Assembly: GCF_900188025.1 (NCBI RefSeq)
Contig: NZ_FZNO01000010.1
Location: 62,001 to 126,000 of the forward strand
Direction: 5' to 3'
From: Blastococcus mobilis
Lineage (GTDB): Bacteria; Actinomycetota; Actinomycetes; Mycobacteriales; Geodermatophilaceae
Length of the DNA stretch: 64,000 nucleotides
Both the position numbers and the translations under genes were made by a program. Positions within the stretch are counted from its first letter, which is position 1. The number at the start of each line of letters is the position of its first letter. The notes under the pieces were generated by a model. That model had not been told where the DNA came from. It saw nothing but the letters and a program-made list of their open reading frames with translations, and ran no database searches. This document shows positions 1-64,000 of the stretch, piece by piece.

Positions 1-646
1 CCGTGAGCAGACCACGGCCCAGGGGCGACCAGGGCAGCACGCCCAGGCTGAGCGACTCGGCGGCGGGGATCACCTCGCGCTCGACCCCGCGCTGCAGCAG
101 CGAGTACTCGACCTGCGTGCTGACGACCGGGGTGCGCCCCGGCCAGGCGCGCTGCCAGGTGGCCGCCTGCGCGGTCTGCCAGCCGGTGAAGTTGCTGATG
201 CCTACGTACCGTGCCCGCCCGGAGGAGACGGCGGCGTCACAGGCGGCGAGGGTCTCCTCGAGGGGGGTGGTCTCGTCCCAGGCGTGCAGCTGCCACAGGT
301 CGACGTAGTCCAGGCCGAGGCGCTCCAGGGAGGCGTCCAGCGCGGTCAGCAGGTGACCACGGGAGGCGCCCCGGCCCATCGGTCCCGGCGCGGTGCGGCC
401 GACGGCCTTGGTGGCGACCAGCACCTCGGAGCGGGGGACGACGTCGGCGAGCAGGTGGCCGAGGGTGCGCTCGCTCTCGCCGTCGCAGTAGACGTCGGCG
501 GTGTCCACCAGCGTGCCGCCCGCGTCGACGAAGGCGGTCAGCTGCATGGCGGCCTCGTCCTCGTCGGTGTCCCGGCCCCACGTCATCGTGCCGAGCGCCA
601 GCCGGGATACGACCAGACCACTCCGTCCCAGCGTGCGTTGCTCCAC
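1..646 (-). CDS. Aldo/keto reductase, 3' end outside window
   Basis: This is an NAD(P)H-dependent oxidoreductase of the aldo/keto reductase family, a TIM barrel acting on carbonyl compounds. The frame from GTG 646 opens with VEQRTLGRSGLVVSRLALGT, the usual first strand, followed by DTADVY with the catalytic Asp and Tyr. GRARYVGISNF comes later, and the SPLGRGLLT cofactor loop lies at the window edge. A TAGGTT hexamer 8 nt upstream of the GTG supports this start and a leaderless message. The C-terminal third is cut off by the window, so the substrate class cannot be judged. Confidence 0.85.
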   Translation of the reverse strand, partial: MEQRTLGRSGLVVSRLALGTMTWGRDTDEDEAAMQLTAFVDAGGTLVDTADVYCDGESERTLGHLLADVVPRSEVLVATKAVGRTAPGPMGRGASRGHLLTALDASLERLGLDYVDLWQLHAWDETTPLEETLAACDAAVSSGRARYVGISNFTGWQTAQAATWQRAWPGRTPVVSTQVEYSLLQRGVEREVIPAAESLSLGVLPWSPLGRGLLT

Positions 647-780
647 GACCGGCCAACCTACCGGCGCGCCCGGCCCGGCACCGGGGAGCACCCGGCCGCC
701 CGGAGCGGCGCGGCGGGTCGCCCGCGCCCGCCGCCTAGGGTGACCTGTCGTGCCCGGACGACACGCTCAGACCCTGGCCG

Positions 781-843
781 CCGCGAGATCTGCCCAGTGG
801 TGGTCATCAGCGCCTGATGGCCACCACTGTGCAGATCTCGCGG
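781..843. repeat. Long near-perfect inverted repeat
   Basis: Two 30-nt arms (781-810 and 814-843) pair with only two mismatches around a 3-nt centre (CGC). The arms begin CCGCGAGATCTGC and end GGTCATCAG. There is no T-run after it, so a simple intrinsic terminator is unlikely. It sits between the divergent aldo/keto reductase and uppP, 16 nt before the uppP start. It could be a cruciform, a protein-binding palindrome or a mobile hairpin element. Confidence 0.8.
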
Positions 844-859
844 CCACGGGAACGCGCTG

Positions 860-1690
860 ATGGGCTGGATCGAGGCCGTCGTCCTGGGCGTCGTCCAGGG
901 GCTGACCGAGTTCCTGCCGATCTCCTCCAGCGCCCACCTGCGCCTCGTCGGCGAGCTGTTCGGTTGGGACGACCCGGGCGCGGCGTTCACCGCGATCATC
1001 CAGATCGGCACCGAGGCCGCCGTCCTCCTGTACTTCCGCAAGGACATCTGGCGGATCGTCGTGGCCTGGCTCGCCTCGCTGACCGGCCGGCGGAAGGGCG
1101 ATCCCGACGCCCGGATGGGCTGGCTGATCATCGTCGGCAGCATCCCGATCGTCGTCCTCGGGCTGCTGTTCCAGGACGACATCGAGACGACGCTGCGCGA
1201 CCTGCGCATCGTGGCGATCTGCCTCGTCGGGTTCTCCCTGATCCTCTTCTGGGCCGATCGCGGCGGTGCCAAGAAGCGGGAGCTCCGGGATCTCACGGTC
1301 GGGCACGGCATCGGTTTCGGCTTCGCGCAGGCGATGGCGCTGATCCCCGGGGTCTCCCGCTCCGGCGGGACGATCACCGCCGGCCTGTTCCTCGGCTACT
1401 CCCGGGCGGCTGCGGCGCGGTACTCCTTCCTGCTCGCCATCCCCGCCGTCCTCGGGTCCGGGTTCTTCCAGGCCTACGAGGCGCTCACCGGGGACGTCGC
1501 CGGTCAGGGCGTCGCCTGGGGGCCGACGATCCTGGCCACCGTCATCGGCTTCGGCGTCGGTCTGACGGTGATCGCGTGGCTGCTGCGCTACCTCGACCGC
1601 GGCAGCTTCCTGCCGTTCGTGGTCTACCGCGTCGTGCTGGGGCTGCTGGTCCTCGCGCTGGTCGGCGCGGGGGTGCTCAGCCCGACCTGA
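860..1690 (+). CDS. uppP: Undecaprenyl-diphosphatase (BacA/UppP family)
   Basis: This integral membrane phosphatase recycles undecaprenyl diphosphate to the monophosphate carrier used for peptidoglycan and glycan export. The 276-residue length is normal. The N-terminal block GLTEFLPISSSAH (near residues 14-26) and the second conserved block GVSRSGGTI (near 170) carry the catalytic Glu, Ser, His and Arg residues of the family. About seven or eight hydrophobic segments are visible. It precedes the histidine phosphatase, DUF3090 and SCO1664-type genes, as in the Rv2136c region of M. tuberculosis. Confidence 0.95.
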   Translation: MGWIEAVVLGVVQGLTEFLPISSSAHLRLVGELFGWDDPGAAFTAIIQIGTEAAVLLYFRKDIWRIVVAWLASLTGRRKGDPDARMGWLIIVGSIPIVVLGLLFQDDIETTLRDLRIVAICLVGFSLILFWADRGGAKKRELRDLTVGHGIGFGFAQAMALIPGVSRSGGTITAGLFLGYSRAAAARYSFLLAIPAVLGSGFFQAYEALTGDVAGQGVAWGPTILATVIGFGVGLTVIAWLLRYLDRGSFLPFVVYRVVLGLLVLALVGAGVLSPT

Positions 1691-1699
1691 GAGAGGAAC

Positions 1700-1791
1700 C
1701 CGCTGCCCTCACCCCTCGCACGCTCGGGGCGGTGGAAGGACCCCGTCCTCCTCACCCCTCGCACCCTCGGGGCGGGCCTCGGGACGGGGCC
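1700..1791 (-). repeat. Dispersed GC-rich repeat, family R1, two tandem copies
   Basis: Two direct copies of a 26-nt segment (1707-1732 and 1750-1775) are followed by GGGACGGGGCC. On the reverse strand the element reads through GTGCGAGGGGTGAGGAGG and ACGGGGTCCTTC. The same ending occurs at about 19018, 31490, 50612 and 54403, and in degenerate form at 23766. It lies just behind uppP, so it may act as a terminator or REP-like element. Confidence 0.6.
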
Positions 1792-1821
1792 CGACGGGAC
1801 CGGCGTCATACCCTGCTGCCC

Positions 1822-2520
1822 GTGACGACGGTGATCCTGCTCCGGCACGGCCGGACGACGGCGAACACCGGCGGCGTCCTCGCCGGCTGGACGCCGGGTG
1901 TGCGGCTCGACGAGACCGGGGACGCCCAGGTCGCCGCCGTGGGGGAGCGGCTGGCGAAGGTCCCGCTGGCCGCCGTCGTCAGCAGCCCGCTCGAGCGCTG
2001 CGCGCAGACCGCGGCGGCCGTCGTGGCGGGGCGGGATGTCGACGTGCAGACCGACGACCGCCTCGGCGAGGCCCGCTACGGCGACTGGACCGGCCGGGCG
2101 ATCAAGGAGCTGGCCAAGGAACCGCTCTGGAGGGTCGTCCAGCAGCATCCGTCGGCCGCCGTCTTCCCCGGCCCCGAGGGGGAGGGGCTGGCCCAGACCC
2201 AGGCCCGCGCGGTGGCCGCCGTGCGTGCCTGGAACGCCACGCTCGGGCCGGACGCGGTCTGGCTGGCCTGCAGCCACGGCGACGTCATCAAGGCGATCCT
2301 GGCCGACGCCCTGGGCCTGCACCTGGACCAGTTCCAGCGGATCGTCGTCGACCCGGCGTCGATCTCGGTGGTCACCTACACCGACACCCGGCCGTTCGTC
2401 CTCCGGGTGAACGACACCGGTGGCGACGTCTCCGCCCTCATCCCGGCGCCCCGGAAGCGCCGGCGCACCAAGGCCTCCTCGGACGCCGTCGTCGGCGGCG
2501 GGGCGGGCACCACCGTCTGA
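1822..2520 (+). CDS. Histidine phosphatase family protein (MSMEG_4193-like)
   Basis: This 232-residue protein belongs to the phosphoglycerate-mutase-like histidine phosphatases. It starts VTTVILLRHGRTTAN, with the RHG phospho-His motif at residues 8-10. The second catalytic His lies in the ACSHGDVIKA block near residue 155. A basic tail rich in Arg and Lys follows. GTG 1822 lies 7 nt after a TACCCT hexamer, which fits a leaderless start. Its place between uppP and DUF3090 matches mycobacterial order. The substrate is unknown; phosphoglycerate mutase activity is not implied. Confidence 0.88.
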   Translation: MTTVILLRHGRTTANTGGVLAGWTPGVRLDETGDAQVAAVGERLAKVPLAAVVSSPLERCAQTAAAVVAGRDVDVQTDDRLGEARYGDWTGRAIKELAKEPLWRVVQQHPSAAVFPGPEGEGLAQTQARAVAAVRAWNATLGPDAVWLACSHGDVIKAILADALGLHLDQFQRIVVDPASISVVTYTDTRPFVLRVNDTGGDVSALIPAPRKRRRTKASSDAVVGGGAGTTV

Positions 2521-2583
2521 TCCGCGCTCCTGACCTCGGTGTCGTCGGGGCGAGGGACCTGCTCGCCCGCGTAACCTGGGCGC

Positions 2584-3135
2584 GTGCCCCGTCAGGTCCA
2601 TCTCTTCGAGCGCCCGTCCCGGTTCGTCGCCGGCACCGTGGGCCAGCCCGGGGACCGCACCTTCTACCTGCAAGCGTCCGACGAGACCGGTCGCACGGTG
2701 AGCGTCGCACTGGAGAAGACGCAGGTGCAGGTCCTCGCCGACCGGATGAACGAGCTCCTCGACGAGGTCGCCGGCCGCGCGCACACGGTGATCCCACCCG
2801 AGGCCGACGTCGACGACCTCGAGCCGCTGACCGCGCCGGTCGACGAGGAGTTCCGGGTCGCCGCCATGGGCCTGGCCTGGGACGGGTCGGCCGAGGCGGT
2901 CGTCGTCGAGGCCGTCGCGGCCGGCGAGGAGCCGATCGACGAGGAGGCCATCCTCTCCGACAGCGACGAGGGTCCCGACGCGCTACGCGTGACCATCACG
3001 CCCATGGCCGCCCGTGCCTTCGTGGCGCGCGCCCGCCGGGTCGTCGCCGCGGGGCGCCCCCCGTGCCCGCTGTGCTCCCTGCCGCTGGACCCGGCCGGTC
3101 ACGTCTGCCCGCGGCAGAACGGTTACCGCCGCTGA
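2584..3135 (+). CDS. DUF3090 family protein
   Basis: This 183-residue protein matches the actinobacterial DUF3090 family. It opens PRQVHLFERPSRFVAGTVGQ and ends in a small treble-clef-like motif, CPLCSLPLDPAGHVCPRQNG, which suggests a bound zinc. The middle is acidic. No enzyme activity is known for the family. GTG 2584 lies 6 nt after TAACCT. It is only 11 nt ahead of the SCO1664-type gene, and the pair is probably co-transcribed. Confidence 0.85.
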   Translation: MPRQVHLFERPSRFVAGTVGQPGDRTFYLQASDETGRTVSVALEKTQVQVLADRMNELLDEVAGRAHTVIPPEADVDDLEPLTAPVDEEFRVAAMGLAWDGSAEAVVVEAVAAGEEPIDEEAILSDSDEGPDALRVTITPMAARAFVARARRVVAAGRPPCPLCSLPLDPAGHVCPRQNGYRR

Positions 3136-3146
3136 GCGGCTCCACG

Positions 3147-3896
3147 ATGAGCGAGCAACCAGTCGAGCCGGACCTGCGTGCCCCGGTGGACGACGACGAG
3201 GCGCTGCGGCTGCTGCGCGAGGGCGTCATCGACCTCGAGGGCCGGATGCTGGACGCCAGCAACGTCACGCTGGTGGGTGCCATCCGCACGCCGGACCTGG
3301 CCGCCGAGTGCGTCTACAAGCCGGTCGCGGGGGAGCGGCCCCTCTGGGACTTCCCCGACGGCACCCTCGCCGGCCGGGAGATCTCGGCCTTCCTCGTGTC
3401 CGAGGCGACCGGGTGGCGGGTCGTGCCGCCCACCGTGCTGCGGGACGGGCCGTTCGGCCCCGGCATGGTGCAGCTGTGGATCGACGGCGACGAGGACGTC
3501 GACCTGCCCGCGTTCGTGCGACGCGACGACCCCGCCCTGCGGCGGATGGCCGTCTTCGACGCAGTGGTCAACAACGCCGACCGCAAGGGCGGGCACATCA
3601 TCCCGACCCGTGAGGGCCACGTGTACGGCGTCGACCACGGCATCTGCTTCTCCGTGGACCCGAAGCTGCGCACGCTGCTGTGGCGGTGGGCGAACGCGCC
3701 GCTGACCGCAGAGACGGTGGCGGTGCTGGAGCGGCTGGCCGACGAGCTGCGTGGTGACCTCGGCGAGCAGCTGCACGCGCACCTGACCCGCCGGGAGGTG
3801 CACTGCACCCAGCAGCGGGTGGCCGAGCTGCTGCGTACCGGCCGGCATCCCGGGCCCAGCGGCGAGTGGCCCGCGCTGCCCTGGCCGCCGTTTTAA
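3147..3896 (+). CDS. SCO1664 family protein, PI3/4-kinase-like fold
   Basis: This 249-residue protein belongs to an actinobacterial family named after SCO1664 and is distantly related to phosphatidylinositol 3-/4-kinases. It contains the kinase-like catalytic stretch VVNNADRKGGHII followed by a metal-binding-like GVDHGICF (residues about 145-170). An N-terminal CVYKPVAGE holds a possible ATP-binding Lys. Its partner in actinomycetes is usually the DUF3090 gene directly upstream, as here. The phospho-acceptor is unknown. The gene ends with a rare TAA stop. Confidence 0.8.
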   Translation: MSEQPVEPDLRAPVDDDEALRLLREGVIDLEGRMLDASNVTLVGAIRTPDLAAECVYKPVAGERPLWDFPDGTLAGREISAFLVSEATGWRVVPPTVLRDGPFGPGMVQLWIDGDEDVDLPAFVRRDDPALRRMAVFDAVVNNADRKGGHIIPTREGHVYGVDHGICFSVDPKLRTLLWRWANAPLTAETVAVLERLADELRGDLGEQLHAHLTRREVHCTQQRVAELLRTGRHPGPSGEWPALPWPPF

Positions 3897-3968
3897 TTGT
3901 CGGCCTACCGGCCTCCGACCGCGGCCAGGTGCCGTCCCCTGCGGCGTTGAGCCGTTTCCCGACCTCGT

Positions 3969-4079
3969 TCGGGGAGCCTCCGGCCCCCGCTCACGTGGTC
4001 GGCCTCGCCGGGGCGTCTCGCCCTCCAGCGTCTTCGGCTCCCGTCCCGTCCCTCCTCGGGGAGCCTCCGGCCCCCGCTC
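3969..4079. repeat. 24-bp direct repeat pair
   Basis: The 24-nt segment beginning TCGGGGAGCCTCCGGCC occurs exactly at 3969-3992 and 4056-4079. Just upstream, 3899-3919 holds an imperfect hairpin (GTCGGCC with GGCCTCCGAC) resembling the units of the 25.4 kb array. The 3897-4098 gap has no convincing gene. Confidence 0.6.
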
Positions 4080-4098
4080 GTCGGGACCGCTTCGCGGC

Positions 4099-4497
4099 AT
4101 GATCACCGGCATGCCGCACCGTTCGCGTTTGTCGATCCTGTTGCTGGACCTGCCGCCGGAGCACCATGCCGCGAGCAGCGCGTTCTGGGCCGGCGCGACC
4201 GGACGTCGGGATTCCCCTGACCCCGCCGACGAGAAGTGGGCATCGCTCGGGTCGTTCGCCGACGGGTGGCACGTCGAGATCCAGCGCACCGGTCAGGGCA
4301 CCCCGCCCCGGTGGCACGTCGACATCGAGACCGACGACATCCCCGCCGAGGTCGCCCGGCTGGAGAGCATCGGCGCGAAGCGGCACCGGGACATGGGCTC
4401 GTTCTGGCAGATGACGGACCCTGCGGGCCTCGTCTTCTGCGTCGTCGGGATCCAGACCGGCGAGGAGTTCGACCGGTACGCCGTCACCTGGCCCTGA
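4099..4497 (+). CDS. VOC (glyoxalase/bleomycin resistance) family protein
   Basis: This 132-residue single-module protein is of the vicinal oxygen chelate superfamily. WHVDIETDDIPAEVARLESIGAKR in the middle and SFWQMTDPAGLVFCVV near the C terminus are the typical beta-alpha-beta-beta-beta signatures; the latter is the usual final metal-side strand. ATG 4111 is an equally possible start. Function within VOC proteins (glyoxalase, dioxygenase, drug binding) cannot be told from sequence. It stands 3 nt from the convergent mycothiol-type gene. Confidence 0.75.
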   Translation: MITGMPHRSRLSILLLDLPPEHHAASSAFWAGATGRRDSPDPADEKWASLGSFADGWHVEIQRTGQGTPPRWHVDIETDDIPAEVARLESIGAKRHRDMGSFWQMTDPAGLVFCVVGIQTGEEFDRYAVTWP

Positions 4498-4500
4498 GCG

Positions 4501-5217
4501 CTACTCCAGCCGCACCAGATCGATCATCGCGGCCGCCTGCAGCCCGTCGCCGTCCACGGTGAGCACCTCCAGGGGCACTCGCCGCCAGACGGCCAGCAGC
4601 AGGTCACCGGCGGTGCCGGTCAGCGCGGCGATCGGGAACGGTCTCACGCCGGGGAACAGGGTGCGCTCGGCGTCGGCGTCGACGGCGTGGAAGACGACGG
4701 GGTGCGCGTCCTCCGGGGGGCCACCGGGCAGCACGCCGGGGACGATCACCTCCAGCCACTCGTCCAGGCCGTCGAGGCCGACGTCGGCCGGGATCGGTCG
4801 TACGTCGCCCAGGACCTGTTCCACGTCGACGGTGTGCACCGTCGCCTCCTGCGCCTGCCGGCGGAGGACGAACGCGACGTCCTGCTGCGGCGCCCACGTC
4901 CACACGCGGGTGGCGGGATCCGCGCCGGCCAGCACCGTCTCCAGCTCGGCGTTCTGCGCGGCGAGGAAGCCGAGCAGTTCGTCGTCGGGGTGCCGCGCGG
5001 GCTCGACGTAGGTCGACGGATCCGGTGCGCGGGACCTCACCACCCACGACCAGAAATGCTGCATCTCGGCCAGGTGCCAGACCAGGTCGTTCAACCGCCA
5101 CTCCGGGCAGCCGGGCACGGGGACCTGCCAGCCGTGCTCGAGCACGGCCTCGGCCGCCGCAGCGGCGAACCGCGCATCGGCCTTCTGCAGGACCGGGAGG
5201 TACTCGTCGAGCTCCAT
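4501..5217 (-). CDS. Maleylpyruvate isomerase family (mycothiol-dependent/DinB-like) protein
   Basis: This 238-residue protein carries the DinB-type four-helix fold of the actinobacterial maleylpyruvate isomerase family. The N-terminal signature VPGCPEWRLNDLVWHLAEMQ (around residues 33-55) includes a metal-ligand His. EATVHTVDVEQ near residue 130 supplies further candidate ligands. Members usually work with mycothiol, which this organism can make because mshC lies divergently next door. The start is supported by a GGAGGAG ribosome site. The substrate is unknown. Confidence 0.78.
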   Translation of the reverse strand: MELDEYLPVLQKADARFAAAAAEAVLEHGWQVPVPGCPEWRLNDLVWHLAEMQHFWSWVVRSRAPDPSTYVEPARHPDDELLGFLAAQNAELETVLAGADPATRVWTWAPQQDVAFVLRRQAQEATVHTVDVEQVLGDVRPIPADVGLDGLDEWLEVIVPGVLPGGPPEDAHPVVFHAVDADAERTLFPGVRPFPIAALTGTAGDLLLAVWRRVPLEVLTVDGDGLQAAAMIDLVRLE

Positions 5218-5336
5218 CGCTCCTCCTCGTGCTGCCGCTGCGGTGTTCCGGAGCGGACGGTAGGGGAGAGGCCCACGAACGGCGGCGATCCGGTGCGCGG
5301 CACAAGATCGTCGGTGGTCCGCTCTAGGCTCGTGCC

Positions 5337-6590
5337 GTGCTCTCCTGGCCCGCCCCCTTGCTGCCGACCCTGCCCGGGACCGGGCCCGTCCTCAAGCTCT
5401 ACGACACCTCCCGCCGGGAAGTCGTGGCCACGAGCCCCGGGCCCACCGCGCGGATGTACGTCTGCGGCATCACGCCGTACGACGCCACGCACCTGGGGCA
5501 CGCGGCCACCTACCTGGCGTTCGACCTGGTCAACCGCGTGTGGCGGGACGCCGGACACGCCGTCCACTACGTCCAGAACGTCACCGACATCGATGACCCG
5601 TTGCTGGAGCGGGCCGATCGCGACCACGAGGACTGGATCGTCCTCGGCATGCGCGAGACGGCCCTGTTCCGCGAGGACATGACGGCGCTCCGCGTCCTGC
5701 CGCCGGAGGACTACGTCGGTGCCGTCGAGTCGATCCCGCGGATCGTCGCCCATATCGAGGACCTGCTGACCGAGGGCCTCGCCTACGTCCTGGACGACGG
5801 GACGGGTGACATCTACCACGACGTGGCGCAGGCCCCCGGCTTCGGGGAGCAGTCCCGCTACGACGAGACCACCATGCTGCGGTTCTTCGCCGAGCGTGGG
5901 GGAGACCCCGACCGTCCGGGCAAGCGCCAGCCGCTGGATCCGATGCTGTGGCGCGGGCCGCGCCCCGGCGAGCCGTCGTGGCCGGGACCGAAGGGCGCCG
6001 CAGGCCGCCCCGGCTGGCACATCGAGTGCGCCACGATCGCGCTGGACACGATCGGCATGGGCTTCGACGTGCAGGGCGGCGGGAGCGACCTGATCTTCCC
6101 GCACCACGAGTACTCCGCCGTGCACGCCGAGGCGCTGACGGCGACCAAGCCCTTCGCCCAGGCCTACGTGCACGCGGCGATGATCGGCCTGGACGGCGAG
6201 AAGATGAGCAAGAGCCGCGGGAACCTGGTCTTCGTGTCCCGCCTGCGGGGGGACGGCGTCGACCCGATGGCCATCCGGCTGGCGCTGCTCTCCGGCCACT
6301 ACCGCACCGACCGGGCCTGGACGACGGACCTCCTGCGCACCGCCGAGGAGCGGCTGGCGACCTGGCGCCGGGCCGTCGCGCTGGACGCCGGCGCCCCGGC
6401 CGCGCCGCTGCTGCTGGGGCTGCGCGAGCGGCTGGCCGACGACCTGGACAGCCCGGGCGCCATCGCACTCGTCGACGCGTGGGCCGCCGAGACCCTCGCC
6501 GGGGGAGCCGATGCGGAGGACGAGGCCCCCCGCATCGTGTGCGACGCCGTCGACGCGCTCCTCGGGGTGGCCCTGGGGGACTGCGGATGA
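5337..6590 (+). CDS. mshC: Cysteine--1-D-myo-inosityl 2-amino-2-deoxy-alpha-D-glucopyranoside ligase
   Basis: MshC joins cysteine to GlcN-Ins in an ATP-dependent reaction, the third step of mycothiol synthesis. The 417-residue protein resembles a shortened cysteinyl-tRNA synthetase. It has [18 protein letters not shown] near residue 41 with zinc Cys and a HIGH-like motif, HIEC near 222, and the KMSKS loop in [10 protein letters not shown] near 287. GTG 5337 lies 6 nt after TAGGCT, consistent with a leaderless start. The downstream dNTPase start overlaps its stop codon, so the two are translationally coupled. Confidence 0.95.
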
Positions 6591-7633
6591 CCGAGGCGGC
6601 TCCTTTCCGGTTCACCGACCGGGCCGCACGGGAGCGCGCCGAGGAGCAGCTCGCGCCCGCCGCGGTGCGAGCGTCGGCCAGCAGGGGGCGAGCGCGCCCC
6701 GAGCCGGAGGACCCGCTGCGCACGGCTTTCGAGCGCGACCGGGACCGGATCCTGCACGCGAAGGCCTTCCGCCGACTCAAGCACAAGACGCAGGTCTTCC
6801 TGAACCCCGACGGCGACCACTTCGTCACCCGCCTCACCCATACGCTCCAGGTCACCCAGGTGGCCCGCTCGCTCGCCCGGGCGCTGGGGCTCAACGAGAC
6901 GCTGGCCGAGGCGATCGCCCTGGCCCACGACGTCGGGCACTCACCGTTCGGGCACCTCGGGGAGGACGCCCTGGAGCCCTACGTCCCCGGCGGCTGGCAC
7001 CACGCTGCTCAGGGCGTGCGGATCGTGGAAGTGCTCGAGCAGCTGAACCTCACGTGGGAGGTCCGGGACGGCGTCCGCTCCCACAGCTGGAAGATCAATC
7101 CGCCGCCGTCGACCCGCGAGGGCGAGTGCGTCCGCTACGCCGACCGGATCGGTTATCTCTCGCACGACGCGCTGGACGCCGTCCGCGCCGGCGTGATCCG
7201 GCTGGACGACCTCCCGTCCCGTGCCCGCGAGGTGTTCGGGGCGCCGGGCAGCGAGATGGTCGGGACGATGATCGACGCCGTCGTCGAGGGCTCGCTGTCC
7301 CCGGAGAACACCGCGGGCGCCGTCGTCATGGCGCCGGCGCCGCTGGAGGCCATGCACGAGCTGCGGGCCTTCATGTTCACTCGCGTCTACGCCTCCGAGA
7401 CCGCCACCGGGCAGAAGCACGTCGCGATCGACGTCATCCGCCGGTTGGTCGACCACCACCTGGCGCACCCGGAGCAGATCCCGGCGTCCTACCGCGACAC
7501 CGAGGCCGACACGGTCACCCAGGTCGTCGACTACGTCTCCGGGATGACCGACCGCTTCGCCCTGGCCATGCACGACCGCCTCTTCGACGCCGACGCCGGC
7601 TCGCAGATGACACCGTTGCTCCGCGCCCGGTAG
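6587..7633 (+). CDS. dgt: dGTPase-like HD-domain triphosphohydrolase
   Basis: This enzyme probably hydrolyses dGTP or other dNTPs to the nucleoside and triphosphate. The HD metal site is visible in [20 protein letters not shown] and [14 protein letters not shown] (residues about 83-128). [11 protein letters not shown] precedes them as in all bacterial Dgt-type proteins. At 348 residues it is of the shorter actinobacterial type. ATG 6587 overlaps the mshC stop by four bases. The nucleotide specificity is not established. Confidence 0.88.
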
Positions 7634-7807
7634 ACCGCATCACGGGGAGTCGCCCGGCGTCGCATCCCGATTGCCGGGAGCACCAGCGCCGGCACCATGA
7701 TCGCCGCTCGACGAGTGAGACGGGTGAGCAGTTTGGTGTCGCCGACACGGGCGGACGCGCCGGTCGGAGCGACCGCAACTGCACACTCGGCCGGCGTGGC
7801 GCCGCCA

Positions 7808-8671
7808 TCAGCCTCCCGACGCACCCCGGCGGCGGAGGTAGCGCTCGAACTCCTTGGCGATCATGTCGCCGTTGGCCTGCGAGAGGTCGACCTCGGTGGC
7901 CCGCTCCTCCAGCGAGCGGACGTACTCGACGACCTCCTCGTCCTCGTTGGCCATCTCGTCGACGGTCTTCACCCAGTCCTCGGCCTGCTGGGGCAGGGCG
8001 CCCAGCGGGACGGTGAGCTCGAGGACCTCCTCGACCCGCTGGAGCAGGGCGACCGTCGCCCGAGGCGACGGCGGCTGCGACACGTAGTGCGGCACGGCGG
8101 CCCAGAAGCTGATCGCGGGCAGCCCGGCCTGGACGCAGGCGTCCTGGAAGACCCCGAGGATGCCGGTCGACCCTTGGTAGCGGGAGGTCTCGAGGCCGTA
8201 GGTGCGGGCGGACTCCGCGTCGTAGGCCGAGCCGGTCACCGGGGTGGGTCGCGTGTGCGGCGTGTCGGCCAGCAGCGCACCCAGGGCCACGACGATCGAG
8301 ACGTCGAGCTCCTGCAGGATCGCGATGAGCTCCGCGCAGAAGCCCCGCCAGCGCATGTTCGGCTCGATGCCCCGGATGAGGACGACGTCGCGCTCGCTGC
8401 CCGGCGGGCGGGCCACCGAGATGCGGGTCGTCGGCCACTCGATGCGGCGGCTCACCCCGCCGATCAGCGAGACGGTCGGGCGGTTGACCTGGAAGTCGTA
8501 GTAGTCCTCGGGGTCCAGCGCGACCAGCGGCCTGGCGTCCCAGATCAGTTCCAGGTGCTCGACGGCTCCGGTTGCCGCGTCCCCGGCGTCGTTCCAGCCC
8601 TCGAACGCGACCACCACCAGCGGGTCGGTCAGCTGGGGCAGGTCATCAGCAGCGGACGGTGCATCGATCAC
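7808..8671 (-). CDS. PAC2 family protein
   Basis: This 287-residue protein belongs to the PAC2 (proteasome assembly chaperone-like) superfamily found next to other conserved genes in actinobacteria. [20 protein letters not shown] near residues 18-38 is the characteristic opening. [20 protein letters not shown] near 195 is the second conserved block. The C terminus is helical and charged. Its GTG start sits 7 nt from a TAGGCT hexamer. No biochemical role is firmly known, and a role in proteasome assembly here is only a family-name association. Confidence 0.85.
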
Positions 8672-8795
8672 CTTTGCGAGCCTACGTCGATCCGCCGTCC
8701 CCGCCGCGCCCTCACACCCCGACGGTGGGGCTGAGAGCCGGACCGGCGGTGAACCACGGAACCGATCCGGACGGGCCCGCGTCTACGCTTGTTCG

Positions 8796-12599
<3,804 letters not shown>

Positions 12600-12754
12600 T
12601 CGTCGACGGCGGCCGCTGACCGAGTGCGCCGGGCGGCGAGATGTGACGGATCCGTCCCGCTCGCGGGAGCGCGCCGTGATACTTTCGTTATCTGTCCGCC
12701 GGGCCCCGCTCCTCGACCGAGGACCTCGGCCGGACACCGCCGAACTGTGCGCGG

Positions 12755-12885
12755 CCCAGCGCCGCCATCAGACCGGGGACCCATGGTTCCTCTGGGGTGA
12801 ATCCTGCGCTCGAGCACGGGCGCAGGTAGGGCAACTTCCGGCCCGAACCCGTCAGCTAACTCGGTAGGCGGGCGAGGAAGAAACG
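12755..12885 (+). promoter_or_regulatory. c-di-AMP riboswitch (ydaO/yuaA type)
   Basis: The leader contains the conserved ydaO-type blocks in order: GACCGGGGACCCA (12771-12783), TGGGGTGAATCC, then AGGGCAACTTCC, and CCCGAACCCGTCAGCTAAC followed by GGTAGGC (12842-12869). These bases form the family's ligand pockets. The element ends about 15 nt before the start of a secreted cell-wall protein. In actinobacteria this class sits in front of Rpf and wall-peptidase genes and is an off-switch for c-di-AMP. Edges are approximate. Confidence 0.88.
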
Positions 12886-12899
12886 GAGAGCCGCCCGCT

Positions 12900-13904
12900 G
12901 TGGCGACCCTGAACCAGCACCCTGCACCATCTCTCGACGACACCCCCCTCGACGCCAGCGCGGACGGCAGCTCAGCCGCCGCGGGCGGGGACGGCGCCCG
13001 CCGCGCCCGCACCCCGGGGCGCCGTTCGGCCCCGCGTTCCCGCGTCGCCTACACCGTGGGCATCGCCTCGGTCTGCGCCCTGGCGCTGGGGAACCTGGTG
13101 GCCGGTGAGCCGGCCGCCTCCGCCACAGCCGACCCTCAGGAGCAGTCGTCCGTTGCCGTCGCCGACGCTCTGGGCATCGACGGCGCCGGGATCGAGCAGC
13201 CGGCGTGGGACGAGGCCCAGATCCTGGGCCAGCTGGCCGCGAGCCGGGCACAGCGCGACGGCGAGCAGGCCGCAGCAGCCGCGTCCCAGGCGCAGGCCGA
13301 GGAGGCGGTAGTGGCCGCTCGGGCCGAAGCCGAGGCGCGGGCGGCAGCCGAAGCCGCCGCCGCAGCCGAGGCGGCCGCCGCGGCCGAGGCGGCAGCTCAA
13401 GCGGCCGAGGCCGCCAAGGCGGCTGAAGCTGCCGAGACGGCCGAGCGGGCAGCAGCCTCGGCCCCCGCCGCGACCATGGGGACCGCAGCCCCCGCTGCAG
13501 CCCCCGCCGCGTCGGTGGCCGCGTCGGTGACCGTCCCGGCCGTCGCGAAGATCCGGAACAGCGCCGGCCCCGTGCGGCCACAGACACAGGCCGCAGCCGA
13601 CAAGGTCGTCTCCAACGTGCCCGGCGCCGCCGGCATCACCATCGGAGGCACGCGGCCCAGCGCAGCGGACCCGAAGGGCCACCCCTCCGGGCTGGCGCTG
13701 GACTACATGGTCGGCTCCAACACCGCGCTCGGCGACGCGATCACCGAATACCACATCGCTCACTGGAACGAGCTCGGCGTGGACTACATCATCTGGAAGC
13801 AGCGGATCCTCTCCTCGCCGAACGGCTCGTGGAAGCAGATGGAGAACCGGGGGAGCGCGACGGCCAACCACATGGACCACCCGCACGTGAACTACCGCGG
13901 ATGA
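12900..13904 (+). CDS. Membrane-anchored or secreted cell-wall protein with ARB_07466-like C-terminal domain
   Basis: The 334-residue protein has a basic N terminus, one hydrophobic segment near residues 48-68 (signal or anchor), and a long Ala/Glu/Arg-rich helical stretch (about 105-190). An Ala/Pro linker follows. The compact C-terminal domain (about 225-334) includes GHPSGLALDYMVG, DYIIWKQRI and HMDHPHVNY. That domain resembles the C-terminal module found on actinobacterial wall hydrolases and LysM or Rpf proteins; the conserved Asp and His residues suggest a peptidase-like site. The c-di-AMP riboswitch in its leader ties it to wall homeostasis. The catalytic activity is inferred. Confidence 0.75.
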   Translation: MATLNQHPAPSLDDTPLDASADGSSAAAGGDGARRARTPGRRSAPRSRVAYTVGIASVCALALGNLVAGEPAASATADPQEQSSVAVADALGIDGAGIEQPAWDEAQILGQLAASRAQRDGEQAAAAASQAQAEEAVVAARAEAEARAAAEAAAAAEAAAAAEAAAQAAEAAKAAEAAETAERAAASAPAATMGTAAPAAAPAASVAASVTVPAVAKIRNSAGPVRPQTQAAADKVVSNVPGAAGITIGGTRPSAADPKGHPSGLALDYMVGSNTALGDAITEYHIAHWNELGVDYIIWKQRILSSPNGSWKQMENRGSATANHMDHPHVNYRG

Positions 13905-14620
13905 GTCGGCCGGCGCTCACGACGGGTGAGCTGAGCGCAGTCCTGTTCGACATGGACGGCACGCTCGTCGAGACCGAGCAGTACTGGGGCGAGGCGATGT
14001 TCGAACTCGCCGCGAGGCTGGGTGGCCGCATGTCCGAGAGCGCCCGGGCGGCCACGGTCGGGTCCACCATGCGGCGGTCGATGAGCATCCTGCATGCCGA
14101 TCTGGGACTCGACCGGACCGAGGAGGAGCTGCTGGCCGACGCCCGCTGGGTGGAGGATCGGACGGCGCAGTTCCTGGCCGCCGGCGTCTCCTGGTGTCCC
14201 GGCGCCCGCGAGCTGCTCACCGAGGTGCGGGCCGCGGGACTGCGAACGGCCCTGGTCACCACGACGCCCCGGCGACTGGCCGACATCGTGCTGTCGACCA
14301 TCCACGCCGACCTGGACGGCGACCCCTTCGACGTCACCGTGTGCGGCGACGAGGTGCCGGCCCGCAAACCCGACCCCGCCCCCTACCGGCAGGCGATGGC
14401 CGCGCTCGGGGTCGAGCCCGACGACTGCGTCGTCGTGGAGGACTCGGATTCGGGCGTGGCCGCCGGGCTCGCGGCAGGTGCCGCGGTCCTCGGGGTGCCG
14501 ACCGTGCAGGAGATCGAGCCCGCCCCGGGGTTGACCCTCCGGGGCGGGCTGGCCGGCGTGGACGTGGCGGTGCTGGCCGGCGTCCTGGCCGCGCGTACCA
14601 CGGCGGGCGCCCCGGTCTGA
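13901..14620 (+). CDS. HAD-family phosphatase (beta-phosphoglucomutase-like)
   Basis: This 239-residue HAD subfamily IA hydrolase shows all four motifs. They are FDMDGTLVETE (nucleophile Asp), TTTP in motif II, KPDPAPY with the motif III Lys, and VVVEDSDSGVAAG (acidic motif IV). A helical cap lies between motifs I and II. ATG 13901 overlaps the stop of the wall-protein gene, so it is likely co-transcribed and would also fall under the riboswitch. The substrate is unknown; sugar phosphates or phosphoglycolate are common for this type. Confidence 0.88.
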   Translation: MSRPALTTGELSAVLFDMDGTLVETEQYWGEAMFELAARLGGRMSESARAATVGSTMRRSMSILHADLGLDRTEEELLADARWVEDRTAQFLAAGVSWCPGARELLTEVRAAGLRTALVTTTPRRLADIVLSTIHADLDGDPFDVTVCGDEVPARKPDPAPYRQAMAALGVEPDDCVVVEDSDSGVAAGLAAGAAVLGVPTVQEIEPAPGLTLRGGLAGVDVAVLAGVLAARTTAGAPV

Positions 14621-14643
14621 GCGCCGTTGGCTAGCCTGCGGCC

Positions 14644-15123
14644 GTGCCGGAAGCCGACGCAACACCGGAGCCATCCCCGATCCCCGACGAGCGGGACCTG
14701 CTGCTCGCCTGGCTGGCGTACCTGCGGGGTTCGATCCTCCGCAAGCTCGAGGACCTGAGCGAGGAGCAGGCGCGCTGGACCCCGGACGATGCGCTCATCT
14801 CGGTCCTCGGCGTCGTCAACCACCTCACGCACGTCGAGTGGCGCTGGCTGGACGGCACGATGCTGGGCGCCGAGACCTCGCGCAGCGAGGCGGAGTTCCA
14901 TCCGGGCCCAGAGCTGACGGTCGCCGAGGCCTGTGCCCGGTACCGGGCACGCGCAGCGGAGACGGCACGGGTCGTGGGAGCACTGGCCGTCACCGAGCCC
15001 TGCCGCGACGGCAGCGGGCGAGACCTGCGCTGGGTGCTCCTGCACCTGATCGAGGAGACCGCGCGTCATGCCGGCCACGCCGACGCCACCCGGGAGCTCC
15101 TGGACGGGACAACCGGGATCTGA
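14644..15123 (+). CDS. DinB family (DUF664) protein
   Basis: This 159-residue four-helix protein of the DinB/DUF664 superfamily shows GVVNHLTHVEWRW (metal His) and LIEETARHAGHADATREL near the C terminus, the usual HxxxH-type signature of the group. Such proteins bind a metal and often use mycothiol or bacillithiol. GTG 14644 lies 6 nt after TAGCCT, supporting a leaderless start. No specific substrate can be given. Confidence 0.85.
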   Translation: MPEADATPEPSPIPDERDLLLAWLAYLRGSILRKLEDLSEEQARWTPDDALISVLGVVNHLTHVEWRWLDGTMLGAETSRSEAEFHPGPELTVAEACARYRARAAETARVVGALAVTEPCRDGSGRDLRWVLLHLIEETARHAGHADATRELLDGTTGI

Positions 15124-15144
15124 CCCCGGTCGCCGCGCCCCCGG

Positions 15145-16101
15145 TCAGTCGCGCTCGACCACCGGCAGCACGGTGTGCCAGCCGGCGGCGGCCGCGGCCT
15201 CGGCCGGGAAGGGTGGGGGAGTGCCGCCGAAGGCGGGGCAGACCGCCTGGTGGTCGCACCACCCGCAGAGCCGGGTCTTGTTCGGCCGGAAGTCGCCGGT
15301 CGCCACCGCGCGCTCGATCGCGGCCCAGATTGCCTGCAGGGTGCGCTCGAAGCGGAGCAGCTCCGCCTCGTCCGGGGCGTAGGTGAGCGTGTCGCCGTCC
15401 CCGAGATAGATCAGCTTGAGCTGGGCAGCGACCACACCGCGGGTCCGCCAGAGGACCAGCGCGTAGAACTTCATCTGGAACAGGGCCTTGGCCTCGAAGG
15501 CCTCGCGCGGCATCGAGCCGGTCTTGTAGTCCACAACCCGCAGCGCGCCGTTGGGCGCGACGTCGAGCCGGTCCACGAAGCCGCGCAGCAGGAGACCGTC
15601 GGGCAGCGTGACCTCGACCAGTTCCTCGCGGCCCTCGGGCTGGATCCGGGTCGGGTCCTCCAGCCCGAAGTACTTCTCGACCAGCTTCCCGGCCGACGCG
15701 AGCCACGCGTCCACCGACTCGGGTGCGTTCGCATCGGACTCCGCGCCGTCGTCCTGGGCGGTCTCAAACAGCTCGGCGATCCCCGGCTCGTCCCGCAGCT
15801 CCGCCCAGGCCGGCTCGATCAGCTCCTGCGCCGCTTCGACGGTGCGCCCGGCCGGCGGGAGGTCGTAGAGCCGCTCGAGGACGGCGTGCACCAGGGTGCC
15901 CCGCACGGCGGCGAGGCTCTTGCGCTCGGGCAGCCGGTCGATCGTGCGGAAGCGGTAGAGCAGCGGGCAGGTCTTGAAGTCGGCCGCGCGGCTGGGGGAC
16001 AGCGAGGGCCGGCGCGGGGCCTGCGCCTCGGTGTCGATGGCCCCGGAAGCGTCGATGGCTCCGGGATCAGGGCCGGGCTGGGTCTCCACCATCGCCGTCA
16101 T
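15145..16101 (-). CDS. RecB-family PD-(D/E)XK exonuclease
   Basis: This 318-residue stand-alone nuclease of the RecB/Cas4-like type contains SPSRAADFKTCPLLYRFR near the N terminus, VRGTLVHAVLERL, and the catalytic core RGFVDRLDVAPNG and LRVVDYKTG, with Asp and Lys of the PD-(D/E)XK site. LCGWCDHQAVCPAF near the C terminus supplies Cys residues typical of an Fe-S cluster. ATG 16101 lies 7 nt from TAGCCT on the reverse strand. It is divergent from trmI. The role is presumably DNA repair. Confidence 0.88.
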   Translation of the reverse strand: MTAMVETQPGPDPGAIDASGAIDTEAQAPRRPSLSPSRAADFKTCPLLYRFRTIDRLPERKSLAAVRGTLVHAVLERLYDLPPAGRTVEAAQELIEPAWAELRDEPGIAELFETAQDDGAESDANAPESVDAWLASAGKLVEKYFGLEDPTRIQPEGREELVEVTLPDGLLLRGFVDRLDVAPNGALRVVDYKTGSMPREAFEAKALFQMKFYALVLWRTRGVVAAQLKLIYLGDGDTLTYAPDEAELLRFERTLQAIWAAIERAVATGDFRPNKTRLCGWCDHQAVCPAFGGTPPPFPAEAAAAAGWHTVLPVVERD

Positions 16102-16115
16102 GCATCCGAGGCTAG

Positions 16116-17096
<981 letters not shown>

Positions 17097-17163
17097 GCCG
17101 CGGCCGGCCGCTGCCACGGCGGGTGTCACAGCTCGGTCCCAAGGGCCGCGAGCCCACGGCGAA

Positions 17164-17186
17164 GTGTCAGATCGCGTGTATAGATT
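17164..17186 (+). promoter_or_regulatory. Candidate PafBC-type (RecA-NDp-like) promoter of arc
   Basis: TGTCAG at 17165-17170 is followed, with 8 nt after the 9-nt box, by TAGATT at 17181-17186. This matches the spacing of the DNA-damage promoter motif TTGTCAGTG-N8-TANNNT recalled from mycobacteria, with mismatches at positions 1, 8 and 9. The arc start is about 37 nt downstream. Confidence 0.45.
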
Positions 17187-17223
17187 TGCGTCTTGACTCC
17201 CTCGATGTGTGTGGAGGTGCGCG

Positions 17224-19002
17224 ATGGGTCTGGGTCCCGACGAGACTCGAGCGCGGCGTGAACGTGACGTCGCGGCACTGCTCAGCCAGATCACCTACCT
17301 CGAGGAAGAGATCGGCCTCCTCCGGCGGAAGGTGGCCGACAGTCCCCGGCAGGTGCGGCTCCTCGAGGAGCGCGTCGCCGAGGCCGAGGGGCGTGCGGCG
17401 TTCCTCTCCGAACGCAACGACAAGCTGGCGGGCACGCTGCGCGACGCCCGGGAGCAGCTGGTCGCGCTCAAGGAGGAGGTCGACCGGCTCGGCCAGCCGC
17501 CGTCGGGCTACGGCCTCTTCCTGAGCCGGCACGAGGACGGCACCGTCGACGTCTTCACCGGCGGCCGCAAGCTGCGGGTCTCGGTGTCGCCCAACGTCGA
17601 GGTCGAGACGCTGCAGATCGGCCAGGAGGTCATGCTCAACGAGGCGATGAACGTCGTCGAGGCGCGCGACTTCGAGCGCGCGGGCGACGTCGTCATGCTC
17701 AAGGAGCTGCTCGAGCCGATCGACGGCGTCACGCAGCGGGCGCTGGTCATCGGGCACACCGACGAGGAGCGGGTGGTCTTCCTCGCCGACTCGCTGAGCG
17801 GCCAGCCGCTGCGCGTCGGCGACTCGCTGCTGCTGGAGCCGCGTTCCGGCTACGTCTACGAGCGGATCCCGAAGAGCGAGGTCGAGGAGCTCGTCCTCGA
17901 AGAGGTGCCCGACATCGACTACGGCGACATCGGGGGCCTGGCGCGGCAGATCGAGCAGATCCGGGACGCCGTCGAGCTGCCGTTCCTGCACGCGGAGCTG
18001 TTCCGCGAGTACGAGCTGCGCCCGCCGAAGGGCATCCTGCTCTACGGCCCGCCCGGCTGCGGGAAGACGCTGATCGCGAAGGCCGTGGCCAACTCGCTGG
18101 CCAAGAAGGTCGCCGCCGTGCGCGGTGACGACGACACGAGCCAGGGGAAGTCCTACTTCCTGAACATCAAGGGCCCCGAGCTGCTCAACAAGTACGTCGG
18201 CGAGACCGAGCGGCACATCCGTCTGGTGTTCCAGCGTGCGCGGGAGAAGGCCAGCGAGGGCACTCCGGTCATCGTGTTCTTCGACGAGATGGACTCGATC
18301 TTCCGCACCCGCGGGTCAGGGGTGTCCTCCGACGTCGAGTCGACGATCGTTCCGCAGCTGCTCAGCGAGATCGACGGCGTCGAGGGCCTGGAGAACGTCA
18401 TCGTCATCGGCGCCTCCAACCGCGAGGACATGATCGACCCGGCGATCCTCCGGCCCGGCCGGCTGGACGTGAAGATCAAGATCGAACGGCCGGACGCCGA
18501 GGCGGCACGCGACATCTTCAGCAAGTACCTGACCACGTCGCTGCCGATCAACCCCGAGGACCTGGCCGAGCACGGTGGCAGCCGCGAGGCGACCATCGCC
18601 GGGATGACCCAGCGCACCGTCGAGCGCATGTACACCGAGAGCGAGGAGAACCGCTTCCTCGAGGTGACCTACGCCAACGGCGACAAGGAGGTCCTGTACT
18701 TCAAGGACTTCAACTCGGGCGCCATGCTGCAGAACATCGTCGACCGGGCCAAGAAGATGGCGATCAAGGAGCACCTGGAGACCGGCACGTCGGGCCTGCG
18801 GGTGAGCCACCTGATGGCCGCCTGCCTCGACGAGTTCAAGGAGAACGAGGACCTGCCCAACACGACCAACCCCGACGACTGGGCGCGGATCTCGGGCAAG
18901 AAGGGCGAGCGGATCGTCTACATCCGGACGCTCATCAGCGGCAAGGGCAACGAGGCGGGCCGGGCCATCGACACGGCCACGAACACCGGCCAGTACCTGT
19001 AG
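17224..19002 (+). CDS. arc: Proteasomal ATPase ARC/Mpa
   Basis: This hexameric AAA+ unfoldase recognises Pup through its N-terminal coiled coil and feeds pupylated proteins into the 20S core. In 592 residues one sees the coiled coil (about 10-85), the double OB region (about 90-230), Walker A GPPGCGKT (about 275), Walker B FFDEMDS (about 352) and the arginine-finger region [17 protein letters not shown]. The C-terminal QYL is the gate-opening tail that docks in the alpha ring. ATG 17224 is chosen because GGAGGT lies 7 nt before it. It is preceded by a possible PafBC-type promoter. Confidence 0.97.
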
Positions 19003-19017
19003 CAGAAGGACCGTGAG

Positions 19018-19082
19018 TCCGGCCCCCTGCAGAGGCTCGGCCCGAGCGTGCGAGGGCTGAGGAGGAGGGGTCGTTCTGCTTC
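19018..19082 (+). repeat. Dispersed GC-rich repeat, family R1
   Basis: The segment runs GAGGCTCGGCCCGAGCGTGC, GAGGGCTGAGGAGGAGGGGT and CGTTCTGC, a slightly altered R1 copy. It lies 15 nt behind the arc stop codon, consistent with the position of other copies close to gene ends. Confidence 0.5.
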
Positions 19083-19114
19083 GCAGGCTCAGGGCGGAAC
19101 TGTGGACGAGGCCG

Positions 19115-19153
19115 GCCGGTGGCCCGGCTCCCAGTGGGGGCCGGGCCACCGGC
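19115..19153 (+). terminator. Strong hairpin behind arc
   Basis: A perfect 14-bp stem (GCCGGTGGCCCGGC at 19115-19128 with its complement at 19140-19153) encloses an 11-nt loop. There is no U-tract, but this is the usual form of terminator in high-GC actinomycetes. It separates arc from the leaderless dop gene. Confidence 0.65.
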
Positions 19154-19212
19154 GTCCGTGCCCACCCGAGCCGCTGCCGGTAGGTGTCCGCCTCGCGGCC
19201 TAGGGTTGGTCC

Positions 19213-20718
19213 ATGAGCGTGCGGCGGGTCATGGGCACCGAGGTCGAGTACGGCATCTCGGTGCCGGGACAGCCGACCGCCAACCCGACGACGCTGTCCA
19301 GCCAGGTCGTCAACGCATGGGCGGTGGCCGAGGCCCCGACCCCGCGCCGTCCCCGCTGGGACTTCGAGGAGGAGAGCCCGCTCCGGGACGCCCGCGGCTT
19401 CGACCTGTCACCGGCGCAGGCGCTCGACCACAACGACCTGGACGAGGACACCGGGATGGCCAACGTCATCCTCACCAACGGCGCCCGGCTCTACGTCGAC
19501 CACGCCCACCCGGAGTACTCGACGCCGGAGGTCACCAACCCGCGCGACATCGTCCTCTGGGACAAGGCGGGGGAGCAGGTGATGGCGGAGGCGGCCCGGC
19601 GTGCCGCGCGCATCCCCGGCCAGCCGACCATCCAGCTCTACAAGAACAACACCGACGGCAAGGGCGCCTCGTACGGGTCGCACGAGAACTACCTGATGGA
19701 CCGGCGGACGCCGTTCATCGACATCATCCGCGGGCTGGTGCCGTTCTTCGTCACCCGGCAGGTGTTCGCCGGCTCCGGACGGGTCGGGATCGGCACCGAG
19801 GGGCGGACGCAGGGCTTCCAGCTGTCCCAGCGCGCCGACTTCTTCGAGGTCGAGGTCGGTCTGGAGACGACCCTCAAGCGGCCGATCATCAACACCCGCG
19901 ACGAACCGCACGCCGACGCCGACAAGTACCGGCGGCTGCACGTGATCATCGGTGATGCGAACCTGTCCGAGCTGTCCACCTACCTCAAGGTCGGGACGAC
20001 GGCGCTGGTGCTGGCCATGATCGAGGCCCGCGCGCTGCCCCGCGACCTCTCGATCGAGGAGCCCGTCGAGGCCCTGCAGGCCATCAGTCACGATCCCACG
20101 CTCACCCACAAGGTGCGGTTGCGCGACGGGCGCCAGATGACGGGGCTCGACGTCCAGCGGCTCTACCTCGAGCAGGCGGAGAAGTTCGTCCAGAACACCG
20201 GGGACGGCGACGAGCAGACCGCCGACGTGCTCCGCCGGTGGGCCGAGGTGCTCGACGACCTCTCCATCGACCCGCTGCGCTGCGCCGACCGGCTGGACTG
20301 GCCGGCCAAGCTGCGGTTGCTGGAGGGCTATCGGAACCGGGACGGCCTGAGCTGGGGCGATTCCCGGCTGCACCTGGTCGACCTGCAGTACTCCGACGTC
20401 CGGCCGGAGAAGGGGCTCTACCATCGGCTGGTCGCCCGCGGCTCGATGCAGCGCCTGCTCACCGACGAGGAAGTGGACCGGGCGATGGTCAACCCGCCGG
20501 GGGACACCCGCGCCTTCTTCCGGGGGGAGTGTCTCCGGCGCTATCCCGCGCAGGTGGCCGCGGCGTCCTGGGACTCGGTGGTGTTCGACCTCGGCCGGGA
20601 GAACCTCGTGCGGATCCCGACGATGGAGCCGCTCCGGGGCACCCGCGAGCACGTGGGCGCGTTGTTCGAGGCCACGTCGACGGCGCAGGAGCTCGTCGAC
20701 ACGATCACCGGGGGCTGA
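19213..20718 (+). CDS. dop: Pup deamidase/depupylase
   Basis: Dop deamidates the C-terminal Gln of Pup to Glu and also removes Pup from substrates. The 501-residue protein is a carboxylate-amine ligase homologue. It has the nucleotide/Mg motif GTEVEYGI at the N terminus and an inserted Dop-specific loop after residue 17 ([14 protein letters not shown]) that PafA lacks. [19 protein letters not shown] and [13 protein letters not shown] are shared with PafA. ATG 19213 lies 6 nt after TAGGGT. It is needed here because Pup ends in Gln. Confidence 0.96.
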
Positions 20719-20808
20719 TCGGAAGGTACTCGTCCGGCGGACGCGGAATGTCGGCCTCGGCGGGTAGCTTCAGCCCAGTAGCAGTCACGTGAAGGACCGG
20801 AGGGCAGC

Positions 20809-21018
20809 ATGGCCACCAGGGACACCGGCGGACAGCAGAAGGCCACGCGGACACGCGAGGAGGTCGACGAGGTCGAGGCCTCCGTCGACACCGAGACCGC
20901 CGAACGCCACAAGGAGATGACAGAAGACGTCGATTCCTTGTTGGACGAAATTGATGAGGTATTGGAGGAGAATAGCGAAGAATTCGTGAGACAATATGTA
21001 CAAAAAGGGGGTCAGTGA
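20809..21018 (+). CDS. pup: Prokaryotic ubiquitin-like protein Pup
   Basis: Pup is the 69-residue disordered tag that PafA attaches to substrate lysines. It ends GGQ, so Dop must deamidate it first. The central helix that threads into Arc is DSLLDEIDEVLEENSEEFV. GGAGGGCAGC precedes the ATG. The first half has normal high-GC codons, but from about 20930 the codons turn AT-rich (TTG, GAA, ATT, GTA, AAT, AGA, CAA, TAT, AAA) although the protein is conserved. The stop lies 12 nt before the HNH endonuclease. Confidence 0.97.
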   Translation: MATRDTGGQQKATRTREEVDEVEASVDTETAERHKEMTEDVDSLLDEIDEVLEENSEEFVRQYVQKGGQ

Positions 21019-21030
21019 ACAAGATCGTTC

Positions 21031-21807
21031 TTGTTTGCTGAAGTGAAAGAAAAGTATTGTCGTGATTGCGGTTTCAAGCGCCCGGTAGCTGACTTCTCTG
21101 CCAATCGCCGGTCTCGGGACGGGCTTGCCTTGTACTGCCGTGACCACCTGGCCGTACGGGCGGCGCGAAGCAGGGAGGCGCGTCGCGCAGAGCCGGTTCG
21201 CTACCGCAGCCGACCGCGCGAGCTGTCCGTCCCACCCGGTACCAAGTGGTGTCCCGATTGCGGGCACGTGAAGCCAGAGGCTGAATTCGCCCGCAGTCGT
21301 GCGTCTGCGTCGGGACTCGCCTCGTACTGTTTGCCGTGCCACAACGCCCGCGGCAAACGAAGCATTGAAAAGCGTGGCGGCAGTCGCACGTACCACTTGA
21401 CGCGCCGGTACGGGATAAGCGGCGAGGAGGCGGACGCGATGCTCGATGCGCAGGCCGGCTTCTGTGCGATATGCAAGACAGCGCCGGCGGTCCACGTCGA
21501 CCATGACCACGCCACCGGCGCCGTGCGGGCGTTGCTGTGCTTCAACTGCAACGGGGGCCTCGGGCAGTTCAGGGACGACCCGCAGCTGCTGCACGCCGCC
21601 GCGTACTACGTCCAGTTCCACACCATCCGTCAGCAGATGCAGGCCGAGCTCGACGCGACGGCCAGCCCGCCGGACGGGGCCAGCCGGCCAGGCGAGCCGC
21701 CGGTAGGGTCGCAACGACGCCCGGGAACCCGCAGCACCACCACGCGGAGCACCGGGCGGAACAGCGGGTCACGCCGGCGGACGCAGGCGGGAGAGGCGGA
21801 TGGGTGA
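21031..21807 (+). CDS. HNH endonuclease, recombination endonuclease VII family
   Basis: This 258-residue protein inside the proteasome operon is not itself a proteasome part. Two similar N-terminal zinc knuckles ([14 protein letters not shown] near residue 10 and [13 protein letters not shown] near 73, each closed by a further Cys pair) precede an endonuclease VII core. The core has CAIC (about 145), HVDHDHATG (about 155) and RALLCFNCN, giving four zinc Cys and the His/Asp catalytic cluster. The TTG at 21031 or GTG 21043 may be the start; neither has a good ribosome site. The gene overlaps prcB by four bases. The first 60 nt are AT-rich like the pup tail. I recall such genes next to pup in other actinomycetes. 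Its role is unknown. Confidence 0.85.
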
Positions 21808-22661
21808 GCGAGCAGTCGATCGGCCGGAGCGGGTTCCCGCCCGCCTATCTGGACCGGGTGGGCTCCTCGTTCACCGACTTCCTCGCGACGACCGCGCCTG
21901 ACCTCCTGCCCGGCCGCCGTCCGGTCCCGACGCTGCCGGTGGGCGACATCGCCCCGCACGGCACGACGATCGTGGCGGTCACCTACGAGGGCGGCGTCCT
22001 CATGGGCGGCGACCGGCGCGCCACCATGGGCAACCTGATCTCCTCCCGCGACATCGAGAAGGTCTACCCGGCCGACTCCTACAGCGTCATCGGCATCGCC
22101 GGCGCCGCGGGCATCGCCATCGAGATGGTCCGGCTGTACCAGGTCGAGCTGGAGCACTACGAGAAGATCGAGGGGCTGACCATGTCCCTCGACGGCAAGG
22201 CCAACCGGCTCGCCGCGATGATCCGCGGCAATCTCGGCGCGGCGCTGCAGGGCCTTGCCGTCGTCCCGCTCTTCGCCGGCTTCGACCTGGATGCCGCCCC
22301 CGGGACCATCCCCGGACGCATCTTCAGCTACGACGTCACCGGCGGGAACTACGAGGAGCGCGGCTACGCCGCCGTCGGCTCCGGCTCGTTGTTCGCCAAG
22401 AACTCGTTGAAGAAGACCTGGCGCACCGGCCTGCCGGCCGACGACGCCACGCGGACCCTGGTCGAAGCGCTCTACGACGCCGCCGACGACGACTCCGCCA
22501 CGGGCGGTCCGGATCCGGTGCGCCGGCTGTACCCGATCGTCTACCGCGTCGATGCGGAGGGAGCGGTACGCCTCACCGACGCCGAGGTGGCCGCCGTCGC
22601 CGACACCATCGTGAGCGAGCGGGCCGAGGCCGACCGCCAGAACATGGACCGGGAGGCCTGA
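21804..22661 (+). CDS. prcB: 20S proteasome beta subunit
   Basis: This is the proteolytic subunit of the 20S core. In 285 residues a 53-residue propeptide ends at HG, and the mature protein starts [11 protein letters not shown], giving Thr54 as N-terminal nucleophile. The catalytic Asp and Lys lie in MGGDRRAT and [19 protein letters not shown] and the [13 protein letters not shown] region are typical of the family. GTG 21804 overlaps the stop of the HNH gene and has GGGAGAGG upstream, so translation is coupled to that gene. Confidence 0.96.
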
Positions 22662-22665
22662 CCCC

Positions 22666-23523
22666 ATGACCATGCCGTACTACGCCTCGCCCGAGCAGCT
22701 GATGCGGGACCGCTCGGAGTACGCCCGCAAGGGCATCTCCCGCGGCCGCAGCGTCGCCGTCCTCACCTATGCCGACGGCGTGCTGTTCATCGCGGAGAAC
22801 CCGAGCTCCACTCTGCACAAGGTCGGTGAGCTGTACGACCGCATCGCCTTCGCGGCTGTGGGCCGGTACAGCGAGTTCGAGAGCCTGCGCGTGGCCGGGG
22901 TGCGCCTCGCCGACGTCCGCGGGTACTCCTACAACCGCCGCGACGTCACCGGCCGGGTCATCGCCAACGCCTACGCCCAGACCCTGGGCGAGATCTTCAC
23001 GCAGCAGACCAAGCCCTTCGAGGTCGAGCTCTGCGTGGCCGACGTGGGGGACCGCCCCGAGAACGACCAGCTCTACCGCCTCACCTTCGACGGCTCCATC
23101 GTCGACGAACCGGACTTCGTGGTGATGGGGGGCCAGGCCGAGGCCGTCACCGGTCACCTGCGCGAGCACTTCCATCCGGGCATGGGCCTGTCCGACGCCC
23201 TCGAGGTCGGTGTCCGGGCGCTCTCGGCCGTCAGCCCGGTCACCGCCGGCGGCGGCAACGGTGGGCCCACCCGCCTCACCGCCGCGCAGCTGGAGGTCGC
23301 CGTCCTCGATCGGCGCCGCCCGAAGCGGGCCTTCCGCCGGGTCGTCGGCGCCGCGCTGCGCACCCTGCTCGGCGACGAGGTGCCCGCACCTGACGCCCGC
23401 GAGGAGGCACCTGCGACCACCGCTCACGCGCCGAGCGTGCCCGAGCCCGGAACCCCTCCCGGACTCGGTGACCCCGCCAACCCGGACACCGCCGGGGGCG
23501 TCGGGACCGATCCGCAGGACTGA
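22666..23523 (+). CDS. prcA: 20S proteasome alpha subunit
   Basis: This subunit forms the outer ring and gate of the 20S core. The 285-residue protein begins [20 protein letters not shown], the N-terminal gate sequence, and carries [19 protein letters not shown], the alpha-subunit signature. The last 50 residues are Pro/Thr/Glu-rich and disordered. It starts 4 nt after prcB. Arc docks through its QYL tail into the pockets of this ring. Confidence 0.96.
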
Positions 23524-23529
23524 TCGGGC

Positions 23530-23883
23530 GTGCCGACCTACCGCATCAACGAGGACGGCGTGGCCCGGGCCCGGGAGCTGATCGACGCCGGGAAGGTCGA
23601 CGTCGACACGGAGTGGGCCGATGCCGCACCGTCGGCCGACGACGAGAACGCCGAGATCGAGAAGCACGGATACGACGGCTACGGCGCCTGGCACCTGGCG
23701 GTCGATGCGGAGGCGAACGAGGAGACCAAGAAGCGCTACGCCTTCCCGTACGGCGACTGGCCCGCTGCAGGGTCCCGCCGCGAGCCTGCGAGCGGTGGGG
23801 GGCAGAGGGTCCTTCTCCACGCGGAGATCGAGCAGGTCGCCGACGACCTGCTCCAGCACCTCGACGCCACCCGCCGGGGCTGA
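23530..23883 (+). CDS. Small conserved actinobacterial protein with repeat-derived core
   Basis: This 117-residue protein begins PTYRINEDGVARARELIDAG and continues with a conserved YGAWHLAVD and KKRYAFPYGDW. It matches a small actinobacterial family that, from memory, continues FRRVHRMGL after the GD motif. Here that part is replaced by AGSRREPASGGGQRVLL, encoded by a dispersed repeat of family R1 (about 23766-23816), and the frame then rejoins a family-like tail ADDLLQHLDATRRG. The product may be expressed but altered. The GTG start lies 6 nt after prcA. Function is unknown. Confidence 0.7.
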   Translation: MPTYRINEDGVARARELIDAGKVDVDTEWADAAPSADDENAEIEKHGYDGYGAWHLAVDAEANEETKKRYAFPYGDWPAAGSRREPASGGGQRVLLHAEIEQVADDLLQHLDATRRG

Positions 23884-23964
23884 CGACACGGACGGGCCTC
23901 CGATCGAACCCGCCCGGTGCGCCGGGACAGCGCCTCTGTCCCTCTCGGCGCCTAGGCTCAGATC

Positions 23965-25323
23965 GTGGACCGACGGATCTTCGGCATCGAGACCGAGTAC
24001 GGCGTCACGTGCACCTTCAAGGGGCAGCGTCGGCTGTCCCCGGACGAGGTCGCCCGCTACCTGTTCCGGCGGGTGGTCTCCTGGGGGCGCAGCTCCAACG
24101 TCTTCCTGCGCAACGGCTCCCGGCTGTACCTGGACGTGGGCAGCCACCCCGAGTACGCCACCGCCGAGTGCGACGACCTCAGCGAGCTGGTCGTCCACGA
24201 CAAGGCCGGTGAGCGGATCCTCGAGGGCCTGCTGGTCGACGCCGAGCAGCGGCTGGCCGAGGAGGGCGTCACCGGAGACATCTACCTGTTCAAGAACAAC
24301 ACCGACTCCGCGGGCAACAGCTACGGCTGCCACGAGAACTACCTGGTCGGCCGGCACGGGGAGTTCAGCCGCCTGGCCGACGTCCTGATCCCGTTCCTGG
24401 TCAGCCGGCAGATCGTCGTCGGCGCCGGCAAGGTCCTGCAGACCCCCCGCGGTGCCATCTACTGCGTCAGCCAGCGCGCCGAGCACATCTGGGAGGGCGT
24501 CTCCAGCGCCACGACCCGGTCCAGGCCGATCATCAACACCCGTGACGAGCCGCACGCCGACGCCGAGCGCTACCGGCGGCTGCATGTCATCGTCGGTGAC
24601 TCGAACATGAACGAGACGACGACGCTGCTCAAGGTCACCATGACCGACCTGGTGCTCCGCATGGTCGAGGCCGGCACCCCGATCAAGGACATGTCGCTGG
24701 AGAACCCGATCCGCGCCATCCGCGAGATCAGCCACGACATGACCGGCCGGCGCAAGGTCCGCCTGGCCAGCGGCAAGGAGATGTCGGCGCTGGAGATCCA
24801 GTCCGAGTACCACTCACGGGCCGCCGACTTCGCCGACCGGGAGGGCTGCAGCGCCGAGCACCGGCAGATGCTGGAGCTGTGGGGCCGGGTCCTCAAGGCC
24901 GTCGACACCGAGGACCTGTCCCTCATCGACCGGGAGATCGACTGGGCGACCAAGTTCAGCCTGCTCGAGCGCTACCGCGCCAAGCGCGATCTGCCGCTGT
25001 CGCACCCGCGCATCGCCCAGATGGACCTCGCCTACCACGACATCAGCCGCCGCCGCGGCCTGTACTACCTGCTGGAGCGGGCCGGCCAGGTCGACCGGGT
25101 GGCCCACGAGCCGCGCATCTTCGAGGCCAAGAACGTCCCGCCGCAGACGACCCGGGCCCGGCTGCGCGGGGAGTTCATCCGCAAGGCCCAGGAGAAGCGC
25201 CGCGACTTCACCGTCGACTGGGTGCACCTCAAGCTCAACGACCAGGCCCAGCGCACCGTCCTCTGCAAGGACCCCTTCAAGGCCGTCGACGAGCGCGTCG
25301 ACAAGCTCATCGCGAGCATGTGA
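23965..25323 (+). CDS. pafA: Pup--protein ligase
   Basis: PafA activates the C-terminal Glu of deamidated Pup with ATP and forms an isopeptide bond with substrate lysines. The 452-residue protein starts [18 protein letters not shown], with the ATP/Mg Glu residues. It lacks the Dop loop, and shares [19 protein letters not shown] and [13 protein letters not shown] with Dop. The C-terminal small domain (about 380-452) contributes to Pup binding. GTG 23965 lies 6 nt after TAGGCT. Confidence 0.97.
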
Positions 25324-25405
25324 GTCGTCCCGAGTGGGCCCCGGAGGGGTCCGCGAGGGACGACTCATGGATGGGCTCAACGCAGCTGGGGGACGGCAGC
25401 TGGTC

Positions 25406-25537
25406 GCGGTGTCGGCCGGAGGCCGACAAGTGTCATAGCGAGGTCGGCCGGAGGCCGACAAATGTCATAGCGGTGTCGGCCGGAGGCCCACCGGAAACGG
25501 GGTCCGCGGTGTCGGCCGCAGGCCGACCGATGTCACG
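25406..25537. repeat. Array of four 32-36 bp palindromic tandem repeats
   Basis: Units begin at 25406, 25438, 25470 and 25506; three are 32 nt and the third is 36 nt. Each contains GCGGTGTCGGCC or a variant, and three contain a complete GTCGGCC-GGA-GGCCGAC palindrome (GCA centre in the last). The units end in a TGTCATA-like tail. The array lies between convergent pafA and the monooxygenase gene, and the latter's stop codon (25533-25535) is inside the fourth unit. Confidence 0.85.
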
Positions 25538-25826
25538 GCGCCTCGACCGACGCGATCCGGTACTTCCGCACCTCGGCCGACAGCACGTCGGGAACGTCCG
25601 GGGGAGGCGCGTCCGGGTCGCCGGACGTGCGGAAGCGCTGGAGGTCCTCGTCGGACTCCCAGCGCTCGAAGATGTTGATCCGCTCGGGATCGAGCGGATC
25701 CGCAGCCTGCACGAAGTCGAGGCACCCGGGCGCCCGTCGGGCCTGAACCGCGACGTCGGCGACCGCGGCCAGGTAACCGTCCCGGTCGCCCGATGCGACC
25801 CGCAGCGAGCCGGCGACGATGATCAC
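25533..25826 (-). CDS. Antibiotic biosynthesis monooxygenase (ABM) domain protein
   Basis: This is a 97-residue single-domain ABM protein (dimeric ferredoxin-like fold). It starts VIIVAGSLRVASGDRDGYLA, with the central GCLDFVQAADP and INIFERWESDEDLQRF typical of the YgiN-like group. Such small proteins act as quinol monooxygenases or heme/aldehyde-handling enzymes. The GTG start overlaps the stop of the DUF3866 gene by four bases, so both form one message. Its 3' end runs into the tandem palindrome array. Confidence 0.82.
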   Translation of the reverse strand: MIIVAGSLRVASGDRDGYLAAVADVAVQARRAPGCLDFVQAADPLDPERINIFERWESDEDLQRFRTSGDPDAPPPDVPDVLSAEVRKYRIASVEAP

Positions 25827-26965
25827 GGCGCCTGCGCCCCCGCGGCCTCGGGCTTGGTCTCCGCCACGGGCACCCGCAGGGCAGCGAACCGCCCCGCGGC
25901 CGCGGCGGCCAGGAAGTAGGCCCGTTCCTCCGGGTAGCCGCGGCCCATCGTCCGCAGCGGCACGGGGGAGAGCCCGAGGGCGTCGTCGAGGCCATCGGTG
26001 TCCACCCACACGACGGGGTTGCGGGAGGGCTGCCCGGCGAGGTCCTCGTCGATCTGCCCACCGAGCTCCGAGGACAGGCCGCGCGGCGCGATCAGGGTCA
26101 CCCCGCCCAGCGCCACCCGCCCGAACGCCGTGAGGGAGTGGTGGGAGACGCCGCGGTGCCGGGTCCGCGGATCGGCGTCGGAGATCCGCAGGGCGCCGAT
26201 CGGCTCACCGCCCAGAATCGTGACCGCGTTGCACGCCTCGCCGGCGGCGACCCCGGAGAAGCCCCACGGCGTTCCGGTGCCCAGGTTGCCGGGTCCCTGG
26301 CTGACGATCGTCAGGTCGGCGCCCAGGACGTGCCGCGCGGCCAGCAGGCCGGTGTGCACCGTGACCGCCTCCAGGTCCCCGCCGAACGCCTGCCCGACGG
26401 TGATGACCCCGGCCAGCGAGGGCGCCAGCGCGTCCAGGGTTCGGGAGAAGGCCGCCGGCAGCGCGCCGCCGTCGGTCATCACGTAGGCGACCTTCAGGTC
26501 CGGATCGGTGGCCAGCATCCCGATCAGGATCGCGGGCAGCGCCGAGTGCAGATCGGCGACGACCACCGGCATGCCCCCGAGGTCGTCCGCCTCGGCCAAC
26601 AGCGCGTGGTGCTCGGTGTCCTGCTCGTCCACACCGCTGACGGTCGCCTGCAGCGGCGTGTAGCGCGCCTTGACCAGGTGCCCCGGGCCGGTGGGGTCGG
26701 GGGGCAGCCGGTCAGGTACGGCGACCACAAGGGCCACGCCACCGGTGCCCAGGCCCTGGGCCAGCGCCGTCGTGTTCAGCAGCACGTCGTCCCCCACCTG
26801 GGGGATGCCGACGAGTGAGGGGTAGGCCAGCGCGCGCAGATGGCCCTCGTCGGGCACCTCGACGGTCAGTTCCAGGCTGTCCCGGCCCCTGCGTCCGGTG
26901 GCCGTCACCTGCCCGCGTCGCCAGCGGACCCGCGAGGGCGGGGGGGGAGCGGCGGAGTAGGGCAT
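25823..26965 (-). CDS. DUF3866 family protein
   Basis: This 380-residue protein of the DUF3866 family is regularly found near pafBC and the proteasome genes in actinobacteria. Conserved features are LVGIPQVGDDVLLNTTAL near residue 50, PVVVADLHSALP near 133, and TIVSQGPGNLGTGTPWGFSG near 225, with a Gly-rich loop. HRGVSHHSLTAFGR near 290 follows. It could be an enzyme or ligand-binding protein, but no activity is known. The start lies 6 nt from TAGCCT and is divergent to pafB. Confidence 0.85.
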   Translation of the reverse strand: MPYSAAPPPPSRVRWRRGQVTATGRRGRDSLELTVEVPDEGHLRALAYPSLVGIPQVGDDVLLNTTALAQGLGTGGVALVVAVPDRLPPDPTGPGHLVKARYTPLQATVSGVDEQDTEHHALLAEADDLGGMPVVVADLHSALPAILIGMLATDPDLKVAYVMTDGGALPAAFSRTLDALAPSLAGVITVGQAFGGDLEAVTVHTGLLAARHVLGADLTIVSQGPGNLGTGTPWGFSGVAAGEACNAVTILGGEPIGALRISDADPRTRHRGVSHHSLTAFGRVALGGVTLIAPRGLSSELGGQIDEDLAGQPSRNPVVWVDTDGLDDALGLSPVPLRTMGRGYPEERAYFLAAAAAGRFAALRVPVAETKPEAAGAQAP

Positions 26966-27044
26966 GACCGCAGGCTAGCCAGCGCCGCAGACGGCGGTGC
27001 ACCGGCGGCGGGAACGAGGGCCCGGGCTGACTAGCCTGGGCGCC

Positions 27045-28022
27045 ATGGCGGCCAAGCGGGCAGAACGACTGGTGAACCTGGTCATCGCCCTGCTCAGCAC
27101 GCGGCAGTACGTCACCGCCGCCCGGATCCGTGCCACCGTGCCGGGTTACGAGGCCGACGACGGGTCCGAGCGTGCCGACGAGGCCTTCAAGCGGATGTTC
27201 GAGCGGGACAAGGCCGAGCTCCGCGAGATGGGCGTCCCGCTGGAGACCGGCCGCACCAGCGCTTTCGACACCGAGGACGGCTACCGGATCGCCCGGGCCG
27301 ACTACGAGCTGCCCGAGATCCGGCTGACCGGTGAGGAGGCCGCGGCCGTCGGCCTGGCTCTGCGGCTGTGGGAGTCGGCCCAGCTGGCCGGTGCCGCACA
27401 CAGCGCGCTGGTGAAGCTCAAGGCGGCCGGCATCGACGTGGACAGCTCCCGCGCCATCCCGCTCCAACCACGTCTGGACGCCGGGGAGCCGGCGTTCGAG
27501 CCCTGCTACGCCGCCGCCCGCGACCGTCGCCGGCTGGAGTTCGGCTACCAGCGCCCCGACGAGGACACCCCCTCCCGCCGCCGCGTGCAGCCCTGGGGGG
27601 TCGTGGCCTGGCACGGCCGCTGGTACCTCGTGGGCCTCGACCTCGATCGCGGCGCCGAACGAGTGTTCCGGCTCTCCCGGGTCGTCGGCACCCCCAAGGC
27701 GACCGGTCCCGCCGGTGCCTTCGAGCCGCCCGCCGGTCTCGATTTGGCCGAGGTGGTCGCGGGTCAGGTCAGCGGGGAGGAGCAGCTGGTCGTCGTCCGT
27801 GCCCGGCCGGGGACCGCCATCGGGCTGCGTCGGCACGCCACCCCCCTGGGCGGTGGCGAGGACGGGGACGACCGACTCCAGCTGCGCACGACCGAGCCCG
27901 GGCGGCTCGCCGACCAGCTCGCGGCCTACGGCTCCGACGTCCTCGTGGAGGCACCTGCCGAGCTGCGCGACGCCGTGATCGCCCGCCTCACCCGGCTCGC
28001 GGCGATGGGGGAGCCGGCGTGA
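27045..28022 (+). CDS. pafB: PafB, DNA-damage transcriptional activator subunit
   Basis: PafB pairs with PafC to activate the LexA-independent DNA-damage response in mycobacteria. The 325-residue protein has an N-terminal winged helix (AERLVNLVIALLSTRQYVTA, about 5-25). A WYL domain (about 150-215) contains RRRVQPWGVVAWHGRWYLVG, and a C-terminal extension follows. ATG 27045 lies 7 nt after TAGCCT. pafC starts inside its stop region, consistent with a heterodimer made from one message. Confidence 0.93.
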   Translation: MAAKRAERLVNLVIALLSTRQYVTAARIRATVPGYEADDGSERADEAFKRMFERDKAELREMGVPLETGRTSAFDTEDGYRIARADYELPEIRLTGEEAAAVGLALRLWESAQLAGAAHSALVKLKAAGIDVDSSRAIPLQPRLDAGEPAFEPCYAAARDRRRLEFGYQRPDEDTPSRRRVQPWGVVAWHGRWYLVGLDLDRGAERVFRLSRVVGTPKATGPAGAFEPPAGLDLAEVVAGQVSGEEQLVVVRARPGTAIGLRRHATPLGGGEDGDDRLQLRTTEPGRLADQLAAYGSDVLVEAPAELRDAVIARLTRLAAMGEPA

Positions 28023-29005
28023 CGACCACCGGCACCACCGACCGGATGACGCGCCTGCTGGCGCTCGTCCCGTACCTGACCGCCCGGCCCGAGGGGGTGC
28101 TCGTCGCCGAGGCCGCCCGCGACTTCGGCGTCAGCGAGCGGCAGCTCCGCAGCGATCTCGAGCTGCTCTGGATGTGCGGGCTGCCCGGCTACGGGCCCGG
28201 TGACCTGATCGACCTGTCCTTCGAGGGCGAGCGGGTGCGGGTCACCTTCACCGCGGGCATGGTGCGGCCGCTGCGGCTGACCACCGACGAGGCCGTCGCC
28301 CTGGTGGTCGCGCTGAAGACCCTCCTCGAGCTGCCGGGCCTGGCCGAGCGCGAGGCGGTGAGCCGCGCCCTGGCGAAGGTCTCGGCCGCGGCCGGGCACG
28401 CCGGCGACCGGGTCACCCCGGTCGCCGTCAGCGTCGACGCGCGCGAGGAGGCGCTGGCCGTCGTGCGGGACGGCCTGGAGCGCAAGCGGGCACTGCACCT
28501 GCACTACTACGTGCCGACCCGGGACGAGCGGACCGAGCGGACCGTCGATCCGATGCGCCTGCTCCTCGTGGACGGGAAGTGGTACCTCGAGGCGTGGTGC
28601 CGGAGGGCCGAGGGCGTGCGGCTGTTCCGGCTCGACCGGGTGGACGACGTCGTCGCGCTCGACGAGCCGGCCGCCCCACCGCCGCAGGCCCACGAGCGCG
28701 ACATCGACAACGGCGTCTACCAGCCCGACCCCGGCTCGCCGGCCGTCCGCCTGCGGCTGTCCCGCAGCGCGCGGTGGGTCGCCGACTACTACCCGGTGGA
28801 CTCGGTGTCCGCCGTCGACGACCCACCCGGCGGGCTCGCCGTGACCGTGCGGACCCAGGATCTCTCCTGGGCCCGGCGGCTGGTCGCCTCCCTCGGCGGG
28901 GATGCGCTGGTCGACGAGCCGGCCGACCTGGCCACCCAGGTGGCCGCCGACGCCCGTGCCGCCCTCGCCCGGTACGGGGGCGTCGCCACGGACAGCGCCG
29001 GTTAG
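28019..29005 (+). CDS. pafC: PafC, DNA-damage transcriptional activator subunit
   Basis: This is the partner of PafB, again with a winged helix (RMTRLLALVPYLTARPEGVL) and a WYL domain with RTVDPMRLLLVDGKWYLEAW near residues 160-195. 328 residues is normal. GTG 28019 overlaps the pafB stop by four bases. The TAG stop codon is part of the TAGGGT promoter-like hexamer of the next small gene. The complex recognises a RecA-NDp-type promoter; a possible site lies before arc. Confidence 0.93.
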   Translation: MTTTGTTDRMTRLLALVPYLTARPEGVLVAEAARDFGVSERQLRSDLELLWMCGLPGYGPGDLIDLSFEGERVRVTFTAGMVRPLRLTTDEAVALVVALKTLLELPGLAEREAVSRALAKVSAAAGHAGDRVTPVAVSVDAREEALAVVRDGLERKRALHLHYYVPTRDERTERTVDPMRLLLVDGKWYLEAWCRRAEGVRLFRLDRVDDVVALDEPAAPPPQAHERDIDNGVYQPDPGSPAVRLRLSRSARWVADYYPVDSVSAVDDPPGGLAVTVRTQDLSWARRLVASLGGDALVDEPADLATQVAADARAALARYGGVATDSAG

Positions 29006-29014
29006 GGTCGGCGC

Positions 29015-29221
29015 GTGCTGTTCTGGATCGTGCTGGCGGTCGTGGTCGTCCTGGCGCTGGTCGCCCTCGGCGTGGTCGGCTACGGGGTGCTGGGTGCCTT
29101 CGGCCGGCTGAACCGGGAGCTCGAGGCCGCCGAGCGGGACGTGCGGCCGCTCCTGGAGCAGGCGCAGGCCACCGCCACCCGGGCGGCCGAGGTCCAGGGC
29201 GGCCGGGCGAACTCCGGCTGA
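29015..29221 (+). CDS. Small single-span membrane protein
   Basis: This 68-residue protein consists of one strongly hydrophobic N-terminal segment (VLFWIVLAVVVVLALVALGV and on) and a charged helical tail, LNRELEAAERDVRPLLEQAQ, that looks able to form a coiled coil. GTG 29015 lies 6 nt after TAGGGT. It sits between pafC and tatA. The size and topology resemble TatA, but it lacks the FG hinge motif and is not called as a Tat subunit. Function is unknown. Confidence 0.7.
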   Translation: MLFWIVLAVVVVLALVALGVVGYGVLGAFGRLNRELEAAERDVRPLLEQAQATATRAAEVQGGRANSG

Positions 29222-29328
29222 ACAACAGGCGGCAACCGGACCAGCACGGCGCGAACGTCCGCGCGGGGCCCGGGTCGCGAACCCCGTTCGGCGTAACATC
29301 CCCGGTGCCACCCACCCCTGGAGGACCA

Positions 29329-29646
29329 GTGAATCTCGGCCCGCTGGAGATTGGCCTGATCGTCCTGGCCATCCTGCTGCTCTTCGGCTACAAGAAGCTC
29401 CCGGACGCCTCCCGCTCGCTCGGCCGCTCGCTGCGGATCTTCAAGGGCGAGATGAAGGGCATGAAGGACGACGACGTGCGCACGAAGGACGCGGCGCAGA
29501 CCGCGCCGGTCCGCGGCGAGATCGCCGGCCCGGCCGGTGACGACCCGAGCACCCAGCTGCACGAGGAGGCCCGCGCCGCCGAGGCGCGTGCCGCCGAGCT
29601 GCGGGCCCGCGCCGAGCAGACCCGCGCGGCCGACGGCTCCCGCTGA
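29329..29646 (+). CDS. tatA: Sec-independent translocase subunit TatA
   Basis: TatA forms the protein-conducting assembly of the twin-arginine pathway. The 105-residue protein has the N-terminal membrane helix LGPLEIGLIVLAILLLFGYKK with the FG hinge followed by KLPDASRSLGRSLRIFKGEM, the amphipathic helix. The acidic, Ala-rich tail is variable. GTG 29329 has TGGAGGA just upstream. tatC follows 22 nt later. The order pafBC-tatA-tatC is the same as in M. tuberculosis (Rv2096c-Rv2093c). Confidence 0.95.
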   Translation: MNLGPLEIGLIVLAILLLFGYKKLPDASRSLGRSLRIFKGEMKGMKDDDVRTKDAAQTAPVRGEIAGPAGDDPSTQLHEEARAAEARAAELRARAEQTRAADGSR

Positions 29647-29668
29647 CCTTCGCACCAGGCAGGCACCG

Positions 29669-30580
29669 GTGAGCGAGGGCGGGCGCCCGAGGCTTCGGCG
29701 ACGGCGGCAAGCCCGTGACCCCCAGGCGACGATGACCCTCGTCGCCCACCTCACCGAACTGCGCAACCGCATCGCCAAGGCGCTGCTGGCGCTCGCCCTG
29801 GGCACCGTCGTGGGCTTCCTCTGGTACGACCGGGGCCTGCTCACCTTCCTCACCGAGCCGTACTGCGCGCTGCCGCCCGACTTCCGGTTCCAGGGCGACG
29901 AGTCCTGCCGGCTGGTGGTCCTCGACGTGTTCGGCGGTGTGCTGCTGCGGCTGAAGATCGGTCTGATCGCCGGCGCGGTGCTCTCCGCACCGTTCTGGCT
30001 CTACCAGCTGTGGGCGTTCATCACCCCCGGGCTCAAGCGCAACGAGAAGCGTTACACCGTCGGGTTCGTCGTCGCCTCCACGCTGCTCTTCGCCGCCGGC
30101 GCGTTCCTCGCCTGGCTGACCCTCCGCAAGGGACTGGAGTTGCTGCTCGGGCTGGCCGGCGGCGAGGTGGCGTTCCAGCTCACCGCCCCCGACTACCTGG
30201 GCTTCGTGATCAGCCTGCTCGTGGCCTTCGGGCTGTCGCTGGAGCTGCCGCTGATCGCCGTCGCCCTCAACCTCGTCGGCGTCCTGAGCTACAACGCGCT
30301 GAAGAGGTCCCGGCGCTGGATCTTCTTCCTGACCATCGTCTTCGCCGCGTTCGTCACGCCGACCCAGGACCCGTTCACCATGCTGGCGATGGCCGGGCCG
30401 ATGATCGTGCTGTTCGAGGGCGCCATCCAGATCGCGCGCGTCGTCGACAAGCGCCGGGCCAAGCGGGAGGCGCTGGAGCACTTCCACGACCTCGACGACG
30501 ACGAGGCCTCGCCGCTGGACGCCCGGCCCTCCGCCCTGGGCGCCGACTACGATCCCTCGACCGCGTCCACGCGCGGCTGA
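29669..30580 (+). CDS. tatC: Sec-independent translocase subunit TatC
   Basis: TatC recognises twin-arginine signal peptides and builds the translocase with TatA/B. The 303-residue protein shows MTLVAHLTELRNRI at the cytoplasmic N terminus (signal-binding Glu). Six membrane segments follow, with FWLYQLWAFITPGLKRNEKR in the first part and FVTPTQDPFTMLAMAGPM in the last third. The tail is charged. GTG 29669 is the first in-frame start after tatA. ATG 29732, at the TMTL motif, is a shorter alternative. Confidence 0.94.
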   Translation: MSEGGRPRLRRRRQARDPQATMTLVAHLTELRNRIAKALLALALGTVVGFLWYDRGLLTFLTEPYCALPPDFRFQGDESCRLVVLDVFGGVLLRLKIGLIAGAVLSAPFWLYQLWAFITPGLKRNEKRYTVGFVVASTLLFAAGAFLAWLTLRKGLELLLGLAGGEVAFQLTAPDYLGFVISLLVAFGLSLELPLIAVALNLVGVLSYNALKRSRRWIFFLTIVFAAFVTPTQDPFTMLAMAGPMIVLFEGAIQIARVVDKRRAKREALEHFHDLDDDEASPLDARPSALGADYDPSTASTRG

Positions 30581-30591
30581 GCGGAGGACTG

Positions 30592-31491
30592 ATGAGCACC
30601 TTCGGCGCGGACGTCTCCGTCCTCGTCAGCCCGGCGGCCGGACGCGGGCGCGGCGCCGTCCTGGCGGTGGAGGTGCTGGCCGCCTTCCGTGAGGTCGGCT
30701 TCGACCCCGAGGTGCTGCCCGCGGACAGTGGTGCCGAGGCCGAGCGGCAGGCGGCCAAGGCGGTCGCCGCCGGCACCCGTGCGGTGGTCGCCGTCGGCGG
30801 GGACGGAACGGTGCACGCCGCCCTGCAGGCCGTGGCCGGGACGACGACACCGCTGGCGATGATCCCGGCCGGCACGGGCAACGACCTCGTGCGGGCGCTG
30901 GGGGCACCCCGCGACCCGCTGGCCGCCGCCCGGGCGGCCGCCGAGGACCTGATGGCAGGCACCACCCGGACCGTCGACGCGGGGCGGACCGGCGACCGGT
31001 GGTGGGCCACCGTCCTGTGCTGCGGCTTCGACTCCGCCGTCACCGACCGGGCCAATCGGCTGCGGTGGCCACGGGGGCGCCGCCGGTACGACGTCGCCGT
31101 CCTGGCCGAACTGGCCCGACTCCGGCCGCGGGAGCTGACGCTCGTGCTGGACGGCGAGTCGCAGACCCTGCCGATCACGATGGTCGCCGTCGGGAACACG
31201 GCCTGGTACGGCGGGGGGATGAAGATCTGCCCGGGCGCCGACCCCGGGGACGGGCTCTTCGACGTCACCGTCGTCGGTGCCACCACGCGGCTGGAGCTCA
31301 TCCGCACCAAGCCGCTGCTGACGTCGGGAACGCACGTCGACCACCCGTCGGTCTCGGTGTTCCGGGCGGCCCGGGTGGAGCTGTCCAGCCCGGGGGCCAC
31401 CGCCTACGCCGACGGGGAACCGGTCGCCCCGCTGCCCACCGTCGCCGAGTGCATCGCGGGTGCCCTGACCGTGGTGGGTGCCGGGCGCTGA
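30592..31491 (+). CDS. Diacylglycerol kinase-like lipid kinase
   Basis: This 299-residue soluble lipid kinase of the DagK/YegS type has SVLVSPAAGRGRG near the N terminus, VAVGGDGTVHAAL with the GGDGT nucleotide motif (about 68-80), and PAGTGNDLVRALG. YGGGMKICPGADPGDGLFDV is in the C-terminal beta-sandwich, and YADGEP is near the end. It probably phosphorylates diacylglycerol or a related lipid for phospholipid recycling. It begins 11 nt after tatC behind GCGGAGGA. Confidence 0.88.
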   Translation: MSTFGADVSVLVSPAAGRGRGAVLAVEVLAAFREVGFDPEVLPADSGAEAERQAAKAVAAGTRAVVAVGGDGTVHAALQAVAGTTTPLAMIPAGTGNDLVRALGAPRDPLAAARAAAEDLMAGTTRTVDAGRTGDRWWATVLCCGFDSAVTDRANRLRWPRGRRRYDVAVLAELARLRPRELTLVLDGESQTLPITMVAVGNTAWYGGGMKICPGADPGDGLFDVTVVGATTRLELIRTKPLLTSGTHVDHPSVSVFRAARVELSSPGATAYADGEPVAPLPTVAECIAGALTVVGAGR

Positions 31492-31580
31492 GCCCGTCGG
31501 CCTGCCGGCAGGACCCGCCGCCGGCCTCGTCCCGAGGCTCGTCCGAGCCTGCGAGGGATGAGGAGGACGGGGTCCTTCTA
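31490..31580 (+). repeat. Dispersed GC-rich repeat, family R1
   Basis: Immediately after the lipid kinase stop the sequence holds GTCGGCCTGCCGGCAGG and then the full R1 core, CGTCCCGAGGCTCGTCCGAG, CCTGCGAGGGATGAGGAGG and ACGGGGTCCTTCT. The last part matches the 1.7 kb copy (other strand) almost exactly. It ends 35 nt before the helicase start. Confidence 0.65.
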
Positions 31581-31614
31581 TGGTGGGGGGCAGCAAGGTC
31601 CCTACTGTGGAGAC

Positions 31615-34458
31615 ATGTCCAGCCCAGCTGAGCGCTACGCGGCTGCCCGGCGGCGGACCGCCCATCCCACGCTGTCGGACTTCACCGCCGAGCTCGGCTT
31701 CTCCCTCGACCCCTTCCAGGTGGAGGCCTGCGAGGCCCTGGACGAGGGCTCGGGTGTGCTCGTCTGCGCCCCGACCGGCGCCGGCAAGACCGTGGTCGGC
31801 GAGTTCGCCGTCCACAAGGCCCTGTCCGAGGGACGCAAGGCGTTCTACACGACGCCGATCAAGGCGCTGTCCAACCAGAAGTACGCCGACCTGGTGGAGC
31901 GCTACGGGCCGGACACGGTCGGCCTGCTGACCGGGGACAACGCGGTCAACGGCGGGGCGCCCGTGGTGGTGATGACCACCGAGGTCCTGCGCAACATGCT
32001 CTATGCCGACTCCCCGGCGATCGACGGTCTCGGCTACGTGGTCATGGACGAGGTGCACTACCTCGCCGACCGGTTCCGTGGCGCCGTGTGGGAGGAGGTG
32101 ATCATCCACCTCCCGCAGTGGGTCACCCTCGTCTCCCTGTCGGCGACGGTGAGCAACGCCGAGGAGTTCGGCGACTGGTTGGTCACCGTCCGCGGCGACA
32201 CGAAGGTCGTCGTCAGCGAGGTCCGGCCCGTGCCGCTGTGGCAGCACATGCTCGTCGGCAACCGGGTGTTCGACCTGTTCGCCCTGCGTCCGTCGGCGCA
32301 CGCGGGGGAGCAGGGCGAGGGACCGCGCGAGCTGTCCACGCGCGAGCGCGGCTCGTCGGTCGTGGACCCCGAGCTGGTGCGCTACGTCCGCGAGCACGAG
32401 CGGCGGATCGACAGCTGGCACGGCGGCAACGGCGGCTCGCGCCGCGAGTCCTGGCACAAGCCGCGGTACCGGCCGCCGGCCCGCCCCGACGTCATCAGCC
32501 GCCTGGACGCCGCCGGCCTGCTGCCCGCGATCACCTTCGTCTTCAGCCGCAACGGCTGCGACGCCGCCGTCCACCAGTGCCTGCTGAGCGGGCTGCGGCT
32601 GACCGACGAGGCCGAGCGGGCCGAGATCGCCGAGATCATCGACCGGCGGACCGGATCCCTGCCAGAGGAGGACCTCCACGTCCTCGGCTTCTGGGAGTGG
32701 CGCGAGGCCCTGCTGGCCGGGCTCGCGGCCCATCACGCGGGTCTGGTGCCGGCGTTCAAGGAGACCGTCGAGGAGCTCTTCGTCCGCGGCCTGGTGAAGG
32801 CCGTCTTCGCCACCGAGACCCTCGCCCTGGGCATCAACATGCCCGCGCGCAGCGTCGTGCTCGAGCGGCTGGTGAAGTGGAACGGCGAGGCGCACGTCGA
32901 CGTCACGCCGGGGGAGTACACCCAGCTCACCGGTCGGGCCGGCCGGCGGGGGATCGACGTCGAGGGCCACGCGGTGGTGATCTGGGCGCCTGGCATGGAC
33001 CCCTCGGTGGTCGCGGGACTGGCCAGCACCCGGACCTACCCGCTGAGGTCCTCGTTCCGGCCCAGCTACAACATGGCGGTCAACCTGGTCAGCTCGTTCG
33101 GCCGGGCGCGGGCCCGCGAGCTGCTCGCCTCCTCCTTCGCCCAGTTCCAGGCCGACCGGTCGGTGGTGGGCCTGGCCCGCGCCGCCGCCCGGCACGAGCA
33201 GGACGCGGCGCGTTTCGCCGCCGAGATGCACTCCGACCGGGGCGACGTGGGCGCCTACGCCCAGTTGCGCCGCGAGATCGCCGACCGGGAGAAGGAGCTC
33301 TCCCGGGACTCGCAGGCCAAGCGCCGCATGGAGACCGCGGACGCCCTCGCTGCGCTGCGGCCCGGTGACGTCATCCGCGTGCCCTCGGGACGGCGGCAGG
33401 GGCTGGCCGTCGTCATCGACGCCGGCATCACCGACCTGGCCGACCCGCGCCCGCTGGTAGTGACCGAGGACAAGTGGGCCGGCCGGCTGGGCTCGGTCGA
33501 CTTCCCGACGCCGGTGACGGCGGTGGCCCGGGTGCGGGTGCCCAAGAACTTCAACCACCGCAGCCCGCACGCCCGGCGGGACCTGGCCTCGACCCTGCGG
33601 AACGCACGCGTGGAGAACGACCTCGGGGCCCGGCGGATCAAGCAGCGGTCGGGGGCGGCCGACGACCCGGTGCTCGCCGACCTGCGCCAGGCGCTCCGCA
33701 ACCATCCGGTCCACCAGCTGCCCGATCGCGAGGAGCGGGTGCGGGTCGCGGAGCAGTGGCTGCGCGCCGTTCGGGAAGCCGACGGGCTGCAGCGGAAGAT
33801 GGCCGAGCGGACCGGGTCGCTCACCCGCCAGTTCGACGCCACCTGCGACGTCCTCGAGGAGCTCGGCTACCTCGTCCCGGAGGTCGCGCCGCTGGTGCCC
33901 GCCGACACCGAGGTGCTCGGCGCGGCCGACGACGTCCCCGTGGTCACCGCCGACGGGCACCGGCTCGCCCGGATCTGGTCGGAGGCCGACCTGCTGGTGG
34001 CCGAGTGCCTGCGCTCGGGCGCCTGGCGGGGGCTGACGCCGGCCGAGCTCGCGGCGGCGGCGTCGACAGTCGTGTTCGAGGCCCGGCGGGACAACCCCGC
34101 GCTACCGGCCGTGCCCGCGGGCAAGGTCGCCGCCGCGATCGCGGAGATGCGGCGGATCCGGGCGCGGCTGCACGACGTCGAGTCCGACCACGACGTGCGG
34201 GTCACCCGCGATCTGGACCTGGGGTTCGCCTGGGCCGCCTACCGGTGGGCCGACGGGCAGAGCCTCGACCGCGTCCTCGCCGGCGCCGAGCAGGCGGGCA
34301 CCGAGCTCTCCGGCGGTGACTTCGTCCGGTGGATGCGCCAGCTCATCGACCTGCTCGACCAGCTGGCCAAGGTCGCCGAGGAACCGGTCGCGGCGATCGC
34401 GCGCGCGGCGGTCGGCCGGGTGCGCCGGGGAGTGGTCGCCGTCGCGGCCGGCGGCTGA
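31615..34458 (+). CDS. helY: HelY/Mtr4-like DEAD/DEAH-box helicase
   Basis: This 947-residue superfamily 2 helicase is of the Ski2/Mtr4 type. Walker A is CAPTGAGKTVVGEFAVHKAL (about 52). The DEVH box is VMDEVHYLADRFRGAVWEEV (about 142). Motif III is SLSATVSN, and motif VI is QLTGRAGRRGIDVEG (about 438). The C-terminal DSHCT domain (about 770-947) includes FVRWMRQLIDLLDQL. It probably unwinds RNA. ATG 31615 lies 6 nt after TACTGT. Position after tatC matches Rv2092c (helY). Confidence 0.92.
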   Translation: MSSPAERYAAARRRTAHPTLSDFTAELGFSLDPFQVEACEALDEGSGVLVCAPTGAGKTVVGEFAVHKALSEGRKAFYTTPIKALSNQKYADLVERYGPDTVGLLTGDNAVNGGAPVVVMTTEVLRNMLYADSPAIDGLGYVVMDEVHYLADRFRGAVWEEVIIHLPQWVTLVSLSATVSNAEEFGDWLVTVRGDTKVVVSEVRPVPLWQHMLVGNRVFDLFALRPSAHAGEQGEGPRELSTRERGSSVVDPELVRYVREHERRIDSWHGGNGGSRRESWHKPRYRPPARPDVISRLDAAGLLPAITFVFSRNGCDAAVHQCLLSGLRLTDEAERAEIAEIIDRRTGSLPEEDLHVLGFWEWREALLAGLAAHHAGLVPAFKETVEELFVRGLVKAVFATETLALGINMPARSVVLERLVKWNGEAHVDVTPGEYTQLTGRAGRRGIDVEGHAVVIWAPGMDPSVVAGLASTRTYPLRSSFRPSYNMAVNLVSSFGRARARELLASSFAQFQADRSVVGLARAAARHEQDAARFAAEMHSDRGDVGAYAQLRREIADREKELSRDSQAKRRMETADALAALRPGDVIRVPSGRRQGLAVVIDAGITDLADPRPLVVTEDKWAGRLGSVDFPTPVTAVARVRVPKNFNHRSPHARRDLASTLRNARVENDLGARRIKQRSGAADDPVLADLRQALRNHPVHQLPDREERVRVAEQWLRAVREADGLQRKMAERTGSLTRQFDATCDVLEELGYLVPEVAPLVPADTEVLGAADDVPVVTADGHRLARIWSEADLLVAECLRSGAWRGLTPAELAAAASTVVFEARRDNPALPAVPAGKVAAAIAEMRRIRARLHDVESDHDVRVTRDLDLGFAWAAYRWADGQSLDRVLAGAEQAGTELSGGDFVRWMRQLIDLLDQLAKVAEEPVAAIARAAVGRVRRGVVAVAAGG

Positions 34459-34556
34459 CCGCGGCTCGCCGCCGGCCACCCGGGGATGGCGTGGGACACA
34501 ATTCGCGGGGCCCCGGCGATCGATCGTCACGGGGGACGCCGGACCGGGGAGTGGCC

Positions 34557-35147
34557 ATGACCGACCCGCCGCAGGGCAGGGACCAGCCGGCGGACGGCCG
34601 CGGCGATCCCTACGACCCCGACCGTCATCCGACGCGGCCCGTGCCGTCGTACGAGCGTCCACCGCCCGCCGTCGGCCAGCGCATCCACCCGGGGCAGGTC
34701 CAGCAGCCCTACAGCCGCCGGCCTCAGCCGTACCCGGCCCAGCCGTACGGGCAGCCCTACGGCCCTCCCGCCGGGCCTCCGCAGCAGTACGGGGTGCCAC
34801 CGTACGGTCCCGGGCCCTACGGGCAGCCGGCGCCGCAGCGGAGATCCCGGGTCGGGCTCATCGCGGGCGTGACGGCGGGGCTCCTCCTGCTCATCGCCGG
34901 TGCCGTCGTCCTGGCGCTGAGCCTCTCCTCCACGGTGCTGGACCGGACGGCGGTCGAGCGGGACGTCGCCGGCCAGTTCGAGGAACGCGAGGGCGTGGCC
35001 ATCGACCTCGACTGCGCCGAGGAGATGAAGGTCGAGGCGGGCGCGACCTACGAGTGCAGCGGGACGACCGCCGACGGCGAGGACGTCACCCTGCGGATCG
35101 CCATCACCGACGAGGACTCGGCGGCCTACACGTGGACCGAGCCGTGA
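34557..35147 (+). CDS. DUF4333 membrane-anchored protein
   Basis: The 196-residue protein has a long Pro/Tyr/Gln-rich cytoplasmic N-terminal region with PYGQPYGPP-type repeats (about 45-95) and one membrane segment (GLIAGVTAGLLLLIAGAVV, about 100-125). The small extracytoplasmic DUF4333 domain contains DLDCAEEMKVEAGATYECSG, with two Cys that may form a disulfide. Such domains are common in actinobacterial lipoproteins and anchors. GTG 34551 is an alternative start. No partner is known. Confidence 0.82.
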   Translation: MTDPPQGRDQPADGRGDPYDPDRHPTRPVPSYERPPPAVGQRIHPGQVQQPYSRRPQPYPAQPYGQPYGPPAGPPQQYGVPPYGPGPYGQPAPQRRSRVGLIAGVTAGLLLLIAGAVVLALSLSSTVLDRTAVERDVAGQFEEREGVAIDLDCAEEMKVEAGATYECSGTTADGEDVTLRIAITDEDSAAYTWTEP

Positions 35148-35163
35148 CCGTCACCCGACCGCG

Positions 35164-36090
35164 TCACCCGACCGCGTCGGCCGGCCAGCCGAGGGCGGCG
35201 CCCAGCCGCCTGAGCGAGGACTCCAGCCCGTGCCGCGCGGCCAGGGTCGTCAGGGCCTCGGGGTCGGCCGGCGAGCGGGGGAGGGTGCCCTCGACCGGTG
35301 GCAGGTCGATCGTGCGCGCCACCGCCACGACCACGGGCGCCGCGTCCAGGTAGTCCGACGCCGCGTGCAGCTTCTTCAGCACCGCGGCCGTCAGCGGCGG
35401 TCTCGGGACGACGGTCCGCGCGACGGCGGCCCGGATGCCGGTCAGGTCGCCGAACTCGTTGATCAGCGCCGCCGCCGTCTTCGCGCCCACCCCGGCCACT
35501 CCCGGCAGCCCGTCGCTCGGGTCGCCCCGGAGCACGGCGAAGTCCGCGTACGTGCCGCCCGGGATCCCGTACTTCGCGGTGACGGCGGCCTCGTCGACGA
35601 GCTCGATGTGCGCGATCCCGCGAGCGGTGTAGAGGACCCGGATGCCCCGCCCGTCGTCCACGAGCTGGAAGAGGTCGCGGTCGCCGGTGACCACGTCGAC
35701 CGGGCCGCGGGCGCGGGTGGCCAGGGTGCCGATGACGTCGTCCGCCTCGTAGCCCGGTGCGCCGACGCGGTCGATGCCCGCGGCGGCCAGGACGTCGATC
35801 AGCACCGGGACCTGGGGGCTCAGCTCGTCAGGCACCTCCTCGCCGCCCTCGGGGGCGACCCGGTGCGCCTTGTAGGAGGGGAGTGCCTCCACCCGGAAGG
35901 CCGGCCGCCAGTCGTCGTCCCAGCAGGCGACCAGCCGGTCGGGACCGTGCGTGGTCAGCAGCCGCGCGGTCATGTCGACGAACCCGCGCACCGCGTTGAT
36001 CGGCCGGCCGTCCGGCGTCGTCACGCTGGTCGGGACGCCGTAGAAGGCCCGGAAGTAGAGGCTGGCCGCGTCCAGGAGCATCGTCGTCAC
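35164..36090 (-). CDS. 5'-3' exonuclease / flap endonuclease
   Basis: This 308-residue stand-alone homologue of the PolA N-terminal nuclease domain removes RNA primers and 5' flaps. The first metal motif is LLDAASLYFRAFYG. GYEADDVIGTLA (about 118) and VTGDRDLFQLVDD (about 138) carry acidic ligands. RGDPSDGLPGVAGVGAKTAA is the helix-hairpin-helix DNA-binding part. The GTG-type start lies 8 nt from TACCGT; ATG at codon 4 is an alternative. M. tuberculosis has the homologue Rv2090 in the same neighbourhood. Confidence 0.9.
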   Translation of the reverse strand: MTTMLLDAASLYFRAFYGVPTSVTTPDGRPINAVRGFVDMTARLLTTHGPDRLVACWDDDWRPAFRVEALPSYKAHRVAPEGGEEVPDELSPQVPVLIDVLAAAGIDRVGAPGYEADDVIGTLATRARGPVDVVTGDRDLFQLVDDGRGIRVLYTARGIAHIELVDEAAVTAKYGIPGGTYADFAVLRGDPSDGLPGVAGVGAKTAAALINEFGDLTGIRAAVARTVVPRPPLTAAVLKKLHAASDYLDAAPVVVAVARTIDLPPVEGTLPRSPADPEALTTLAARHGLESSLRRLGAALGWPADAVG

Positions 36091-36157
36091 GGTGGCGGAC
36101 GGTAGCGGTCTGGAAACGATTGCGGAGAACGGCGGTCCCCGTGGCTAGTCTGCGGTG

Positions 36158-37312
36158 GTGGGAATCGCGACTGCACCGGCCGGAAACCGCCCCCTCGTGA
36201 CGATCGATCGGCTGCATGCCGCCCGGGACATCGCCGTCGAGACCGGGACCGACCTGCTGGTGCTCACGCCCGGCTCGGACCTCCGGTATCTCGTGGGCTA
36301 CAACGCCCACCCGCTGGAGCGACTGACCGCCCTCGCGGTTCCCGCGCGGGGCGAGGCCTTCCTCGTGGTTCCCCGGCTGGAGGCGCCGATGGTCGAGGCC
36401 AGCCCGGCCGGGAGCCTCGGGCTCGACGTCCTGGCGTGGGACGAGACCGACGATCCGTTCGCCCTGCTGGCCGGTGCCGCCACGGCCCGGTTGAGCCGGT
36501 CCCCGGGCCGCGTCGCCGTGGGCGCGCGCAGCTGGGCCGAGCATGCGCTGGGCGTCCAGCGCGCTCTGCCGGGATCGGAGCTCGCACTCGCCAGCCCCGT
36601 CATCGACCGGCTGCGCATGGTGAAGTCCGCGGCGGAGGTCGAGGAGCTGGCCCTGGCCGGTGCGGCGATCGACCGCGTGCATGCGCGCATGGGGGAGTGG
36701 CTCCGGGTCGGGCGCACCGAGGCCGCGGTCGGCGCCGACATCGCGGCCGCGATCCTCGAGGAGGGCCACGTGAGCGTCGACTTCGTCATCGTGGGGTCCG
36801 GTCCGAACGGCGCGAGCCCGCACCACGAGCTGTCCGACCGCACGATCGAGGCCGGCGACCTGGTCGTCGTCGATCTCGGCGGTGGGACGTCCACGGGTTA
36901 CCGCTCCGACTGCACCCGTACCTACGTCGTCGGCGGCTCGCCGGACGCCGAGGTCGCCGAGTGGTACGGCGTCCTCCAGGCCGCGCAGCAGGCCTCCACC
37001 GCGGCGGTGCGCCCGGGCGTGACCGCCGAGGAGATCGACGCCGCCGCCCGGCAGGTCATCGCCGACGCGGGCTGGGGGGAGCACTTCATCCACCGCACCG
37101 GCCACGGCATCGGGCTGGACACCCACGAGGCGCCCTACATCGTCGCCGGGAACGACCTGCCGCTGCTGCCGGGCATGGCGTTCTCGGTCGAGCCGGGTAT
37201 CTACCTGGCCGGGCGCCGCGGCGCCCGCATCGAGGACATCGTCGTCTGCACCGAGGACGGCGTCCGCCTGCTCAACAACGGTCCCCGTGAACTCGTCGAA
37301 CTCCCCGGCTGA
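36158..37312 (+). CDS. M24 family metallopeptidase (Xaa-Pro dipeptidase-like, PepE type)
   Basis: This is a cytoplasmic aminopeptidase P or prolidase-like enzyme of 384 residues. The creatinase N-terminal domain occupies about 1-145. The pita-bread catalytic domain has metal ligands in VVVDLGGGTSTGYRSDCTRT (two Asp), HRTGHGIGLDTHEAPYI (His), MAFSVEPGIYLAG (Glu) and ARIEDIVV (Glu). GTG 36158 is preferred to GTG 36155 because it lies exactly 6 nt after TAGTCT, matching its neighbours. The downstream Lrp gene overlaps its 3' end by 26 nt. Confidence 0.9.
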   Translation: MGIATAPAGNRPLVTIDRLHAARDIAVETGTDLLVLTPGSDLRYLVGYNAHPLERLTALAVPARGEAFLVVPRLEAPMVEASPAGSLGLDVLAWDETDDPFALLAGAATARLSRSPGRVAVGARSWAEHALGVQRALPGSELALASPVIDRLRMVKSAAEVEELALAGAAIDRVHARMGEWLRVGRTEAAVGADIAAAILEEGHVSVDFVIVGSGPNGASPHHELSDRTIEAGDLVVVDLGGGTSTGYRSDCTRTYVVGGSPDAEVAEWYGVLQAAQQASTAAVRPGVTAEEIDAAARQVIADAGWGEHFIHRTGHGIGLDTHEAPYIVAGNDLPLLPGMAFSVEPGIYLAGRRGARIEDIVVCTEDGVRLLNNGPRELVELPG

Positions 37313-37772
37313 GCCGGGCGCCGGTGGCGTGCCGGCCGCCGACGTCGATCGGGCCCTGCTGGCCGCCCTGGCACGGGACGGCCGGGCCAGCTACACCGAC
37401 CTGGCCGAGAAGGTCGGCCTGTCGGTCTCCGCGGTGCACCAGCGGGTGCGGCGGCTCGAGCAGCGGGGCCTGATCACCGGGTACCGGGCGACGCTGGACG
37501 CCAAGGCCCTCGGCCTCCCGCTGACGGCGTTCGTCTCCATCACACCCATCGACGTGGCCCAGCCCGACGACGCCCCGGCGCGGCTGGCCCACCTGACCGC
37601 CATCGAGGAGTGCCACTCCGTCGCCGGCGTGGAGAGCTACATCCTCAAGGTGCGGGTCGCCTCGCCCGACGCCCTCGAGCACCTGCTGCACGACATCCGG
37701 GCGGCGGCGAACGTCACCACGCGGACGACGGTCGTGCTGTCGTCGTTCTACGAGAACCGCCCGCCGATCTGA
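37287..37772 (+). CDS. Lrp/AsnC family transcriptional regulator
   Basis: This 161-residue regulator has a winged helix-turn-helix (VDRALLAALARDGRASYTDL and on, about 20-70, with recognition helix SVSAVHQRVRRLEQRGLI). A C-terminal RAM ligand domain (about 80-155) contains CHSVAGVESYILKVRVAS. Lrp-type proteins sense amino acids. It overlaps the peptidase gene and probably shares its message. Its target genes are unknown; the lysine cluster 6 kb downstream is one possibility but unproven. Confidence 0.9.
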   Translation: MNSSNSPAEPGAGGVPAADVDRALLAALARDGRASYTDLAEKVGLSVSAVHQRVRRLEQRGLITGYRATLDAKALGLPLTAFVSITPIDVAQPDDAPARLAHLTAIEECHSVAGVESYILKVRVASPDALEHLLHDIRAAANVTTRTTVVLSSFYENRPPI

Positions 37773-37796
37773 CCGCGCCACGAGCTGGACATCGGT

Positions 37797-37812
37797 TCGA
37801 ACGTGTGTTCGC
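37797..37812 (+). promoter_or_regulatory. LexA (SOS) box abutting the radical SAM gene
   Basis: TCGAAC-GTGT-GTTCGC matches the actinobacterial SOS box TCGAAC-N4-GTTCGA with a single mismatch at the last base. It ends one base before the ATG at 37813. A repressor bound here would block initiation. The Rv2578c gene of M. tuberculosis, whose product is of the same family, is recalled as a LexA target. Confidence 0.8.
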
Positions 37813-39432
37813 ATGGACGCCATGCGATGGGACGCGCAGCGGCTGGACCTGCCCGAACCCGCGCTCCTGCCGGGGATGCCGAGCATCCGGGGGCTGCTGC
37901 GTAGCGTGCAGGTGCCCGAGTTCCCCGGCCTGACGTTCCACGAGGTGCGGGCGCAGAGCGCCCTGAACCATGTGCCCGGCGAGTCGGCGATGCCGTTCCC
38001 GTGGACGATCAACCCGTATCGGGGCTGTTCCCATTCGTGCGTGTACTGCCTACGAGGTGACACGCAGGTCCTTCTGGCCGACGGGCGCCGGCGACCGATC
38101 GCCGAGCTGCAGGTGGGGGACCGGCTCATCGGCACCGAACGCCGGGGCACGTATCGGCACTACGTGCAGACCGAGGTTCTCGCCCACTGGGCCACGGTCA
38201 AGCCGGCCCACCGGGTGAGCCTGGAGGACGGGACGGAACTCGTCGCGAGCGGTGACCATCGGTTCCTCACCCCCCGCGGCTGGAAGTACGTCACCGGCGC
38301 CATGGCCGGGCGCGATCGTCGTCCCCACCTGACGACCAACGACGAGCTGCTCGGCTTCGGCCGGACGGTGGAGTCTCTCGCCACGTGCCCGGTCGAGGGG
38401 ATCGCCGTCGAGAGCGACGCCGCCCTCCGGGTCAGCGACATCCAGGCGCTCGGACTCGAGATGCCCATGTACGACATCACGACCGGAACCGGCGACTTCA
38501 TCGCCAACGGCGTCATCAGCCACAATTGCTTCGCCCGCAGAACGCATGAATGGCTGGAGCTGGATACCGGCCGCGACTTCGACTCCCAGGTCGTCGTCAA
38601 GACCAACCTCGTCGACGTCCTGCGGCGGGAACTGGCGCGACCGTCGTGGACGCGCGAGCACGTGGCGCTCGGCACCAACACCGACCCCTACCAGCGCGCC
38701 GAGGGCCGCTACACGCTGATGCCCGGCGTCATTCAGGCCTTGGCCGAGTCCGGCACACCCTTCTCCATCCTCACCAAGGGCACGCTGCTCCGGCGCGACC
38801 TCGCGCTGCTGACCCAGGCGGCGCGCCAGGTTCCGCTGGGGCTCGGCGTCTCCATGGCCATCTGGGACGACGACCTGCACCACGCCCTCGAGCCAGGTGT
38901 GCCCACACCGCGGGCCCGCCTCGACCTGGTCCGTGCCCTCACCGACGCCGGACTGTCCTGCGGCGTCTTCATGGCGCCGGTCCTGCCGGGCCTCACCGAC
39001 GGGGTCGAGCACCTCGACGCCGCGATCGCCGCCGTCGCCGCCGCAGGCGCGACCGGGCTCACCGTCCTGCCGTTGCATCTGCGCCCGGGTGCCCGCGAGT
39101 GGTTCATGGCCTGGCTGGCCCGCGACCACCCCGAACTCGTCCCGCGGTACGAGCAGCTCTACCGCCGAGGCGCCTACGTGCCTGCCGAGTACCGCGGCTG
39201 GCTGTCCGCGCGGGTGGCGCCGCTCCTCGCGAAGCACGGCCTCGACCGCCAGTCCGGCGGCACCGCCCGCAACATCGTCGACGCCGTCACGGGGATCCCC
39301 GGCGACCCCGCGGGCTCGTTCCCGATCGGCAGCCTGGCCACCGGCGGCCTCCCTGGCGTCCGGCCGAAGAGGGCCACGGCAACGCGTGGCCCGGCGGGGC
39401 CGGAGCCAGCGGACCAGCTGTCCCTGCTCTGA
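37813..39432 (+). CDS. Rv2578c-family radical SAM protein, intein-interrupted
   Basis: This 539-residue precursor contains a spore-photoproduct-lyase-like radical SAM protein of about 379 residues after splicing. The CX3CX2C cluster motif begins RGCSHSCVY (Cys72, Cys76). The third cluster Cys is Cys239, because a 160-residue intein sits directly before it. The exteins rejoin as CSHSCVY-CFARRTHEWLELD. ALGTNTDPYQRAEGRY and LTKGTLLRRDL later on are typical of the SplB-like group. The precursor cannot bind its Fe-S cluster normally until splicing is done. A LexA box touches the start, so it is likely DNA-damage induced. The substrate is unknown. Confidence 0.93.
   Translation: MDAMRWDAQRLDLPEPALLPGMPSIRGLLRSVQVPEFPGLTFHEVRAQSALNHVPGESAMPFPWTINPYRGCSHSCVYCLRGDTQVLLADGRRRPIAELQVGDRLIGTERRGTYRHYVQTEVLAHWATVKPAHRVSLEDGTELVASGDHRFLTPRGWKYVTGAMAGRDRRPHLTTNDELLGFGRTVESLATCPVEGIAVESDAALRVSDIQALGLEMPMYDITTGTGDFIANGVISHNCFARRTHEWLELDTGRDFDSQVVVKTNLVDVLRRELARPSWTREHVALGTNTDPYQRAEGRYTLMPGVIQALAESGTPFSILTKGTLLRRDLALLTQAARQVPLGLGVSMAIWDDDLHHALEPGVPTPRARLDLVRALTDAGLSCGVFMAPVLPGLTDGVEHLDAAIAAVAAAGATGLTVLPLHLRPGAREWFMAWLARDHPELVPRYEQLYRRGAYVPAEYRGWLSARVAPLLAKHGLDRQSGGTARNIVDAVTGIPGDPAGSFPIGSLATGGLPGVRPKRATATRGPAGPEPADQLSLL
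38047..38526 (+). other. Mini-intein (Hint domain, no homing endonuclease)
   Basis: Residues 79-238 of the precursor form a 160-residue intein. Block A is CLRGDTQVLLADG with Cys1. Block B is VASGDHRFLTPRGW with the conserved His. The C-terminal splice region is MYDITTGTGDFIANGVISHN, with penultimate His and terminal Asn, followed by Cys+1. There is no room for a LAGLIDADG or HNH domain between blocks B and F. The host insertion point is the last Cys of the radical SAM motif. Confidence 0.95.
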
Positions 39433-39442
39433 CCGCCCCGGT

Positions 39443-40288
39443 TCAGCCCACCAGCCGATGACCCCGGTTCACTGCGCGGGCAGCCCGCACTACGCCGCGC
39501 GCCGCCACCGGCGGCGCCCCGGCGGCCAGGGCCAGGCGCCGGTAGGAGTCGTAGGAGAGCTCCCGGTAGGCCGCAGCGAGTTCCTCGGCATGGGCCTGGC
39601 GTGACGGGGCGGCGGTGGCCCGCAGGTGCTGCGCGGTCCGGCTGGCGTGCTTGGTGAACGTCGCCTGAAGCGCCTGGTTGGACAGCCGGCCGCCGATCCG
39701 CGAGTCCAGGCCCGGCCCCCGTCGCAGCGCCGGCAGCACCCACGGGCTGTCCGCCAGGGCGGGGAAGCGGCTCCGCACCGCTTCCCAGGCATGCCACGCG
39801 GTCAGGGCGCCGGGCACCGACCACTCACCGTCGTCGGTGGAGAGGAGCAGGCGGCGGGTCGTGGCGCGCACCTGGTCGCGGCGCAGTGGCCGGAAGGCGG
39901 CCACCGGCGCCGGCCAGCCCAGGGCGATCGCGCACCACGCCACCGCCCGCAGGTGCTCGGGGTCCTGGGTCCGGACCTGGGTGAGCGGACGCAGATCCAG
40001 CTCCGGCGGATCGGGCTCCGGCGTCGGGACACGCGGCAGCGCGACCCCTCCGTACCGGGCGACCTTGCTGTACAGGGCCACCGTGGCCGGCTTCCAGCCG
40101 CGCGCTGCCGTGAGCGGTTCGAGGCCCGTCTCGCTCAGCTGATCGGGTCCCAGGCCGAGCTCGAGTGCGGCCTCGGCCAGCCGGCGCCACTGGGCGGCGT
40201 ACCCCGGTGGCGCGTCCAGGCGCCGCCAGGCTCGGGCCGGGGGAGGGGCCGGCATGTCGGGCAGCGGCTGCTGCCATCCACCTCGCAT
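39443..40288 (-). CDS. Divergent tyrosine recombinase-like protein
   Basis: The 281-residue protein is not firmly recognised. Its layout resembles a tyrosine recombinase. A helical N-terminal domain (about 28-85) is followed by FRPLRRDQVRATTRRLLLST (possible first Arg box), a middle ending SPWVLPALRRG, then LSNQALQATFTKHASRTAQH and HLRATAAPSRQAH (HxLR-like box). YRELSYDSYRRLALAAG holds candidate nucleophile Tyr residues. The usual GH motif is missing, so catalysis is uncertain. Matching inverted sequences lie at its 5' side (40299 and 40466). It could be a domesticated recombinase or a regulator. Confidence 0.55.
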   Translation of the reverse strand: MRGGWQQPLPDMPAPPPARAWRRLDAPPGYAAQWRRLAEAALELGLGPDQLSETGLEPLTAARGWKPATVALYSKVARYGGVALPRVPTPEPDPPELDLRPLTQVRTQDPEHLRAVAWCAIALGWPAPVAAFRPLRRDQVRATTRRLLLSTDDGEWSVPGALTAWHAWEAVRSRFPALADSPWVLPALRRGPGLDSRIGGRLSNQALQATFTKHASRTAQHLRATAAPSRQAHAEELAAAYRELSYDSYRRLALAAGAPPVAARGVVRAARAVNRGHRLVG

Positions 40289-40298
40289 GACGTGACAC

Positions 40299-40481
40299 TA
40301 CCGTTATCCCTAACAAAAGTGCACCAAGAATTCGTGGTCACCTGCCGAAGAAAGTCACCGGCGCCCTCCGGGCGCCATAGCAGCAATCGTGGGAACTGCG
40401 GTGGCGTTCGCAGGGCGACCAGGAGGGAGAGCGGGACCGCAGGTACCGCCAATGTCCATATCAAAGTTGGGGATAACGGTA
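40299..40481. repeat. 16-bp inverted repeat pair, 151 bp apart
   Basis: TACCGTTATCCCTAAC at 40299-40314 recurs in opposite orientation as GTTGGGGATAACGGTA at 40466-40481 (15 of 16 bases match). The first copy lies 11 nt upstream of the recombinase-like gene. The sequence between them (about 150 nt) has no gene and contains a GGCGCCCTCCGGGCGCC hairpin. These may be protein-binding sites. Confidence 0.6.
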
Positions 40482-40560
40482 AGGGGATGTGCGCCGCCCC
40501 GATGAATGGCCGGGATGCGTCCACCCGGCGCCGATTCGCGACGCTGACGATCATGGGGAC

Positions 40561-41751
40561 GTGCGGACGGTAGGTGTCGAGGAAGAACTGCTCGTGGTCG
40601 ACGACGACGGCCGGCCGGTCCCGCTGGCACCCGACGCCCTGGAGGTCGCGTCCCGGCGGGGCGAAGGCGAGAACCCCGCGGAGCACGACCGCGCCGAGCG
40701 AGACGGCAGCCAGGCGGACGGCGGCGGGCCCGCGGCCCACCTGATGCCTGAACTCAAGGCGCAACAGCTCGAGCTGGGCACGGCGGTCTGCCACAGCCTG
40801 TCCGAGGTGGACGGCGAGCTGCGGTTCTGGCGCGCCCGAGCCCGGTCCGCGGCAGCCGCCACCGGTGCGCACGTCGCGGCGTTGGCCACCTCGCCCGTCC
40901 CGGTCAGGCCCGTCCCGACCGAGGGCGACCGCTATGCCCGGATGCTCGACGCCTTCGGGCTCACCGCCCGGGAGATGCTCACGTGTGGCTGCCACGTGCA
41001 CGTCTCGGTCGCCGACGACGACGAGGGGGTCGCCGTCCTCGATCGCATCCGCATCTGGCTGCCGGTGCTCACCGCCCTCACCGCCAACTCCCCGTTCTGG
41101 CAGGGGGAGGACACCGGCTACGCGAGCTTCCGGTCCCAGGCATGGCACCGGTGGCCCTCCGCGGGCCCCAACGAGGTGTTCGCCGACGCCGCGGCGTACC
41201 ACCGGCTGATCGACCAGGTGCTCGCCACGGGGACCGTCCTCGACCCCGGCATGGTCTACTTCGACGCCCGCCTGTCGGCCAGCTGGCCCACCGTCGAGGT
41301 CCGCACCGCCGACGTCGCACTCCGCGTCGAGGACGCCGTCACCATGGCCGGGATCGTCCGCGGCCTGGTGGAGACCGCCGCCCGCGACGCCCGGGCCGGG
41401 CATCCGCCGCCCGCCGTCCCCGCGGCGGTGCTCCGCGTCGCCGCCTGGCGGGCCGGCCGGTCCGGACTTACCGGCGACCTCGTCCACCCCCTCACGGGCC
41501 GCCCGGCGCCGGCAGCCGACGTGCTCGGCGCCCTGCTCGACCACGTCCGCCCCGCCCTGGCCGACGCCGGCGACGAGCAGCAGGTGGCTGACGGCCTCGG
41601 TGCGCTGCTGCGGCGAGGGACCGGCGCCGACCTGCAGCGTCGGGTCCACGAGGAGACCGGTGACCTCACCGCGGTGGTCCGCGCCGCCGTGGCGCTCACC
41701 GCCGGCCGACCGGACGGCACCGCCCAGGCGGCGTACGGCACGACCGGCTAG
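40561..41751 (+). CDS. Carboxylate-amine ligase, YbdK/GCS2 type
   Basis: This 396-residue protein of the glutamate--cysteine ligase 2 (YbdK) family begins VRTVGVEEELLVVD, the ATP/Mg motif. It contains MPELKAQQLELGTAVCHSL, MLTCGCHVHVSV (His-x-His) and WPTVEVRTADVALRVEDA. YbdK has weak Glu-Cys ligase activity; in actinomycetes the natural substrate is unclear because mycothiol is the main thiol. GTG 40561 starts right at the conserved motif. It is distantly related in fold to Dop and PafA in this window. Confidence 0.87.
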   Translation: MRTVGVEEELLVVDDDGRPVPLAPDALEVASRRGEGENPAEHDRAERDGSQADGGGPAAHLMPELKAQQLELGTAVCHSLSEVDGELRFWRARARSAAAATGAHVAALATSPVPVRPVPTEGDRYARMLDAFGLTAREMLTCGCHVHVSVADDDEGVAVLDRIRIWLPVLTALTANSPFWQGEDTGYASFRSQAWHRWPSAGPNEVFADAAAYHRLIDQVLATGTVLDPGMVYFDARLSASWPTVEVRTADVALRVEDAVTMAGIVRGLVETAARDARAGHPPPAVPAAVLRVAAWRAGRSGLTGDLVHPLTGRPAPAADVLGALLDHVRPALADAGDEQQVADGLGALLRRGTGADLQRRVHEETGDLTAVVRAAVALTAGRPDGTAQAAYGTTG

Positions 41752-41760
41752 ATTCCGCCC

Positions 41761-42624
41761 ATGTACACCGCGAGCTGGCGCGACGTCGTCCGCCGCAACC
41801 TCTTCGGCGCCACGCCGCCCCGGCGGGACCGTCCCTACCGGATCGTCATCCGGATCTGCCTGATCGTCTTCCGGCTGTTCCGCTTCCGCTTCGACGTGCG
41901 CGGCTCCGAGCACGTGCCCGCCACGGGTGGGGCGATCATCTGCAGCAACCACGTCAGCTTCTTCGACTTCACCTTCCTCGGTCTGGGCGCTCTGCCGCAG
42001 CACCGGCTGGTCCGGTTCATGGCGAAGTCCCCCGTGTTCGACCACTGGTTCTCCGGCCCGTTCATGCGGGCGATGCAGCACATCCCCGTCGACCGCAAGG
42101 CCGGCGCCGCCGCCTTCGAGGCCGCTGTCCGTGCCCTGAAGGACGGCGAGGTCGTCGGCGTCTTCCCCGAGGCCACGATCAGCACGAGCTTCACCGTGAA
42201 GGACCTCAAGGCCGGCGCGGCCCGCATGGCGGTGGACGCCGGGGTGCCACTCATCCCGGCCGCCGTCTGGGGCGGTCACCGGGTCGCCACCAAGGGGCAC
42301 AAGGTCGACCTCCGTCGCGACGTCGCGGTCACCGTGATCCTCGGCGAGCCGCTCGTCCCCGGGGCGGGGGAGAAGCCGCAGGCGCTGCTGCGGCGCACGC
42401 GGGCCGCGATGGAGGCCCTGCTGGACGAGGCCCAGCGCACCTATCCGCAGCAGCCGGCCGGTGACGACGACCGCTGGTGGCTGCCCGCCCACCTGGGCGG
42501 CACGGCACCCACGCCGGAGGAGGCAGCGGTCACGGACTCGGTCCGCGCCGCCGGCAAGGAGGTGACCGCGGAGCGGCCGCACCCGCTGAAGCGTCTCGCC
42601 GCCCGGCTCGGCATCCGCCGCTGA
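41761..42624 (+). CDS. 1-acyl-sn-glycerol-3-phosphate acyltransferase (PlsC family)
   Basis: This 287-residue membrane-associated acyltransferase has the catalytic HX4D motif in ICSNHVSFFDFTFLG (about 62-76) and the substrate block GVFPEATISTSF (about 138). An N-terminal hydrophobic stretch anchors it. It probably acylates lysophosphatidic acid or a related lipid. ATG 41761 lies 6 nt after TAGATT, and this hexamer overlaps the stop region of the preceding ligase gene. A truncated PlsC relative lies at 57.3 kb. Confidence 0.9.
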   Translation: MYTASWRDVVRRNLFGATPPRRDRPYRIVIRICLIVFRLFRFRFDVRGSEHVPATGGAIICSNHVSFFDFTFLGLGALPQHRLVRFMAKSPVFDHWFSGPFMRAMQHIPVDRKAGAAAFEAAVRALKDGEVVGVFPEATISTSFTVKDLKAGAARMAVDAGVPLIPAAVWGGHRVATKGHKVDLRRDVAVTVILGEPLVPGAGEKPQALLRRTRAAMEALLDEAQRTYPQQPAGDDDRWWLPAHLGGTAPTPEEAAVTDSVRAAGKEVTAERPHPLKRLAARLGIRR

Positions 42625-42645
42625 CCCGGGTCGCTCGCCCCCCGG

Positions 42646-43176
42646 TCACTCGACGACGACGGGCGCCATCAACCGGAATGTCTCCAGCTCCACGTCGTAC
42701 CACCGGCGGAAGCGCCCGAGGGGCTGCATGCCCAGCCGGGCGCACACCGCCATCGACGCCCGGTTCCCCGGGCGCACGACGGCATAGACCTCCGGCACGC
42801 CGGCGGCGAACCCCCGCTCGATCACCGCACGTGCGGCCTCGGTCGCAAAGCCGTGGCCCCAGGAGTCGGGGTGCAGGTGCCAGCCGACCTCCACCTCGCC
42901 GACCCCGTTGGGCAACGGCTTGAACAGCACCGTTCCGGCGACCGAGGCATCGCGGCGCTCGATCGCCCAGCAGCCGTAGCGCTCGTCCAGGACGCTCACC
43001 TGCGCCCACCGGGCCACCAGCTCGGCCGGCGGTACGGACGGCGTGCCGCCGACCCAGCGGGTGATCTCCTCGCGGGTGTAGATGTCGGTGAGCCGGGCGA
43101 TGTCGCGGGGCGACGTCGTCCACGGGCGCAGGCGCAGCCGTTCGGTCCGCAGCAGTTCCCCGCCGATCGCCCCCAC
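42646..43176 (-). CDS. GNAT acetyltransferase (RimJ/RimL type)
   Basis: This 176-residue acetyltransferase shows LLRTERLRLRPWTTS at the N terminus, the typical start of RimL-like enzymes. EVEVGWHLHPDSWGHGFATE is the acetyl-CoA binding block (WGxGFATEA) and VRPGNRASMAVCARLGMQPL the final motif. Such enzymes acetylate protein N termini or small amines; the target is not predictable. The GTG start lies 6 nt from TAGGCA on the reverse strand. Confidence 0.88.
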   Translation of the reverse strand: MGAIGGELLRTERLRLRPWTTSPRDIARLTDIYTREEITRWVGGTPSVPPAELVARWAQVSVLDERYGCWAIERRDASVAGTVLFKPLPNGVGEVEVGWHLHPDSWGHGFATEAARAVIERGFAAGVPEVYAVVRPGNRASMAVCARLGMQPLGRFRRWYDVELETFRLMAPVVVE

Positions 43177-43229
43177 GGGCGGTGCCTACCCCCGCAGCAG
43201 TAGTGCGGACACCCGTGTACCGCTCGCGT

Positions 43230-44639
43230 TCAGCCCAGCAGATCGGCAGCCGAGGCTGCCCGCGAGCTCGCGGCCCGCAGCTCGGCGGCCACCGGATCGT
43301 GCTCACGCTCGGCCCACCACTGCTGCCCCCGCTCCGGCAGGGTCCGGATCGGGTCGTAGTAGGTGTAACGACGGTCGAGCGCCGCCTCGTCGGTGCGCTC
43401 GATCCCGGTGCGGTAGTTCTTCGTCCAGTAGCTGATGCCGCGCTCACGGTCGTACTCGGCCACCTGGTGCACCCAGCGCTTGCCGACGTAGGGGACGTCG
43501 CACACGATCCGGGGGGTCGCGAAGCCCGGCAGGTAACCCATGATGTCGTGCTGCAGGGTCTGCGCCTGCGCCAGTGACACCCGCCAGTGCTCGGCGCTGG
43601 GGATCATGTCGCACATGTAGAAGTAGTAGGGCGTGATCGAGGCGCCGTCCTGGAGCGCGAAGCACAGGTCGAGCAGCTGGGTCGCCGCCGCGTTGACGCC
43701 CTCGAGCAGCACCCCCTGGTTGCGCACGTCGCGCACGCCGGCGGCCAGCATCGCCTTCGCCGCCTCCGCCACCAGCGGGGTCACCGACTGCGCGGCGTTC
43801 ACGTGGGTGTGCACGGCGAGGGACACCCCGCGCTCCCGGGCGGTGGTGGCCAGCCGGGTCATGCCCGCGACGACGTCGTCCTGCAGCCAGTGCTGCGGGA
43901 GGCCCATCAGCGCCTTCGACGCCAGCCGGATGTCGCGGACGGACTCGATCTCCAGCAGGCCGGCGACGAACGCCTCGAGGTTCTTGAAGGGCAGGTTGGC
44001 GACGTCCCCACCCGAGACGACGACGTCGCGGACGCCGGGGGTTCGCCGCAGGTACTCGAGCATCGCCGTCTGCCGATCGACCGGCTTGAGCTCGAACTTC
44101 AGCTTGGGGACGGCGGGCGTCGAGTTGCCGACCAGATCCATGCGGGTGCAGTGGCCGCAGTACTGCGGGCAGGTCGGGAGCAGTTCGGCCAGCACCTTGG
44201 TCGGATAGCGGTGCGTGAGGCCCTCGACGGCCCACATCTCGTGCTCGTGCAGGGAGTCGCGCGCCGCGTAGGGGTGGCTGGCCGCCGCACCGGGAAGCCG
44301 GTCGGAGGCCACCGGGAGCATGTAGCGGCGCACCGGGTCGGCCAGCATCGCCGCGGTCGAGGGGACCTCGGTCGGCACCATCGTGTTGAGCATCTGCGGG
44401 GGCAGCAGCAGCGACATCGTCGCGCGGCCGGCCTGGTCGGCCTCGACGTCGGCGTAGAACGACTCGTCCAGCAGATCGCCGTAGACGCCGCGCAGCTGGC
44501 GGAGGTTCTTCACGCAGTTGACGCGCTGCCACTGGGCGCTGCGCCACTGCTCCGCTGTGACGTCCGCGAAGCCGGGGAGCCGCCGCCAATCGGGCTCGAC
44601 GAGTTCCCGCGCCGAATACTCATAGGGCTGTTCGAGCAC
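43230..44639 (-). CDS. kamA: Lysine 2,3-aminomutase family radical SAM enzyme
   Basis: KamA converts L-lysine to L-beta-lysine (3,6-diaminohexanoate) using S-adenosylmethionine, an Fe-S cluster and PLP. The 469-residue protein has CPQYCGHCTRMDLVG (Cys157, Cys161, Cys164), DVVVSGGDVANLPFKNLEAF as the SAM-binding SGGD motif, and HTHVNAAQSVTPLVAEAAKA. GTG 44639 has a near-perfect AAGGAGG 7 nt upstream. It is divergent from kdd and the KamDE genes, which act on its product. Other KamA-like enzymes act on glutamate or other amino acids, so context is the main evidence for lysine. Confidence 0.87.
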   Translation of the reverse strand: MLEQPYEYSARELVEPDWRRLPGFADVTAEQWRSAQWQRVNCVKNLRQLRGVYGDLLDESFYADVEADQAGRATMSLLLPPQMLNTMVPTEVPSTAAMLADPVRRYMLPVASDRLPGAAASHPYAARDSLHEHEMWAVEGLTHRYPTKVLAELLPTCPQYCGHCTRMDLVGNSTPAVPKLKFELKPVDRQTAMLEYLRRTPGVRDVVVSGGDVANLPFKNLEAFVAGLLEIESVRDIRLASKALMGLPQHWLQDDVVAGMTRLATTARERGVSLAVHTHVNAAQSVTPLVAEAAKAMLAAGVRDVRNQGVLLEGVNAAATQLLDLCFALQDGASITPYYFYMCDMIPSAEHWRVSLAQAQTLQHDIMGYLPGFATPRIVCDVPYVGKRWVHQVAEYDRERGISYWTKNYRTGIERTDEAALDRRYTYYDPIRTLPERGQQWWAEREHDPVAAELRAASSRAASAADLLG

Positions 44640-44766
44640 GGTTCCGCCTCCTTGACTCGTCGATGCGGGGATCCGCAACACGGGGGACCTTACGGGAATA
44701 TCTTCGGCAAAGCCGCCATGACACGATAGCTTCTCCTGCATCGGACGGGTGAGACAGGAGAGTCGT

Positions 44767-45795
44767 GTGCCGGGATCGGAAGAACGTGCCCTGGGCGTGC
44801 ACCGGGTGCTCGAGCCGGAGGGCGTGCTGCCCCAGGCAGCCGTCCGACTGGACGCCGCCCCGGCGGTCGGGCCGGACGAGGTGCGCATCGCGGTCCAGCG
44901 CCTGAACCTCGACGCCGCCTCCTTCCGCCAGCTCTCGGAGTCCTGCGGCGGCGACGGCGCGGCCGTCCGGTCGGCCGTCCTGGAGATCGTCGCGGCGCGC
45001 GGGAAGATGCAGAACCCGGTGACCGGATCGGGCGGCATGCTCATCGGCGTCGTGGACGCCGTGGGCCCGGAGTCCCCGCTGGGCCTCGAGGTCGGGCAAC
45101 GGGTGGCCACGCTGGTCTCGCTGTCGCTCACCCCGCTGCGCATCACCGACGGCCTGGCGCGCTGGGACGGCCGCTCGGAGCAGGTCCCGGCGGAGGGGAC
45201 GGCGATCCTGTTCGCCCGCTCGATCGCCGCCGTGCTGCCCGACGACCTGCCCGACGCCGTCTCCCTCGCCGTCCTCGACGTCTGCGGGGCGCCGGCTGCG
45301 ACCGCCCGTGTCGTCGCGCGGACCGGGGCGCGCTCGGTCGTCGTCGTGGGAGCGGCGGGGAAGTCCGGCTGCCTGTCGCTGGCCGCCGCCCGGGCGGCAG
45401 GGGCGGACCAGCTCACCGGCCTGGTGCGCAACGACGCGGAGGCCGCCGCGCTGAGCGCCTCCGGCCTCGCCGACCGGGTGCTGGTCGCGGATGCCACCGA
45501 TCCGCTCGCCGTGGCGGCGGCCGTGGGCAGACCCGTCGACGTCACCGTCGTCTGCGTCGACGTGCCCGGCGCCGAGCACGGAGCGGTCCTCGCCACGGCC
45601 CAGGGAGGCACCGTGGTCTTCTTCTCCATGGCCACGTCCTTCTCGGCGGCGGCCCTGGGCGCGGAGGGGATGGCGGCGGACGTGACGATGCTGGTCGGGA
45701 ACGGCTACACGCCCGGGCACGCCGCCCTGGCCCTCGACCTGTACCGCTCGTCCCCGGGGGTCCGGGCGCTGATCGATCCGCGCGTGGGCGAGTGA
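44767..45795 (+). CDS. kdd: L-erythro-3,5-diaminohexanoate dehydrogenase
   Basis: Kdd oxidises 3,5-diaminohexanoate to 3-keto-5-aminohexanoate with NAD and release of ammonia. The 342-residue protein resembles zinc-free medium-chain dehydrogenases. VQRLNLDAASFRQLSESCGG is in the N-terminal domain, KMQNPVTGSGGMLIGVV is characteristic of the family, and VVVGAAGKSGCLSLAAARAA is the nucleotide-binding Rossmann stretch. GTG 44767 is chosen because AGGAG lies 6 nt before it. The amidohydrolase start overlaps its stop. Confidence 0.9.
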   Translation: MPGSEERALGVHRVLEPEGVLPQAAVRLDAAPAVGPDEVRIAVQRLNLDAASFRQLSESCGGDGAAVRSAVLEIVAARGKMQNPVTGSGGMLIGVVDAVGPESPLGLEVGQRVATLVSLSLTPLRITDGLARWDGRSEQVPAEGTAILFARSIAAVLPDDLPDAVSLAVLDVCGAPAATARVVARTGARSVVVVGAAGKSGCLSLAAARAAGADQLTGLVRNDAEAAALSASGLADRVLVADATDPLAVAAAVGRPVDVTVVCVDVPGAEHGAVLATAQGGTVVFFSMATSFSAAALGAEGMAADVTMLVGNGYTPGHAALALDLYRSSPGVRALIDPRVGE

Positions 45796-47375
45796 GCGGG
45801 CGCAGCACGGGCGAGGCCGTCCCGGTGACCGGGTCCGACGCGCGCCGGCGTGGCGGCGCCGTGAGCCTGCTCGTCACCGAGGTGACGGTCGGCGACCGGC
45901 CCGGCTGCGCCGTCCACGTCGTCGACGGCCGGATCGCCTGGCTGGGCGACGCCGCCGACGCGCCGGCCTCCGGCCGCGTGATCGTGGGGGAGGGGGCCCT
46001 GCTCACACCCGCCTTCGTCGACGCCCACATCCACGCCACGTCGACCGGTCTCGCGCTCACCGGACTAGACCTCTACTCGAGGGTGAGCCTGGAGGCGGCC
46101 ACCGCAGCCGTCAGGGAGCACGCCGCTGGCGCGCCCGACGGCATCCTGCTGGGCACCGGGTGGGACGAGACCGGCTGGCCGGAAGGGCGCGGCCTGACCC
46201 GGCACGACCTCGATGCCGTGGTGGGGGAGCGGCCCGCCTACCTGGCGCGGGTCGACGTCCATTCGGCCACGGTGTCGACGGCGCTGCTCGATCGCATCCC
46301 CGGTATCACCGGCCTGCCGGGCTACGACCCCGACGGGCAGTTGCGGCTGGACGCCCACCACGCCGCCCGCCGGGCCGCCTACGGCGCCGTGGACGGCGCC
46401 CAACGACGGGCCGCTCAGCGGGCCACGCTCGCTGCTGCCGCCGCGCTGGGCATCGGCAGCCTGCAGGAGATGGCCGGGCCCGAGGTGTCCGGCGCCGACG
46501 ACCTCGCGGACCTGCTCGCGCTGGCCGCCGCCGAGCCCGGGCCCTTGGTGCTGGGGTACTGGGGAGAGCTCGCCGAACGTGGGGGGCTGGACCTCGTCCG
46601 GGAACTGGGGCTGGCCGGTGCCGGGGGCGACCTGTTCTGCGACGGCGCCTTCGGCTCGCACACCGCCGCGTTGTCGGAGCCCTACACCGACCGCCCCGGC
46701 ACCAGCGGCGCCCTGCGCTTCGAGACGGCGTCGCTGGTCCACCACGTGCGGGCCTGCACGGAGGCCGGCATCCAGGCCGGCTTCCACTGCATCGGCGACG
46801 CCGCGGTGAACCAGGTGCTCGACGCCGTCGGAGCCGTCGTCGACGAGCTCGGGGCCGCGGCCGTGCGGGCCTGCCGGCACCGGCTGGAGCACCTGGAGAT
46901 GGCCGACGACTCGGTGATGGACCGGATGCGCGCGTGGGGGATGGTCGCCAGCGTGCAGCCGGCGTTCGACGCCGCCTGGGGCGGGAACGCCGGCATGTAC
47001 GCCGAGCGGCTCGGCCTCGAGCGTGCCGCGGCGACCAACCGGTTCGCCGACCTCGCCGACGCCGGCGTCGCGCTGGCGCTGGGCAGCGACGCGCCGGTCA
47101 CCCCCTTGGACCCGTGGGGCGGGGTGCACGCCGCGGTGGACCACCGGACGGCCGGTTCGGGCCTGCGCCCCTTCGACGCGTTCGACGCGGCCACCCACGG
47201 CGGCTGGCACGCCGTCCGGTCCGAGCACGCCGCCGGCCCCCTCGCCGTCGGGGCCCCCGGGCACCTGGCCCTCTGGGCGACCTCGGACACCCTCTCGACC
47301 GTCCTCGCTGAACGGGCGCGCCCCGCCTGCCGTCTGCTGCTCGTCGACGGAGACCCGATCGGAGACCACCCATGA
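45792..47375 (+). CDS. Amidohydrolase family protein (YtcJ-like)
   Basis: This 527-residue metal-dependent amidohydrolase is of the amidohydrolase 3/YtcJ type. TPAFVDAHIHATSTG carries the HxH metal motif (about 76-85). AGFHCIGDAAVNQVLD and CRHRLEHLEMADD hold the later His ligands, and LALGSDAPVTPLDPWGGVH the final Asp. It overlaps kdd by four bases and precedes kamD, so it is probably part of the lysine operon. It is not a known enzyme of the lysine route; it might hydrolyse an N-acyl or cyclic (lactam) derivative. GTG 45861 is a shorter alternative start. Confidence 0.85.
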   Translation: MSGRSTGEAVPVTGSDARRRGGAVSLLVTEVTVGDRPGCAVHVVDGRIAWLGDAADAPASGRVIVGEGALLTPAFVDAHIHATSTGLALTGLDLYSRVSLEAATAAVREHAAGAPDGILLGTGWDETGWPEGRGLTRHDLDAVVGERPAYLARVDVHSATVSTALLDRIPGITGLPGYDPDGQLRLDAHHAARRAAYGAVDGAQRRAAQRATLAAAAALGIGSLQEMAGPEVSGADDLADLLALAAAEPGPLVLGYWGELAERGGLDLVRELGLAGAGGDLFCDGAFGSHTAALSEPYTDRPGTSGALRFETASLVHHVRACTEAGIQAGFHCIGDAAVNQVLDAVGAVVDELGAAAVRACRHRLEHLEMADDSVMDRMRAWGMVASVQPAFDAAWGGNAGMYAERLGLERAAATNRFADLADAGVALALGSDAPVTPLDPWGGVHAAVDHRTAGSGLRPFDAFDAATHGGWHAVRSEHAAGPLAVGAPGHLALWATSDTLSTVLAERARPACRLLLVDGDPIGDHP

Positions 47376-47380
47376 CGCCC

Positions 47381-47444
47381 CCTCGGGGACCTTCTGCACA
47401 GAAAGTTCCCGAGGAGGACCGGACTTTCGGTACCGACAGTCCGG
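47381..47444. repeat. Two adjacent hairpins upstream of kamD
   Basis: The first stem (CCTCGGGGACCTTCTG at 47381-47396 with 47399-47414) pairs 14 of 16 bases around 2 nt. The second (CCGGACTTTCGG at 47419-47430 with 47433-47444) pairs 11 of 12 around TA. They begin 5 nt after the amidohydrolase stop and end 16 nt before the kamD start. They could terminate, attenuate or bind a regulator. Confidence 0.75.
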
Positions 47445-47460
47445 AGAAGGGAGATGTGCG

Positions 47461-49059
47461 GTGAACACCCTCACGCTCGACCCGATGCTCGTGGCCCGTG
47501 CCCGGGAGCTCGCCGCCCTGGCGGCCCAGCCGGTCGTCGACCTGGCGCGGCGGCACACCACCGTGTCGGTCGAGCGGGCCGTACTGCGGCTGGCCGGCCT
47601 CACCGGCACCGACCCGGTCACGGGGGAGGGGCGCCTGGAGGACCGGGTGCCCTGGGCGAACCGCGTCGTCGACGCCGTCCGCGACCAGGTCGGCCTGGCC
47701 TCGGGGGTCGCGCTCCCGGTGTGGCACGCGCTGGCCTCGGGCGCGGCGCCGTCCCTGCAGGCCCTGGCCGAGCAGGTCGGCGCCGGGACGGCCCGGTTCG
47801 AGGTACCGACCGGCACCGACGCCGAGCGAGCCCGGGACGCGGCGCACGCCGCCGTCGGTGGGGGGATCGCCCGGATCGACGCCAACCGCCGGCGTCGGGA
47901 GGAACTGGTCGCGCTGCACGGCAACCCGCGGCGCCGCCCCTGGATCTACCTGATCGTGGCGACCGGCGACATCCACGAGGACATACCGCAGGCCCAGGCC
48001 GCCGCGCGGGCCGGCGCGGACGTCATCGCCGTCATCCGCTCCACGGGGCAGTCGCTGCTGGACTACGTCCCGGAAGGGGCCACCCGCACCGGGTATGCCG
48101 GCACCTACGCCACCCAGGAGAACTTCCGGCTCATGCGGGCCGCCCTGGACGACGTCAGCGCCGAGCTCGGCCGCTACGTCCGGCTGACCAACTACGCGTC
48201 CGGGCTGTGCATGCCGGAGATCGCCGTCCTAGCCGGGCTGGAGCGGCTGGACATGATGCTCAACGACGCGATGTACGGGATCCTCTTCCGCGACATCAAC
48301 CCGCGGCGCACCTTCGTCGACCAGCGGTTCAGCCGGATGGTGCACGCTCGCGCCGGGATCATCATCAACACCGGCGAGGACAACTACCTCACCACCGCCG
48401 ACGCCGTCGACGAGGCACACACCGTCACCGTCAGCCAGCTGCTCAACGAGACCCTCGCCCACGAGGCAGGGCTCGAGGACTGGCAGCTCGGCCTGGGCCA
48501 CGCCTTCGAGATCGACCCCGAGCGCGAGGAATCCTTCCGGCTGGAGCTCGCGCACGCCCTGCTGGCCCGCGAGCTCTTCCCGGATGCGCCGCTGAAGTGG
48601 ATGCCGCCCACGAAGCACATGACCGGCGACGTCTTCCGCGGCTACCTGCTCGACGGCTTCTTCAACCTGGCGGGTGCGCTCACCGGTCAGGGCATCCTGC
48701 TGGTCGGGATGATGACGGAGGCCGTGGTCACCCCGTGGCTCTCCGACCGCGACCTGGCGCTGCGCAACGTCCGCTACGTCCTGGACGCCGCCGGCAACCT
48801 GGCCGAGGACTTCGCGCCGCCCCCGGGCGGCTTCATCGACCGCCGCGCCGACACCGTGCTGCGCGAGGCGGTCGACCTGCTCGGCCGGATCGCCGAACAC
48901 CCGGACGGCCTCATCCAGGCCATCGCCGACGGCACGTTTGGCATCACCAGGCGGCCGGCCGACGGCGGCAAGGGCCTGGACGGCGTCGTCGAGCTCGCCG
49001 CCGACGCCTACAACCCGGCACTGGAGCTGCTGTCGACGAAGGAGACCGCTCGTGCCTGA
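47461..49059 (+). CDS. kamD: Lysine 5,6-aminomutase alpha subunit
   Basis: KamD is the large subunit of the adenosylcobalamin- and PLP-dependent mutase that moves the terminal amino group of beta-lysine (or D-lysine) to C5. The 532-residue protein is a TIM barrel. Conserved parts include WIYLIVATGDIHEDIPQAQA, STGQSLLDYVPEGATRTGYA, FSRMVHARAGIIINTGEDNY and PLKWMPPTKHMTGDVFRGYL. GTG 47461 has AAGGGAG upstream. KamE starts within its last codons. The organism's cobalamin use is also shown by metH. Confidence 0.93.
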   Translation: MNTLTLDPMLVARARELAALAAQPVVDLARRHTTVSVERAVLRLAGLTGTDPVTGEGRLEDRVPWANRVVDAVRDQVGLASGVALPVWHALASGAAPSLQALAEQVGAGTARFEVPTGTDAERARDAAHAAVGGGIARIDANRRRREELVALHGNPRRRPWIYLIVATGDIHEDIPQAQAAARAGADVIAVIRSTGQSLLDYVPEGATRTGYAGTYATQENFRLMRAALDDVSAELGRYVRLTNYASGLCMPEIAVLAGLERLDMMLNDAMYGILFRDINPRRTFVDQRFSRMVHARAGIIINTGEDNYLTTADAVDEAHTVTVSQLLNETLAHEAGLEDWQLGLGHAFEIDPEREESFRLELAHALLARELFPDAPLKWMPPTKHMTGDVFRGYLLDGFFNLAGALTGQGILLVGMMTEAVVTPWLSDRDLALRNVRYVLDAAGNLAEDFAPPPGGFIDRRADTVLREAVDLLGRIAEHPDGLIQAIADGTFGITRRPADGGKGLDGVVELAADAYNPALELLSTKETARA

Positions 49060-49837
49060 GCACGGCCGAAGTGGCCACGAGGGCCGCCCGGGGACGATCG
49101 GGTCGATCATCCGGCCCTACGGGGACACGACGGGTGACGGGATGGTGCAGACGTCGTTCACCCTTCCCGTGCCGGCCGGTCCGAAGGCCGAGGGCGCGGC
49201 CCTGCAGCTGGCGAACAAGATGGGCATCGAGCCCGCGATGGTCGTGCACAGCCACGCCATCGACAGCGGCTACACGTTCTTCGTCGTCTACGGCAGCGTG
49301 CAGCACCTGGTCGACCTCGACGCCGTCGTCGTCGAGGAACGCGCCTACCCGCTGCTGTCGTCGTCGGAGATCAACGGCGCGATCCGCAGTCGGCTGGGCC
49401 GCAAGCTCGTCGTCCTCGGGGCCTGCATCGGCACCGACGCCCACACCGTCGGCATCGACGCGATCCTCAACGTCAAGGGCTTCGCGGGGGAGAAGGGCCT
49501 GGAGTACCTGCGGGAGATGGCCGTGACGAATCTCGGCGCCCAGGTCACCGTGCCCGATCTCGTCTCGCGGGCCCGCGCCGCCCGCGCCGACGCCGTCCTC
49601 GTGTCCCAGGTGGTCACACAGAAGGACGCCCACCTGCGCAACACCCGCGAGCTGGCCGCCGCCTTCCGGGAAGCGATGGGGACGGCGCGGCCGCTGCTGG
49701 TCGTCGGTGGTCCACGCTTCGACCCGGCGATGGCCGCCGACCTCGGCGTCGACAAGGTTTTCGGCCGGGGGACGACGCCCGGCGAGGTCGCCAGCTATCT
49801 CGTGCACGCACTGATCCCTTCGGAGGAACCCGCATGA
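49052..49837 (+). CDS. kamE: Lysine 5,6-aminomutase beta subunit
   Basis: KamE is the cobalamin-binding subunit, 261 residues. The B12 motif GTDAHTVGID supplies the axial ligand His131, and Lys142 in LNVKGFAGEKG is the candidate PLP Schiff-base lysine. The 11-residue distance between them equals that of the known His133/Lys144 pair of the clostridial enzyme. GTG 49052 overlaps the kamD end by 8 nt. The kal gene overlaps its stop by four bases. Confidence 0.93.
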   Translation: MPEHGRSGHEGRPGTIGSIIRPYGDTTGDGMVQTSFTLPVPAGPKAEGAALQLANKMGIEPAMVVHSHAIDSGYTFFVVYGSVQHLVDLDAVVVEERAYPLLSSSEINGAIRSRLGRKLVVLGACIGTDAHTVGIDAILNVKGFAGEKGLEYLREMAVTNLGAQVTVPDLVSRARAARADAVLVSQVVTQKDAHLRNTRELAAAFREAMGTARPLLVVGGPRFDPAMAADLGVDKVFGRGTTPGEVASYLVHALIPSEEPA

Positions 49838-50238
49838 CCGAGCCCGACCCCCGACTGGGCCTGACCGTCACCCACCGGCGCTACGTGCCCTACGCGCACG
49901 CCCACTACGGCGGCGCGCTGGTCGACGGCGCCTACACGCTGGGCCTGTTCGGGGACGTCGCCACCGAGGTCGCGATCGTGATGGACGGCGACGAGGGGCT
50001 GCTCGCCGGCTACTCCGAGGTCCGCTTCCTGGGGCCGGTCCGGGCCGGCGACGTCCTGGAGGCGACCGCCGAGGTGGTCCGCATCGGCCGCCGCAGCCGG
50101 GAACTCCGCTGCACCGCACGGGTGGCCGCCCGGGCCGAGCCCGAGCGCGGGGCATCCGCCGCGCGGGTCCTGGAGACCCCGGAAGTCGTGGTCGAGGCGA
50201 CGGCCACCCTGGTGGTGCCCGGGCCCGGCCCGGCCTGA
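49834..50238 (+). CDS. kal: 3-aminobutyryl-CoA ammonia-lyase (hotdog fold)
   Basis: This is a 134-residue single hotdog domain protein. HAHYGGALVDGAYTLGLFGD near residues 22-42 and EVRFLGPVRAGDVLEATAEV are typical of the small Kal enzymes that deaminate L-3-aminobutyryl-CoA to crotonyl-CoA. Its ATG overlaps the kamE stop, which places it in the lysine operon. The cleavage enzyme Kce that would make its substrate was not found in this window. Confidence 0.85.
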   Translation: MTEPDPRLGLTVTHRRYVPYAHAHYGGALVDGAYTLGLFGDVATEVAIVMDGDEGLLAGYSEVRFLGPVRAGDVLEATAEVVRIGRRSRELRCTARVAARAEPERGASAARVLETPEVVVEATATLVVPGPGPA

Positions 50239-50825
50239 CTCCGACACTGCAGTCGGCGTAACGATCGGATCACAGTCCCTCTCTTGATCACCGATCGTAT
50301 CGATCCGGTCGCGAGCCGTTCTTACAGTCGCTGCAGTTCATCCGGGAGCACCGTGACACGCTCCTCCGGACGGATCCGTACGGCCTCCCGGCCGCGCGGG
50401 AGGCGCGCCGCGCCGCCCCGCGCGACCGGGCCGAAGAGGCCTCCGGACCGGCGGAGGACCGACGACCGGCCACCCCGGCGGGGCCCACTCGGATCCGCGT
50501 CATCAGACAACGGTCGAGCCGATCGCCGCCAGCGACCGGCCGTCCGGCCCGGAGATGCAGGTCCCGTGCGGCGCACCCGCCGGCCGCTGAACCCGGTTGG
50601 GGGAAGGACCGCAGAAGGACCCCGTCCTCCCCACCCTTCGCGAGCTCAGGGTGGGACCCGGGACGGGGCCGTACCGGGGTGGGATGCTGGGTCAGGACCG
50701 CGGCCGAGGACGCGGCGGTCCGGACCCCGTCCGATCGGCACGGGGCGGCGTCGCGGTTCCCGGTACGCACCGGGAGCCGGAACGGGTTCCAGGAGGCTGT
50801 GCGTGCCGCAGGAGCAGGGCAGCCG
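50239..50825. other. Intergenic stretch between kal and lnt
   Basis: This 587-nt gap holds a short CCGAC-ACTGCA-GTCGG hairpin right after kal and one R1 repeat copy (50612-50670). Between them lies a GC-rich part that is open in one forward frame (about 50262 onward) but has no ATG or GTG until 50679. I see no recognisable protein, tRNA or riboswitch. It probably contains the lnt promoter and leader. Confidence 0.5.
50612..50670 (-). repeat. Dispersed GC-rich repeat, family R1
   Basis: On the reverse strand this reads GGCCCCGTCCCGGGTCCCAC, CCTGAGCTCGCGAAGGGTGG and GGAGGACGGGGTCCTTCT. The final 18 nt are identical to the copy that ends at about 31577. It lies upstream of lnt rather than close behind a gene, unlike most copies. 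Confidence 0.6.
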
Positions 50826-52442
50826 GTGGCCGGCACGCTGATCCGGCCGGCGCCCCCGGAGACGCATCCACCGAGCGCCCGGGGGCGCATGCGGTGGCCG
50901 TGGCGCACTCTCCTCGCTGCCGCCGGCGGCCTGGTGCTCGTACTGGCGTTCCCCGGCTACGACCTCGTCTGGCTGGCTCCGCTCGGTCCGGCGGCCCTCG
51001 CCCTGGCCGTGCGCGCCCAGCGGCTGCGCTCGGGGCTCTGGCTCGGCCTGGTGTTCGGCCTGGCATTCTTCGTCCCGCTCCTCTCCTGGACCGGCATCTA
51101 CGTCGGTCCCGTCCCGTGGCTGGCCCTCGCGGTCTGGGAGGCGGCGCATCTCGCGGTCCTGGGGGGCGCGCTCGCCCTGACGTCCGGCCTGCGGCTCTGG
51201 CCGGTCTGGGGGGCGGCGCTCTGGGTGGCCGACGAGGCTCTCCGCGGCCGATTCGTGCTCGGCGGCTTCCCCTGGGGGCGACTGGGCTTCAGCCAGACCG
51301 AGGGCCCGCTCCTGGCGCTGGCCGCCTACGGCGGGGTCCCGCTGGTCAGCTTCGCGGTAGCCCTCACCGGGACGCTGCTGGCCGCTGCCGCCCTCGCCCT
51401 GGGCCGTCTGTGGCGCCCGGTGGCGGGGCAGCGGCGCACGGCGGCCCGCACGGCCGCGCTCGCGCTCGCCGGAGTGATCGCCGTCCCCCTGGTGGGAGCC
51501 CTGGCCTGGCTGCCGCTGCCCGGGCCGTCGCTCACCGAGGGCGGGCCCACGGCGACCGTCGCGGTCATCCAGGGCGACGTGCCCCGCGCCGGCCTGGACT
51601 TCAACGCCCAGCGCCGTGCGGTGCTCGACAACCACGTCCAGCGGACCCTCGAGCTCGCCGAACAGGTCGCCGCGGGGGAGCGGCCCCGGCCCGACGTGGT
51701 GATCTGGCCGGAGAACAGCTCGGACATCGACCCGTACACCAACGCCGACGCCGCCCGGCAGATCGACCGGGCCGCGACCGCGATCGATGCCCCGATCCTG
51801 GTCGGGGCGATCGTGCAGGGGCCGGGACGGTTCATCAGCAACACCGCGATCGTCTGGGACCCGGCGAACGGTCCGGGGGACACCTACGTCAAGCGGCACC
51901 CGGTGCCGTTCGGGGAGTACGTGCCCGCGCGCTCCTTCTTCCGCCTCTTCAGCAGCCAGGTCGACCGGGTGCACGACCAGCGGGCCGGCGACGAGGTCGG
52001 GGTCCTCGATATCGGGGGCGTCCGGCTGGGCGACCTCATCTGCTTCGAGGTCGTCTACGACGGGCTGGTGGGCGACGTCGTCGACGGCGGCGCCGGGATG
52101 ATCGTCGTCCAGACCAACAACGCCACCTTCGGGTACACCGACGAGAGCGCCCAGCAGCTGGCGATGAGCCGGCTGCGGGCGGTGGAGTTCGGCCGGTCGG
52201 TCGTCGTCGCGGCCACGAGCGGCATCTCGGCGATCGTCGCCCCCGACGGGTCGATCCAGCGGTCCTCGGAGCTGTTCACCCCCGCGGTCTTCGTGGAGGA
52301 GATCGCCCAGCGGGACTCGACGACCGTGGCGCAGCGCCTCGGGGCGGCTCCGGAGTGGGTGCTCTCCGCCGTCGGCGCCGCGGCAGTGGTCGCCGCCGCC
52401 CGCCCGGGGCTGCTCGGCCGGCGAGGCAAGGGCGGGGCATGA
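50826..52442 (+). CDS. lnt: Apolipoprotein N-acyltransferase
   Basis: Lnt adds the third acyl chain to lipoproteins at the outer face of the membrane. The 538-residue protein has about seven hydrophobic segments in its first 235 residues and then the nitrilase-like domain. The Glu-Lys-Cys triad is visible as VIWPENSSD (Glu296), YVKRHPVPFGEYVP (Lys356) and DLICFEVVYDG (Cys406). GTG 50826 is chosen for its AGGAG and the length; GTG 50679 and ATG 50889 are other options. The next gene starts inside its stop codon. Confidence 0.92.
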   Translation: MAGTLIRPAPPETHPPSARGRMRWPWRTLLAAAGGLVLVLAFPGYDLVWLAPLGPAALALAVRAQRLRSGLWLGLVFGLAFFVPLLSWTGIYVGPVPWLALAVWEAAHLAVLGGALALTSGLRLWPVWGAALWVADEALRGRFVLGGFPWGRLGFSQTEGPLLALAAYGGVPLVSFAVALTGTLLAAAALALGRLWRPVAGQRRTAARTAALALAGVIAVPLVGALAWLPLPGPSLTEGGPTATVAVIQGDVPRAGLDFNAQRRAVLDNHVQRTLELAEQVAAGERPRPDVVIWPENSSDIDPYTNADAARQIDRAATAIDAPILVGAIVQGPGRFISNTAIVWDPANGPGDTYVKRHPVPFGEYVPARSFFRLFSSQVDRVHDQRAGDEVGVLDIGGVRLGDLICFEVVYDGLVGDVVDGGAGMIVVQTNNATFGYTDESAQQLAMSRLRAVEFGRSVVVAATSGISAIVAPDGSIQRSSELFTPAVFVEEIAQRDSTTVAQRLGAAPEWVLSAVGAAAVVAAARPGLLGRRGKGGA

Positions 52443-53224
52443 TCGGCCGCGTGCTGGTCGTCGTCCCCACCTACAACGAGGTCGAGAACCTGGAGCCGAT
52501 CCTCGAGCGGCTGCACGCCAGCGTGCCGGGGGCGCACGCCCTGGTCGTCGACGACGGCTCGCCCGACGGCACCGGCGAGCTGGCCGAGAAGCTGGCCGCG
52601 CGCGACGAGCGGGTCCACGTGCTGCGCCGCAGCGCCAAGCTGGGCCTCGGCCAGGCCTACGTCGCCGGGTTCCGGTGGGCGCGGGAACGCGGTTACGACG
52701 TCCTCGTGGAGATGGACGCCGACGGCTCGCACGCCCCCGAGCAGCTGCCCGACCTGCTGGCCGCCCTCGGTACGGCGGACCTGGTGCTCGGTTCCCGGTA
52801 CGTCGCCGGGGGAGCGGTGACGGACTGGCCGGTCCACCGCCTGCTGCTCTCCCGGGCGGGCAACCGGTTCACCCGCTGGGCGCTGCGCCTGCCCCTCACC
52901 GATGCCACGGGCGGCTTCCGGGCGGCCCGGGCCGAGCTGATCGACCGGCTGCCCTTCGACGACGTGGCCAGCCAGGGGTACTGCTTCCAGGTCGACTGGG
53001 CCTGGCGGGCGGTGCGAGCCGGAGCCGTTGTGGCGGAGGTGCCGATCACCTTCACCGAACGGGCGTTCGGCAGGAGCAAGATGAGCGGCTCGATCGTTAG
53101 GGAGGCATTGGTACGGGTCACCGTGTGGGGCCTGCAGGACCGGTTGGCCGATTGGCTGCCGTGCCGCGTGCGCCGGCCCGTGCCCGCACGGGCCGGGCGG
53201 AGAGGGGCAGGGCATCGTGAGTGA
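52439..53224 (+). CDS. Polyprenol monophosphomannose synthase
   Basis: This 261-residue GT2 glycosyltransferase transfers mannose from GDP-mannose to polyprenyl phosphate. The family motifs are VVPTYNEVENLEPIL, VVDDGSPDGTGELAE, VEMDADGSHAPEQLP (DxD-like) and FTERAFGRSKMSG. It lacks the C-terminal membrane part of eukaryotic-like DPM proteins. Its ATG overlaps the lnt stop by four bases; in M. tuberculosis the two functions are fused in Ppm1 (Rv2051c). Mannose-P-polyprenol serves lipoglycans and protein O-mannosylation. Confidence 0.92.
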   Translation: MIGRVLVVVPTYNEVENLEPILERLHASVPGAHALVVDDGSPDGTGELAEKLAARDERVHVLRRSAKLGLGQAYVAGFRWARERGYDVLVEMDADGSHAPEQLPDLLAALGTADLVLGSRYVAGGAVTDWPVHRLLLSRAGNRFTRWALRLPLTDATGGFRAARAELIDRLPFDDVASQGYCFQVDWAWRAVRAGAVVAEVPITFTERAFGRSKMSGSIVREALVRVTVWGLQDRLADWLPCRVRRPVPARAGRRGAGHRE

Positions 53225-53756
53225 CACCGTGGGACGGCGGGTGCGTCTGGTCGCCGGGTTGCTGGTCCTGGCCGAACTCGTCGTCTACGTCCTCGTGGCG
53301 CAGTGGATCGGCGTCGGCTGGACCATCCTCGCCACGCTGGCCACGAGCGCCCTCGGCTGGGTCCTGCTCGCCCGCCAGGGCACGAAGGCGCTGGCCGACC
53401 TGCGCGAGCGCGCCCGCACCCGCCGATCGCCCGGCGCCGAACTGGGCAACGCCGGGCTGGTCGCGGCCGGCGGTCTGCTCATGATGCTGCCTGGCTTCAT
53501 CGGCGACCTGGTCGGCCTGCTGTGCCTGCTGCCCGGCACCCGGAACCTGGTGCGCGGCGCGCTGACCCGGCTCGTGCTCGCGCGGCTCCCGGTAGGGCTG
53601 CGCCCGCCGGTGCGGGTCGAGAGCGTGCGGACCGCCGAGGTGCCCCGCAGCGGCGACGTCCGCACCGAGGGCTCGGGCAGTTCGCGGCTGGTGATCGAGG
53701 GCTCCGTGGTCGAGGGGGAGGCCGTGCGCGGCCCGGACGGCGGACCGCTCTCCTAG
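53217..53756 (+). CDS. fxsA: FxsA family membrane protein
   Basis: This is a 179-residue inner membrane protein. Hydrophobic segments lie near residues 10-50 and 75-105, with the family pattern LLVLAELVVYVLVAQWIGVG and GLLMMLPGFIGDLVGLLCLL. The long hydrophilic C-terminal tail is variable. In E. coli FxsA affects phage exclusion; in actinobacteria its function is unknown. GTG 53217 overlaps the mannosyltransferase end by 8 nt, forming an lnt-dpm-fxsA operon. Confidence 0.88.
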   Translation: MSDTVGRRVRLVAGLLVLAELVVYVLVAQWIGVGWTILATLATSALGWVLLARQGTKALADLRERARTRRSPGAELGNAGLVAAGGLLMMLPGFIGDLVGLLCLLPGTRNLVRGALTRLVLARLPVGLRPPVRVESVRTAEVPRSGDVRTEGSGSSRLVIEGSVVEGEAVRGPDGGPLS

Positions 53757-54310
53757 CGGAGCACGCGGAACCGCAGGGTCGTCCGCACCCCCTCCTCGTC
53801 GACGCCGAGCTTCGCCAGGCGCACGGCGCCGGGAGGAAGGCCGTCGAACAGCCGTCGGCCTTCTCCCAGCAGGACCGGCATGACGTCGACCCGCAGCTCG
53901 TCGACCAGCCCGGCGGCCAGCAGCTGCCGGTTCAGGTCCGCTCCGCCGAGGACGGTCACCGCCTTGTCACCGGCCAGCTCGGCCGCCCGACGGACGGCGG
54001 CCTCGATCCCCTCGGCCACGAAGGTGAAGAACAGCCGGTCGTTGCGCTTCGGCTGCCGCTCCGGGGACCGATGGGTCACAACCACGATCGGCACCTGGAA
54101 CTCGTAGCCGTCGGCGTACACGTCGGGGTCAGGAGCCATGTCGAAGAAGCGCCGTCCCATGAGGGCGGCGCCCGTCTCGGCCTGGGCCGCCTTCATGTAC
54201 GCAGAGTCTTGGAGATCGTCGACGTCGGCGTAGAGGGCCGAGATGCTCCCGTTCGCGTCCTCGAAGAACCCGTCCAGGGAGACGGTCATCCCGCCGATCA
54301 CATGTGTCAT
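53753..54310 (-). CDS. RibD C-terminal / dihydrofolate reductase-like protein
   Basis: This 185-residue protein is of the dihydrofolate reductase-like RibD C-terminal family (YwjB/YyaP type). HVIGGMTVSLDGFFEDANGS opens the nucleotide fold; GAALMGRRFFDMAP and TVLGGADLNRQLLAAGLVDE are the NADPH-binding parts. These proteins reduce unknown pteridine- or pyrimidine-like substrates. ATG 54310 is preferred to an upstream GTG-type start 33 nt earlier. It converges on fxsA with a 4-nt overlap. Confidence 0.83.
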   Translation of the reverse strand: MTHVIGGMTVSLDGFFEDANGSISALYADVDDLQDSAYMKAAQAETGAALMGRRFFDMAPDPDVYADGYEFQVPIVVVTHRSPERQPKRNDRLFFTFVAEGIEAAVRRAAELAGDKAVTVLGGADLNRQLLAAGLVDELRVDVMPVLLGEGRRLFDGLPPGAVRLAKLGVDEEGVRTTLRFRVLR

Positions 54311-54357
54311 GCCGGTAGGACCCCGGGGGACCGGTGACCTCATCGCGGACGCAGAAC

Positions 54358-54385
54358 GGCCCCGGTGAATCTCTCCACCGGGGCC
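54358..54385. terminator. Hairpin terminator behind rbpA
   Basis: A perfect 10-bp stem (GGCCCCGGTG at 54358-54367 with CACCGGGGCC at 54376-54385) has an 8-nt loop. It lies downstream of rbpA (reverse strand), about 80 nt from its stop, and upstream of the reductase-like gene. Confidence 0.65.
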
Positions 54386-54402
54386 GTCAGCACGACGCTG
54401 GA

Positions 54403-54463
54403 ACGGCTCGCCTCCGGGGGCCGCCGCGAGCTCGCGAGCGGTGGGGAGGAGGCGGGTCCTTCG
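54403..54463 (+). repeat. Dispersed GC-rich repeat, family R1 (variant)
   Basis: GGGCCGCCGCGAGCTCGCGA followed by GCGGTGGGGAGGAGGCGGGT and CCTTCGTC is the version closest to the one inside the small gene at 23.77 kb. It abuts the rbpA stop codon (54464). Confidence 0.55.
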
Positions 54464-54808
54464 TCAGCTGGCGCGGGTCCGCCGGCCGCGCAGCACGTCG
54501 AGGCGCTCGGCGAGGACCTCTTCCAGGTCCTCCACGGAACGACGCTCGAGCAGCATGTCCCAGTGGGTGCGCGGGGGCTTGACCTTCTTGGGAGCCGGCT
54601 CGGCGCCGCCGACCAGCTTGGCGGCGGATCCGTCGAACTTGCACTCCCAGGTGTCGGGAAGCTCGGCGTCGTCGGCGAACGGCACCGTGAACAGGTGACC
54701 CGACGGGCACCGGTACTCGGCGTACTGCCGGTCGATCGGCGCCGTGTTCCGCTCGGTCTCGTAGCTGACGCTGCCCAATCGGCTGCCGCGCAGGGAACGC
54801 TCGCCCAT
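54464..54808 (-). CDS. rbpA: RNA polymerase-binding protein RbpA
   Basis: RbpA binds the principal sigma factor and RNA polymerase and stabilises the open promoter complex. The 114-residue protein has an N-terminal tail and basic linker (GSVSYETERNTAPIDRQYAE) and the zinc-type core RCPSGHLFTVPFADDAELPD with WECKFDG. The C-terminal sigma-interaction domain is RTHWDMLLERRSVEDLEEVL. It is specific to actinobacteria. The neighbouring lnt/dpm and fxsA genes match the Rv2050-Rv2051c region. Confidence 0.95.
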   Translation of the reverse strand: MGERSLRGSRLGSVSYETERNTAPIDRQYAEYRCPSGHLFTVPFADDAELPDTWECKFDGSAAKLVGGAEPAPKKVKPPRTHWDMLLERRSVEDLEEVLAERLDVLRGRRTRAS

Positions 54809-55000
54809 GGCACACCGTCCTCTCGCTCGTGGTGTCGGTCGCGACTCGATATCCCGGCGACGAGGGCTTACCCACGATGCAGGGGAGTCACAGAGATGAA
54901 CGACAGAAATCGCGGAAGGATTCCGTCGAATCGGTGGTCCATCATCGCATGGGGTCGGTTCCGGGCCGCCACTGCCCCCCGGAGGGGTGACCCGACCGCC

Positions 55001-55834
55001 TCAGGACAGGACCAGTTGCCCCGGCCCGGCCGCGGTGGGGCCCAGCTCCCCCTGGACGTAGTGCCGTCGGCAGAGCACCTGGTAGCGGACGGCGGGGGAG
55101 GCCGACACGGTGGCGGAGTGGTCTGCGGTGGCGGAGTGGTCTGCGGTGGCGGAGTGGTCTGCGGTGGCTGAGTGGTCTGCGGTGGCGGAGTCGGCCGCCA
55201 CCGTGTCGGCCACCACGACCGTCTCACCCGAGCGCACCATCGCCCCGTCCACCACCCGCGCGTTCAGGAGCCCGGGGAGCCCGCACCAGCACAGGACCTC
55301 GACCTGCACCCGCTGCACGTCGTCGGCGAGCTCCAGGAGGCGCTGGGTGCCGGGGAAGAGCCGGGTCCGGAAGTCGGTGGTCAGGCCGAACGCGTAGACG
55401 TCGACGTGCCACTGGTCCACGAGCTCGGCGAGCTGGTCCACCTGCACCCCGGTCAGGAACTGTGCCTCGTCGACGATCAGGTAGTCCACGCGGCGCCCGG
55501 CGGCCCAGCGCTCGCGTACCAGCAGCCGGAGGTCGGTGCCGTCGTCGATCTCGGTCGCCTCGCGCGAGAGCCCGACCCGGGAGCTGATCTGCGGGGCGGA
55601 GGACCGCTCTCCCTGGGTGACCAGCAGCCCGTGGCGGCCCTGCCGGCTGTGGTTGTGGTTGACCTGGAGCGCCAGCGTGGACTTCCCGCAGTCCATCGGC
55701 CCGTGGAAGAACCGCAGGTGAGCCGGCGCCGGGTGCCGGCGCCGGTCCCCGGAGGCCGGCACGGACGACAGGTCGGGCAGGACGGGGGAGAGGGCGGTGC
55801 CGTCGGGGACAGGCTCCGCGACATCGAGGGTCAC
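55001..55834 (-). CDS. tdk: Thymidine kinase (type II) with tandem-repeat insert
   Basis: This enzyme phosphorylates thymidine to dTMP. The P-loop is HLRFFHGPMDCGKSTLALQV (about 40-58). VDYLIVDEAQFLTGVQVDQL is the Walker B/DEAQF block, and YAFGLTTDFRTRLFPGT follows it. The zinc Cys are in CWCG and CRRHY near the C terminus. Between them residues about 217-245 contain a (SATADH)n repeat from an 18-bp minisatellite, lengthening the protein to 277 residues. The GTG start overlaps the MFS gene stop by four bases. Confidence 0.9.
   Translation of the reverse strand: MTLDVAEPVPDGTALSPVLPDLSSVPASGDRRRHPAPAHLRFFHGPMDCGKSTLALQVNHNHSRQGRHGLLVTQGERSSAPQISSRVGLSREATEIDDGTDLRLLVRERWAAGRRVDYLIVDEAQFLTGVQVDQLAELVDQWHVDVYAFGLTTDFRTRLFPGTQRLLELADDVQRVQVEVLCWCGLPGLLNARVVDGAMVRSGETVVVADTVAADSATADHSATADHSATADHSATADHSATVSASPAVRYQVLCRRHYVQGELGPTAAGPGQLVLS
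55111..55200. repeat. 18-bp minisatellite inside thymidine kinase
   Basis: The unit GTGGCGGAGTGGTCTGCG is repeated exactly at 55111, 55129 and 55147, once with one change at 55165, and partly at 55183. The period is a multiple of three, so copy-number changes keep the frame. It encodes SATADH repeats on the reverse strand. Confidence 0.92.
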
Positions 55835-57210
55835 ACACGCTCCGGTGGGGTGTTGCCGGCCTCGACGATCGCCTGGCGCATGTTCAGCTTCGCCAGCAGG
55901 AACCCGCCGGCGACGAAGAAGAACACCAGACTGAAGATCGCGTTCCGGTAGGAGCCGCTCAGGTCGTAGGTCAGGGCGAACAGGAACGGTCCCAGCCAGG
56001 AGGTGCCGCGGTCGCTGATCTCGTAGAAGCCGAAGTACTCGGCCTCCTTGCCCGGCGGGATGAGCTGGCTGAACAGCGACCGGGAGAGCGCCTGCGTGCC
56101 GCCCATGACGAAGCCGATGACCACGGCCAGGCAGTAGAACTGGACGGCGGCACCGGCCTGCAGGAAGTACGCGGCGACCAGGACGCCGGTCCAGACGACC
56201 AGGGCCCCGAGCACCGTGCGCTTGGCGCCGATGCGGGCGGCGATGCGGCCCAGGGCCAGCGCGCCGAAGAAGGCCACGACCTGCACGAGGAGGATCGCCG
56301 ATACCAGCGTGGTCTGCGAGAGCTCCAGTTCCTCGCCGCCGTACTGCGCCGAGACCGCGATGATCGTCTGCACGCCGTCGTTGAACAGCAGGTAGGCGCC
56401 CAGGAACCACAGCGTCAGCGGGTAGCGGCGCAGGTCCTTCAGCGTCGCGCCGAGCTGCCTGAAGCCGCCGGAGAGCGCGCCGGCCGACCGCCCCGCAGGC
56501 ACGACGTGCCGGGGCGCACGGTTGCGCAGCAGCGTCACGCTCACGACGGTGAACCCGGCCCACCAGATGCCGGCCGAGGCCAGGCAGATGCGCACGGCGT
56601 CGCCCTCGCTGACGCCGAGGCTGTCGTGCATCGTGAACAGGGCCAGGCTGGCCGCCAGCAGCACCGCGCCACCCAGGTAGCCGAAGGCCCAGCCCCGGCT
56701 CGACACGGCGTCCCGCTCGTCCGGGCCGGCCAGGTCGGGCAGCCAGGAGTAGTAGACGACGGTCGCGGCCCCGAAGCAGAGGTTGGCCACGATGTAGAGC
56801 CCCGCGCCGAGCATGTACCGCTCGTCCGCGACGAAGAACAGCGCCATGGTGCACAGCGAGCCCAGCGTGGCGAAGCCCGCCAGCAGCTGCCGCTTGTGCC
56901 CGGTCCGGTCGGCGACCGCCCCGGTCAGCGGCAGCACGAGCACCTGCAGGATCACCGACGCCGAGACGACGTAGCCGAAGAACGCCCCGGCGGAGATCCC
57001 GATGCCGAGCGGGAAGATACGCCCCTCGGCGTCGGCCGCGGACTCGGCGATCGACGTCAGGTAGGGGGCGAGGAAGACGGTCGTCACCGAGGTGTTGAAG
57101 ACTGACATGGCCCAGTCGTAGGAGTACCAGCCGAAGCGTTCTCGCTTCAGGGCCCGGTCGATGGGCTGATCGACGGGCCCTGTTCCGGCGGCCGGTGGCG
57201 CGGTGGTCAC
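55831..57210 (-). CDS. MFS transporter, UMF1/Atg22-like
   Basis: This 459-residue transporter has 12 predicted membrane segments of the UMF1 (Atg22-like) group. The start is RFGWYSYDWAMSVFNTSVTT, the typical N-terminal signature. GAVADRTGHKRQLLAG is the MFS loop 2-3 motif, and GKEAEYFGFYEISDRGTSWL the loop that defines this group. GTG 57210 is the likely start; the open frame continues upstream without family similarity. It is co-transcribed with thymidine kinase by overlap. The substrate is unknown; nucleosides or amino acids are possible. Confidence 0.86.
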   Translation of the reverse strand: MTTAPPAAGTGPVDQPIDRALKRERFGWYSYDWAMSVFNTSVTTVFLAPYLTSIAESAADAEGRIFPLGIGISAGAFFGYVVSASVILQVLVLPLTGAVADRTGHKRQLLAGFATLGSLCTMALFFVADERYMLGAGLYIVANLCFGAATVVYYSWLPDLAGPDERDAVSSRGWAFGYLGGAVLLAASLALFTMHDSLGVSEGDAVRICLASAGIWWAGFTVVSVTLLRNRAPRHVVPAGRSAGALSGGFRQLGATLKDLRRYPLTLWFLGAYLLFNDGVQTIIAVSAQYGGEELELSQTTLVSAILLVQVVAFFGALALGRIAARIGAKRTVLGALVVWTGVLVAAYFLQAGAAVQFYCLAVVIGFVMGGTQALSRSLFSQLIPPGKEAEYFGFYEISDRGTSWLGPFLFALTYDLSGSYRNAIFSLVFFFVAGGFLLAKLNMRQAIVEAGNTPPERV

Positions 57211-57310
57211 GGCCGCAGGTTTCCAGCCGCGGGACGGCGGGTCCAGCACCGCAGCGCGCAGCGTCGTCCATGTCCGCCGTCCGGGGACATCGACCGGTCC
57301 CGGGGAGCCG

Positions 57311-57817
57311 TCACGGGACGTCGTCCGGGACGACGCCACCGGGGAAGGCGGCCACTGCCGTCGTCGGCCGGGTGGGGTCCACGAAGGACGGCGGCTCCGG
57401 CTCGTCGGCTCGCAAGCGGGCCAGGCCGCGGGTGATCGCGGCCGCGGCCAGGTACCGCGCGCGATTGGCATCGCCGACGCGCCCCATCCGCAGGTCGTCC
57501 AGCCGCACCGGCGGGCCGGCGCGCACCTCGAGGACCGGACGGCGCAGGACGGCGCGGACGGCGGTGCGCAGCTTGCTCCGGTCGTTGCCGTGCTGGAGGA
57601 CCTCGTGGGCGCCCCACTGGCTGACCGGGATGACCGGCACCCCCAGCCCCAGCGCGAGCCGGGCCATGCCGGTGCGTCCCCGCTCAGGCCATCCGTCGGG
57701 CGTCAGGCCCACCCGGCCCTCCGGATAGGCGACCACGTGCCCGCCGGAGACCAGCGCGACCTCGGTGACGCGGACGGCGTGGCGCACCCGTTCCCCGTAG
57801 GTCAGCGGGGTGCCCAC
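57311..57817 (-). pseudogene. PlsC acyltransferase, N-terminally truncated remnant
   Basis: The 168-codon frame keeps the C-terminal half of a PlsC-type acyltransferase: VVAYPEGRVGLTPDG (equivalent of the FPEGT block), GMARLALGLGVPVIPVSQWG and a variable tail. The first 90 or so residues with the catalytic HX4D motif are missing. The frame begins inside the 3' end of the glycerophosphodiesterase gene (16-nt overlap). A deletion that removed the 5' part is the simplest explanation, though the fragment may still be expressed. The complete PlsC in this window is at 41.8 kb. Confidence 0.6.
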
Positions 57818-58578
57818 TGGCCACGCTTCTCCAGCAGCTCGCGGAGCATGGCGGGCCGGTCGGTCATCAGCCCGTCGACCCCGAGGTCGAGCATCGCCGT
57901 GCTCTCCTCGACGGTGTCCACCGTCCAGACGTGGACCTGCAGTCCCCGTGCATGGGCGGCGGCCAGGAAGCGCTCGTCGACCAGGGCCCGGCCGCCCAGC
58001 TGGAGGGGAACCTGCGCGCAGCCCGCCTGGATCCGCACCAGACCGGCTGCGCGTGGCGAGTACGAGGAGAGCCGGAGTGCGGCGACACCCCGGGGCCCCA
58101 GGGACGTGCAGACCGACGGCCCGAACAGCCGCCGGGCCGCGGCGATGCGGGCGTCGGAGAACGAGGCCAGACAGATGCGGTCGGCGGCCTTCAGCCGGTG
58201 GACGGTCCGGACCAGCGGGGCGAGCACGCCGGCGGCCTTGATGTCGAGGTTGAAGCGGACATCGGGCCAGGCGCCGAGCAGGTCCTCCAGGGCGACGACG
58301 GGCTCGCGGCCACCGATCCGGGCGGCCGACACCTCCGACCAGGTCAGGCTATCGACCCGCCCGCTGCGGTCGGTCACCCGCTCCAGGGTCGGATCGTGGA
58401 AGGCGACGAGCACGCCGTCGGCGGTCACCTGGACATCGGTCTCCAGGTAGCGGTAGCCGAGGTCCACGCAGGCCTGGAAGGCCGGCATCGTGTTCTCGAG
58501 GTGCTCGATGGCGCCACCACGGTGCGCCATGGCCAACGGCGTAGGCCCGTCGAGGAAGGCGTAATGCGCGGCGGGCAC
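57802..58578 (-). CDS. Glycerophosphodiester phosphodiesterase (UgpQ/GlpQ type)
   Basis: This 258-residue cytoplasmic-type enzyme splits glycerophosphodiesters into glycerol 3-phosphate and an alcohol. AMAHRGGAIEHLENTMPAFQ holds the catalytic His, Arg and Glu. LETDVQVTADGVLVAFHDP has the second Glu, Asp and His, and VHVWTVDTVEESTAMLDLGV with GLMTDRP closes the TIM barrel. It starts with GTG 6 nt after TAGCGT on the reverse strand. It is followed by the PlsC remnant, so both relate to glycerolipids. Confidence 0.9.
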   Translation of the reverse strand: MPAAHYAFLDGPTPLAMAHRGGAIEHLENTMPAFQACVDLGYRYLETDVQVTADGVLVAFHDPTLERVTDRSGRVDSLTWSEVSAARIGGREPVVALEDLLGAWPDVRFNLDIKAAGVLAPLVRTVHRLKAADRICLASFSDARIAAARRLFGPSVCTSLGPRGVAALRLSSYSPRAAGLVRIQAGCAQVPLQLGGRALVDERFLAAAHARGLQVHVWTVDTVEESTAMLDLGVDGLMTDRPAMLRELLEKRGQWAPR

Positions 58579-58644
58579 GGTGCCACGCTAGTGGGGGCCG
58601 TCGAAGCCGTCGCGGGGTCCCGGTCGATTCCGGCTCGCCGGGGT

Positions 58645-59829
58645 TCACCTGCGCCGGACGGCGTCCGCCATGCGGTCCACGATGGCGGTCAGCAGCGGCC
58701 GAGGCGTGGCGAAGTTGAGCCGCACGTGCCCGGCTCCGGGCGCACCGCACTCCGGCCCGTCCACCATCGCGACGCCCGCCCGCTGGAGGAAGAACTCGCC
58801 GGCCGACGTCGACAGCCCCAGCTCCCGGCAGTCGAGCCAGGCCAGGTAGGTCCCCTCGGGCGAGGCCCAGCGGACGGTCGGCAGCCGCTCGGCGAGCAAT
58901 TCGCCCAGGAGTCGCCGGTTGCCCTCGAGGTAGGCCAGGACGCCGTCCAGCCAGGCCTCGCCGTCGTCGTAGGCGGCGGTGGCGGCCAGCACGCCGGGGG
59001 TGGACGCGCCGTGGGTGTAGAGCGCACCCACCCGCTCCCAGTGGGCGGCGTCCTCGGCATTGCTCAGGATCAGCTGGGCGGCCTTGAGGCCGGGCAGGTT
59101 CCACGCCTTCGACGCCGAGGTCGCGGTGACCGTGTGTCCGGCGGTCACGGGGGAGAGCGAGGCGTAGGGGCGGTGCACCGCGCCGGGATGGACCAGTGGC
59201 GCGTGGATCTCGTCGGAGAAGACCCGGGCACCGGCGGCGTCCACCACGTCGGCCAGGGTCACCTGCTCCTCGGCGGTGAACACGCGGCCGAGTGGGTTGT
59301 GCGGGTTGACGTGCACCAGCAACCGGCCGCCACGGGCGAAGGCGCGGGCGATCCCGTCGAGGTCGTAGCTCGGCCGGCCGTCGCGCTCGACCATCGGCAC
59401 CTCGATGAGCTCCCGGCCCAGCGCGCCGGGGACGGTCAGGAACGGCATGTAGGCCGGTGTGGGCAGGACGACCGGACTGCCCGGCGGCGTGAACCTCTCG
59501 ATGGCCACCTGCAGCCCCGCGACGACGTCGGCCAGTGGGGTGATCCACTGCGCCGGCACGGCCCAGCCGTACCGGCGCCCCTGCCAGTCGGCGCAGGCAC
59601 GCGCCATGTCGGCGGCGGCCTCCGTGGTGAGGTACCCGAGCCGACCGCGGTCGACCGCGTCGTGCAGCGCCGCGGTGACGGCGGGCGCCGTGCCGAAGTC
59701 CATCTCGGCCACGAAGGCTCCGATGGCCGGTCCGTAGCGCGTCCACTTGAGGCTCCCTGCCGCGCGCAGCGAGTCCTCGGAGAGGGCGTCGAAGCCCACG
59801 GGCGCGCCGCCGGGCACCGGACCGGTCAT
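58645..59829 (-). CDS. MalY/PatB-type PLP-dependent C-S lyase/aminotransferase
   Basis: This 394-residue fold type I PLP enzyme has the family marker WTRYGPAIGAFVAEMDF at the start, NPHNPLGRVFTAEE (Asn/Pro loop), VFSDEIHAPLVHPGAVHRPY (Asp and conserved HAP block), and the Schiff-base Lys in TSASKAWNLPGLKAAQ. PatB-like enzymes cleave cystathionine or cysteine conjugates; with mycothiol in the cell, cleavage of thiol conjugates is plausible. The start has a GAGAGGGGC ribosome site. Confidence 0.88.
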   Translation of the reverse strand: MTGPVPGGAPVGFDALSEDSLRAAGSLKWTRYGPAIGAFVAEMDFGTAPAVTAALHDAVDRGRLGYLTTEAAADMARACADWQGRRYGWAVPAQWITPLADVVAGLQVAIERFTPPGSPVVLPTPAYMPFLTVPGALGRELIEVPMVERDGRPSYDLDGIARAFARGGRLLVHVNPHNPLGRVFTAEEQVTLADVVDAAGARVFSDEIHAPLVHPGAVHRPYASLSPVTAGHTVTATSASKAWNLPGLKAAQLILSNAEDAAHWERVGALYTHGASTPGVLAATAAYDDGEAWLDGVLAYLEGNRRLLGELLAERLPTVRWASPEGTYLAWLDCRELGLSTSAGEFFLQRAGVAMVDGPECGAPGAGHVRLNFATPRPLLTAIVDRMADAVRRR

Positions 59830-59921
59830 GCCTACGCCCCTCTCGCCGTGGCCTCTTCCTCGTCGCGCGTCCGTGGCGTGTCCCCGGAAGCTGTCGCCCC
59901 GTGCGTCTACCGTGCGCAGAC

Positions 59922-60329
59922 GTGGCAGAACGACACGCAGCAGGCACCACCACGGAGCTTCCCGTGGCGCCGGTCCCCGATCGGGGGGGTGACGAGCAGC
60001 GGCGCTGCGGATGGTGCCGCCGGGTACTGCCGTCGCAGGGATCGGTCGGCCGGCCCCGGCTCTACTGCGGGCAGGCCTGCCGGCAGCGGGCCTACGAGCA
60101 GCGCTCCGCGACCGCCAAGGCGGGCTTGCCGGGGGACGTCGTCCTGGTCTCGCGCAACGAGCTGGACGGCCTGCAGGACCGGCTGTACCAGCTGCGCTGC
60201 GCTCTGGAGGACACGCAGACGCTGCTGACCGAGAAGCCGACCAAGGCCGAGTTGGAACGGCAGCTGGCCGAGCTGTTGCGCTCCACCGGCCGGCTGGACC
60301 GTCTCTGGGTCAGCGAGCGCGCCGGCTGA
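59922..60329 (+). CDS. Small zinc-finger-like conserved protein
   Basis: The 135-residue protein has an N-terminal zinc-knuckle-like part, RRCGWCRRVL and RPRLYCGQACRQRAYEQR (CxxC...CxxxC, about 35-65). A helical C-terminal half with RLYQLRCALEDTQTLLTEKP and ELERQLAELLRSTGRLDRL is probably coiled coil. This arrangement is seen in actinobacterial hypothetical proteins. GTG 59922 is preferred because TACCGT lies 8 nt upstream; GTG 59901 is possible. A nucleic-acid-binding role would fit but is not shown. Confidence 0.72.
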   Translation: MAERHAAGTTTELPVAPVPDRGGDEQRRCGWCRRVLPSQGSVGRPRLYCGQACRQRAYEQRSATAKAGLPGDVVLVSRNELDGLQDRLYQLRCALEDTQTLLTEKPTKAELERQLAELLRSTGRLDRLWVSERAG

Positions 60330-60334
60330 GTCGT

Positions 60335-60571
60335 TCAGTCCGGGTCCTGCTGGTCGTCGCCGTCGTCCTCGTCGTTGGGCTGCTGGTTGCTGTTGTCCGG
60401 CAGGTTGTCCTGCTCGTCGCTGCCCGGATCGTCGCCGCTGGTGTTCCCGCTGTCGTCGGTCGTCCCGTCGTTCTGGTTCTGGCCGGCCGCTCCGCAGGCG
60501 GTCATCGTGACGCCCCCTCCGAAGAGCGCCAGGGCGGTCAACAACGCGGCGAGCGGACGTCGGATCTGCAT
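60335..60571 (-). CDS. Small acidic lipoprotein
   Basis: This 78-residue protein starts with a basic n-region and a hydrophobic stretch (RRPLAALLTALALFGGGVTM), then a lipobox-like TACGAAG with Cys26. The mature part is a disordered Asp/Asn/Gln-rich tail (DDSGNTSGDDPGSDEQDN and similar). It is a candidate substrate for the lipoprotein pathway that includes Lnt. It converges with the zinc-finger-like gene, with 5 nt between stops. Confidence 0.72.
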   Translation of the reverse strand: MQIRRPLAALLTALALFGGGVTMTACGAAGQNQNDGTTDDSGNTSGDDPGSDEQDNLPDNSNQQPNDEDDGDDQQDPD

Positions 60572-60611
60572 GTCCCGACCCTACGAACACCCGGCCGTCG
60601 GCGCCCGTTGA

Positions 60612-60668
60612 GCCGCCCACATCACCCTTATTACGTCACCGTGACGCAATGAGGGTGATGTGGGCGGC
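60612..60668. repeat. Long near-perfect palindrome
   Basis: Two 28-nt arms (60612-60639 and 60641-60668) pair with two mismatches around one central base. The arms read GCCGCCCACATCACCC at the outside and CGTCAC at the centre. The centre CGTCAC-C-GTGACG recurs with a G centre at 61778-61790. It lies 40 nt upstream of the lipoprotein start on the other strand. Confidence 0.85.
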
Positions 60669-61029
60669 CGGGGAGAGCGCCTCCGCAAGGGGCTCCGGGA
60701 GGGCTGACTGGCGGCCCCACGCCGATCGGCACACCGTCAAGATCGTCCGGTCAACAAGATCAACTCATGGGGGAGTCGAGCACGAGCCGAGGAGCCGTCG
60801 ACGACGCCATGGGCGACAGCAACGGCAGACCCACCCGGGACGGGCTCGCCGACCGCGTCGAGCGGCGCAGGACGGTCGACGCCGGCGACGCCGGGACGGT
60901 GGCGGTTCGACGCGATGCCCGTCGCGCGGAACGATCGTCGGGCCGGTGGGCCGGACGCGAGTGATCACGGGTCCCGACGACCCCTTCTGGCCACCTCAGT
61001 GCATCGCCGATAATCGACATTATGTCAAC
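60669..61029. other. Intergenic stretch with one doubtful small frame
   Basis: This 361-nt gap has no recognised gene. A 65-codon forward frame (60767-60964, MGESSTSRGAVDDAMGDSNG) exists but has no ribosome site or family similarity. ATAAT-CGAC-ATTAT at 61010-61023 is a small AT-rich palindrome just downstream of the isochorismatase stop and may be a terminator or operator. Confidence 0.4.
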
Positions 61030-61605
61030 TCACCTGCATCTGGCGGCGGCTCGACCTGCGAACGTCACGTCCCTCGTCGCCGCGACTCCGGCAACGCGGC
61101 CGGGTGCCGACTGGTACCGCCAGTAGAGATTCGTGTGCGCGATGACCTCGCCCGGCGACGGCGCACCCCAGGCGCTCTGGTCCTCCGTCGTGTGCGCGTC
61201 GCCGACGAGCGTCACGTCGTAGCCACGAGCGAAGGCGCCGTGGATCGTGGACCGGATGCAGGCATCGGTCTGCGCGCCCGTCACGACCAGGTGTCCGATG
61301 CCGGCCCTGGCGAGCGTCTCCTCGAGGTCGGTCGCCTCGAAGGAGTCGCCGTACGTCTTGTGCACCAGCGGCTCCGACTCCTGGCGCGCCAGCTGCGGCA
61401 CGTACTCCCAGGCGTCGCTCCCCTTCTCCAGGCCGTCGTCGGAGTGCTGGACCCAGACGATCGGGATGCCCTCCTCGCGAGCCTTGTCGACGAGCGCGCT
61501 GATGTTGGCGATGACGGCGTCGCGCTGGTGCGCCTCCCCCACGACGCCCTTCTGGACGTCGATCACCATCAGTGCGATGTGGGGTCGATCTGACAGCGTG
61601 GTCAA
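61030..61605 (-). CDS. Isochorismatase-like cysteine hydrolase
   Basis: This 191-residue hydrolase is of the isochorismatase superfamily. IALMVIDVQKGVVGE carries the catalytic Asp, PLVHKTYGDSFEATDLEETL the Lys region, and HLVVTGAQTDACIRSTIHGA the nucleophile Cys in the TDACI motif. Relatives hydrolyse nicotinamide, N-carbamoyl amines or isochorismate; the exact substrate cannot be assigned. The start is TTG 61605 with GGAGATC upstream. The palindrome CGTCACGGTGACG lies about 170 nt ahead of the start. Confidence 0.88.
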   Translation of the reverse strand: MTTLSDRPHIALMVIDVQKGVVGEAHQRDAVIANISALVDKAREEGIPIVWVQHSDDGLEKGSDAWEYVPQLARQESEPLVHKTYGDSFEATDLEETLARAGIGHLVVTGAQTDACIRSTIHGAFARGYDVTLVGDAHTTEDQSAWGAPSPGEVIAHTNLYWRYQSAPGRVAGVAATRDVTFAGRAAARCR

Positions 61606-61861
61606 CGTGATCTCCTCTGCCGGCCGGACGAGCTCGCAGCGGTGACACTAGGTCCACCGACCGACAACCCGGCGCAGTTCGTGCCAGGGCTTCCCGGGCA
61701 GTCTCGGCCATCCGGCCCAACATCGTCACCGACCACATCGAACGGCCGCACGCGCGCCACGTACCACGTCGCCGTTTCGTCACGGTGACGCATCCCCCGC
61801 TTCCCGGCAGGGACGGCCGATCGGTGCGTGTCCGGGCGACAGCACGGGTAGCGGCACCCGC

Positions 61862-62056
61862 ATGACCGAGCAGCGTCCCGACCCCGGCGAGCGCAACGAG
61901 CCCGCGGGCACACCGTCACCCGGACCGGACAACCTGACGTCGAAGCCCGTGACGCCGGGATCGGAGGAGACGACCCGGCCGACGGCGGTGCCCGGCGCCT
62001 ACGAAGCCGACGAGGACGAGCAGCGGCGGGGCCGTGCGATGAAACCGGGCAACTGA
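61862..62056 (+). CDS. Small hydrophilic protein of unknown function
   Basis: The 64-residue protein is disordered and rich in Pro, Glu and Thr, beginning MTEQRPDPGERNEPAGTPSP and ending EDEQRRGRAMKPGN. Codon third positions are GC-rich, as in real genes of this organism. There is no clear ribosome site, and no relative is recognised. It lies between two reverse-strand genes. Confidence 0.5.
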   Translation: MTEQRPDPGERNEPAGTPSPGPDNLTSKPVTPGSEETTRPTAVPGAYEADEDEQRRGRAMKPGN

Positions 62057-62136
62057 GCGCCGACCGACGGCAACGGCGGCAGCGACGATCCGGCGCTCGA
62101 CGCCTGCGCAGCCCGGGCCCGCCGTCACGGCGCAGG

Positions 62137-62781
62137 TCAGCGGTTGGTGACGGCGACCCGTAGGCCCAGGCCCACGAGCACGCTCCCGCTGACCACCTCC
62201 AGCCGACACCGGATGCGCGGCCGGCGGAACCAGGCACCCGCCCGCGCCACCCCGGCGGCGAGCCCCAGGTACAGGACGGTCTCCACCGCGATCTGCAGCA
62301 GCCCCAGCAGCGCGGTCGTCGCGAAGACCGGGCCGCTCACCGGGACGAACTGGGGATAGAACGCGATCATGAAGACGGCGGCCTTCGGATTGGCCAGCTG
62401 GACCACGACGCCCTCACCGAACGCGCCCCACCAGTGGCGCCGTCCGGGCGGCGTCAGCTGCACCACGGCGGCTTCGGACTCCCGCCGCTGCAACCAGGCC
62501 GCGCGGAACGAGCGGAACCCCAGGTAGAGCAGGACAGCCGCGCCGACCACCCGGAGCACGAGGTAGGCGACCTCCGACGCGGCCACCAGCGCGGCGAATC
62601 CCGCGCCGGCGACCAGGGCCCAGACGTACAGTCCGAGCTCCAGCCCCAGCACCGTCGGCACCGCATCCCGTAGTCCGCGCATCGCGGCCCGCCGGAAGAT
62701 CAGTGCCATCGCCGGCCCGGGCGACGCCGAGATCAGCAACACCGCCAGCAGGAAGGCCGGTAACGAGGAGAGCACGTCCAC
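62137..62781 (-). CDS. LysE family amino acid exporter
   Basis: This 214-residue membrane protein is of the LysE/RhtB translocator family. The N terminus LPAFLLAVLLISASPGPAMA has the family SPGP motif. Six hydrophobic segments are visible, and VVVQLANPKAAVFMIAFYPQ carries the second conserved NPKA motif. It exports amino acids such as lysine, homoserine or threonine; the substrate is not determined by sequence. It is 12 kb away from the lysine catabolic genes, so no link is claimed. Confidence 0.88.
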   Translation of the reverse strand: MDVLSSLPAFLLAVLLISASPGPAMALIFRRAAMRGLRDAVPTVLGLELGLYVWALVAGAGFAALVAASEVAYLVLRVVGAAVLLYLGFRSFRAAWLQRRESEAAVVQLTPPGRRHWWGAFGEGVVVQLANPKAAVFMIAFYPQFVPVSGPVFATTALLGLLQIAVETVLYLGLAAGVARAGAWFRRPRIRCRLEVVSGSVLVGLGLRVAVTNR

Positions 62782-62799
62782 GCCCGGATGCTGGCACCC

Positions 62800-62960
62800 C
62801 CCTCCCGCCGTCGACCGGCTTCCTGCTCAGCCCCCAGCGTCGCGCGCCGGCGGGCCACGAACGCCTCGACGCCGTCGAGGTAGCAGGTCAGCGCGAACTC
62901 GAGCTCCGCCTCGAACCCGTCTGAGCCGATGTGACCGGCGGCCTGATCGACCGGTTCCGC
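62800..62960 (-). pseudogene. Fragment resembling the C terminus of a TetR-family regulator
   Basis: The reverse frame reads AAGHIGSDGFEAELEFALTC and then YLDGVEAFVARRRATLG, a typical last helix pair of TetR_C-type regulators. No N-terminal helix-turn-helix is present; the sequence to the right belongs to the ABM-type gene. The fragment is therefore probably a deletion remnant between LysE and its neighbour. Confidence 0.45.
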
Positions 62961-62977
62961 CGGACCGCTGAGCCAGG

Positions 62978-63574
62978 TCAGCGGTCGCGGAACCGCCGTC
63001 CCTGGAGCCACCAGTCCAGCCGGGCGGTGATCCAGGGCAGCAGCGCGTACGTCATGATCGGCGTCAGCGCGAGCGTCACCACCGCCACCCGCAGGGCGAC
63101 CGGAACGCCCTCCAGCAACCGGCCGAGGGTGACCGTCGCCAGCAGGTTGAGCGGGAAGAAGACCAGCCAGATCGTCGTCGCCTGCTTCCAGCGGGGCGGC
63201 GCCGGGCGGGCTGCCGGGCCGCTGACCCCCGCGGCGACCGGCGCGTCGAACCAGCCTTCGATCCCGGTGCGCCGCTCGGTCCGGGTGACCTCGGCCAGCC
63301 CCTGGCCCGACCGCAGCCACCACTGCCGCTCCGACGAGGAGTCCCACACCGCCAGCGACCGCTGATCGGCGAACCGGCACAGCATGTGCCACTCGTCGGC
63401 GTCGCCCCGCGGCCGGACCCAGCCGCCGCCGAGGAATCCCGGGAAGCTCTCGGCCATGCTCAGCCCGGCCCTGATCCAGGCGGTCATCTCCCGGGCGTGC
63501 GCCGGGTCGGCACGCCGGGTGAAGGACACCGTGACCGGAAGGTCGGCGGGGGTCACGGGGGCCGGCGCGCTCAT
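62978..63574 (-). CDS. ABM-domain protein with two C-terminal membrane segments
   Basis: This 198-residue protein combines an antibiotic biosynthesis monooxygenase-like N-terminal domain (VTVSFTRRADPAHAREMTAW, about 14-95) with two membrane helices. The helices are TIWLVFFPLNLLATVTLGRL (about 132) and ALRVAVVTLALTPIMTYALL (about 158). This architecture is known in bacterial membrane-bound ABM proteins of unknown function. ATG 63574 lies 6 nt after AATCCT. The TetR-like fragment starts right behind it. Confidence 0.8.
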   Translation of the reverse strand: MSAPAPVTPADLPVTVSFTRRADPAHAREMTAWIRAGLSMAESFPGFLGGGWVRPRGDADEWHMLCRFADQRSLAVWDSSSERQWWLRSGQGLAEVTRTERRTGIEGWFDAPVAAGVSGPAARPAPPRWKQATTIWLVFFPLNLLATVTLGRLLEGVPVALRVAVVTLALTPIMTYALLPWITARLDWWLQGRRFRDR

Positions 63575-63680
63575 GTCCCCAGGATTCCGGGTCCATTCCT
63601 CCGCGTCGCTCCTGGAGGGTGTGACGATCACCGCAGGAGCCTGCCGACACGCTCCTGCACCCCCCGGCGCCGGCAGGTCC

Positions 63681-64000
63681 GTGCGGTTGACTCGGCCGGT
63701 GGAGGTCCTCGGCCGGTTCTGGGTGCGCGTCACCGCCACCGTTCCGGAGCTCCCCCTCCCGGTCCTCCTGGCGACTGCTGCGGCGGCCGCCGCCCTGGTC
63801 CTCTCGCCGGCCCTCTGGCGGACGACCCGCCACGCGGTGACCATCGCCCACGAGGGGGCGCACGGCGTGGTCGCGCTGGCAGCAGGCCGCCGGCTGTCGG
63901 GCATCCGGCTGCACTCGGACACCTCGGGACTCACCGTCTCCGCCGGGAAGCCGACCGGTGTGGGCATGGTGCTCACCTGCGCGGCCGGCTACACCGGCCC
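63681..64000 (+). CDS. M50B-like membrane metallopeptidase, 3' end outside window
   Basis: This is the first 106 codons of a membrane protein. It has one hydrophobic segment (LPLPVLLATAAAAAALVLSP) and then TIAHEGAHGVVALAAGRRLS with the HExxH zinc motif (HEGAH). GLTVSAGKPTGVGMVLTCAA follows. This matches the M50B-like peptidases of actinobacteria. GTG 63681 or GTG 63699 may be the start. The rest lies beyond the window. Confidence 0.75.
   Translation, partial: MRLTRPVEVLGRFWVRVTATVPELPLPVLLATAAAAAALVLSPALWRTTRHAVTIAHEGAHGVVALAAGRRLSGIRLHSDTSGLTVSAGKPTGVGMVLTCAAGYTG

Follow-up and report, generated by a model that had tools for sequence, protein, structure and literature searches.

What is an endonuclease gene doing between pup, the bacterial ubiquitin-analogue gene, and the proteasome gene prcB, and why is the end of that pup gene rich in A and T? 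The window analysed here, a stretch of 64,000 nt of DNA from Blastococcus mobilis, holds a proteasome locus in the order arc, dop, pup, HNH, prcB, prcA, pafA, in which dop and pafA share the Pfam label Pup_ligase and were distinguished by their order. The features on which the argument depends are as follows.

20809-21018, forward strand: pup, 69 aa, ending in GGQ with stop TGA (PF05639, E 2.5e-28)
20911-21070, forward strand: AT-rich stretch comprising the second half of pup, the leader and the first HNH codons (GC 0.42-0.43; GC3)
20980-21018, forward strand: type-linked tract, pup codons 58-69 and the stop, which travels with the HNH N-terminal module (per-codon association under within-genus permutation; identity drop in close pairs)
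21019-21042, forward strand: leader from the pup stop to the HNH start, varying by type (read from the sequence)
21019-21034, forward strand: imperfect palindrome ACAAGATCGTTCTTGT in the leader (read from the sequence)
21043-21807, forward strand: Endonuclease VII-motif HNH gene, 254 aa (PF02945; homologous start; model pLDDT 85; alternative start TTG at 21031)
21043-21378, forward strand: N-terminal module with two four-cysteine (zinc-ribbon-like) repeats, the putative DNA-recognition part and the swapped unit (model, alignment, swapping in close pairs)
21379-21621, forward strand: catalytic core, C141-C144, D153 H154 D155 H156, R162, C166-C169, N170 (conservation; T4 Endo VII and Hpy99I matches)
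21622-21804, forward strand: C-terminal extension, mostly of low model confidence, reading through pup-prcB spacer DNA (pLDDT; similar ends on different types)
21704-21709, forward strand: TAGGGT within TAGGGTCG, a -10-like element 5' of prcB (conserved in family loci)
21804-22661, forward strand: prcB with a GTG start (PF00227, TIGR03690; sequence)

Pfam and the sequence agree with the first-pass annotation that an Endonuclease VII-type HNH gene lies between pup and prcB and overlaps prcB. It is a separate open reading frame between an intact pup and an intact prcB, with no intron or intein, its stop overlaps the prcB start in the GTGA at 21804-21807, and its product is the single match in its own 5.09 Mb genome. 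The same annotation had put the gene 12 nt after pup; its position stands and its start probably does not, since homologues start at the place equivalent to GTG 21043 (24 nt after pup), which is the more likely start than TTG 21031 (12 nt). An open frame of 117 aa between prcA and pafA (window 23530-23883) had no Pfam or NCBIfam match. From the comparisons below we conclude that the HNH gene probably encodes a locus-specific, free-standing homing endonuclease of the Endonuclease VII motif, which co-converts the 3' end of pup in Actinomycetes.

The HNH protein of the window matched PF02945 (Endonuclease_7) with an E value of 2.4e-22, and 89/89 members of its family matched the same profile. Across these 89 sequences, C141, C144, D153, H154, R162, C166 and C169 are invariant and D155, H156 and N170 are kept in at least 90%; the family carries the DHHRN catalytic motif (CX2-4C, DHDH, R, CX2C-N). 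The core spans residues 119-190 of 254 and follows an N-terminal module of about 115 residues, in which the structure model (pLDDT 85) places two four-cysteine repeats; the pLDDT is below 50 at residues 221-226 and 228-254. The best solved structural relative is Hpy99I (profile match E 7.3e-16, positions 67-193), and T4 endonuclease VII gave a structural match with Z 6.0 over 52 residues (model residues 117-171) at 46% identity. The Foldseek TM-scores against both are low (0.13-0.17 by query length) because the alignments cover only parts. Judged by motif position and the model, the HNH motif lies C-terminally as in the DHHRN endonuclease clade, unlike the N-terminal motif of the resolvase clade. 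The catalytic core is shared with T4 endonuclease VII, a Holliday junction resolvase, whose core is N-terminal, whereas that of the window protein follows the two cysteine repeats; neither the N-terminal motif nor the whole-length alignment of a T4-type resolvase was found.

Of the 112 Geodermatophilaceae genomes, pup was matched in 104 and HNH in 99. At 103 pup loci of this family (G070, with pup at a contig end, was left out), the HNH gene was full-length in 76, a fragment in 24 and absent from 3, where the fragment class includes a contig break (G019), a very weak match (G165, for which the genome scan gave none) and possibly draft errors (false frameshifts). The sample of the order had pup in 395 of 396 genomes; in its other families an HNH match was present in 11 of 56 genomes, not always beside pup, and 45 of the 56 had none. 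In the family coded f14, which we take as Micromonosporaceae because its leaders match named Micromonospora loci, 71 of 80 genomes had an HNH match somewhere, and the 72 loci comprised 42 full-length genes, 26 fragments and 4 without the gene. Class-wide, 29 of 118 genomes had a match, and pup was present at 23 of 28 loci across seven further family codes (the window's own genome and G124 were left out, and two loci came from G529). Patterns drawn from pup-side proteins found 206 relatives in named genomes, of which the best 80 all adjoin pup (80/80); these 80 include Geodermatophilus, Modestobacter, Klenkia, Micromonospora, Actinoplanes, Streptacidiphilus, Actinacidiphila and Actinomadura. 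This pup-side branch of Endonuclease VII proteins looks dedicated to one place in the genome. The start of the HNH gene usually lies from a few bases to some tens of bases beyond the stop of pup, and empty, occupied and decayed alleles coexist at the pup-prcB site in both families. The median dN/dS of same-type HNH pairs is 0.19 (377 of 652 non-independent pairs with dS 0.05-1.2), and by this measure intact copies are under purifying selection. This distribution bears on the suggestion of a homing event in the lineage of the window: a single event there does not account for a gene that is widespread beside pup with types that, as shown below, depart from the host phylogeny.

Mobile carriers were considered and rejected: 1552 phage records match and none covers 80% of the query, the 9 relatives on viral contigs are at most 51% identical, and none of the 18 plasmid matches covers 80%. 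The site itself shows further variation. At three loci (L076, L060 and L110, in G016, G020 and G019) a more divergent Endonuclease VII-type nuclease (35% and 28% identity in the two compared) occupies the same place after pup, so the site accepts distant relatives. At L327, L329 and L345 (G519, G529) a tandem pair of Endonuclease VII-type matches lies downstream of pup. In seven loci (part of genus g3, and G110) the gap between HNH and prcB is about 1450-1640 nt, and the four of these that were inspected (L061, L065, L051, L069) have opposite-strand open frames with hydrophobic segments between HNH and prcB.

The first-pass annotation also described an AT-rich end on a pup gene with a normal first half, and this is borne out. 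The GC content is 0.42-0.43 in windows 20920-21039 and 20980-21099, in surroundings of about 0.70, and the third-position GC (GC3) of pup drops from 0.91 (codons 1-34) to 0.51 (codons 35-69), the latter being the joint lowest with three others among 102 family pups. We measured the tail dip as the GC3 of the last 12 pup codons minus the front GC3. An AT-rich tail in relatives lacking the HNH gene had been named beforehand as the result that would overturn a homing reading, and such pups do not have it: the median dip was -0.39 beside an intact HNH gene (n=121) and -0.03 where none adjoins pup (n=29; four of these genomes, G172, G198, G272 and G365, have a match elsewhere). The Mann-Whitney p of 1.6e-14 for this comparison ignores relatedness and was set aside. 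The mean dip was -0.42 for HNH types A-D (n=55), -0.20 for type E (n=19) and -0.23 for type F (n=2); in Micromonosporaceae it was -0.38 for M1 (n=16) and -0.49 for M2 (n=26), and in HNH carriers of family f9 it was -0.23 (n=3). Without an adjacent HNH gene it was -0.01 in other families (n=22), -0.01 in Micromonosporaceae (n=4) and -0.13 in the window's own family (n=3). Loci with HNH fragments were intermediate (-0.28, n=24, and -0.32, n=26), as expected after loss of the gene. Since the dip accompanies the adjacent HNH gene and its type, it goes beyond chance. The tail of type E carriers is still fairly GC-rich (0.78 in the last 12 codons), which counts against homing and means that the recoding is not equally strong across types. 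The low GC of the tail need not mean foreign DNA, because where the GC3 of a genome is close to 1, nearly every synonymous change can only bring it down; synonymous escape in such genomes would explain the AT-rich signal without a foreign donor.

The N-terminal modules of the HNH proteins fall into types by clustering, and these types predict the end of pup. The linkage was tested by within-genus permutation in 63 of the 86 typed Geodermatophilaceae loci (those with a standard stop and a type represented by 4 or more loci). The third bases of pup codons 58, 61, 62 and 65-69 were predicted by HNH type (0/500 permutations each), codon 63 was reached by 1/500 and codon 64 by 6/500 permutations, and codons 59 and 60 had no third-base association with type in the same 63 loci. 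The last codon, the stop codon and the terminal residue were likewise predicted by type (0/2000 permutations each); for example, one type is CAA-TAG in 9/9 loci and another is CAG-TGA in 9/9. Among the 57 codons upstream, five (16, 22, 25, 29 and 47) were at 11-21/500 and none at fewer, so that the strong signal is restricted to codons 58-69, while the five weak upstream codons count against the homing reading. Whether Pup ends in Gln or in Glu changes within genera and tracks HNH type; this last residue matters because Pup ending in Gln must be deamidated, according to the accessible part of PMC8223512. At L006 (genome G008) Pup reads ...QKGGVELP followed by a stop near 1695-1720, probably because a run of G has gained or lost one base; this may be a sequencing error or a true change of the Pup C-terminus.

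Close relatives give the extent of the exchanged tract. We compared loci of the same genus with dop-side upstream identity of at least 0.90 (60 of 103 loci; pairs share genomes), and 16 of the 18 close pairs differed in HNH type. In these different-type pairs the mean identity was 0.92 upstream, 0.98 in pup codons 1-34 and 0.93 in codons 35-57, then 0.73 from codon 58 to the stop, 0.54 in the leader and first module, 0.56 in the second module, 0.71 in the core, 0.63 in the C-tail and 0.95 in prcB. The two same-type pairs had 0.81 from codon 58 to the stop and 0.74 in the leader and first module. The N-terminal zinc module, the leader and the last 12 pup codons with the stop therefore differ together between close hosts. 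G100, G101 and G102 share their core (0.88-0.93) and C-tail (0.96-0.98) and differ in the leader and first module (0.53-0.63), which places the end of the exchanged tract within the HNH gene. In Micromonosporaceae, 38 close pairs were taken at upstream identity of at least 0.92. Their different-type pairs (n=16) had 0.77 in the last 12 pup codons and 0.49 in the next 200 nt, their same-type pairs (n=22) had 0.84 and 0.79, and the remainder of pup was 0.96-0.98 in both. The same-type tail (0.84) is also below the rest of pup and near the different-type value, which counts against homing. The prcB identity of 0.78 in M1/M2 pairs was left out as an offset artefact of a fixed-distance window applied to types that differ in length. 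The left edge of divergence is thus the last 12 pup codons in both families. The type linkage and the identity drop in close pairs form a sequence signature of co-conversion. The claim that the gene homed into pup and replaced its 3' end is well supported at the sequence level, in that pups without the adjacent gene lack the AT-rich tail, the tail follows the HNH type and the tract begins near codon 58.

To place the types on the hosts, a codon-aligned dop tree was built with 83 of 102 Geodermatophilaceae and 68 of 72 Micromonosporaceae loci (the other 19 and 4 lacked a usable Dop match). The HNH types needed 38 changes on the 83-locus tree (shuffled mean 37.0, as low in 152/200) and the finer types 45 (44.6 shuffled), and genus needed 12 changes for 10 genera; on the Micromonosporaceae tree the 40 typed loci needed 13 changes (12.7 shuffled). 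A first dop tree, which was rebuilt because its alignment was poor (rows of ~1000 nt spread over 2426 columns) and some of its branches were very long, agreed with 48 changes against 49.7 shuffled, and 13 against 13.0 in Micromonosporaceae; type C7 clustered somewhat on it (as low in 16/500) and not on the codon-aligned tree. Judged against dop, the HNH types do not follow host phylogeny in either family. In 19 of 102 family loci a usable Dop match was absent from the fetched stretch upstream of pup. In the HNH gene tree the families are nearly separate, and no recent between-family transfer was seen in it. HNH exchange would then run among relatives whose flanks are homologous, which is what homing through repair would need. 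An operon gene of long standing that recombines would give a similar picture between families, and to that degree the near-separate families count against homing.

At the right side, the C-terminus of the HNH protein (about residues 194-254) reads through spacer that is common to different types and includes TAGGGTCG, which is translated there as PPVGSQRR. This element was present in 93 of 99 family loci, at a median of 97 nt before prcB, compared with a single match in 143,117 nt of upstream sequence; it followed pup in 4 of 22 other-family loci without an adjacent HNH gene and in 0/72 Micromonosporaceae loci. It resembles a -10 element and may be part of a promoter of prcB's own in Geodermatophilaceae. 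The RNA folding of 113 leaders had a mean z of -0.65, with about -1.5 in types C4 and M1, and a leader hairpin as a general control element was rejected on these z values as too weak to claim. Rfam returned five matches on 20500-22200 (E values as high as 5), none of which came near its gathering score. A displaced native pup end was sought downstream, and a peptide relic was found in 0/118 intact loci, which counts against homing; at the DNA level, mean relic scores were near those of shuffled sequence (17.9 vs 17.3; 18.4 vs 16.4), where true pup tails scored 48.9 on average and as low as 14.

Several other explanations have to be weighed against homing. The gene could be a host nuclease of the proteasome operon, for example for DNA damage, that is under diversifying selection while recombination swaps its N-terminal half and the pup end hitch-hikes. 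The fixed place beside pup across several families, the purifying selection on intact copies and the nearly separate families in the gene tree all fit such a role, but the gene is not full-length at 27/103 and 30/72 loci, is without a match in 45/56 sampled genomes of the other families of the order, and by itself leaves the left boundary in the last codons of pup and the synonymous recoding unexplained; we regard it as unlikely. A restriction-like or anti-phage nuclease with an exchanged specificity module would recall Hpy99I, the best solved relative, and PADLOC weakly matched 46 residues to a type II restriction enzyme (E 1.8e-7). However, the scan of eight window genes, the two flanking ones among them, gave no DNA methyltransferase, the best 80 of 206 relatives adjoin pup, and the linkage to pup codons would go unexplained, which makes this account improbable.

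The proposal that the HNH gene persists because its leader and tail couple pup to prcB, as a device of translation or regulation, draws on the GTGA overlap in the window, on inverted repeats in some leaders and on the somewhat stronger folding of type C4 and M1 leaders than of shuffles (mean z about -1.5). Against it, in many relatives some 50-230 nt separate the HNH stop from prcB, prcB has the conserved TAGGGTCG element in Geodermatophilaceae, decay of the gene is common, and leader folding is not generally significant. Coupling to prcB as the main reason for retention, also raised in the first-pass annotation, is weakened by the decay or absence of the gene in many relatives and by the promoter-like element, and we give it very little credence. 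Finally, the abundance of E, N, K and Q at the end of Pup brings total GC down, and the AT-rich tail could be an artefact of the codons or amino acids there that has nothing to do with the HNH gene; yet HNH-less pups encoding nearly the same residues show no third-position dip and the dip tracks HNH type within genera, so that this account is hardly credible.

A homing endonuclease would act as follows. The zinc repeats would recognise the region of the pup stop in alleles that do not carry that type, and the core would cut near the stop of these other-type alleles. Repair from the element-bearing chromosome would copy in the module, the leader and the recoded pup end, and the converted allele would keep a working Pup while losing the target, being protected by the recoded end. 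Competing types would repeat this cycle of cutting and repair.

Such an element is related to known systems and departs from each. F-CphI of cyanophage S-PM2, of the proposed DHHRN family, is alike in having the Endonuclease VII motif (CX2C, DHDH, R, CX2C-N) on the C-terminal side and in being free-standing beside a conserved gene, and it differs in being phage-encoded and in that a group I intron in psbA prevents self-cleavage, as given in the accessible part of PMC6083498; the pup-side gene is in a bacterial chromosome, has no intron, and its putative protection is the synonymous recoding of the pup end. The seg and mob endonucleases of T-even phages are also intergenic genes with co-conversion of flanking sequence, but they are GIY-YIG or classical HNH enzymes of phage genomes that cut hundreds or thousands of bp away, according to the available text of PMC2988022, whereas the replaced tract begins about 36 nt before the pup stop; titles in the reference list of that source name endonucleases replacing one another at one place. 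Mobile ORFs in fungal mitochondria (atp6, atp9, cox2, nad3) place an endonuclease 3' of a replaced, mostly synonymous gene end, but are LAGLIDADG or GIY-YIG elements with the native end downstream (PMC3630166, in the portion available), whereas at pup the relic of a native end was found in 0/118. Hpy99I (3fc3) has the Endonuclease VII-type core after a cysteine-repeat segment and is a restriction enzyme; 12 of 13 Helicobacter sequences adjoin a methylase in the accessible part of PMC6083498, and no protective methyltransferase was found among the eight scanned window genes. The pup-side HNH gene differs from known free-standing homing endonucleases in its place, its putative protection and the absence of a relic end.

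A description of an HNH gene between pup and prcB was not found in the openly accessible literature searched. The gene numbering of Streptomyces coelicolor presumably leaves a gene between prcB and pup. The word 'nuclease' is absent from the pupylation papers PMC2588565, PMC3511204 and PMC8223512, and 'homing endonuclease' in two Streptomyces reviews refers to WhiA.

Beyond homing itself, we suggest tentatively, at somewhat less than even chances, that incompatible HNH types compete for the pup end, each with its own zinc module and a recoded, self-resistant pup end, and displace one another non-transitively. Such a race may keep the diversity of types family-wide, drive the silent evolution of the last 12 codons and flip Pup between its Gln and Glu forms, as a natural 'home-and-rescue' drive. 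If the homing reading is true, a selfish nuclease edits the bacterial ubiquitin-analogue gene in many Actinomycetes, which would explain the odd silent divergence of the last codons of pup and part of the Gln/Glu polymorphism at the last residue of Pup. Dozens of natural pairs of module and target would make a recognition code for Endonuclease VII-type homing testable from existing genomes, and the locus would be a counterpart in nature of those synthetic drives that cleave an important gene while supplying a recoded version of the cleaved part.
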